Below are positions 1-37,456 of a stretch of 37,456 nucleotides of DNA, one piece after another. The notes under the pieces were generated by a model that was not told where the DNA came from, ran no database searches, and saw only the letters and a program-made list of their open reading frames with translations. The position numbers were made by a program, and so were the translations under genes. The first letter of the stretch is position 1. Every line of letters begins with the position of its first letter. This DNA comes from Gammaproteobacteria bacterium TMED1. Its GTDB lineage: Bacteria > Pseudomonadota > Gammaproteobacteria > Pseudomonadales > Azotimanducaceae. Location of the stretch: assembly GCA_002167855.2 (NCBI GenBank), contig NHBG02000003.1, positions 30,388 through 67,843 of the forward strand, written 5' to 3'.

Positions 1-617
1 TTTAGATCGCCCAATAATACTGCTGGTGACGGCAATGAAGTGAAGTGTTGCAGCACCTGCCGCAACTGCTTCACTCGAACTTCACTGCGATCAAGATGAG
101 TATTCAATACATAGACCACTTTGCTCGCAAAGGGAATTTTAACAATGACCATATTCCTAAAACTAGCCTCATGATCATCGCTGGTAAGTAAAGGTTGGAC
201 TTTCCATTCATCGATAGGGAAAAAAGTAACGATTCCATTACCGAAATGATTTTGAAAAAACTGTCGATAAGTAGGGGCAAAAAGCCAACCTGCGTCTAAT
301 AATTGTCCGATCTGTTCTGCTTGATTATTCAATCCGTAAAAAAGAGTCCCGGATAATTCGTTCAGACCAATGATATCAGCATCCATCTGCTCAAGGGCGT
401 TTGCCGCGCGCTTTATATCTCTCTTACCATCATCACCCTTACCACGCCGAATATTGTAAGTAGCTATTACAAAACTACTTCCATCAGCCACCCTCCATTC
501 TGATGGTGGACTTATACTTTGACCATACGTCGATTTCCCTGGTATCTGACTGCTGAAGTCCACGAGGAGATAAAAACAAAACCCCACTAATATTAATTTA
601 TGAAATCTCCCTCTCAA
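1..617 (-). CDS. Endonuclease/exonuclease/phosphatase-fold protein, 3' end outside window
   Basis: The reverse strand is open from 617 to the left edge, about 205 residues, and the gene continues outside. Seen motifs are ATYNIRRG, LNEL, GNGI, NTHLD and a terminal LLGDL. These are the ordered blocks of the DNase I-like endonuclease/exonuclease/phosphatase fold, in which Asn, Glu, Asp and His residues bind metal and cleave phosphodiesters or phosphomonoesters. The first 25 or so residues are a short basic stretch followed by a hydrophobic segment (LILVGFCFYLLV), so the protein is probably exported or membrane-anchored. I chose TTG at 617 because GGAG lies about nine bases upstream and an in-frame TGA lies just before it; a GTG at 587 is the alternative. 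The substrate cannot be told. It is divergent from pabBC. Confidence 0.72.
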   Translation of the reverse strand, partial: MRGRFHKLILVGFCFYLLVDFSSQIPGKSTYGQSISPPSEWRVADGSSFVIATYNIRRGKGDDGKRDIKRAANALEQMDADIIGLNELSGTLFYGLNNQAEQIGQLLDAGWLFAPTYRQFFQNHFGNGIVTFFPIDEWKVQPLLTSDDHEASFRNMVIVKIPFASKVVYVLNTHLDRSEVRVKQLRQVLQHFTSLPSPAVLLGDL

Positions 618-744
618 TCGTCAAAACTCCAAATTAAACTTTTTAGTCTGTATTTCACGAAAACAGGTTACCATAGTCAGATCTCCTGATTTCATTTCGA
701 AAACTCCATTTTAATATAGAATAGTAAATTTTGGTTTTGTCATC

Positions 745-2487
745 TTGCATACAATTGATTCAAGGGAACTCGGTTTCGCCGCTATTAGACAGAATAGCAA
801 TTGGCTCTGTTTCAGCGAACCCGAGATAGTTTTATCAACTTGCTCCCTCAACGAGATTATTCCCATACTAAACCAACTAGAAGAGCTAGTTGCTGAGGAT
901 AAATATGCTGTGGGCTTTGTGGGCTTCGAAGCTGCACGAGCTTTCGATTCTGCGTTTGTGACCCATGATGCATCGGACGGATTCCCTCTCATATGGTTCG
1001 GAATCTACACGAGAGTAGAAGTTCTCTCAGAGTTGCCAAGTCCGTTAGATAAAGATCTAAGTATCAGCGAGTGGTCCTCTTCTATTTCAAAAAATGATTA
1101 CCGAAGTAATATCAAATATATCAAACAAGAGATAGAGTCAGGTAACACCTACCAGATAAATTATAGCTTTCGTCAACGTGCTTTATATAACGGAGACCCA
1201 TACACTGCATTTTCATCATTTACTGATCAACATTCGTCGCCCTATGCAGCATTTATCAATACCGGATTATTTAAGGTAGCCTCCCTTTCTCCCGAACTGT
1301 TCTTCTCACTCGATGGATCACAAATTACATGTCGACCCATGAAGGGCACAGCCGCGAGAGGGAAAACAGCTTCGGAAGATAAACATCAAATAAAGAGACT
1401 CTTATCTTCCTCCAAAGATCAGGCCGAAAATTTAATGATCGTCGATATGATACGAAATGATTTAGGACGTATCGCAGTACCCGGAAGTGTAAGTGTAGAT
1501 AACTTATTTACATTAGAAACCTATGAAACTCTTTTTCAAATGACAACCAACGTATCTGCGCGGACGGACGCATCATTCTCTGATATTTTTAATGCCTTGT
1601 TTCCTAGCGCGTCCATCACAGGAGCGCCTAAGATACAAACAATGCGACTCATTCATGAATTAGAGACAGACGCCCGTGATATATACACCGGTTCTATTGG
1701 CTATTTTGCGCCAAATAGGCAAGCCCAGTTTAATGTGGCCATCCGCACACTATTGATAAATTCACACGAAAAAAAACTCACATACGGTACTGGTAGTGGT
1801 GTCGTGTGGGACTCTCAGGCAGAAAAGGAATTTGCTGAATGTCAAACTAAAACTAAAATTGTCCGCAAGTTAGCCCAATCTTTCGACTTACTTGAAACTA
1901 TGCGCTGGTGCCCCTCAGATGGTTTTGCTTTGCTTGATTACCATCTGACACGTCTTGAAAAGTCTGCAATGCATTTTTTATTTCAATTTGATAGGCAAGC
2001 AATCAGGCGAGAATTAGATAGCTTTACTGCTACCCTCGATGCAACACCAAAAGTTATAAGACTGCTCTTGAATAAACGGGGCAATATTCGCATTGAAGCC
2101 AAGCAACTAGTTAACAAAGAAGTCTACAGGCTCACTCTCGCAACGAGGCCGATAGACCCTGAAGAGGTATTCCTATACCACAAAACAACACGACGTGAGA
2201 TATACGATGATCATCTGCAAGAACATCCTGAGTTCGATGATGTTTTGCTATTTAATAATAAAAAACAACTTACTGAGTCCTGTATAGCTAATATTGTTGT
2301 CGTTAAAAACGGCTCTCATTACACGCCCCCAATAGAATGCGGACTGTTAGGTGGCACATATAGGCAGTGGCTTCTTGATAAAGGGGAACTAAAGGAACGC
2401 ATCATCGACTTAGATTCGTTAGAAACCTACGATGATCTATATCTCCTAAATAGTGTTCGCGGGAGGCTTAACGTGTCCCTAGAGTAA
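745..2487 (+). CDS. pabB: Fused aminodeoxychorismate synthase component I / aminodeoxychorismate lyase (PabB-PabC)
   Basis: This 580-residue fusion would convert chorismate plus ammonia to aminodeoxychorismate (PabB part) and then to p-aminobenzoate for folate (PabC part). Residues 1-375 are the chorismate-binding domain, with RPMKGT at 198-202 (Lys200 matches the PabB active-site lysine), SITGAPK at 290-296 and EFAECQTKTK near 362-371. Residues 383-580 resemble class IV PLP aminotransferases: ETMRW, HLTRLEKSA, KTTRREIYD (Lys480 is the likely PLP lysine), LTESCIANIVV and CGLLGGTYR. TTG at 745 is the only usual start codon after the in-frame stop at 712. No strong ribosome site is visible. The glutamine amidotransferase subunit PabA is not in the window. 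An anthranilate synthase is less likely because of the PMKGT motif and the PabC-like tail. Confidence 0.93.
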   Translation: MHTIDSRELGFAAIRQNSNWLCFSEPEIVLSTCSLNEIIPILNQLEELVAEDKYAVGFVGFEAARAFDSAFVTHDASDGFPLIWFGIYTRVEVLSELPSPLDKDLSISEWSSSISKNDYRSNIKYIKQEIESGNTYQINYSFRQRALYNGDPYTAFSSFTDQHSSPYAAFINTGLFKVASLSPELFFSLDGSQITCRPMKGTAARGKTASEDKHQIKRLLSSSKDQAENLMIVDMIRNDLGRIAVPGSVSVDNLFTLETYETLFQMTTNVSARTDASFSDIFNALFPSASITGAPKIQTMRLIHELETDARDIYTGSIGYFAPNRQAQFNVAIRTLLINSHEKKLTYGTGSGVVWDSQAEKEFAECQTKTKIVRKLAQSFDLLETMRWCPSDGFALLDYHLTRLEKSAMHFLFQFDRQAIRRELDSFTATLDATPKVIRLLLNKRGNIRIEAKQLVNKEVYRLTLATRPIDPEEVFLYHKTTRREIYDDHLQEHPEFDDVLLFNNKKQLTESCIANIVVVKNGSHYTPPIECGLLGGTYRQWLLDKGELKERIIDLDSLETYDDLYLLNSVRGRLNVSLE

Positions 2488-2545
2488 TGACTCTTTATAG
2501 GTCTCGTTTTTTGGAACTCGTTTTTAAAAATGAAGTATGAAGTTT

Positions 2546-3802
2546 TCAGTCTGTGATTGCACCATAAGCCGCAGCCCGGAGCTGTCGTCGGATAGGATGG
2601 CTTCCCGAAGGAACTAACTGGGTCAAAAATAGTACCGCCATATCTTCATCTGGCGAGATGAAGAAGGCCGTCGAGGCCATCCCTCCCCAATAAAACTCGC
2701 CCGGAGTCCCGATGACCTGAGCCGCTGTTGGGTCAAGTAAAACCGCGAAGCCGAGGCCAAATCCAATGCCTTCCATTGTAGTTTCGGCGAACTGTGGCTG
2801 ACCCATCGCCGCAAGATCGCGATTTTCAGGTAGATGATTTACAGTCATATAGTCTAATGTTCGGCTTCCAATAATTCGTTCCCCATTTAGGGCTCCCCCA
2901 GCAGCTAACATCTTGCAGAACTCAAGATAATCTTTCGCTGTCGAAACCAGCCCTCCTGAACCCGAAAAGTAGGTCGTCGGTCTCAAAAATCGACTTTTTT
3001 GGGGCGAATCTTCCAACTCATAATACTTGCTACCATTTACTCCAACCCGATAACAAGCACAGAGCCTATCTGCGTTAATTGGGTCCACGGAAAATCCTGT
3101 ATCAAACATTCTCAGTGGATTAAAAATATATTTTTGAAGATACTGCTCGAATGATTCCCCGGATAATACTTCGCAAAGATATCCTACAATATCGGTTGAG
3201 ATCCCGTAATTCCATTCCGAACCGGGATCACAGTGCAAAGGAAGCGTGCCCAAAACCTTAACCATCGATGATAAATTTGCCCCACTATAGAGGTTTGCCT
3301 CCCGATATAGACCACCAACACGCGTTCCTTCCACTATTCGCCATTTTGAGGATGTCGCTACCAGCCCTGAGGTATGCATCAACAAGTCTCGAACTGTCAT
3401 CTCTCTTTGCGGCTCTCTCATGGACTCAGTTTCAATGCGTTTAGAAGCTTTGAGAACCTTGAGGTTTGCAAGTTCAGGAATAAAACGACTCACCGGATCA
3501 TCCAGTTGAAAAAGACCCGATTCATAGAGCTGCATAAGCGCTATGCTAGCTATCGGTTTAGTCATCGAATATATCCGAAAAATGGCGTCTTTTGTCATCA
3601 CCCTTCCTGCTTCATCATCCATATTTCCATGGACGGATTCATACACTAGCTTGCCATCGCGAACGACCATACAAATTGCCCCAGGAAGCTTTCCTTCGTC
3701 TACATACCTCTCGATAAGCCCATATAAATTATTGAGTTTTTTGCTCGACATCCCCACCGACTCCGGCGTGACCTCGCAACTTTCACTAACCTTTTTTTCC
3801 AT
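2546..3802 (-). CDS. Serine beta-lactamase-like hydrolase/esterase (class C fold)
   Basis: A 418-residue protein of the beta-lactamase/EstB-like serine hydrolase family. The nucleophile motif is S79-M-T-K82 in YSMTKPIASIAL, the second motif is around Tyr199 (WNYGIS), and WGG at 372-374 takes the place of the KTG box of true class C beta-lactamases. HTSGL (143-147) is also typical. The WGG box and the lack of a signal peptide suggest an intracellular esterase or peptidase-like enzyme rather than a resistance enzyme; the substrate is unknown. I placed the start at ATG 3802 because AAGGAG sits eight bases upstream; a TTG six codons earlier would overlap that site. It stands alone, convergent with pabBC and divergent from the Xaa-Pro aminopeptidase gene. 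Confidence 0.87.
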   Translation of the reverse strand: MEKKVSESCEVTPESVGMSSKKLNNLYGLIERYVDEGKLPGAICMVVRDGKLVYESVHGNMDDEAGRVMTKDAIFRIYSMTKPIASIALMQLYESGLFQLDDPVSRFIPELANLKVLKASKRIETESMREPQREMTVRDLLMHTSGLVATSSKWRIVEGTRVGGLYREANLYSGANLSSMVKVLGTLPLHCDPGSEWNYGISTDIVGYLCEVLSGESFEQYLQKYIFNPLRMFDTGFSVDPINADRLCACYRVGVNGSKYYELEDSPQKSRFLRPTTYFSGSGGLVSTAKDYLEFCKMLAAGGALNGERIIGSRTLDYMTVNHLPENRDLAAMGQPQFAETTMEGIGFGLGFAVLLDPTAAQVIGTPGEFYWGGMASTAFFISPDEDMAVLFLTQLVPSGSHPIRRQLRAAAYGAITD

Positions 3803-3959
3803 TAGTCTTCTCCTTATCAAGAGGATAACTCAAACGAACAGTTTTTTCCGAAGCATTAAAGTACAATGCAAAACTTTTCGAGACCCGATGAAATGAGTAT
3901 ATTTAGAGTTCTGGAAAACCTCTCTTTGCAAGTTTAACGGATGGAATTAAGTAAGCGAT

Positions 3960-5735
3960 ATGGGCGAGATTGAAGAAAGATTGAGTTTAGTGCGACAGCA
4001 AATGGCTGATACGGACATACAAGCTCTATTCGTACCGACTACTGACGAATACCTTGGCGAATATGTTCCTGAGCAAAACCAGCGTTTGCGTTGGATAAGT
4101 GGCTTTAGTGGATCTGCTGGGCTTTTAATAATCCTTAGAGAGAAAGCTGCCATATTTGTAGATGGACGCTATACCATTCAAGCCAAACAGCAGGTCTCTT
4201 GTCATCTTTATCAACACTATCATCTGACGAAAAACCCACCAATTGATTGGCTAATCGAAAACCTCCACAAGGGGCGAGTAGGTATTGATAGCCGTTTGCA
4301 TTCTTTTAATTGGTATCGAACGATCAATGACCAATGCGAGGCTTCCGGTTTGTCCGTTATCGAGATAGCCAACAACCCGATTGATGAAAATTGGACTAAT
4401 CGCCCCTGCCCCCAGAAAGAAGTCATAACACTGCTCGATGAAAAATATACTGGTTTGCATAGCGAAGATAAACGGGAACTCATCGGCAGAAACATCAAAC
4501 AAAAAGGAGCAGAAGTCGCACTCATTACGCAGTTAGATTCTATCGCTTGGTTACTCAATATACGCGGGAAAGATATCCCTCGATTACCCGTTATTCTGTC
4601 TACCGCAACTCTCACAGCTGATGGAGACATGATACTCTTCACCGATCAAAAAAAGATCCCAGATAACTTTTTTGAGCATGTTGGAAACAAAGTTACAGTT
4701 AAATCTGAAGAGGAGGTTACCTCGACGCTATCTTCCTTCTCAAAACTTAAAGTTCTGGGAGATCCGGGAAGCACCAATGCGTTCGCCCTCCTGAGATGTA
4801 TTGAGGCAGGCGCTACTATCGTAGAGGACAAAGATCCCGTAGCGCTTACGAAAGCACAAAAAAACCCTACTGAACTGCAGGGAATGCGCGATTGTCACGT
4901 TCGCGATGGATCTGCGATCACTCGTTTTCTAGCTTGGCTTGAAAAAGAGGTAGTAGCAGGGCAACTTCATAATGAGGGTTTTCTAGCGGACAAACTTCTT
5001 GAGTTCCGTAATAACCTCAACGAATTTCATGATCTGTCGTTTGATACTATATCCGCAGCAGGACCCAATAGCGCTATCTGCCACTATAACCACCTCAATG
5101 GAACGCCTGCAAAACTAAGCGTGGGATCACTTTATCTCGTGGATAGTGGTGGGCAGTTCTCTGATGGGACAACGGATATCACCCGGACAGTGGCGATTGG
5201 CGTCCCCACTAAAGAACAAAAGCGTATGTTTACCCTAGTTCTAAAAGGTCACATCGCTCTCAGCCAGGCTATATTTCCCAAAGGAACGACCGGAGTGCAA
5301 CTAGACGTTCTTGCAAGACAGTTTCTTTGGCAAGTCGGGGAAGACTATGACCATGGGACTGGTCATGGTGTTGGCTGCTTTCTCTCTGTGCATGAGGGAC
5401 CTCAAAGCATATCGAAAGGCATGCCGTCTCAGGCTCTCCTCCCAGGGATGGTATTATCCAATGAACCAGGTTTTTACAAAGAGGGTGATTTCGGAATCCG
5501 ATGCGAAAACTTAATGACAGTATATGAGACAGAAAATGCAATGTTAGCTTTTGAAACTATTAGCTTCGCACCCTTTGATCTTTCTTTGGTAGCAGTTGAA
5601 CTTATGACAGAGATGGAAGTTAGTTGGCTTAATCAATATCATGAAAAAGTCCGTCATATAATAGGTCCATCGCTAAGCTTAAAAGAATCTAGATGGCTAA
5701 CAAAAGCCACTCAAAGGATTGATCAACAAAGATAG
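3960..5735 (+). CDS. pepP: Xaa-Pro aminopeptidase, M24B family, three-domain form
   Basis: This metalloaminopeptidase removes an N-terminal residue that precedes proline. The 591 residues comprise two creatinase-like N-terminal domains (about 1-300) and a pita-bread catalytic domain (about 305-540). The five dimetal ligands can be placed as Asp395 and Asp406 (VDSGG...DGTTD), His469 (GTGHGVG), Glu502 (NEPG) and Glu516 (RCEN). A C-terminal extension follows. At 591 residues it is the long form resembling eukaryotic aminopeptidase P1, not the roughly 440-residue Escherichia coli PepP, so the symbol is used in the broad sense. No signal peptide is seen, so it is probably cytoplasmic. A CoA-ligase gene follows after 56 bases with no clear terminator, so the two may be co-transcribed. 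Confidence 0.92.
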   Translation: MGEIEERLSLVRQQMADTDIQALFVPTTDEYLGEYVPEQNQRLRWISGFSGSAGLLIILREKAAIFVDGRYTIQAKQQVSCHLYQHYHLTKNPPIDWLIENLHKGRVGIDSRLHSFNWYRTINDQCEASGLSVIEIANNPIDENWTNRPCPQKEVITLLDEKYTGLHSEDKRELIGRNIKQKGAEVALITQLDSIAWLLNIRGKDIPRLPVILSTATLTADGDMILFTDQKKIPDNFFEHVGNKVTVKSEEEVTSTLSSFSKLKVLGDPGSTNAFALLRCIEAGATIVEDKDPVALTKAQKNPTELQGMRDCHVRDGSAITRFLAWLEKEVVAGQLHNEGFLADKLLEFRNNLNEFHDLSFDTISAAGPNSAICHYNHLNGTPAKLSVGSLYLVDSGGQFSDGTTDITRTVAIGVPTKEQKRMFTLVLKGHIALSQAIFPKGTTGVQLDVLARQFLWQVGEDYDHGTGHGVGCFLSVHEGPQSISKGMPSQALLPGMVLSNEPGFYKEGDFGIRCENLMTVYETENAMLAFETISFAPFDLSLVAVELMTEMEVSWLNQYHEKVRHIIGPSLSLKESRWLTKATQRIDQQR

Positions 5736-5791
5736 CGGTTGCATTTTCACCTCGATTACACGTATTTTTACCGACTTTCACTAGAAACTAT

Positions 5792-7489
5792 ATGAGCAAA
5801 GCCATAAAAATTACAAGAAACCAGGCTATTAAGGATCTCACCAGCCCAGGAAGACCTTTTGAATTGAGCAGAATGGAAGTATTTGGAGATTCCTGTCTGG
5901 TTTTCAAAAACGCTCCTTTTACGTTAGGACAACTCTTTGAAGATAGTCGTTCCGATGCAGAATTCTACGTTTATGAACACGAGCGTTACACATTCGAACA
6001 AGTCTATCTCCTTTCATGCAAAGTTGCCCAACTTCTAATTAGTGAATACGGTGTTGTAAAGGGCGATCGGGTCGCTATATCAATGAGGAACTATCCAGAG
6101 TGGGTCGTCGCATTTCAGGCTATTACGTCTATTGGGGCAATAGCCGTATGCATGAACGCCCTATGGCAAACCGAAGAAATGGAGTATGGGCTCTCTCACG
6201 CGGGTGTGAAGGTGTTATTAGCTGATCAAGAGCGAATTGACAGAGTGATTTCAATATACCACGACCTCAATTTAAAAGTACTTGCGATTCGTCCACAAAA
6301 GTCTCTACCAGGAGACATTCCCGAGTTGCATAAGGCAGCAAGCAGTTTTGATGCTTCAATGCCATTTGTGCTTCATGAAGCTGATGATGATGCGACGATC
6401 CTATATACATCAGGCTCTACTGGACACCCCAAGGGAGTTGTATCCAGTCATCGAAATGTGATCAATGCGCTTCTATCGTGGGAACTAGATTTTGCAGCCA
6501 AGCAGTATGTGATATTCGATGGAGACCCTCCTGAGCAAGAATTTGTTTATCCACCTGCGGTACTTCTTGGGATACCACTTTTCCATGTGGCAGGCTCGCA
6601 TTCGGTATTATTAGCTTCTTACCGTCATCAGAGACGGGTTGTCGCAATGTATAAATGGGATGTAGAGGTAGGTACAGAACTTATAGAGAGGGAGCGTATC
6701 ACTTCCTTCACTGCACCGGCTGCGATGACTGGTGATCTTGTTGATGTCGCTCGAGATTCGAACAGAGATCTTAGTTCGCTCATCAATGTAGGAGGAGGAG
6801 GCGCACCTCGTGCGCCAGAGCAAGTCTCAGGTATCGCTGAGACTTTCGTGAATGCGTTGCCTGGAACGGGCTGGGGTATGACAGAAACAAATGCTATCGG
6901 TACTGGTATCGCAGGAGAAGACTACCTAGAGCGACCAAGTAGTTCTGGACGACCATCCGCAATTCTTGAGGTTGCGATTATTGATGAACACGGTAATCAT
7001 CTCCCAAAAGGAGAAAAGGGTGAATTAATCATACGTGGTACATCAATGTTTCGTGAATATTGGGACAGGCCTGATGCTAATGCCGAGACCTTTATAGGTC
7101 GGTGGTTTCGAACCGGCGATGTTGCCTACTTAGACGATGAAGATTTTCTCTACATCGTTGATAGAATTAAGGACCTTGTAATCCGTGGTGGTGAGAATAT
7201 TGGCTGTGGAGAGGTAGAAGCCGGGCTACTCGCTCATGACGACGTGATTGAAGCAAGTGTTTATGGAGTTCCAGATAAGCGATTAGGAGAAGAAATAGGA
7301 GCTACAATTTATGGTATAAATCCGATTCAGGAGGACCAGCTACGGAGCTTTCTATTAGGGCATTTAGCAAAGTTCAAAATTCCTAAATATATCCACTTGA
7401 GTTCTGATCCTCTCCCACGAGTTGCTTCAGGAAAAATCGCTAAACGAGTCCTACGAGATCAGGCCTATACAAAACTTGGTATAGCTTAG
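5792..7489 (+). CDS. AMP-forming acyl-CoA synthetase (substrate unknown)
   Basis: The 565-residue protein belongs to the ANL superfamily (acyl-CoA synthetases, luciferase). It would activate a carboxylic acid with ATP and transfer it to CoA. The P-loop-like motif [13 protein letters not shown] is at 203-215, WGMTET at 361-366, [19 protein letters not shown] at 440-458, the hinge region [14 protein letters not shown] at 457-470, and the C-terminal catalytic lysine Lys548 in VASGKIAKR. There is no signal peptide. The chain length or type of acid cannot be read from the sequence; fatty or aromatic acids are both possible. asnS follows closely. The start has only a weak ribosome site. Confidence 0.9.
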
Positions 7490-7506
7490 TATTGGAGAAA
7501 ATCATC

Positions 7507-8892
7507 GTGATATCAGTCGCGAAACTATTGAGTGAATCAGTTCCTGTGGGATCTGATGTTACTGTTCATGGATGGGTTCGCAGCAAGCGAGAATCAAAGG
7601 CAGGTATCTCTTTCATTGCGATTCACGATGGTAGTTGTTTCGATACATTGCAGATAGTTGCACCCAATACTCTACATAACTATGAATCAGAAATATTGAA
7701 TATAACTACTGGCTGTTCCCTTACTATTACCGGAAAACTCTCAGCCTCAGAAGGGGGTGGACAATTAGTTGAAATTCAGGCCGAGGATATCGTGATCGTT
7801 GGATGGGTTGAAGACCCACAAAACTATCCTATCGCAAAAAAAAGACACTCTTTTGAGTATCTAAGGACACAAGCACATCTGCGACCTCGGACTAATACTT
7901 TTAGTGCAATTACACGAATCCGAAACACGCTAGCGAATGCGATCCACAATTATTTTTACGTTAATGGATACCAGTGGATCAATACGCCAATAATTACTTC
8001 TAACGATTGTGAAGGTGCGGGTGAGCTATTTAAAGTAAGCACCCTGGACCTCGTAAACCTAGATTTGGCAAATGGGGTCGTGAATTTTGGTCAAGACTTC
8101 TTCGGGGAGGAATCCTTCTTAACCGTATCTGGACAGTTAGAAGTAGAAAGCTACTGTCTTGCCATGTCAAAAGTTTATACTTTTGGGCCAACTTTCAGAG
8201 CAGAAAACTCAAATACAAGTCGGCATTTAGCTGAATTCTGGATGGTAGAACCAGAAACTGCTTTTACAGACCTCGACCAAAACGCTAATCTCGCGGAAGA
8301 CCTGTTGACAACTGTACTACAACAAGTTTTAGATGAGAGAGAAGACGATATGGCGTTTTTTGCTAAACGTATAGCAAAAGATGCTATCGATCGCCTTCGT
8401 AATGTCATCGATTACAAGTTCGAAAGAATAGACTACACAGAGGCGATAAGCATTTTACAGAAAGCAGGGCAATCATTTGAATTTCCAATAAAGTGGGGGA
8501 TGGATCTTCAAACAGAACATGAACGGTACCTAGCCGAAAAGCATTTTACTAGGCCAATCATCGTTATGCATTACCCAGCTGAAATAAAAGCTTTTTATAT
8601 GCGATTAAATGATGATGGAAAAACCGTTGCGGCTATGGATGTTTTGGTACCCGGGATGGGAGAAATTATTGGAGGCAGTCAACGTGAAGAGAGATTGAAT
8701 GTCCTTGATGGCCGCATTGATCCTGCCATGAAGGAAAAATTATGGTGGTACCGCGATTTAAGGAGGTACGGCTCAGTCCCGCATGCTGGCTTTGGCCTTG
8801 GGTTTGAGCGCCTCTTAACATATATAACAGGGATGGAAAATGTACGTGATGTCATCCCTTTTCCCAGAACACCAGGAAATGTAAGCTTCTGA
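7507..8892 (+). CDS. asnS: Asparaginyl-tRNA synthetase
   Basis: Class IIb aminoacyl-tRNA synthetase that charges tRNA-Asn. From GTG at 7507 the protein is 461 residues, normal for the family. An N-terminal OB-fold anticodon-binding domain ([19 protein letters not shown]) is followed by the catalytic domain with motif 2 [16 protein letters not shown] and motif 3 [10 protein letters not shown], and the family ending [13 protein letters not shown] prefer GTG 7507 because GGAG lies nine bases upstream and the resulting start MISVAKLL matches family N-termini. An in-frame TTG at 7492 would place that ribosome site inside the gene. The presence of AsnRS implies direct Asn-tRNA charging. It lies 17 bases after the CoA-ligase gene. 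Confidence 0.97.
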
Positions 8893-8916
8893 GTCTTTGA
8901 CCAACTAGGAATTAAA

Positions 8917-9600
8917 ATGTTACAGCAAGATGGACTGATTTTAGAGCAAATTCAAATTGGGCCTATGGATAATTTTACCTACTTACTAGGCTGTAAACGT
9001 ACACGAGAAGTTGTGATTGTGGATCCTGCCTGGGATATAGAAAGTCTAGTGAGAATTATTAATGAAAAAGACTACACGCTCAAAGCAGCACTCGTTACAC
9101 ACTACCATCCTGACCACTGCGGCGGATCTTTTGGGAAAAGAAATGTCCAGGGAGTAGCAGAATTAATGGAGCAACATTTAATCAAAGTGTACTCCAATAA
9201 ATTGGAAGCCGATGGCCTAAAAAAAGTTACTGGTATTTCCGAAACGGATATTGTGAAAGTGGCATCAGGTGACACCTTAAAAGTCGGCGACATTGAGATC
9301 CAATTTCTGCATACCCCAGGCCATACGCCAGGATCTCAATGCTTCAAGATAAAAAGAACACTAGTATCTGGGGATACTCTTTTTGTTAACGGATGTGGTC
9401 GGGTTGATCTTCCTGGATCTAACGTTGATGAAATGTATCGCAGCCTTCAGAAACTTGCTTCCCTACCTAAAAACACGCTTCTACTGCCAGGACATAATTA
9501 TGGCCACATACCTCACGCCACGATAGAAGAAACCATTCAACACAATCCATATATGCGTATCTCTAGTCTTGAAAACTGGCGTATGATGCTCAATCATTGA
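8917..9600 (+). CDS. Metallo-beta-lactamase-fold hydrolase (glyoxalase II-like)
   Basis: 227 residues with the complete metal-binding set of the metallo-beta-lactamase superfamily: THYHPDH (His62, His64, Asp66, His67), TPGH with His136, SGDTLF with Asp153 and PGHNYG with His193. [10 protein letters not shown] at 159-168 is typical of GloB/YcbL-like and persulfide-dioxygenase-like members. It probably acts on a thioester or related small molecule in the cytoplasm, but the sequence does not settle whether it hydrolyses hydroxyacylglutathione. ATG 8917 has AGGAA nearby upstream and lies 24 bases after asnS. Its last seven bases overlap the end of convergent rnhB. Confidence 0.87.
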
Positions 9601-10181
9601 TGAAGCATTTCTTTGCACGGTGTGAAGGACATCCTATGTATTGGGCAAAGTCCCAATCTCTTTAGGGCCGCAAGGTGCATAGGAGTTGGATAACCCTTGT
9701 GTTGAGCAAAACCGTATCCAGGATATAGCGAATCGAGTTCACACATTTCAGTGTCACGAGCTACCTTCGCAACAATTGAAGCAGCCTTAATAGCATCAAA
9801 TTTTGTATCCCCCTTAACTAAGCAACCTGACGGACAGCTGAATGGGGGAGCACGATTACCGTCCACCAAGACAAAATCGAGAGGCACACGCAAACCATTT
9901 ACTGCACGCTGCATAGCTAATAAACTGGCTTCAAGAATATTTATTCTATCAATTTCTTCAACATCCACCCGTCCAATGGAAAAATCAGCAGATGCAGAAC
10001 AAATTATAGCATTGAGTTCCTCTCTTCTCTTGGCACTTAATGCTTTCGAATCTCTCAATCCGTCGATGCCAATAAACGGATCTAACACCACTGCCGCGGC
10101 ATAGACTGGCCCTGCAAGAGGCCCTCGGCCAACCTCATCAACCCCCGCACAGTACTCACAACGATACATAGGTCCGGTCAC
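9594..10181 (-). CDS. rnhB: Ribonuclease HII
   Basis: Cleaves RNA in RNA-DNA hybrids, including single ribonucleotides in DNA. The 195-residue length fits the family (198 in E. coli). Catalytic carboxylates are visible as Asp15-Glu16 in [12 protein letters not shown], Asp107 in LVDGNR and Asp125 in KGD, followed by the family motif [11 protein letters not shown] and [11 protein letters not shown]. The start is uncertain. GTG 10181 lies 13 bases after AAGGAG, while ATG 10169 gives a start nearer to some homologues. Either way it overlaps the end of lpxB, so translational coupling is likely. It is the last gene of the large minus-strand block; dnaE and accA, which follow in relatives, are not here. 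Confidence 0.96.
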
Positions 10182-11319
10182 AAAGCTGAAGGATCTCCTT
10201 GGCCGCCAGCTTGCCAGAATTGAGACTTAGCTTTTTATGGATGCAATCAAATTCTGACATTAGGTCCTCCTGAGGTTCCCTAATAAGTTCAACCATGGCT
10301 TTCGCCAGAGCCTCCGGTTTAGCTGCTTGCTGGATAAACTCAGGTACTAAATCTTTTTGGGCAAGGATATTTGGCAAGGCAAAACGTTGGGTCTGCAAAA
10401 GACTTGATACCAATTTGTATGTTATTTCATTCAACCTATAAGCCACCACCATGGGTCTTCGCAGTAACATAGCTTCCAAAGTTGCGGTACCCGATTTCAC
10501 TAACACAGCATCTGCTGCCGTCATTGCTGTTATCGAGCTATCCGTAACGATAACCGGGACGTTTGGAACTATAGAATGCCATAATCGTGTAATCTGCTCG
10601 GCCCTCTTGCAGTTCGTCGCCGGGACCACAAATTTACAATTCAAGGCCTCTGATAATAGTTTTGCTGTGCGAAAGAAAGCCGGTCCAATTAAAGATACTT
10701 CGCTAGATCTGCTTCCTGGGAGGATGGCTACTACAGTATCGGTACGCGAAAACCCCATTAACGCCCTAGCGGTTCTTTTTTCTTTGTATCCAGTATCAGG
10801 ATTAATTTCGAGGGCCTTTGGGTGGCCGACATAGCGCACAGGGATATCATTGTTTTTATAGATCTCAGTTTCGAACGGGTATAGTGTTAGCATGAGATCA
10901 ACATTTTGTTTTATCCTACGAACTCTCCCTGCCCGCCAAGCCCAAACGCTCGGAGAGACATAGTGAGCTGTAGGTACTCCAGTTTTTTTCATTAGCCCTT
11001 CTAGAAAACCATTAAAGAAGTTGTAATCAATACCTACAAAGCAGTCAGGATCAAATTTTTTCAATGCAGATCTTGTGGAAAAAAATATACTGGTCAATTC
11101 AGGAATTTTTTTTATCGGAAATCCATTTACTGACAAACGATCTATATTATGGAGAGAATTGAAGCCCTCCGCAGCCATTGCTGGCCCTCCAATTCCAGAG
11201 AACAGAATTGTAGAACGCTGCTCTTTCAACGCCCTTATCAAAGAAGCGCCGAGGCTGTCTCCAGAGGGCTCGCCCGCTAGAATCGCTATTTTTAGTGGCC
11301 TATTCTCCTGTTCAGTCAC
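10156..11319 (-). CDS. lpxB: Lipid-A-disaccharide synthase
   Basis: GT19 glycosyltransferase that joins UDP-diacylglucosamine and lipid X to form the lipid A disaccharide on the inner face of the inner membrane. The 387-residue protein shows GEPSGD (16-21), GID near the E. coli Asp98 position (followed by YNFFN rather than APDFN), [26 protein letters not shown] and LPNILA. The start is GTG 11319, with no strong ribosome site. It follows fabZ directly after 21 bases; lpxA, which normally lies between them, is missing. Its 3' end overlaps rnhB. Confidence 0.96.
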
Positions 11320-11340
11320 GAAAGACCAATAACCATAAAG

Positions 11341-11778
11341 TTAACTAACCTTTTGTTCCGCACAAGTGAGTTGGGAGGAGCAGACCAGCTCGTTACTCAC
11401 AAAAGCCTTACCAGCAACCTTCATCCAATGATTACGAAGATTTATGATTTCAACCTCAAGCTTAAGCTGATCTCCTGGCACAACCGAACGTTTGAATTTC
11501 GTTTTGTCTGTGCCGGCCAAATAATAAATGTATCCATCCTCTGGGCTTCGCTCAAGACTTTTAAATGCAAGAATACCCGAGGCTTGAGCAAGAGCTTCCA
11601 CAATAAGCACGCCGGGAAAGACGGGTGTAACTGGGAAATGACCCTGGAAAATTGCCTCATTTATCGTGATGTTCTTAATAGCTAAGATTCTTTTTTCGGG
11701 CTCAAGCTCAAGGACTCTATCCACAAGTAAAAAGGGGTAACGATGCGGTAAATATTTCTGAATCTCAATGACGTCCAT
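11341..11778 (-). CDS. fabZ: 3-hydroxyacyl-[acyl-carrier-protein] dehydratase FabZ
   Basis: Hot-dog-fold dehydratase of type II fatty acid synthesis that removes water from beta-hydroxyacyl-ACP. The 145 residues include LPHRYPFLLVDRV (10-22), the catalytic His47 in QGHFP and Glu61 in EALAQ, all normal. It competes with the LpxA/LpxD acyltransferases for hydroxyacyl-ACP, which explains its usual place in this cluster. Its ATG overlaps the lpxD stop codon by one base (TAATG), so the two are likely translationally coupled. lpxB, not lpxA, is the next gene downstream. Confidence 0.97.
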   Translation of the reverse strand: MDVIEIQKYLPHRYPFLLVDRVLELEPEKRILAIKNITINEAIFQGHFPVTPVFPGVLIVEALAQASGILAFKSLERSPEDGYIYYLAGTDKTKFKRSVVPGDQLKLEVEIINLRNHWMKVAGKAFVSNELVCSSQLTCAEQKVS

Positions 11779-12794
11779 TAGTCACCTCTTTCAGACTCAA
11801 GTTTACGCACTCGCTTAAACAAGTTAGATAATCGTTTGAAAGCGGCTATATTTCGCTTCCAATCACGGCCACGCATTAGACCCGTCCCAGAAGAGTATCG
11901 CCCTCTAACTGTTATCGATTGAGTCACTAGGCTCATAGCAGTCACCTCCACCTGATCCGTAATCTCAATATTATCGATTATTCCTACGGCACCCCCAATC
12001 CAACAATTTCTACCGATTCGAGTGCTTCCGGCAATCGCCGTACAACCGGATATGATGGTATCCCCACCAATTCGAGTCGCATGTCCTATCTGAACCTGAT
12101 TATCGATCTTAACACCATCCTCAACGACAGTATCACAAAGAGCGCCTCTATCAATGGTTGTACCAGCGCCTATTTCCACATCATCTCCAATTACTACACC
12201 GCGGATTTGAGGAATTTTCACAAACGCTCCTTTGTTTGGCTCGAAACCAAAACCATCTGCTCCAATTACCGCCCCACTATGAATCGTTACCCTATCACCT
12301 AAGCAAACCATATGATAAAGAGTTACATTTGGAAATACTCTACAATGTTCACCGATCTTTGAACCTTCACCAACAAACGATCCAGCACCTATTGTGCTTC
12401 CATCTCCTATTACCGCCCCTGCGGAAATAACACTATGAGGACCCATACTTACTCCCGCCCCTATAATCGCTTGGTCACTAACGATTGCAGATGGGTGTCG
12501 TGTAGCGGCTTGCATGGGAAGAGGGTCAAACAATTTGGCGACGTTAGCCCAGGTTAATCTCGGACGCTCTGATATGAGGTAAGGTATTTGGCAATCCGTA
12601 CAATCGATTTCTCGCATTACAACGGCACTAGCCTTAGTATCAGTCAGGTGCTTTCTGTGCGACGAGTTAAATAAAAAGACTAGATCTCCGTGAACTGCTT
12701 GGTCAATACTGGCTAAGTTCGATATTTCAATAGCTGGGTCTCCCTTTAGGGAGAGATCAAATCTGTCTGCAATTTCACCAAGACTTAACTTCAA
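11778..12794 (-). CDS. lpxD: UDP-3-O-acylglucosamine N-acyltransferase
   Basis: Adds the second hydroxyacyl chain in lipid A synthesis. The 338-residue protein has an N-terminal uridine-binding domain (about 1-100), a left-handed beta-helix of hexapeptide repeats (about 103-285) and a basic helical C-terminus. The catalytic histidine is His238 in QIGHATRIG. The second histidine of E. coli LpxD (His276 in NGHMEI) aligns with Asn275 here (IIDNIEI). The start is TTG 12794, the only usual start codon after the in-frame stop at the end of skp. It lies 15 bases after skp and overlaps fabZ by one base. Confidence 0.95.
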   Translation of the reverse strand: MKLSLGEIADRFDLSLKGDPAIEISNLASIDQAVHGDLVFLFNSSHRKHLTDTKASAVVMREIDCTDCQIPYLISERPRLTWANVAKLFDPLPMQAATRHPSAIVSDQAIIGAGVSMGPHSVISAGAVIGDGSTIGAGSFVGEGSKIGEHCRVFPNVTLYHMVCLGDRVTIHSGAVIGADGFGFEPNKGAFVKIPQIRGVVIGDDVEIGAGTTIDRGALCDTVVEDGVKIDNQVQIGHATRIGGDTIISGCTAIAGSTRIGRNCWIGGAVGIIDNIEITDQVEVTAMSLVTQSITVRGRYSSGTGLMRGRDWKRNIAAFKRLSNLFKRVRKLESERGD

Positions 12795-12809
12795 AGCATT
12801 AAAATCTCG

Positions 12810-13331
12810 TTAGTTCGCTGAAGTGTCCATTTCATTTAATTTCTCTGTAACTTTCCGCGTTATATCATAAAGGTCACCCACATAAAGCGCGGCATTTCTG
12901 GGCAAAATTACGTCATAATCATCACTCTTGACAAGATCCTCTATTGCCTTCTGCAGGCGAACCTCTGTCCCTGAAAACAGCTCAGTCTGTCGGGTTTGTA
13001 TTTTATTCTGCAGCTTCTGACGAAGATAAGAGAAATCATTCTCTTTCTCCTCAATTTGCTTTTGAAGCTTCATTTTCTCGGCATCGGACATAACTTCCGA
13101 ATCTTTCTGCAGGCGTTGAATCAGTGAGGCAGCGTCAGAGGAAACCTGCCGAATCTCAGCCTCTTCATCTTTAAACTCTTCTCCGATTTGTGCCTGAAGT
13201 TTCTTTGCTTGCTCCGAGGACAAGATAGCTCGCTGCACATCGACGAAGGCGATTTTCATCTCAGCAAGAACGGATGAAGAAATTAAGGTCATCACCACGC
13301 TAATTGCGACGGCTGAAATATGGTGTCTCAT
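12810..13331 (-). CDS. skp: Periplasmic chaperone Skp/OmpH
   Basis: 173 residues with a clear signal peptide (basic MRHH, hydrophobic core, predicted cleavage after VLA at 23). The mature protein begins EMKIAFVDVQRAI, then a long charged helical hairpin rich in K, E and Q (about 45-130), as in the Skp jellyfish-tentacle trimer that carries unfolded outer-membrane proteins to BamA. The ribosome site AAAGGAGG lies seven bases before ATG 13331. Placement between bamA and lpxD is the standard context. Confidence 0.93.
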   Translation of the reverse strand: MRHHISAVAISVVMTLISSSVLAEMKIAFVDVQRAILSSEQAKKLQAQIGEEFKDEEAEIRQVSSDAASLIQRLQKDSEVMSDAEKMKLQKQIEEKENDFSYLRQKLQNKIQTRQTELFSGTEVRLQKAIEDLVKSDDYDVILPRNAALYVGDLYDITRKVTEKLNEMDTSAN

Positions 13332-13440
13332 TTAAGAACCTCCTTTGAGTTTAAAGTACCAAAATTAATGGGTCGGATACTTACATATCCATATATTTAT
13401 TGCAAAGCATGTCTGCCGGTAAAGTGATTGCGAGAATATA

Positions 13441-13511
13441 GACTTTAAAGTCGGACCACCCTCCAGTGGGCACAAGTCAGTAGACACAAGTGCATTTTTA
13501 GAAGGTCCGAC
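13441..13511. repeat. Palindrome and inverted repeat between bamA and skp
   Basis: A perfect 12-base palindrome GACTTTAAAGTC lies at 13441-13452. Overlapping it, GTCGGACC at 13450-13457 is the exact reverse complement of GGTCCGAC at 13504-13511, which sits in the last codons of bamA. The 46-base spacer also has two copies of the 7-mer CACAAGT. The transcript could fold as a long hairpin at the bamA 3' end, but there is no T-run after it, so it does not look like a classic terminator. Confidence 0.45.
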
Positions 13512-15831
13512 CAATTTCAAATTGAAAAACCTCAGATTCATCTCCACTTTTTTCATTGAAAGGAAAAGCTAACGCAAAGCTTAAGGGAGCGAATCCGGTT
13601 ATCCAAGTCACCGCTAACCCCGCACTGTATCGAAGTTCACCATCCTCAATATCGTTGCAAATAACAGATACGACTGCACAGTTAGTATTAAAGACATTTC
13701 CAGCATCGAGGAAAAGAACGGACTTTATCTGCTGCCGATCTTTAACAAAAGGTAGCGGAAACAATATCTCTGCGCTCGTCTCCACCAGGACGTTACCACC
13801 TATGGGATCGAATCGCGCATAGTTATCAAGAGGGGAAGGTGTTCCTCGAGGGCCGAGAGTATTATCTTTGTATCCACGGATAGAACCCATTCCTCCAGTG
13901 TAGAAATTCTTGTAAAATGGGAACACATCCGTATCGCCGTAAGCCTCTCCGTAACCAAGATCAGCCCGTAGTCTAAGGGTAAATAATCGACTCAAGGGGA
14001 AGAAAATTTGCCCAGCGTAATTAATTCGGAAAAATTCAAGATCACTTCCCGGAAGAGTCATTTCCAATGATACAGATTGAGATCGCCCTGCATTTGGTAA
14101 CAAGCCGCGATTTAAAGCAGACATAACATAGCTACCTGTCAAGGTATATAAATCAAACTCATTACCTTCTTCAGCAAGAAACCTTGATATCTCTTGGGCA
14201 GGAAAAATCCCTTCTTTAAGGACTGTGCTCTCGAACCCCAGATTAAAGCCTAATCGGGAAACTTCACTCAAGGGATATCCGAAATTTATAGAGCCTCCGA
14301 ACGAATCCGTAGAAAATCTAGCAATATTACGTTCTTCGAAATCGCTTTCCCTAAAAAATACTGAATACCCCCTACTTACTCCATCCAAAGTGTAATATGG
14401 ATCCATAAAAGAGAAGTTAAAGGCTTTCTGAAAATCACTTCTATTAATTCCTATACCAACACTATTCCCAGTACCGAATACATTATTTTCTTGATAGTTC
14501 GCGCCCAGAATGAGGCCAAAATCTCCGGCATAACCAAGACTTGCAGAAATAGCGCCAGATGGCTGCTCCTCTACCGTATAATTCACGTCGATTTGATCTT
14601 CAGTTCCCGGAACTGAAGGTGTTTCCACACTAACTTCTTTAAAAAAACCTAGGCGCTCCAAACGAACCTTGGAATGCTCGATGGCTGCCGTGGAAGCCCA
14701 ACCACCCTCCATTTGCCGCATTTCACGGCGCAAAACTTCATCATGGGTAGCGGTATTTCCTCTGAAGGTAATTCTTCGAACATATGCCCTCTTACCTGCG
14801 TCGATGAAGAACTTTACACTTACGGTCTCGCCACCTTCATCAATAATTGGTTCTCCTGTCGCGCTGGCAAACGTATACCCTGCATTACCTAGAACCCTCT
14901 CTATCCTCTCCTCCGTCGAGGTCATCAACTGCCTAGAAAAGACCTGGCCTGGGCTAGAGAGAATTAACGACCGAATTGTTTCCTCAGGAATCTCAAATAA
15001 CTCGCCAGCAATATCTACTGCCGAAATATTAAACTTATCACCCTCAATTAAATTTACTGTGATGTACACATCCTCCATATTTGGAGCAATTGACACTTGA
15101 GTAGACTCAATAGCAAAATTTAGGTAACCCCGATCAAGGTACCAAGACTCAAGACTTTCTAGATCTGACTCAAGCTTCTCCTTCGAATATTGATCGTCTT
15201 TCTTCCAGAATAAAAGCCATGACCAAGGCGAGAGCTTTAATTCCATCAATTCTAGTAGAGTGACGTCATCCCAAAGGGTATTACCAACGATATTAATATG
15301 TTTGATACTAGCAACATTGCCTTCGTCTACATTAACTTTCACAAGCACTCGATTTCTTGGAAGAGCGATGACTTCTGTTTCTATGCTTGCATCATAACGA
15401 CCCTGAGATACATACTGACGCTCAAGACCAGCCGCTATATATTCTAAGGTAACCTTCTTGAAAATCTGACCAACAGCCAACCCAGAATCAGATAGACCAT
15501 CAAGTAAGTCTTCGGTTTTAATTGCCTTGTTACCTTCTATCTCTATCTGGTCAATTGAAGGTCTTTCATTAACAATGATAACTAAAACATCACCATCCCT
15601 CCCAACTTGAACGTCATCGAAAGAACCCGTTTCAAACAATGATTGAACAATCAATCGTACATCTAGCTCATCTATATCATCACCCGTATTAAAGGGGATA
15701 GAACCAAATACTGTTCCAGCCGATACCCTTTGTAAACCCTGAACCCTCACGTCATTAAAAACAAACGCATTGGCATTGGAAAAGGTAAAGGTAAAAGCCA
15801 ATATAAAAATCCAATTTCGTAGTTGAATCAC
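13498..15831 (-). CDS. bamA: Outer membrane protein assembly factor BamA
   Basis: Omp85-family core of the machine that inserts beta-barrel proteins into the outer membrane. The 777 residues comprise a signal peptide ending at ANA (about 22), five POTRA domains (about 23-425) and a 16-strand barrel domain (about 430-777). The loop-6 motif appears as SIRGYKDN, corresponding to the family VRGF/Y motif, and the protein ends in phenylalanine (FEIGRTF), the usual outer-membrane barrel signal. It starts at GTG 15831, six bases after rseP. skp follows after a 166-base spacer with its own ribosome site and dyad symmetry. Confidence 0.97.
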   Translation of the reverse strand: MIQLRNWIFILAFTFTFSNANAFVFNDVRVQGLQRVSAGTVFGSIPFNTGDDIDELDVRLIVQSLFETGSFDDVQVGRDGDVLVIIVNERPSIDQIEIEGNKAIKTEDLLDGLSDSGLAVGQIFKKVTLEYIAAGLERQYVSQGRYDASIETEVIALPRNRVLVKVNVDEGNVASIKHINIVGNTLWDDVTLLELMELKLSPWSWLLFWKKDDQYSKEKLESDLESLESWYLDRGYLNFAIESTQVSIAPNMEDVYITVNLIEGDKFNISAVDIAGELFEIPEETIRSLILSSPGQVFSRQLMTSTEERIERVLGNAGYTFASATGEPIIDEGGETVSVKFFIDAGKRAYVRRITFRGNTATHDEVLRREMRQMEGGWASTAAIEHSKVRLERLGFFKEVSVETPSVPGTEDQIDVNYTVEEQPSGAISASLGYAGDFGLILGANYQENNVFGTGNSVGIGINRSDFQKAFNFSFMDPYYTLDGVSRGYSVFFRESDFEERNIARFSTDSFGGSINFGYPLSEVSRLGFNLGFESTVLKEGIFPAQEISRFLAEEGNEFDLYTLTGSYVMSALNRGLLPNAGRSQSVSLEMTLPGSDLEFFRINYAGQIFFPLSRLFTLRLRADLGYGEAYGDTDVFPFYKNFYTGGMGSIRGYKDNTLGPRGTPSPLDNYARFDPIGGNVLVETSAEILFPLPFVKDRQQIKSVLFLDAGNVFNTNCAVVSVICNDIEDGELRYSAGLAVTWITGFAPLSFALAFPFNEKSGDESEVFQFEIGRTF

Positions 15832-15837
15832 GGTTTT

Positions 15838-17253
15838 CTAAAGCCTTGTCAAATCGTTGTAAAATGCAAGGAGCATAATACACATTATGAGGAACATACC
15901 CAGTTGCAACCCCCAAAGCTGGACACGCTCCGGAACTGGCTTTCCCGTAATCAACTCAAAAAAGTAGTAGAGCAAATGTCCCCCGTCTAATACCGGTATA
16001 GGCAATAGATTCAGCACACCTAAACTGATGCTCAATAGAGCCAAAAACCCTATAAAACTCTCTAGACCCGATTGAGCAGTAGCATTTGCCAATTGAGCAA
16101 TAGTAATCGGCCCGCTAATATTCTTAGGCGAAATTGCACCCATGATCATTTTCTTAATTGAAACTAAGGTGAATTTTGTGATGTCCCAGGTTCGCTCAAC
16201 GGCGGCCCAAAGAGCCAAATGTGCTGGATACGTAACCCTTGTTTGCATCTCATCAGGGAAAGGTATTGATTTCCTAGATACACCGATAAACCCCAACATC
16301 TCACCTTCTATCTCCTTCTCCTCAGGCACGACGAGGAGCTCTACTAATTGATCATCACGTAAAAGTGAAAGGACCATAGTTTGCTCTGGACTGCGTTGAA
16401 TCATATGCACCCAATCAGTCCAGGTTTCAATTTTAGTATTATTCGCTTCTACTACTATATCTCCAGTTACCAAACCCGCCTTCGCTGCTCTTCCACCTGC
16501 TACCACATCACCAACAATTGCGGGAATCTGGGGATATGACAATTGGAGCCCCAGTGCTCTGACCGGCTGTGGTTCATCAATCCCCCTTAACCAGTTGTTA
16601 ATTGGAATTACATGCTTTTCCTCGAAATCAGACCCCTCTTTAACTGTAATCACAATAGAACCGGACTCACTCAGTCTTTCGAATAACCGTAAATTAACAT
16701 CCGCCCAGGTCCTAACCGGGTTTCCATCAACCGCCAAAATCTCATCTCCTGATTGTATCCCTGCGTAACCAGCCTTCGATTCTGGATCGACCTCGCCCAG
16801 CTTCGGAACTATCCCCGTGACACCAACGAGAAAGAGCATCCAATAAGCAACAATAGCAAGTAGGAAATTAGCTAATGGGCCCGCGGAAACGATGGCAATA
16901 CGTTGCAAAACCGATTTATTATTGAAGGCTAAGTGTTTTTGATGATCAGGTACAAAACCCTCACGCTCGTCGAGCATCTTGACAAATCCGCCGAGAGGGA
17001 TTGCTGCCACAACGAATTCGGTGGCTTTCAATGATTGATTATCGTTAACCTGTGAAGAACACCCTTTATCCTCTTGCATTGAACGCGGCACCGCGCCACG
17101 CTTCACGAATAATGGCTTCCCAAACCCTACACTAAAACGCAAGACGTGGACATTGCAGCGCCTCGCGACCCAATAATGTCCGTACTCATGTATGGTCACC
17201 AAAATTGAGAGCGTGACAATCAACGCTATAATACTTTGCAGCACTTCGATCAT
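15838..17253 (-). CDS. rseP: Site-2 intramembrane protease RseP
   Basis: Zinc metalloprotease that cuts the membrane anti-sigma factor RseA in the sigma-E envelope stress response. The 471-residue protein has HEYGH at 22-26 in the first membrane segment, the GGFVKMLDEREG loop, two PDZ domains (about 140-300) and the second metal motif LDGGH at 422-426, with Asp423 as ligand, before the last membrane segment. Compared with E. coli RseP there are about 20 extra polar residues (about 52-74) between GKPLF and the AAIPLGG block. Its stop lies six bases before bamA, and its ATG overlaps the dxr stop (ATGA). Confidence 0.95.
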   Translation of the reverse strand: MIEVLQSIIALIVTLSILVTIHEYGHYWVARRCNVHVLRFSVGFGKPLFVKRGAVPRSMQEDKGCSSQVNDNQSLKATEFVVAAIPLGGFVKMLDEREGFVPDHQKHLAFNNKSVLQRIAIVSAGPLANFLLAIVAYWMLFLVGVTGIVPKLGEVDPESKAGYAGIQSGDEILAVDGNPVRTWADVNLRLFERLSESGSIVITVKEGSDFEEKHVIPINNWLRGIDEPQPVRALGLQLSYPQIPAIVGDVVAGGRAAKAGLVTGDIVVEANNTKIETWTDWVHMIQRSPEQTMVLSLLRDDQLVELLVVPEEKEIEGEMLGFIGVSRKSIPFPDEMQTRVTYPAHLALWAAVERTWDITKFTLVSIKKMIMGAISPKNISGPITIAQLANATAQSGLESFIGFLALLSISLGVLNLLPIPVLDGGHLLYYFFELITGKPVPERVQLWGLQLGMFLIMCIMLLAFYNDLTRL

Positions 17254-18413
17254 AATACGTGCCTAATTCTCTCCGTTGCCAATTTCCTAGCCTTCCCATC
17301 TAACTCAAATACAGTCTCTATTGTATGAACTTCCTCAGCTTTTGTCTTTTCCAAAACCTGCTGAATAATTATTGGGATATCAATGAAGCTGATTAGTTCA
17401 TTAAGAAAGGCTTCTACCGCAACTTCATTCGCTGCATTTAGAGCTATAGAATGACTTTGGGGTTCCTGCGCCACTTCTCTCGCAATTGATAGACATGGGA
17501 ACCTAGTATAATCAGGCTCCTCAAAATGAAGACTCTTTTTTGTCAAATCAAGCCTAGATGCTGCCGAAGTTGTGCGGTCTGGCCATGCTAACCCATGAGC
17601 GATAGGTATTCGCATATCCGGGTTACCCATTTGGGCAATAATTGAGCCATCCTTATACTCGACCATAGAATGCACGATACTTTCAGGATGAATGACGACA
17701 TCAATCGAGGCTGCTGGGATATCAAATAAAAGCCTGGCCTCCAAGAGTTCAAGTCCTTTGTTTAGCATCGAAGCAGAATCAACAGAGATTTTTCTCCCCA
17801 TTTTCCAGTTCGGATGTGCGCAGGCATCTCTAGGCGTCACTGAGCCCATATTATGCTTATCTAGGCGTAAGAAGGGTCCACCAGAACCCGTAAGAATTAG
17901 ACGCTCAACTCCAGAACAATGATTTTTAGCACCATTGGCAAGACATTGATAAATAGCATTATGTTCGCTATCAATAGGTAAGAGCGTGGTACTATAGTTA
18001 TTGACTTCGGAAATAAATAAGCTGCCTGACATAACAAGAGCTTCTTTATTTGCCAATAAAACACGCCCACCAGTCCTCACCGCTTCCAATGTTGGTTTTA
18101 GCCCAGCCGCGCCAACGATGGCTGCCATTACAATATCTACCTCAGAGTGACTGGCCACATCACATAGGCTCTCCTCACCTCCGAGAACAACAGTACTAAG
18201 ATCTGATATGCGAGCCGCAAGTTCAAGCGCAATACTCTTTTCACGAAGTACAGCGTATTTAGGCCTAAATACCCTGCATTGCTGCTCTAAAGAAACTATA
18301 TTAGTATTTGCGCTGAGTGCAAAAACCTCGTAAAGATTTGGATTGGCTTCGATTACTGCTAGCGTATTTAATCCTATTGTGCCGGTGGATCCTAGTACCG
18401 TGATTTGTTTCAC
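17250..18413 (-). CDS. dxr: 1-deoxy-D-xylulose 5-phosphate reductoisomerase
   Basis: Second step of the MEP isoprenoid pathway, forming methylerythritol 4-phosphate with NADPH and a divalent metal. The 387 residues show the nucleotide-binding GSTGTIG (8-14), LANKEALVMSG (120-130), metal ligands Asp148 and Glu150 in PIDSEHNA, HPNWKMGRKISVDSA (200-214) and NKGLELLEA with Glu222. The GTG start at 18413 overlaps the cdsA stop (GTGA), and the stop overlaps the rseP start (ATGA), so the three genes are tightly coupled. The MEP product feeds undecaprenyl phosphate synthesis, but uppS itself is not in this operon. Confidence 0.97.
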   Translation of the reverse strand: MKQITVLGSTGTIGLNTLAVIEANPNLYEVFALSANTNIVSLEQQCRVFRPKYAVLREKSIALELAARISDLSTVVLGGEESLCDVASHSEVDIVMAAIVGAAGLKPTLEAVRTGGRVLLANKEALVMSGSLFISEVNNYSTTLLPIDSEHNAIYQCLANGAKNHCSGVERLILTGSGGPFLRLDKHNMGSVTPRDACAHPNWKMGRKISVDSASMLNKGLELLEARLLFDIPAASIDVVIHPESIVHSMVEYKDGSIIAQMGNPDMRIPIAHGLAWPDRTTSAASRLDLTKKSLHFEEPDYTRFPCLSIAREVAQEPQSHSIALNAANEVAVEAFLNELISFIDIPIIIQQVLEKTKAEEVHTIETVFELDGKARKLATERIRHVL

Positions 18414-19222
18414 AAAGTCCCGCCATAATTTAGAACTAACAGTGCATATAGAGGGCTCGCGGATAGCAAGCTGTCAATTCGATCGAGAAAGCCCCCATGC
18501 CCAGGCAAAAGAGAGCTCGAGTCTTTAACGCCTGCGTTTCTTTTGAACATGCTTACGGCAAGATCTCCAAGGACGGATACCATGGCCACGAAAACACAAC
18601 CAATAAGGAAGAAGGCTCCTTGCAAGGTATAAATATCGGGCGTACCAACTAATGAAACCATCAATAAAGCTAGCGAGAAGGCAGTCAAAAGTCCGCCATA
18701 AAAACCTACCAAAGATTTTCCAGGACTAACTTGCGGCGCCAGCTTTCGAATTCCGAATGCCTTTCCAACGAAATATGCCCCAATATCGGCACCCCATATC
18801 AAGCATAAAAGTAACAAAAGTAGATAGTCACTGTCTGGCGATGCTTTTAGTAAGAGCATCGCTTTCCAAGCAGGAACTAGAACGACTATACCTATCAAAC
18901 AACGAGTTGAGTGTGATGCCCAAAAGCGTGTGAGCTTGGGATAAAAAAAGACTAAGACAACTGCTATCATCCACCAACTTAAACCCAGTATCAGGATCGC
19001 CAAGGATGAGATAAAGTAAGTGGCTGGAAGGAGGCAAGAAAACACTAAAGCGTAGGCCACTCTACTAAGACGACCGAGTCCGGCTAACCGACCCCACTCC
19101 CAAGCTCCGATCATGATGATCGCACCAACAAATACTGCAAATTGAGTTTGGGGAAGAAAGAACACACCCGCAATCGCGATCGGGGCGATAACTAACACTG
19201 TAAGAATTCGCTTTAAAAGCAT
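18410..19222 (-). CDS. cdsA: Phosphatidate cytidylyltransferase
   Basis: Makes CDP-diacylglycerol from CTP and phosphatidic acid, the branch point for phospholipids. The 270-residue protein is mostly hydrophobic, with about eight membrane segments. It ends with the family signature SVLGDLAVSMFKR...GVKDSSSLLPGHGGFLDRID, which carries the metal and CTP-binding acidic residues. ATG 19222 lies five bases after the frr stop. In related gammaproteobacteria uppS separates frr and cdsA; there is no room for it here. Confidence 0.95.
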   Translation of the reverse strand: MLLKRILTVLVIAPIAIAGVFFLPQTQFAVFVGAIIMIGAWEWGRLAGLGRLSRVAYALVFSCLLPATYFISSLAILILGLSWWMIAVVLVFFYPKLTRFWASHSTRCLIGIVVLVPAWKAMLLLKASPDSDYLLLLLLCLIWGADIGAYFVGKAFGIRKLAPQVSPGKSLVGFYGGLLTAFSLALLMVSLVGTPDIYTLQGAFFLIGCVFVAMVSVLGDLAVSMFKRNAGVKDSSSLLPGHGGFLDRIDSLLSASPLYALLVLNYGGTL

Positions 19223-19227
19223 TTGAG

Positions 19228-19785
19228 CTAGATCTCCATCAGATCGGACTCTTTCTTTTCCAATCTTTTGTCCACCTCTTCAACCTTCTCATTAGTAAGT
19301 TTCTGCATCAATTCTTCACCTCTTCGTGCGTCATCTTCAGTGACTTCTTTTTCCTTGAGGAACTCCTTTACTTCGTTATTACCATCACGGCGTATGTTTC
19401 GAATGGCTACTTTTGCGTTCTCTGATTCTGCTCTCGCCACACGAGTTAACTCCCGACGATTTTCTTCTGTTAGAGGTGGCATTGGCAACCGAATATTCTC
19501 GCTCGAGACCGCCGGATTTAGACCGAGATCAGATTTTAATATAGCTTTCTCAATATCTGGAACGATACCTCTTTCCCAAGGTGTGATGAGTAAAGTTCTG
19601 CCATCTTCAACAACAACATTGGCAACCTGCGAAATAGGTGTATCGTTACCATAATAAGAGACCAAAACACCGTCTAAAATACCCGGATGAGCCCTGCCCG
19701 TGCGTATTCTAGCAAAAGCGCTTTCTAAAGATTCTAGAGTCTTGTTCATCCGCACTTCTGCGTCTTTTAGTATCTCATCAATCAC
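19228..19785 (-). CDS. frr: Ribosome recycling factor
   Basis: Splits the post-termination ribosome together with EF-G. The 185-residue length is exactly that of the family. Seen motifs are RTGRAHPGILDGV, a central LLITPWE block, and the helical stretch LTEENRRELTR...VAIRNIRRDGN. The start is GTG 19785 with GGGGA a few bases upstream. It lies 27 bases after pyrH and five bases before cdsA. Confidence 0.98.
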   Translation of the reverse strand: MIDEILKDAEVRMNKTLESLESAFARIRTGRAHPGILDGVLVSYYGNDTPISQVANVVVEDGRTLLITPWERGIVPDIEKAILKSDLGLNPAVSSENIRLPMPPLTEENRRELTRVARAESENAKVAIRNIRRDGNNEVKEFLKEKEVTEDDARRGEELMQKLTNEKVEEVDKRLEKKESDLMEI

Positions 19786-19812
19786 AATAGATCCCCATTT
19801 ATCACTAATTGC

Positions 19813-20529
19813 CTAACTGATTAGAGTTCCTTCATTTGCTCCTATAACAGCATTTGCGAGAGCTCCGGCCTTTGCCATAGAAAAAACCCGAATCGGCATC
19901 TTATGATCTCTGGCTAAACAGATCGATGTGAGATCCATTACAGCCAGCTGTTTATCTAGAACTTCATTGTAGCTCAACGCATCAAACCTAATTGCTGATT
20001 TCTCTTTTATTGGATCGCTGTCGTAGACACCATCCACTTTGGTCGCCTTTAGAACAATATCAGCATCTATTTCAATGCCACGCAAACAAGCTGCAGAATC
20101 GGTTGTAAAAAAGGGATTACCAGTTCCAGCAGAAAATATGACTACGTCACCTTCTGTCAAATATCGAATTGCTAAGCGACGATCGTAGTGTTCAACAACT
20201 CCACTCATAGGTATGGAGGACATAACGATAGTTTTAATATTAGCTCGTTCCAATGCGTCCCGCATCGCAAGGGCATTCATTACGGTGGCCAACATACCCA
20301 TGTGATCACCGGTTACTCTGTCCAAACCGGCTGCATTCAGTTCTGCTCCACGAAACAGATTCCCACCACCAATTACTAAACCTACCTGAATACCAATCCC
20401 AAGGAGCTGCCCGATTTCTAACGCAGATCGATCTAACACTGACGGATCGATACCTACGCCATCGCGTCCCAATGCCTCTCCACTCAGCTTGAGTAGAATC
20501 CTATGATATCTCGGCTTCTTCTTAGCCAT
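19813..20529 (-). CDS. pyrH: Uridylate kinase (UMP kinase)
   Basis: Amino acid kinase-fold enzyme phosphorylating UMP to UDP, unrelated to eukaryotic UMP/CMP kinases. The 238 residues show [11 protein letters not shown] (10-20), [43 protein letters not shown] and [13 protein letters not shown], all characteristic. The ATG at 20529 lies one base after the tsf stop, which favours coupled translation. UDP-sugars from this pathway feed the neighbouring lipid A genes. Confidence 0.98.
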
Positions 20530-20530
20530 T

Positions 20531-21385
20531 TTAGGTGAGCTGTTTCGCTACCTCAGCTGCAAAGTCTTCCTCAGCTTTATCTATGCCTTCTCCTACCTCG
20601 TAACGTCGAAATTTGACTATTCTAGATTCTTCTTTTTCCAGCAGGGAACCTACTGTTATATCAGAATCCTTAACGAAGGCCTGTTCGGTGAGACTGATCT
20701 CCTCAAGATATTTCCTTATCCGTCCCTCAACCATTTTTGCAGCAATCTCAGGAGGCTTGCCGCTCTCATTCGCTTGAACCGTGTATATCTCTCGCTCCTT
20801 GGTAATCATATCTACTGGCGCTTCATCTGGGCTAACTACTATGGGGGATGTAGCAGCAATATGCATTGCAATATCTTTTCCTAAACCCTCGCTGCCCCCT
20901 TCCAAAGAAACTAAAACCCCTATTTTATTATTCGTATGGACATAGCTAAAAACCTGGGGGTCAGTAAAAACTTCTACTCTTCTAATGGAAATATTTTCTC
21001 CAATTTTCTGTACCAGTGATTCGCGAAGGGGTTCCACACCTAATGAAAGGAGTTCATCGATTGAGGTCACTCGTTCAGCGTAAGCTTTATCTGCGACCAT
21101 TTGAACAAAATCAATAAAGTTTTCGTCTCTTGCAGCGAAGTCTGTTTCACAGTTAACCTCAACCATTATGCCGAACTGTCCATCAGAAGAAACTTTCACT
21201 GAGATCATCCCATCACTTGCTATGCGTCCAGCCTTTTTCGCCGCTTTCATCCCACTTGATTTACGTAAATTATCTATAGCGCTTTCCATATCCCCGCCAG
21301 CTTCAACCAGCGCCTTCTTGCAGTCCATCATGCCAAGTCCGGTACGCTCGCGAAGCTCCTTAACCATAGATGCTGAGATCGCCAT
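20531..21385 (-). CDS. tsf: Elongation factor Ts
   Basis: Nucleotide exchange factor that regenerates EF-Tu-GTP. The 284-residue protein has the N-terminal UBA-like domain with [19 protein letters not shown] (11-29), the core motif [15 protein letters not shown] and the C-terminal coiled-coil/dimerisation region. The ribosome site AAGGAG lies about eight bases before ATG 21385. It follows rpsB by 42 bases, the classical rpsB-tsf operon. Confidence 0.98.
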
Positions 21386-21427
21386 AGTTTAACTCCTTAT
21401 CCCTTGTTATAAGACTCTACTTGCTAG

Positions 21428-22276
21428 TTAGTCTCGCATTTCTTCTTGATTCGCATCTTGATCGGCCCGGCTCTCGTCAAGGTTATGTTCTGGCAGTTTA
21501 TCACTAGCTTCTTGAGTAGAGCTTGACGAGTCAGATTTTTCCTCAGAATCCGCTGTTATCTCAACAAATTCGTCCTCACTAATATCAGCGCTAAACTCTG
21601 CCTGACCTTCTAAAACAGCATCAGAAATAGCCTCAACGAATAATCGAATCGAACGAATGGCATCGTCATTACCTGGTATTACATAATCGACGTCATCCGG
21701 GTTACTATTCGTATCAACAATTCCAATTACAGGAATTTGTAATTTTTTTGCTTCAGTGATGGCAATGCGTTCATGGTCAACATCAACCACGAAAAGCACA
21801 TCTGGTAAACCACCCATCTCCTTAATACCACCCAGAGAATCTTCAAGTTTTTCTAAAGTCCTCTGTCGAGATAGCGCTTCTTTTTTTGTTAGTTTCTCAA
21901 AGGTTCCATCCGTGCTTTGTGTCTCTAAGTCGCGCAATCTTCGGATTGACTGTCGAATGGTCTTGTAGTTGGTCAACATGCCTCCTAGCCAGCGCTTGTC
22001 CACGTAAGGCATTTTGGCCCTGGCAGCGTGCTCCTTTACTACCTTCCCAGCGCTCCTCTTGGTGCCAACAAATAAAATTTTGTTGCGTTTCGCGGAAATA
22101 CCTCGTACAAAATTACAGGCTTCGTGCAAGCGCGGAAGGGTTTTTTCAAGGTTTATAATGTGAATATTATTCCTGGCCCCAAAAACGTATTCGTTCATTT
22201 TTGGGTTCCAATACCTGGTCTGATGACCAAAGTGCGCTCCCGCCTCAAGCAGGTCACGCATAGAAACGCTAGACAT
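21428..22276 (-). CDS. rpsB: 30S ribosomal protein S2 with acidic C-terminal tail
   Basis: Small-subunit protein S2. I set the start at ATG 22276 because GGAG lies six bases upstream and the product begins [19 protein letters not shown] as in the family; an upstream in-frame ATG at 22330 lies inside the leader RNA. The protein is 282 residues, about 40 longer than E. coli S2. The S2 core ([38 protein letters not shown]-type [28 protein letters not shown]) ends near residue 228. A tail rich in Asp, Glu and Ser follows. First gene of the large minus-strand operon. Confidence 0.97.
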
Positions 22277-22290
22277 AGTTACTCCATTTA

Positions 22291-22342
22291 TCGGGTTAAG
22301 CCTCCACACACCCCATAATCCAACCAGCACGCTGGCACCCGA
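22291..22342 (-). promoter_or_regulatory. Putative S2-binding leader RNA of rpsB-tsf
   Basis: On the minus strand, just upstream of the rpsB ribosome site, TCGGGT (22342-22337) pairs with ACCCGA (22296-22291). It encloses a small hairpin with CCAGC and GCTGG arms, then GGTTGG and GGAGGCTTA segments. From memory this resembles the published gammaproteobacterial rpsB leader through which free S2 represses the rpsB-tsf mRNA. Position, paired ends and purine-rich core all fit. I could not align it to a covariance model. Confidence 0.65.
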
Positions 22343-22424
22343 ATCATGTGTCGGTGTATGTGAGAATTAGTCATTTAAGTTGTTTATTTTATGGGAGGTG
22401 TTCAAGGGCACCACTCCGTGAGCA

Positions 22425-22453
22425 CTTATAGCATATCATTCTTCGCAAGCCAA
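22425..22453 (-). promoter_or_regulatory. Sigma-70-type promoter of rpsB operon
   Basis: On the minus strand, TTGGCT (22453-22448) and TATAAG (22430-22425) are separated by exactly 17 bases. A TGC directly before the -10 box gives an extended -10. Transcription would begin about 140 bases before the rpsB start and include the putative leader RNA. The GC-containing region after the -10 would allow growth-rate or stringent control, which is an inference. Confidence 0.65.
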
Positions 22454-22461
22454 ATATTCCC

Positions 22462-22478
22462 ACTATATCTGGTATAGT
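22462..22478 (+). promoter_or_regulatory. Dyad with possible extended -10 box for map
   Basis: ACTATA and TATAGT form a perfect 6-base inverted repeat around TCTGG. Read on the plus strand, TGGTATAGT looks like an extended -10 box, about 40 bases before the map start; no good -35 box is present. The symmetry means a TATAGT hexamer also occurs on the other strand. It could be a promoter pair or an operator. Confidence 0.35.
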
Positions 22479-22519
22479 ACCGACCAAATTTAATATCAGT
22501 AACCGTATAGTAAGAAAGC

Positions 22520-23302
22520 ATGGCAATTGAACTGAAATCAACAGCAGATATAGAGAAGATGAGAATTTCTGGAGCCTTAGCGGCTGAACTACTTGAGATG
22601 ATCGAATCCCATGTTCTCCCTGGTGTTACGACAGGAGAGTTGGATAGAATCTGCCACGAGTACACTGTCAATGTGCAGGATGCAATACCCGCTCCCCTTA
22701 ATTACAGAGGATTTCCTAAATCAATTTGCACTTCAGTAAATCACGTGGTGTGTCATGGAATTCCCTCAGATGACAAGGTACTCAAGGATGGGGATATAAT
22801 CAATATAGATGTTACGCCAATCAAAAACGGTTTTCATGGGGATACTAGCAAAACCTTTTTTGTTGGCAGACCCTCTGTGCTGGCGGAGAGACTAGTGCGA
22901 ATTTGTCAAGAGTGTATGTACAAAGGTATCAGTAAGGTTAAACCCGGCGCGCATACAGGTGATATCGGACAAGCTATACAGGTACATGCAGAAAAAAATC
23001 GTTACTCTGTTGTACGAGAATACTGCGGACATGGGATAGGCCGAATTTTTCATGACGAGCCGCAAATATTGCATTACGGGAAAGCTGGCACTGGTATTTC
23101 GCTGGAACCAGGAATGACTTTCACCATCGAACCGATGATTAACGTTGGGAAGAGAGACGTGAAGGTGCTCCCTGACCAATGGACTGTGGTCACTAAAGAT
23201 CACAAACTAACCGCACAATGGGAACACACCATATTGGTTACAGAGACTGGTTATGAAATTCTTACTTATCGTAATGATGACAAAATAGAGAAATGTACTT
23301 AG
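22520..23302 (+). CDS. map: Methionine aminopeptidase type I
   Basis: Removes the initiator methionine from new proteins. The 260 residues carry the five M24 metal ligands in the blocks NIDVTPIKNGFHGDTSKTF (two Asp), EYCGHGIGRIFHDEPQ (His), FTIEPMIN (Glu) and QWEHTILVTE (Glu). There is no N-terminal extension, so it is the simple type Ia form. It diverges from rpsB, sharing the 240-base control region, as in Pseudomonas and E. coli. glnD follows after 29 bases or overlaps, depending on the glnD start. Confidence 0.97.
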   Translation: MAIELKSTADIEKMRISGALAAELLEMIESHVLPGVTTGELDRICHEYTVNVQDAIPAPLNYRGFPKSICTSVNHVVCHGIPSDDKVLKDGDIINIDVTPIKNGFHGDTSKTFFVGRPSVLAERLVRICQECMYKGISKVKPGAHTGDIGQAIQVHAEKNRYSVVREYCGHGIGRIFHDEPQILHYGKAGTGISLEPGMTFTIEPMINVGKRDVKVLPDQWTVVTKDHKLTAQWEHTILVTETGYEILTYRNDDKIEKCT

Positions 23303-23331
23303 TGAATTATTTTGCGGTCGGAGTTGGTTCG

Positions 23332-25980
23332 ATGAATGAGTCCTCTGAGAAAAAAAATCCGCTTCTTTTGTATAAAACAGCAATCTCCGATTTCAATAAA
23401 TCAGCAGAAAAAGCATTTCGTCAAGGTACAACCGCCAATCAACTTATTTCAGATAGATCATCTTTTATAGATTCTATTATAAAATCAGCATGGGGGCGTT
23501 TCCATTGGAATGAAAATCTAACCAATTGGAGAAAGACTCGTATTTCTCTTCTCGCCGTTGGAGGATATGGTAGAGCAGAGTTGCACCCTCACTCCGATAT
23601 TGACCTTCTGATCTTGCTGGAGAGATCAAACTACGGCGTACACCGAGAAAATATCCAAAGCTTCGTTACGTTATTATGGGATATTGGACTAGAAGTCGGC
23701 CATAGTGTTCGGTCTTTAAAGGAATGTCGAAGCCAAGCCAGTGCAGACGTAACTGTTCTGACCGCGCTAATGGAAGCCCGGACAATCGCGGGGGATGACG
23801 AGCTACCCTATAAAATGGTGAGGCAAATTGGACCTAAAAAGATATGGAGCCCAAAAAATTTCTACAGAGCAAAACTAGAGGAACAAAAAGCCAGACATAA
23901 GAAATTTAACCATACAGAGTACAGCTTAGAACCTAATATAAAAAGCTCTCCCGGAGGACTTAGAGACATACAAACCCTGCTATGGATTGCCAAGCGTATT
24001 TTCGGGACCCACACGGTTGGTGATTTAGTCGAAAAACAAGTTTTAACCAAGAGTGAAGGGGCAACCCTAATTCAGGGGAGAGACTTACTTTGGAAAATTC
24101 GCTTTGGACTGCACCTCGTTGCCAAAAAAGAGGATGACAGGTTATTCTTTGAACACCAACAAGCTCTCTCGATAATGTTTGGATATCGGGATTCAGAACA
24201 GCTGGCTGTAGAGCAATTTATGCAGGACTATTACCGTACAGCGTTGGAGATTAATTACATTAACGGTCTGTTGCTGCGAAATTTTGAAGAACTAACGGTA
24301 GAACAGGCATCCAAAATAACTCCAATCAATAACCGATTCCAGTTGAGAAATGACTTTCTCGAGGTAACCAGAGACACAGTATTTCTTGACGAGCCTGCCG
24401 CTCTAATGGAAATTTTTGTGATTTTAGGAAATAGAGAAGATATTTATTGGGTACGTTCCGCAACAATCCGCTTAATTCGAAAACACGCCTCATTAATTGA
24501 TGAAAATTTTCGGAATAGTAAAGAAGTTACTAATCTCTTTCTCGAGCTCCTTCGCTCTAAGTATCACTTATTCACTCAGCTTCGTAGAATGGAACGCTAT
24601 GGAATTTTGGGAGCCTATTTACCGGAATTCGGGCGGATTATCGGCCAAATGCAATTTGATTTATTTCATATCTACACTGTGGACGCTCATACTCTTCAGG
24701 TTGTTCGAAACATGAGACGCTTCCGCTATAAAAACCAAGAGCAACAATTTCCTATTGCTGCCCATATTCATCATCAGTTACCCAAAGCAGAGCTTCTATA
24801 TATTGCTGGTCTTTATCATGACATCGCAAAAGGATTGCGCGGCGACCATTCGAAGTTAGGAGTGATCATAGTAAGACAATTTTGCGAAAGGCATAGACTT
24901 GGTACCTGGGATACAAATCTTGTTTGCTGGTTGGTAGAAAATCACTTAATGATGTCTACAATTGCTCAAAGGAAAGATATCCAGAACCCCTCAGTAATCC
25001 GAGAGTTTGCTCTCAAGGTTCAGGACCAGATTCGATTAGATTATCTTTATTCATTAACCGTAGCTGATATAAATGCGACTAATCCGAGTCTATGGAATAG
25101 CTGGCGGGCATCACTGATGCGTCAGTTGTACCTGGAAACAAGGAAGCTTTTGCGAACAGGCCTAGAAAAATATGCTGATAGGAATGACTATTTAAGTCAA
25201 GTCAAAGCGCATGCGTTAGAAAGACTACAGGAGCATCAAATCACACCCGACGAGGCCTTAGAGATATGGCAGTCTTTAGAGGACGATTACTTCCTTAAGG
25301 ATTCCATCTCTAATATTGTTTGGCAGACGATTATTATGAAGGAATATGGTCTCTCTAATAGACCCGTAGTTGCTATTCGGGATGTGACACAAAGAAGGCG
25401 CAATGACGAGGGAGCGACGCAAATATGCGTTTATATGAAAAATGCGCCGCGTATTTTTGCGTCCATAGTTGCAGCACTAGATGCCCTTGCTCTAAATGTA
25501 GTGGATGCAAAAATAGTGAGTTCAAAAAACGCAGCGGTCCTAGATACATTCACGGTTTTAGATTTAAATGGGGCGCCAGTGGGTAATAAACCATTTCGAA
25601 CAGAACGAATTAAAAGCAAACTATTGAAATACTTGAGCACACCGAGCCAGCCTAACTTGAGTTCAGGAAGGCGAACATCACGTGCCCTGAGACACTTTAT
25701 GCTCAAGACAGAGGTAACGATTATTGATAATGTGGATCATTCAATACTTAATGTGATTGCTCCTGATCGCCCGGGATTGCTGGCCAAAATTGCAGACATC
25801 TTCGTTGAAATGAATATAACAATCATTAATGCCAGAATTACCACTCTGGGTGAACGCGTTGAAGATGTCTTTGAAGTTAGTAAAAACGGTAAATCAATTA
25901 CGGAAAGCTCCATAAACCAGAGGCTTAAGGAAAAAATCTGTGAAGAACTAGATTTGCATGTCGCAAGGGCCGGCACATGA
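23332..25980 (+). CDS. glnD: Bifunctional uridylyltransferase/uridylyl-removing enzyme GlnD
   Basis: Main nitrogen sensor: it uridylylates PII proteins when glutamine is low and removes UMP when glutamine is high. From ATG 23332 it is 882 residues. The nucleotidyltransferase motif GGYGRAELHPHSDIDLLIL is at 77-95 with Asp89 and Asp91. A helical linker and an HD domain (AHTLQVVRN, LYHDIAKGLRGDHS) follow, then two ACT domains (about 700-770, and from 805 with VIAPDRPGLLAKIADIF). I chose 23332 because GGAG lies eight bases upstream; ATG 23293 is in frame but would overlap map. Its stop overlaps dapC (ATGA). Confidence 0.96.
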   Translation: MNESSEKKNPLLLYKTAISDFNKSAEKAFRQGTTANQLISDRSSFIDSIIKSAWGRFHWNENLTNWRKTRISLLAVGGYGRAELHPHSDIDLLILLERSNYGVHRENIQSFVTLLWDIGLEVGHSVRSLKECRSQASADVTVLTALMEARTIAGDDELPYKMVRQIGPKKIWSPKNFYRAKLEEQKARHKKFNHTEYSLEPNIKSSPGGLRDIQTLLWIAKRIFGTHTVGDLVEKQVLTKSEGATLIQGRDLLWKIRFGLHLVAKKEDDRLFFEHQQALSIMFGYRDSEQLAVEQFMQDYYRTALEINYINGLLLRNFEELTVEQASKITPINNRFQLRNDFLEVTRDTVFLDEPAALMEIFVILGNREDIYWVRSATIRLIRKHASLIDENFRNSKEVTNLFLELLRSKYHLFTQLRRMERYGILGAYLPEFGRIIGQMQFDLFHIYTVDAHTLQVVRNMRRFRYKNQEQQFPIAAHIHHQLPKAELLYIAGLYHDIAKGLRGDHSKLGVIIVRQFCERHRLGTWDTNLVCWLVENHLMMSTIAQRKDIQNPSVIREFALKVQDQIRLDYLYSLTVADINATNPSLWNSWRASLMRQLYLETRKLLRTGLEKYADRNDYLSQVKAHALERLQEHQITPDEALEIWQSLEDDYFLKDSISNIVWQTIIMKEYGLSNRPVVAIRDVTQRRRNDEGATQICVYMKNAPRIFASIVAALDALALNVVDAKIVSSKNAAVLDTFTVLDLNGAPVGNKPFRTERIKSKLLKYLSTPSQPNLSSGRRTSRALRHFMLKTEVTIIDNVDHSILNVIAPDRPGLLAKIADIFVEMNITIINARITTLGERVEDVFEVSKNGKSITESSINQRLKEKICEELDLHVARAGT

Positions 25981-27170
25981 ACAAGCATTTAGATAGTCTG
26001 CATCCCTATCCATTTGAGAAACTAAATGGATTGGTGGCGGATGTCACTCCCCCCGAAGGCAAAAAACCGATATCTCTTGCTTTAGGAGAACCAACGCATC
26101 GAACTCCAACTTTCTTAATTGATGCCTATTGTGATCCAGAGATGATCGCAAATGGATTTGGCACATACCCACCCACCAAGGGTCTATTGGAACTAAGAGA
26201 AGCAATAGCCAATTTCGTAACCACACGCTTTAATCTCAGCAGAGCAATCGATGCGGGTACCGAGGTACTTCCTGTCAATGGAACCAGAGAGGCTCTATTT
26301 GCGATCGCGCAAGTCTTAATTAATGGGAGCGGACTCACGTTTATACCCAATCCCTTCTATCAAATATATGAAGGCGCAGCGATTTTGGCTGGCAGCACAA
26401 CTCGATTTATTCCATGTGATGAGGCTAATAACTTTAATCCTGATTTTAGTGAGATTACCAAAGCTGAGTGGGAGGCGTGTTCGTTAGTTTATCTGTGCAC
26501 CCCTGGAAACCCAAGTGGTTCGATTATGAGCATTGAAGATCTACAGTACGTTATTAGAAAATCTGATGAATACAAATTCGCTATTGTTTCAGATGAATGC
26601 TATTCGGAAATCTACTCCAAAAACCCCCCACCAGGATTGCTGGAGGCCGCAAGTGCTATGGGACGTCACGACTATAAAAACTGCATAGCATTCAATAGCT
26701 TATCGAAGAGGTCAAATCTTCCCGGATTACGTTCAGGATATGCATGCGGCGATTCAGAGATACTAGAAAAATTTCTGCTTTATCGTACTTACCATGGCTC
26801 TGCTATGCCTATCCAAAACCAGCGCCTAAGTGCTCTCGCATGGGAAGAAGAACAACATACTATCGAAAACAGATCTCTATACGCGGAGAAATATGAGGCC
26901 TTTTTAAAAATAGTTAACCCGGTCTGGCCTATGCAACAACCAGATGCAGGCTTCTACCTCTGGCCAAAAACACCCATCCGCGACGAGGAATTTACTTTAC
27001 AGCTATTAGCACAAACTAATGTCAAGGTTGTCCCGGGAAGCTATTTAGCACGGGAAGTCAATGGAGTGAATCCAGGAGCTAATCGAGTTCGCTTGGCTAT
27101 GGTACCCGAGCTTGAGAAATGCGTAGAGGCAGCGCAAAGAATAAAGCATTTCTTAGAACATCTACGATAA
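25977..27170 (+). CDS. dapC: Succinyldiaminopimelate aminotransferase DapC
   Basis: Fold-type I PLP aminotransferase, 397 residues. It would transfer an amino group from glutamate to N-succinyl-2-amino-6-ketopimelate in the succinylase route to diaminopimelate and lysine. Seen are LALGEPTH (34-41), the PGNPSG motif (176-181), SDECYSEIY with Asp206, and the PLP lysine Lys244 in FNSLSKRSNLPGLRSGY. The family alone would not fix the substrate, but direct linkage to dapD and dapE and the position after glnD, as in Pseudomonas, support DapC. Four-base overlap with glnD. Confidence 0.92.
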   Translation: MNKHLDSLHPYPFEKLNGLVADVTPPEGKKPISLALGEPTHRTPTFLIDAYCDPEMIANGFGTYPPTKGLLELREAIANFVTTRFNLSRAIDAGTEVLPVNGTREALFAIAQVLINGSGLTFIPNPFYQIYEGAAILAGSTTRFIPCDEANNFNPDFSEITKAEWEACSLVYLCTPGNPSGSIMSIEDLQYVIRKSDEYKFAIVSDECYSEIYSKNPPPGLLEAASAMGRHDYKNCIAFNSLSKRSNLPGLRSGYACGDSEILEKFLLYRTYHGSAMPIQNQRLSALAWEEEQHTIENRSLYAEKYEAFLKIVNPVWPMQQPDAGFYLWPKTPIRDEEFTLQLLAQTNVKVVPGSYLAREVNGVNPGANRVRLAMVPELEKCVEAAQRIKHFLEHLR

Positions 27171-27223
27171 CCGAATGCTCGTAGGTGTAGTAGAATTTCG
27201 GATTCGGGCCCAAGGAGTTAGTC

Positions 27224-28228
27224 ATGTTTAGCTTAGCATTTGGAGTGGCAACAAAAAATTCTCATGGCGACTGGTTGGAGGTTTATTACCCAAGGCCCCT
27301 GATCAATCCTGATCAAGCCTTCGTCTCTATGATTTCTAGCGTTTTAGGTTACTCCCAGGGAAACCGAGTAATCGAAGTGAACGACGAAATGACAGTTAAG
27401 CTATCAGAGATAGCTGAAATGGAGTACCTTGCGGTGCTCAGGGAATCTGTCAAGCCCATCGTGGCCACGCTGCTAGAAAAAGATAGTAGTCCTAAGACGG
27501 TCCCTGAAGCCTACCTTAAGCTGCATCTTCTCTCTCACAGACTAGTTCACCCAAATGAAGTAAATCTCGAAGGATTGTTTGGGGTACTACCAAATGTTGC
27601 CTGGACCGATATTGGCGCAATAGACCCAGAAGAATTAGATCTTGTGCAACTCAATGCACGAATTAATGGTCGCATAGTTGAGGTATCTTCAGTAGATAAG
27701 TTTCCAAAGATGACCAACTATGTTGTTCCCTCAGGCGTCCGAATTGCACATAGCGCAAGAGTAAGGCTCGGAGCTTACTTAGGCGAAGGTACTACGGTAA
27801 TGCATGAAGGATTTGTTAACTTCAATGCTGGAGCAATGGGTCCAAACATGGTCGAAGGACGGATTTCCCAGGGGGTGACCATAGGAAGCGGGACAGACAT
27901 AGGTGGTAGTGCAAGTACGGCAGGTACACTCTCGGGAGGCGGAAATACATTAATCACAATAGGCCAAGAATGCCTTATAAGTGCTAACGCCGGTACTGGC
28001 ATTCCGCTGGGTGATAGATGCACAATCGAGGCAGGACTTTACATAACACCGGGAACCTTGGTGCAGGTAATGGATGAGAGGAAAAAGAACATAGCAGTTG
28101 TCAAAGCCCGTGACTTAGCAGGTCACTCCGACATGCTATTCCTTAGAAACTCTCAAACTGGAGTTGTGGAGTGTCGAAGCAACAAGAAGGCAATTGAGTT
28201 AAACAAGATGCTTCATACAAACAAATAG
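27224..28228 (+). CDS. dapD: Tetrahydrodipicolinate N-succinyltransferase DapD (long form)
   Basis: Adds a succinyl group from succinyl-CoA to tetrahydrodipicolinate, the step before DapC. The 334-residue protein matches the longer Pseudomonas-type DapD rather than the roughly 274-residue E. coli form. An N-terminal alpha/beta domain is followed by a left-handed beta-helix (about 170-300) with VPSGVRIAHSARVRLGAYLG, MHEGFVNFNAG, GGSASTAGTLSGGG and LISANAGTGIPLGD. AAGGAG lies seven bases before ATG 27224. The 53-base spacer after dapC contains a weak CCGAAT/ATTCGG dyad. Confidence 0.96.
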   Translation: MFSLAFGVATKNSHGDWLEVYYPRPLINPDQAFVSMISSVLGYSQGNRVIEVNDEMTVKLSEIAEMEYLAVLRESVKPIVATLLEKDSSPKTVPEAYLKLHLLSHRLVHPNEVNLEGLFGVLPNVAWTDIGAIDPEELDLVQLNARINGRIVEVSSVDKFPKMTNYVVPSGVRIAHSARVRLGAYLGEGTTVMHEGFVNFNAGAMGPNMVEGRISQGVTIGSGTDIGGSASTAGTLSGGGNTLITIGQECLISANAGTGIPLGDRCTIEAGLYITPGTLVQVMDERKKNIAVVKARDLAGHSDMLFLRNSQTGVVECRSNKKAIELNKMLHTNK

Positions 28229-28272
28229 AGCTTATCATTCAAGGAGACAAAGAAATCGCGAGCTTAGACGAT

Positions 28273-29406
28273 TTGACCCTGAGCCTAACTCAGGAACTTA
28301 TTTCTAAAAAGTCGATATCACCGAGCGATAAAGGCTGCCAACAACTCCTAGCATCGTATCTCACGGATATGGGGTTTACTATTGAACATATGCCCTTTGA
28401 CGATGTTTCAAATTTGTGGGCTACCCGCCAAGGATCGACCCCAGGGGGGATTTTGGCTTTCGCTGGGCATACTGACGTAGTCCCGCCGGGACCTCTCGAT
28501 GAATGGCAATCAGATCCGTTTATTCCTGTAATCAAGGATAACTTATTATTCGGCCGGGGAGCTGCAGACATGAAAGGAAGTCTTGCAGCTATGATAACTG
28601 GTATTAAACGATTCTTAGATCAAAACTCCAAATTTAGTGGAACCATCGCAATGTTGATAACTAGTGACGAGGAGGCGAACGCGATCAATGGCACCATAAA
28701 AGTAGTTCAGGAACTTATCACGCGTAAAACTCACATAAACTGGTGTATAGTTGGAGAGCCTTCCAGCGCTAAGGAGTTAGGCGACGTCATACGTATTGGG
28801 CGACGTGGATCTTTAAGTGGAAATCTAAGAGTAATCGGTCGCCAAGGACATGTGGCTTATCCACAGGACGCCATAAACCCTATCCACATAGCTATGCCCG
28901 CTCTACAAGAGTTGAGTAGCGAAACATGGGATGAGGGCAATGAGTTTTTCCCGGCGACCACAATGCAGTTTTCGAATATCCACGCAGGAGGCGGAGTGAA
29001 CAATGTTATCCCAAGCGTTTTAGAGGCCATGTTTAATTTTCGCTACTCGACCGAGACAAGCGCTGAAGAACTAAAGGCTAGGACAGAAGAAATTTTAAAA
29101 AAGTACAATATCGAATTTGAAGTCGAATGGCGATTATCTGGTGAACCCTTTATTACCCATGGTGGTGAACTAATCTCAGCGGTACAAGCAAGTATTAAAA
29201 ACTGCTTAAATATAGAAACCGAATTATCAACTTCAGGAGGTACTTCCGATGGAAGATTTATTGCACCTACTGGAACCCAAGTAGTTGAACTAGGCCCGAG
29301 CAACAAGAGTATTCATAAGATAAATGAATGCGTAGATACTAAAGACCTTCTTAACCTGTCGCGGCTTTACACGAACATACTCCAACGTATGCTTACCAAC
29401 GTTTAA
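28273..29406 (+). CDS. dapE: Succinyldiaminopimelate desuccinylase DapE
   Basis: M20 zinc hydrolase releasing LL-diaminopimelate from the DapC product. 377 residues from TTG 28273. Active-site residues are visible: His66 and catalytic Asp68 in AGHTDVVPPG, bridging Asp99 in GRGAADMKG, Glu133 and Glu134 in SDEEANAINGT, and the late His in SNKSIHKINECVD. The start is odd. AAGGAG at 28241-28246 is far from TTG 28273, but exactly eight bases before an in-frame ATC at 28255, which would give the family-like beginning (M)ASLDDLTLSLTQ. With that start the protein would be 383 residues. Confidence 0.95.
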   Translation: MTLSLTQELISKKSISPSDKGCQQLLASYLTDMGFTIEHMPFDDVSNLWATRQGSTPGGILAFAGHTDVVPPGPLDEWQSDPFIPVIKDNLLFGRGAADMKGSLAAMITGIKRFLDQNSKFSGTIAMLITSDEEANAINGTIKVVQELITRKTHINWCIVGEPSSAKELGDVIRIGRRGSLSGNLRVIGRQGHVAYPQDAINPIHIAMPALQELSSETWDEGNEFFPATTMQFSNIHAGGGVNNVIPSVLEAMFNFRYSTETSAEELKARTEEILKKYNIEFEVEWRLSGEPFITHGGELISAVQASIKNCLNIETELSTSGGTSDGRFIAPTGTQVVELGPSNKSIHKINECVDTKDLLNLSRLYTNILQRMLTNV

Positions 29407-29757
29407 GTGACAAAACATTTGCCAGATATTGAAATTTATATCAGGTACGTATCAAGTGAAGCCTTGATATCTTGGCTTGAAAGTCAGTTCGACGTAAAAG
29501 GAAAGTTTCCTTGCCTAACACTCACCCAGGAAGAAAAAGTTACGGACTGTCTTATCGTCTCCGATGCAGTGGAAGGGGGTTATACCTCCGTATGGTTTAA
29601 GTCAAACGGGACACCATGGAGTACAGACCGTGACTGTGCGAGGGACGCATATAGGTATCTAAAAAAAGAAGTACGGTGTAATGCATCGGCGACTTCTAAC
29701 GATAGTTTACAGTGGCTTCAATTCGACGAAAAGGGAGAGATCCCAATCTCATGGTAA
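29407..29757 (+). CDS. Small conserved-looking protein of unknown function
   Basis: 116 residues, with GTG immediately after the dapE stop. No signal peptide or membrane segment is present. It is acidic and aromatic-rich with five cysteines; the middle part SVWFKSNGTPWSTDRDCARDAYRYLKKE-like region (about 81-108) and the VRCNAS and SLQWLQFDEKGE segments look like the conserved core of a folded cytoplasmic protein. I do not recognise a named family. Its end overlaps gspN by seven bases, so it is co-translated between dapE and the secretion genes. It was accepted as real because of tight packing on both sides and lack of any competing frame. Confidence 0.72.
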   Translation: MTKHLPDIEIYIRYVSSEALISWLESQFDVKGKFPCLTLTQEEKVTDCLIVSDAVEGGYTSVWFKSNGTPWSTDRDCARDAYRYLKKEVRCNASATSNDSLQWLQFDEKGEIPISW

Positions 29758-30497
29758 GAAGTAAACTTGTACTTTATGGAATAACAGTTATAGTCAGTTT
29801 GTTATTTTTTGTTATTTTCTATACGCCAGCAAGCCTCGTATATAAACTTTTCCAAGATGATATAGCTCGCTTACCAGATACCAGTATTTTTCAAATTACT
29901 GGGAGTATCTGGAATGGTTCTGCTGACATTCAGTATCGCAATTTTCCAAGTTCAAAAATTAATTGGATATTGGCACCCAAATCACTGCCTAATGGCTATG
30001 CAGAATTCACTTTAAGAGCCTCTGGAGTTAACCATGATTTGGAGGGACGCTTCGTTACAAACGGGAACCAAGGAGAGTTTCTAGGGCTGCGAGGAATAAT
30101 TGATAGCAAATATATTAACCAGGTTGGTAAATATCATGGAATTTTCCTGTCTGGAGCACTTGACTTTAGGGACATCAATTTAAGTATTGATGATGGATGG
30201 TTTTCTTCGGTCTCAGGGAAGATTGATTGGACGGGCGGTAAAGTCATGTTCCAAACCGAAGATGGAGGCCAAACCGTAAATTTACCCGCACTAAATGGCG
30301 TAGTATCCTTAAAAGAAAAAAAATTAGCTCTTCATGTTTACAATGGAGACCAGTTAGGGTTTTTAATCTACTTGCAACGTGATGGATGGGTATTTTTGCA
30401 GTTCAAGAGTAGATTTTTATCTCTCGCGGGTTTTCCTGGTGGAGAATACTTCGATCCAGACTCTGTAATTTTCACGATCGAAGAGAAGATTTTGTGA
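29751..30497 (+). CDS. gspN: Type II secretion system protein N
   Basis: 248 residues from ATG 29751: one N-terminal membrane anchor (about 5-27) and a periplasmic beta-rich domain with the family-type start FQITGSIWNGSADIQ, INWILAPKSLP and a later GKIDWTGG. GspN is an accessory inner-membrane protein of some type II secretion systems. The reading frame is open further upstream, but starting inside the previous gene would add a charged stretch before the anchor, and GGAGAG sits about ten bases before this ATG. It precedes gspC by 21 bases. Confidence 0.82.
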   Translation: MVRSKLVLYGITVIVSLLFFVIFYTPASLVYKLFQDDIARLPDTSIFQITGSIWNGSADIQYRNFPSSKINWILAPKSLPNGYAEFTLRASGVNHDLEGRFVTNGNQGEFLGLRGIIDSKYINQVGKYHGIFLSGALDFRDINLSIDDGWFSSVSGKIDWTGGKVMFQTEDGGQTVNLPALNGVVSLKEKKLALHVYNGDQLGFLIYLQRDGWVFLQFKSRFLSLAGFPGGEYFDPDSVIFTIEEKIL

Positions 30498-30518
30498 TAT
30501 AGAAAGCGTTCATAATCC

Positions 30519-31502
30519 TTGATAAGGTACGCTTATACCGAAAATCATTGGTACAGCTTGGACACACTAACCCCATATTGGAAAAAGTATCGGCAGCGGC
30601 TAGCGACGCCTATGGCGTTATTATTAGTCGCCCTCATAGTAATGATAATTGTAGATGTAGTTTTCTTTATTATGGAAAACACAAATCCAGTAGACGCTAT
30701 ACACCAAGGTAAGCTTATGCAATCAAATTCGACCCCACTCCAGAACATCAACTTTTCTGAACTAAACCTGTTCGGTAATTTCGGGGGAGAGGGATTATCT
30801 GAGCTTATTGACGCGCCAAATACACAGCTTGCCCTCGAGTTATTGGGTATTTTTAAGTCAGGAAATGGCGATCATTCTGCTGCCGTTGTTGCGCAAAGAG
30901 GTAACGCAGGAAAAGTGTATCGTATTGGCGACCGGTTGCCTGGAAATGCAACATTAGATTCTGTACATGACCACTTTATCCTAATCAACCGTGTATCAAG
31001 ATTAGAAAAATTGACTTTCAACGAAAAAAGTTTCAGCGAGACTAGTAGAGACCAAAGACCTAAGCCTCGTACAGAAGTTAGTAAGGGCGAGGCAGACGAA
31101 AAAGATAAAAAGCCTAAAGGTATAGCATTAAATAAACGTCGCAAAATGGAGTCAAGTACCACACAATCGAAGAATTCACTAGGAGAAGCATTACTTCAGT
31201 TGATCAAAACACATGGTAATAATGCTATTGACAGCACCTCAGCAGTTTTAGGTGAAAGCGGTATCGCTTTGGTTGAGGGAAACAATCTGAAAGGTTACCG
31301 ACTAAATTCTTCAAATACTATGCTTAGCCAGGTAGGACTAAAAACTGGTGATATCATTGTAGCTATTAACGGGACTCCTTTAGGAGAAGCCTCGAATGAT
31401 GCCGAGGTGTTAGCACAGGCTCTCGCGAAGAAACAGGCACGTATAGAAATAAAAAGGGGCACAAAAAATCTTTTTCTCACCGTTCCAATTCCATCGAGGT
31501 AG
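30519..31502 (+). CDS. gspC: Type II secretion system protein C
   Basis: Inner-membrane clamp that links the secretion platform to the GspD secretin. The 327 residues comprise a short cytoplasmic N-terminus, a membrane helix (about 32-53), the homology region (NTQLALELLGIF, YRIGDRLPGNATLDSVH; about 98-160), a charged linker rich in Lys and Glu (about 170-215) and a C-terminal PDZ domain (LKGYRLNSS...VGLKTGDIIVAINGTPL; about 250-325). The start is uncertain: TTG 30519 has no strong ribosome site, but later starts would trim or remove the cytoplasmic segment. gspD follows after eight bases. Confidence 0.92.
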   Translation: MIRYAYTENHWYSLDTLTPYWKKYRQRLATPMALLLVALIVMIIVDVVFFIMENTNPVDAIHQGKLMQSNSTPLQNINFSELNLFGNFGGEGLSELIDAPNTQLALELLGIFKSGNGDHSAAVVAQRGNAGKVYRIGDRLPGNATLDSVHDHFILINRVSRLEKLTFNEKSFSETSRDQRPKPRTEVSKGEADEKDKKPKGIALNKRRKMESSTTQSKNSLGEALLQLIKTHGNNAIDSTSAVLGESGIALVEGNNLKGYRLNSSNTMLSQVGLKTGDIIVAINGTPLGEASNDAEVLAQALAKKQARIEIKRGTKNLFLTVPIPSR

Positions 31503-31510
31503 GAGAGTTT

Positions 31511-33373
31511 ATGAGAATAATTTTGGTACTTAGCCTACTCCTAGGCATCCAACTTCCCCTGGAAGCCCAAAATGAATGGACGATCAATCTGCGCAATACA
31601 GATCTGAGAGAATTCATTACACAGGTATCGGAAATATCAGGAAGAAGCTTCGTTGTAGATCCCAGAATTAAGGGTAACGTGACAGTGATCTCGAGTACTC
31701 CGATGGATAAGAAAAGCGTTTATGAATTATTCCTGAGCGTACTCCGTGTTCACGGTTTCGCTGCTGTGCCCGCGGGCAGTACCACTAAAATTGTACAGCA
31801 GGTTTTGGCGAAACAAAGTGGTAATCCATTTGATTTCGAAAAAGTAAATTCAGAAGAGATCATAACCCGAGTAGTTTCAGTAACTCACGCACCAGCCCAG
31901 GAACTAGTAAAAATATTGCGACCCCTGATTCCGCAACATGGCCATGTTGCGGGGTTAGAGGTACCTAACGTGTTACTAATCAGTGATTACGCGAGCAATA
32001 TTAATCGTCTAGAAAATATCGTAAGGAAAATTGATGTCGTAGATAAAAAATTCATCGAAATTATTGATCTAAAAGAAGCCTGGGTCGACGATATGATAGT
32101 ACTCCTGCAACAGCTTGCACCAGATGAAATTGGGGAAGGAGCAAAAGGGCCAAATAAAGTTACCGTCGTAGCTAGTGAGCGCACAAACAGTTTAGTTGTG
32201 AAAGGCGAGGAAGATACGGTCCAGAGGGTCTCCAAACTGGTGCGAACCTTAGATGTACCAGCAAATAGAGCAGGCACAGTGCAAGTAGTACGGCTAGCTC
32301 ATTCCGACGCAGGGAAAATGGCTGACCTTTTATCTAATCTCGTATCCAACGGGGTTGATGAGAAGGCAACGAATAGTCAGCAAGTACGTACGAATATTCA
32401 AGCAGACCTCTCTCTCAATGCCCTCGTTATCAAGGCAAAACCATCAACAATGATAGAATTGAAAGAGCTTATTAATGATCTCGATGTTCGCCGACTGCAA
32501 GTACTCATAGAGGCAGCTATAGTAGAAGTAACAACGGATTTCGAGCGGCAATTAGGTTCTGAATTATTTATCGGTGACAAGTCGAAGGCCAGTCTTCCCC
32601 TGGGGTTAACAGCACCGAATAGCACGCTAGCAAATATATTGCAGTCAATCGCTACTCAAACACCAGCTTTGACAGATCTTGGAAGAGCACCTCTCGTTGG
32701 AGGCGGACGACTGTCGGAGACTTCTGCGAGCTTCGCCTTCATCATTCGTGCATTGGCCACAAATAGAAATGCAAATTTGTTATCTACCCCGAGCATTACG
32801 ACAATGGATAATGAAACAGCGAAAATAGTTGTCGGCCAGAATGTCCCCTTCAGAACAGGCTCGAGTTTAACAGGCAACCAAAATAATCCGTTTACTACCA
32901 TTCAAAGAGAGGATGTTGGCCTAACATTGGAGGTCACCCCACATATCCATGAGGGAGCATTGATACGCCTTGAAATTCATCAAGAGGTGTCAGAGGTAGA
33001 AGAGAGTAGTCTTCTAGCGATAGGAGAAGAAGCAGCCGCTGACATAATCACAAGTAAAAGAACAATCGATACAACAGTTTTAGTGCATGATGGGGAAGTA
33101 ATCATTCTAGGCGGTCTGACTAGAGACAAAATTTCAAAAAATCAATCTGGCGTGCCCATCCTTGAAAAACTTCCAGGACTGGGAAAACTATTTAGCAGTG
33201 AAACAAAATCATATGAGAAACAAAATCTCTTAGTCTTCCTTAGGCCAACGGTACTTAGTACTCAATCAGATATAGCATCGGTCACAGAGACAAAGTACTC
33301 AAATTTATACGAAGTTGAGATAGAGGGAAAAAGCTCAAAGCTCTCGGAGCTTTTTAATGGAAATACTAAGTAA
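31511..33373 (+). CDS. gspD: Type II secretion system secretin GspD
   Basis: Outer-membrane channel of type II secretion. The 620 residues have a signal peptide (cleavage probably after LEA near 19), an N0 domain (WTINLRNTDLREFITQVSE), repeated N1-N3 ring domains (about 100-330) and the C-terminal secretin domain with LSTPSITTMDNETAKIVVGQ, VPFRTGSS, VGLTLEVTPHI and GEVIILGGLTRD, ending LLVFLRPTVLS. It lacks a lipobox, so it is not itself a lipoprotein. AGGAGAG lies just before ATG 31511. No gspE-M pilot or motor genes follow; rsmJ comes next in the opposite direction. Confidence 0.95.
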   Translation: MRIILVLSLLLGIQLPLEAQNEWTINLRNTDLREFITQVSEISGRSFVVDPRIKGNVTVISSTPMDKKSVYELFLSVLRVHGFAAVPAGSTTKIVQQVLAKQSGNPFDFEKVNSEEIITRVVSVTHAPAQELVKILRPLIPQHGHVAGLEVPNVLLISDYASNINRLENIVRKIDVVDKKFIEIIDLKEAWVDDMIVLLQQLAPDEIGEGAKGPNKVTVVASERTNSLVVKGEEDTVQRVSKLVRTLDVPANRAGTVQVVRLAHSDAGKMADLLSNLVSNGVDEKATNSQQVRTNIQADLSLNALVIKAKPSTMIELKELINDLDVRRLQVLIEAAIVEVTTDFERQLGSELFIGDKSKASLPLGLTAPNSTLANILQSIATQTPALTDLGRAPLVGGGRLSETSASFAFIIRALATNRNANLLSTPSITTMDNETAKIVVGQNVPFRTGSSLTGNQNNPFTTIQREDVGLTLEVTPHIHEGALIRLEIHQEVSEVEESSLLAIGEEAAADIITSKRTIDTTVLVHDGEVIILGGLTRDKISKNQSGVPILEKLPGLGKLFSSETKSYEKQNLLVFLRPTVLSTQSDIASVTETKYSNLYEVEIEGKSSKLSELFNGNTK

Positions 33374-33390
33374 GTTGTTTACTTAATATT
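33367..33390 (+). terminator. Weak hairpin at gspD 3' end
   Basis: TAAGTAA (33367-33373, including the gspD stop) pairs with TTACTTA (33379-33385) around a five-base loop, then ATATTTC. The stem is AT-rich and there is no strong T-run, so this is only a possible terminator between the convergent gspD and rsmJ genes. Confidence 0.3.
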
Positions 33391-33436
33391 TCAAGTTTTA
33401 TCCTTTCATCAGGTGGAACAACTCTTGATTCCGAGA

Positions 33437-34081
33437 TTACCGTAAAAATATGTCAAAACGAATGGATGAACCCAACATTGTATTTGTAGGCTTTACTGGC
33501 AGCTTTGACTTGTCATATAGAGGCCGTTTCATTACTACCCTTGGGCATTGAGTATTCATCGCTGAATCAAATAAAGCCATAACATCCTCATCCTTACCAA
33601 GGAAACGCTGGACAATTTGCATATCACCCTTCACCTTCGCACTTTTTTTCCTATCAGGAAACATTGGATCGAGGATAATTACATCGGGGACGACATCCAT
33701 CCGAGAAAGATAATATCGGGCATCCATAGCTAGCAGGTTGATCCGCATTGCAATATCACCCAACTCAGGATGTCTTAACGCCCGCTTAAGAGCATCTTCC
33801 AAAAGAAACGCCAGTACATGTGATCTTTCAATCATTGTTACACAACAACCTAATGATGCTAGAAGAAAAGCATCACGACCAAGCCCACCAGTACAATCGA
33901 GCACTTTAGCTAAAGATTTCGCCCCAGCAGCTCTGGCGATAAGCTCCTTTTTGACGGTGATATTTTTAAGTCGATGAGCAAAATGACCTGATGAAAAATC
34001 TATCAATAAAGGATGTTGTCGAACAAAGGTGTCTGTAAGACGAAGGCCTTCTTCGGACTTCTCCAGTACGAAACGACTCAC
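33437..34081 (-). CDS. rsmJ: 16S rRNA (guanine-1516-N2)-methyltransferase RsmJ
   Basis: 214-residue Rossmann-fold methyltransferase of the YhiQ/RsmJ family, which modifies G1516 of 16S rRNA using S-adenosylmethionine. Seen are LLIDFSSGHFAHR (25-37), the SAM site VLDCTGGLGRDAFLLASLG (60-78), and the NPPF-like family motif LDPMFPDRKKSA (137-148), followed by VVMKRP. The GTG start at 34081 overlaps the tsaB stop (GTGA), so it is translationally coupled to tsaB. Confidence 0.94.
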   Translation of the reverse strand: MSRFVLEKSEEGLRLTDTFVRQHPLLIDFSSGHFAHRLKNITVKKELIARAAGAKSLAKVLDCTGGLGRDAFLLASLGCCVTMIERSHVLAFLLEDALKRALRHPELGDIAMRINLLAMDARYYLSRMDVVPDVIILDPMFPDRKKSAKVKGDMQIVQRFLGKDEDVMALFDSAMNTQCPRVVMKRPLYDKSKLPVKPTNTMLGSSIRFDIFLR

Positions 34082-34755
34082 TTCTTAACATCTTTAGAGG
34101 AAATATTTTCTCTCAAGTACTTCGGTCTTGCACTAAGCGCATCGATAAAATCACCTTTTTTAAAAGATGCCGCACCAAGAGTCAGTAAAGCTGTTGGCTG
34201 TAATTGGATATTAATGTCAATTCCTAGCATGTCGATATTAAGCGATTTTTCAAGCTGTTCACGAAACATCCAACCATCACCCACCCCAATCCAATCCCCA
34301 GTCAGCTCAAAGTCTATCCTATTCACATCAAGAACTTTTTCGGTCGTTATTGGCTTAGCTATATGCTTTTCTATTTTGTAGACACCAAGATAAACCTCTT
34401 CTTTTCGAGCATGAAGGGCCACGACGTTATATTCATTACCATACTTTTGATAAGAAGATTGAGCCAAACAGGCCAGAGAGCACACAGGTACAACGGGGAT
34501 TTCCAAACCATATCCTAACCCCTGCACTACGCCAACTGCTATACGAAGGCCAGTAAAAGAACCTGGACCTTCTCCAAATATGATGTAATCAAGTTGTTCA
34601 AAAGTGAGTCCATTTACTTCAAGAAGTGAACTTATGGCAGGAAGAATATCCCGGCTGTGAGATCTTTCTGATGCACGGATATCGGTAAAGACATTCCCAC
34701 CTACCTGCAACCCCAGGATGCAAGAAGTTGAAGACGTATCAATTGCTAGAACGTT
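34078..34755 (-). CDS. tsaB: tRNA t6A biosynthesis protein TsaB
   Basis: ASKHA-fold partner of TsaD in making N6-threonylcarbamoyladenosine at position 37 of ANN-decoding tRNAs. From GTG 34755 the protein is 225 residues and begins MNVLAIDTSST like its family. The signature GEGPGSFTGLRIAVGVVQGL is at about 61-80, and HSRDILPAI is also present. An in-frame ATG at 34788 would add 11 residues with no homologous role. Neither start has a clear ribosome site; the start lies inside the end of the upstream helicase gene, so coupling is likely. Confidence 0.93.
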   Translation of the reverse strand, partial: NVLAIDTSSTSCILGLQVGGNVFTDIRASERSHSRDILPAISSLLEVNGLTFEQLDYIIFGEGPGSFTGLRIAVGVVQGLGYGLEIPVVPVCSLACLAQSSYQKYGNEYNVVALHARKEEVYLGVYKIEKHIAKPITTEKVLDVNRIDFELTGDWIGVGDGWMFREQLEKSLNIDMLGIDINIQLQPTALLTLGAASFKKGDFIDALSARPKYLRENISSKDVKK

Positions 34756-36634
34756 CACTGATTTCACTAAGGTACTTACATGCACCATCTAATTCAATCC
34801 ATTCCATATCGGGAAGGCTTGACATGACCAGTTCGCCATACGAGTGTGTTTTGATTCTAGGATCTCCCAGAACAAATAGTCCTCGGTCAGTTTCTGACCT
34901 AATCAATCTCCCAAAACCTTGATTTAACCTAATGATAGCTTGTGGCAACAAATAGTCTACAAAACCATTCCCACCTCGCTGATTTTCTGCCTGCATGGTC
35001 GCCCTCACTAGCGGATCTTTGGGACTAGCAAATGGTAACTTATCAATTACTACACAAGTTAAATTAGCTCCCTTCATATCAACTCCCTGCCAAAAGCTAT
35101 GGGTTGCGATCAAAACAGTTCTTGGAGTTTGTCGGAATGTAAGCAACAATTCACGTTGAGGCAAGTCCCCCTGACAGAGTATGGAGAAAGAGCCAGCCAG
35201 CCGCTCTCGCACAATATGTAAAGCTCTATAACTAGTGCAGAGAAAAAACGTGCGTCCTAAATTACTTCGTAAAATAGGAATAATCGATTCCACTAATTGA
35301 TGCGTGTGCTCATCAGTTCCAGGCTTTGGTAATTCTAAAGGTAAATAAGCTTTAACTTGTCTCTGAAAATCAAATGGGCTAGAAAACACTTTCCCTATTG
35401 CATTTTCGATACCGAGCGCTCGTTGGATATGGTTAAAATTACCATCTATGCTTAACGTAGCAGAGCAAAATATCCATGCAGTACTAGACAATAATCCGCC
35501 AACCGTTTGCGAAATATCTATCGGTGACAGATGGATGGTAAAACTTTCTTGGGACTTATCAATCCATCTTAGAGAATCTAGTAGTTCAGAACTCTCAGTA
35601 AGTACACGAAAATCGCTAGCTAACTCCTCTGCACGATTGGTTATATTCTTCATACCTTCACTGCGCTCAGATACATTATTGAGCGTCAAAACTAAATTAA
35701 AGAGAATGTTGTTAAGTTTTTTAATGATCGATTGACCGCGTTCCCTCAGCCAATTCTCGCATTCGATATCTTCAGCCAAAACTTGACGCACCATCGCTAA
35801 ATTTTCGCTTTCTAGGAGCGAGGCGAAATTAAGTAATTGTCTATCATCATTACCAAGCAGAGACACCTCACATCTAAGATCTCTAATCAAATCAGCCAAG
35901 CGTTTTGTACTTAAAGATTTACCAAAAAACTGCCTTGCAATCTCTGGGACTTGATGAGCCTCATCAACAACAATCGCTTCTATCTCCGGTAACAAGCTGC
36001 CCAAACTATCCTCTTTCAATGCGAGGTCAGCAAACAGTAAATGATGATTGATGATAATAACATCAGCTTCCTGTGCTTTTTTTCTAGCTAAATATAGAGC
36101 ACAAGTTTCAAAATCTGGGCAACTTGAAGCGAGACAGTTTTCTCTAGTACTAGTGATGAGAGGCTGTACATCCTCATCAACTGGGGGAGCATCAGATAAC
36201 TCACCGGAAACTGTTGTAGATGCCCACTCGCGAATTCTTACAAGCTGAGCTAAGCTCGCTTCGTTTGAAGTCATGACACTTAAAAATTTATTTAAACGAT
36301 GAGAACAAAGATAATTACTTCTGCCTTTTAGGAGAGCAATTTGATGGAGAGGGAAGAGTTTACCGAGAAGCGGTAAATCTTGAAAAAAGAGCTGGTCCTG
36401 AAGTGTCTTGGTGCCAGTAGATATTATTACCTTTCGATCCGATAATAAGATTGGCACTAGATACGCAAAACTCTTCCCTGTACCTGTGCCTGCTTCGTAA
36501 AACGATACCTTTTTATCATGCAAGGATTTTTCTACGGCTTGTGCCATACGTAATTGCTGTTCACGGGCAATAAACAGAGGGATCTCTTGCACTAGAAAAC
36601 CATCATTGTCAAAGTATTCGTGAAGTTGAGTCAT
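34739..36634 (-). CDS. yoaA: DinG/YoaA-family ATP-dependent DNA helicase with iron-sulfur cluster
   Basis: XPD-like superfamily 2 helicase, 631 residues. Walker A AGTGTGKS at 48-55, DEAH box at 224-227 (VVDEAHQ), motif VI GRLIRSETDRG near the end, and four cysteines (110, 167, 172, 178) between motifs I and II that would bind a 4Fe-4S cluster. The length and the tsaB linkage fit YoaA, which in E. coli acts in tolerance of replication damage. The DinG name remains possible. ATG 36634 has GAGGG just upstream and diverges from mobA across 35 bases. Confidence 0.92.
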   Translation of the reverse strand: MTQLHEYFDNDGFLVQEIPLFIAREQQLRMAQAVEKSLHDKKVSFYEAGTGTGKSFAYLVPILLSDRKVIISTGTKTLQDQLFFQDLPLLGKLFPLHQIALLKGRSNYLCSHRLNKFLSVMTSNEASLAQLVRIREWASTTVSGELSDAPPVDEDVQPLITSTRENCLASSCPDFETCALYLARKKAQEADVIIINHHLLFADLALKEDSLGSLLPEIEAIVVDEAHQVPEIARQFFGKSLSTKRLADLIRDLRCEVSLLGNDDRQLLNFASLLESENLAMVRQVLAEDIECENWLRERGQSIIKKLNNILFNLVLTLNNVSERSEGMKNITNRAEELASDFRVLTESSELLDSLRWIDKSQESFTIHLSPIDISQTVGGLLSSTAWIFCSATLSIDGNFNHIQRALGIENAIGKVFSSPFDFQRQVKAYLPLELPKPGTDEHTHQLVESIIPILRSNLGRTFFLCTSYRALHIVRERLAGSFSILCQGDLPQRELLLTFRQTPRTVLIATHSFWQGVDMKGANLTCVVIDKLPFASPKDPLVRATMQAENQRGGNGFVDYLLPQAIIRLNQGFGRLIRSETDRGLFVLGDPRIKTHSYGELVMSSLPDMEWIELDGACKYLSEISERSSN

Positions 36635-36669
36635 AAACCCTCGTCAATCGAGAAAGTAAGGTAGAGGAT

Positions 36670-37233
36670 ATGGGCACCAATGATATAACCGGAATTATTC
36701 TAGCTGGAGGTGCTTCCCGCAGAATGGATGGTAAAGACAAGGCATGGCTTTCATATAATGGTAAGCCTCTAATAAAACACGTAATTGAGCGGATTGAGCC
36801 TCAAGTTGATGAGTTGATACTCAGCTATAGCCAATATCCTGAAAAGTACCAATCCCTTCCTTATGCCTGCTACAGAGACTACAAATTAGGATTCCAAGGC
36901 CCACTGACTGGCATCCTCAGTTGCTGCAGATATATCTCCACCCCACTTGTTTTTGTCGTACCGTGTGATGTGCCATTTATACCGACTAACATAATCCAAC
37001 GTCTTTCTCCTCACATTAAGGAACATGAAGTCGTTACCCCGCATGACGGTATTAGAGAACAATATTTAGTCTTCCTATCTAAAGCTACGACGCTAAACTC
37101 AATTCATCCGTATTTAAGTTCTGGTACCAAGTCTGTAAGAGGCTGGCTCTCGCAACAGTCGAAATGCTCTGTAGACTGTTCTGAAGAAATGGGATCTTTT
37201 GAGAACATAAATACACCACCCCAGCTTTCTTAG
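36670..37233 (+). CDS. mobA: Molybdenum cofactor guanylyltransferase MobA
   Basis: Transfers GMP from GTP to molybdopterin to make the guanine dinucleotide cofactor of DMSO-reductase-type enzymes. The 187-residue protein has the nucleotidyltransferase signature IILAGGASRRMDGKDKAW (9-26), GFQGPLTGI, VVPCDVPFI (metal-binding Asp) and the family ending FENINTPPQL. AGAGGA lies just before ATG 36670. No other molybdenum gene is in the window. A strong terminator follows after 21 bases. Confidence 0.94.
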   Translation: MGTNDITGIILAGGASRRMDGKDKAWLSYNGKPLIKHVIERIEPQVDELILSYSQYPEKYQSLPYACYRDYKLGFQGPLTGILSCCRYISTPLVFVVPCDVPFIPTNIIQRLSPHIKEHEVVTPHDGIREQYLVFLSKATTLNSIHPYLSSGTKSVRGWLSQQSKCSVDCSEEMGSFENINTPPQLS

Positions 37234-37254
37234 GATACTTTAGGCGGATGGCTT

Positions 37255-37286
37255 AAATAAAGCCCTCTAAAAAGAGGGCTTTATTT
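37255..37286. terminator. Strong bidirectional Rho-independent terminator
   Basis: AAATAAAGCCCTC (37255-37267) is the exact reverse complement of GAGGGCTTTATTT (37274-37286), around the loop TAAAAA. The GC core with A-rich left and T-rich right flanks can stop transcription from mobA (plus) and from the lysine-rich gene (minus), whose stop codon is six bases to the right. Confidence 0.88.
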
Positions 37287-37291
37287 AACTT

Positions 37292-37456
37292 CTAACGCTT
37301 CTTGGTCGCTACCTTCTTCTTGGTCGCTACCTTCTTCTTGGTCACTACCTTCTTCTTGGTCGCTGCCTTCTTCTTGGTCACTACCTTCTTCTTGGTCGCT
37401 GCCTTCTTCTTGGTCGCTGCCTTATTCTTGGTCGCTACCTTCTTCTTGGTCGCTAC
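37292..37456 (-). CDS. C-terminal end of lysine-rich repeat protein (histone H1-like tail), partial
   Basis: The reverse strand is open from the right edge to TAG at 37294-37292, giving 54 residues made entirely of nine six-residue repeats of the type (V/A)(A/V)TKKK, the last ending KKR. One unit reads KNK. Such tails occur in bacterial histone H1-like/AlgP-like DNA-binding proteins, and sometimes as tails on topoisomerase I or other nucleic-acid enzymes. The main domain lies outside the window, so the identity is open. The real frame is supported by the strong terminator right after the stop and by repeat units that stay in frame. Confidence 0.72.
   Translation of the reverse strand, partial: VATKKKVATKNKAATKKKAATKKKVVTKKKAATKKKVVTKKKVATKKKVATKKR
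37295..37456 (-). repeat. Nine tandem 18-base repeats encoding ATKKK units
   Basis: On the minus strand the unit is GTAGCGACCAAGAAGAAG with changes mostly in the first two codons (GTA/GCA, GCG/GTG), one AAG to AAT and AAG to CGT at the end. The array is nine units (162 bases) and continues past the window edge. Near-identical codons show recent duplication by slippage or recombination rather than only protein-level selection. Confidence 0.9.

What the first reader, a model, noticed from the sequence alone, without database searches (positions are those of the whole stretch)
11320..11340. lpxA is missing from the conserved fabZ-lpxA-lpxB cluster
fabZ is followed after only 21 bases by lpxB, while lpxD, skp, bamA and rnhB are in their usual order. 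In most gammaproteobacteria lpxA lies between fabZ and lpxB. There is no remnant and no room for one. LpxA catalyses the first step of lipid A synthesis, so either it has moved elsewhere, or another acyltransferase does the job, or the lipid A pathway has changed in this lineage. It is unusual to keep LpxD and LpxB here without LpxA.
Basis: partly seen in the sequence, partly recalled or inferred. Interest (0 to 1): 0.55.

Follow-up and report, generated by a model that had tools for sequence, protein, structure and literature searches.

The report
Lipid A gene swapped and moved
The gene for the first step of lipid A (endotoxin) synthesis is missing from its usual cluster because, in this bacterial lineage, the original copy was lost and a differently related version at another place in the genome took over.

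Summary
In detail: fabZ and lpxB are 21 bases apart with no lpxA between them, as in all six genomes of the genus readable there. The genome has one lpxA on another contig, over NCBIfam's cut-off, beside fabA-fabB. The rest of the lipid A/LPS set searched for is present. So the lineage did not abandon lipid A. It is not a plain move either. In this family the native cluster LpxA was displaced several times by a distinct LpxA clade ('type A'), mostly sited between a HAD-hydrolase gene and fabA; in the window's species and its nearest relative a third clade ('type B') sits at that site in the opposite orientation. One genome keeps a 135-codon probable remnant between fabZ and lpxB. Foreign origin is supported for type B (AU p 0.007) but not settled for type A (p 0.096). 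The window genome's only lpxA has an in-frame stop at codon 76; whether it is real is unresolved. In passing: six genomes of the order lack lpxA, B, C and K yet keep LptD and LptF/G.

The parts
11320..11340 (-). junction left where lpxA lies in cluster-type relatives
   Evidence: 21 bases between fabZ stop and lpxB start; 768 bp or more in 20 of 20 cluster-type relatives
11341..11778 (-). fabZ
   Evidence: TIGR01750 196.5 bits, cut-off 155.15
10156..11319 (-). lpxB
   Evidence: TIGR00215 284.2 bits, cut-off 190.25
11778..12794 (-). lpxD
   Evidence: TIGR01853 349.7 bits, cut-off 242.5
12810..13331 (-). skp-like gene
   Evidence: ORF; name from sequence and position (recalled), same order in relatives
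13498..15831 (-). bamA-like gene
   Evidence: ORF; name from sequence and position (recalled), same order in relatives
9594..10181 (-). rnhB-like gene
   Evidence: ORF; name from sequence and position (recalled), same order in relatives

Best explanation
The native lpxA of the lpxD-fabZ-lpxA-lpxB cluster was displaced by a second LpxA gene elsewhere. Shown: the family holds three well-separated LpxA clades. 'Cluster' LpxA sits between fabZ and lpxB; 'type A' sits, in 20 genomes, between a HAD-hydrolase gene and fabA-fabB; 'type B' sits in the window's genome and in G005 at that same site in the opposite orientation. Inferred: an ancestor of the window's clade gained a second LpxA at the HAD/fabA site, which made the cluster copy redundant; the cluster copy was deleted and fabZ and lpxB closed up. 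Later, in part of the window's genus, a foreign type B lpxA replaced type A at that site. The LpxA now in place supplies the first step, acylation of UDP-GlcNAc, to ordinary lpxC, D, H, B, K and KdtA genes. The in-frame stop at codon 76 of the window genome's copy is either a consensus error or a very recent loss in the sampled strain, since the rest of the gene is under strong purifying selection.
For: One LpxA over the cut-off at G000:C7:77874-78617. Rest of the pathway present. Same HAD/fabA site holds an lpxA in 23 genomes, type A in 20 and type B in 3, the latter on the other strand. LpxA tree: cluster clade 22 rows (100/99), type A 25 rows (100/100), type B 5 rows (100/100); B+cluster as one clade rejected, AU p 0.007. 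Neighbour-gene tree: window clade of 22 displaced genomes (SH-aLRT 100), with G036, G037 and G013+G045 displaced separately. Intermediates: G036 has a 135-codon probable lpxA remnant between fabZ and lpxB; G014 and G039 hold type A at the site and type B elsewhere; G004 has a degenerate type B at the site and an intact one elsewhere. pS 0.726, pN 0.026 between G000 and G005 lpxA.
Against: The only lpxA of the window's genome has an in-frame stop at codon 76, and no other mid-gene stop between conserved flanks was seen in 223 orthologues, so a plain error is not the obvious reading. Type A with cluster as one clade is not rejected (AU p 0.096), nor A with B (p 0.236), so type A's foreign origin is unproven; several branches are long. 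The G036 remnant scores nearly as high for LpxD (66.8 bits) as for LpxA (69.5). No donor was found.
Confidence: 0.8

Rival explanations
1. Plain relocation: the native lpxA moved to the fabA site and then diverged quickly, so that types A and B descend from the cluster gene.
For: Type A with cluster as one clade is not rejected (AU p 0.096); branches leading to A and B are long.
Against: B with cluster is rejected (p 0.007). Type A and type B stand at one site on opposite strands, and G014 and G039 hold both. G036 keeps a probable remnant of the cluster gene beside fabZ while carrying type A elsewhere.
Confidence: 0.12
2. The stop is real and the sampled strain no longer makes lipid A, or makes it through a second lpxA in the unassembled 3.5% of the genome.
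For: In-frame stop at codon 76 in the only copy found; no other mid-gene stop between conserved flanks among 223 orthologues, so bases look reliable; related genera have lost the pathway.
Against: All other pathway genes searched are present; the gene is under strong constraint (pN/pS about 0.035); of 87 genomes with a match over the cut-off only this one has an internal stop. Not exclusive with the best explanation, which concerns the lineage.
Confidence: 0.25
3. Another acyltransferase does LpxA's job and the lpxA-like gene is something else.
For: If the stop is real and lipid A is still made, something would have to. Other TIGR01852 matches in the genome are lpxD (66.6 bits) and a short hexapeptide protein (23.1 bits).
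Against: An LpxA over two curated equivalog cut-offs exists and is conserved in the sister genome; neither other match comes near the cut-off.
Confidence: 0.02
4. Assembly or strain deletion at the window.
For: The window's genome is a 25-contig assembly.
Against: The same junction is in five further genomes of the genus and in other genera.
Confidence: 0.01

Closest known systems
Gammaproteobacterial bamA-skp-lpxD-fabZ-lpxA-lpxB-rnhB cluster
   Same: Same genes in the same order except lpxA; PMC3087551 (passages) describes clusters of lpxA, C, D, B that mostly include fabZ.
   Different: lpxA is absent and fabZ and lpxB have closed up.
LpxA, acyl-ACP--UDP-N-acetylglucosamine O-acyltransferase (TIGR01852, NF003657)
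   Same: Type B of G005 and type A of G001 score over both cut-offs.
   Different: Both lie outside the clade of cluster LpxA proteins of the order; the window genome's own copy is interrupted.
lpxA duplication, as noted for Geobacter sulfurreducens in PMC3087551 (passage)
   Same: Two LpxA genes in one genome (G014, G039).
   Different: Here the two copies are of different clades, and in other species one of them has become the only one.
[quoted passage not shown]
   Same: An interrupted lpxA with other pathway genes kept.
   Different: Here it is one environmental assembly and the stop is unverified.

Membership tests
LpxA family (type B, as in the window's genome) | Score over the curated cut-off of the LpxA models | tested here: met
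   G000 match read across the stop 290.1 bits, cut-off 231.05; G005 copy 290.2 and 309.6 bits, cut-offs 231.05 and 226. The part downstream of the stop alone is below both (189.4 and 204.7).
LpxA family (type B, as in the window's genome) | Conserved catalytic histidine motif | tested here: met
   HVAHDC in G000 and G005; the role of these histidines is recalled. The position equivalent to a further histidine (VHQF in G085) is V in type B and P in cluster LpxA of the family.
LpxA family (type B, as in the window's genome) | One uninterrupted reading frame | tested here: not met
   Stop at codon 76 of 257 in G000; open in G005.
LpxA family (type B, as in the window's genome) | Acyltransferase activity on UDP-GlcNAc | not testable with these tools
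   Needs an assay or complementation.
fabZ-lpxA-lpxB cluster | lpxA between fabZ and lpxB | tested here: not met
   21-base gap; no remnant.
Complete lipid A pathway in the genome | lpxA, C, D, H, B, K and KdtA all present | tested here: inconclusive
   All found, but lpxA is interrupted.
Foreign-gene displacement | Resident gene falls outside the clade of the native gene | tested here: met
   Type B: clade outside the cluster set, AU p 0.007. For type A the same test is inconclusive (p 0.096).
Foreign-gene displacement | Identified donor lineage | tested here: inconclusive
   One scan of genome contigs gave 12 loci: two match contigs of this family by length, ten are 36-48% identical over the 180-residue query; the tree places B beside none of those with support.

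The most novel reading that the evidence does not exclude
Lipid A synthesis is unusually loose in this group of Gammaproteobacteria. The first enzyme has been swapped repeatedly, and at least four related genera (g11, g14 and g36 of the family, g45 of another family) have lost the pathway (lpxA, lpxB, lpxC, lpxK, KdtA) while keeping the LPS exporter proteins LptD and LptF/G. In those the Lpt bridge would carry another lipid to the cell surface; the window's strain, with its stop in lpxA, may be at the start of that road.
Probability: 0.4. Interest if true: 0.8.

Novelty: new variant of a known kind. Interest (0 to 1): 0.5.

Why it matters
LpxA makes the first intermediate of lipid A, and its gene normally stays in a conserved cluster in this order. 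Here one family shows several separate displacements of it (four changes, at least three forced), a probable fossil, genomes with two copies and a second swap at the same site, so the order of steps in displacing a core gene can be read from living genomes. If the pathway-less relatives are confirmed, they would be natural test cases for what the Lpt machine moves when there is no LPS.

Tried and rejected
Assembly or strain deletion: rejected, the same junction is in congeners. lpxA wholly lost from the genome: rejected. Remnant of lpxA in the window: none found. A shared reason for a break near codon 76: considered because G004's site copy also breaks near there; rejected because that copy is degenerate in other ways (frameshift, catalytic histidine changed) and the breaks are of different kinds. 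A high base-error rate as the cause of the stop: not supported; 1 of 223 orthologues has a mid-gene stop between conserved flanks; the other hits listed lie at most 17 residues from an end, or in one case (residue 32 of 229) in a poorly conserved stretch. In the reverse direction (220 orthologues) G005 shows one clearly broken gene, orthologous to window 2546-3820. Plasmid search for the lpxA DNA: no match. Donor search: inconclusive. Names of genus and family: not obtained, since the genomes bear none; two contigs are matched to public records only by equal length (45,782 and 5,034 bases). Literature: eight searches listed no paper that I recognised as describing lpxA displacement in Gammaproteobacteria or pathway loss with Lpt kept; I read passages only of PMC3087551 and PMC12444477. 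The search terms were narrow and the library lacks most subscription journals.

Rows dropped: the LpxA tree holds 92 proteins. G004's degenerate site copy, genomes without lpxA, and family genomes whose lpxA region was not fetched (G028, G048, G051, G052) or held only a partial match (G031) are not in it; of the order, only genomes among the 30 loci returned are in it. L054 and L055 were left out as repeats of G005 and G014. The lpxD+fabZ+lpxB tree has 60 rows; G014 and G060 are not in it and G006 lacks lpxB.

Full report
What is in the window. On the minus strand the order is bamA-like, skp-like, lpxD, fabZ, lpxB, rnhB-like. fabZ ends at 11341 and lpxB begins at 11319, leaving 21 bases. NCBIfam confirms lpxB, fabZ and lpxD over their cut-offs. 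A tblastn with 92 LpxA proteins hits only lpxD in the window.

Where lpxA is. The window's assembly (G000, 2,163,751 bases, 25 contigs, 96.5% complete) has one match over the LpxA cut-off, C7:77874-78617 (+), 290.1 bits; the next matches are lpxD at 66.6 bits and a short hexapeptide protein at 23.1 bits. It lies between a HAD-hydrolase gene and a galE-like gene on one side (Pfam) and genes that look like fabA and fabB, then a phoB/phoR-like pair, on the other (these names are recalled from sequence, with only a weak match of the fabA-like gene to the FabZ model). So lpxA is no longer beside one 3-hydroxyacyl-ACP dehydratase gene (fabZ) but beside what looks like another (fabA). FabZ and LpxA compete for the same substrate in E. 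coli according to PMC12444477 (passages); whether the new position matters for that balance is speculation.

Is the rest of the pathway there? Yes: lpxC (C17, 357.9 bits), lpxK (C7, 257.4), lpxH (C20, 267.5), KdtA N-domain (C13, 185.3), LptD (C17, 211.5), two LptF/G (C10), lpxB and lpxD in the window.

The gene has an in-frame stop. Codon 76 of 257 is TAA in G000; the nearest relative G005 has a sense codon there and an open gene of 257 codons at the same site. The two genes differ by 131 synonymous and 15 non-synonymous changes (pS 0.726, pN 0.026), so the gene was under strong constraint until very recently. Of the 87 genomes with a match over the cut-off only G000 has an internal stop. To judge base quality I compared 298 G005 ORFs with 428 kb of G000: 223 had an orthologue at 55% identity or more (76,588 aligned residues), and lpxA was the only one with a stop in mid-gene between well-conserved flanks. 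That makes a high error rate unlikely but cannot exclude a single consensus error. A second copy in the missing 3.5% is also possible. I leave this open.

Comparison in the family. The 97 genomes hold 61 of this family, own included. The distance between fabZ and lpxB falls into two classes: 20 of 20 measured cluster-type genomes have 768 bp or more, 24 of 25 displaced ones have 114 bp or less and G036 has 406 bp; 14 of 14 from other families have 751 bp or more. In 23 genomes an lpxA lies between the HAD gene and fabA/fabB: G000-G006, G014 and G039, and G007, G008, G025, G027, G029, G030, G033, G035, G043, G046, G055-G058. In three of these (G003, G025, G035) my ORF caller did not name fabA and fabB alone marks the site. 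In 20 of the 23 the gene is type A; in G000, G004 and G005 it is type B and points the other way. G013, G045, G037 and G060 have type A at another site between two genes that I did not identify by search, and G036 at yet another.

Tree of LpxA. With 92 proteins (IQ-TREE) the family's cluster LpxAs form one clade of 22 (100/99) that groups with those of other families; type A is a clade of 25 (100/100) and type B one of 5 (100/100), both outside the 52-row cluster set (98/84). Several branches are long, so I tested: B with cluster as one clade is rejected (AU p 0.007), A with cluster is not (p 0.096), A with B is not (p 0.236). Foreign origin is therefore supported for type B, the one in the window's genome, and only suggested for type A.

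Tree of the neighbours. lpxD+fabZ+lpxB of 60 genomes (SH-aLRT only) puts 22 displaced genomes, the window's among them, in one clade (100), and G036, G037 and G013+G045 apart among cluster-type genomes. Four changes of state are needed, at least three forced by well-supported branches. This means repeated displacement, with type A either spread within the family or kept from an older duplication.

Intermediates. G036 has a 135-codon open frame between fabZ and lpxB (L112:3455-3862) with 73 residues 48% identical to a cluster LpxA; NCBIfam gives it 69.5 bits for LpxA and 66.8 for LpxD over the N-terminal part only, so it is read as an lpxA remnant mainly by position. G014 and G039 hold type A at the site and type B elsewhere. 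G004 has a type B gene at the site that is frameshifted and has a changed catalytic histidine, and an intact type B on another contig. These are the states that displacement by a second copy predicts.

How it most likely works. LpxA of type B (in G005 and, but for the stop, in G000) does the ordinary first step. Shown: family membership by score, conserved histidine motif, conservation. Inferred: activity, and the order of gain, redundancy and loss. The role of the histidines is recalled.

A wider pattern, noticed on the way. G016, G047, G019, G050, G041 (three genera of the family) and G068 (another family of the order), 91-100% complete, have no match over the cut-off for lpxA and no match at E 0.001 for lpxC, lpxB or lpxK; KdtA is absent but for a 21.3-bit match in G041, under the cut-off; lpxH has only weak matches in G016 and G047. 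In all six, skp, fabZ and rnhB are next to each other with no lpxD, lpxA or lpxB found. LptD and two LptF/G matches are kept in all six. In G068's family 1 of 6 genomes has lpxC. Family-wide, 172 of 206 genomes have an LpxA over the cut-off; all five of genus g11 and both of g14 have only weak matches. LpxD was not searched genome-wide. G031 and G009 lack part of the set. My few searches did not find this in print.

Verdict. The finding is real and explained: displacement of lpxA, not loss of lipid A synthesis by the lineage. The in-frame stop and the pathway-less relatives are the open points.

Noticed in passing
G016, G047, G019, G050, G041, G068 (L066-L071, L074-L078): These six genomes (91-100% complete) lack lpxA, lpxB, lpxC and lpxK, with skp-fabZ-rnhB closed up, yet keep LptD and LptF/G.
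   Followed up: partly
L080:5540-8470 (G000:C7): One 976-residue frame holds an ABC exporter (residues 53-552) and LpxK (667-971), an apparent MsbA-LpxK fusion; lpxK lies in frames of 979-1025 aa in G000, G002, G005 and G009.
   Followed up: partly
family f1: 21 of 61 family genomes show two lpxC matches (in G033 two fragments), often of different score.
   Followed up: no
window 2546-3820; G005:C32 about 33.7-34.9 kb: The window's 424-residue gene (beta-lactamase-like serine hydrolase by recall) is open here but broken in the sister genome G005.
   Followed up: partly
L072 (G031): A partial cluster-type lpxA lies between fabZ and rnhB with no lpxB, and lpxC, lpxB, lpxK and KdtA were not found in this genome, a possible half-way state of pathway loss.
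   Followed up: partly
G009 (L073): No lpxA, lpxB or LptD match, but a partial lpxC and an lpxK are present; fabZ is followed by rnhB.
   Followed up: no
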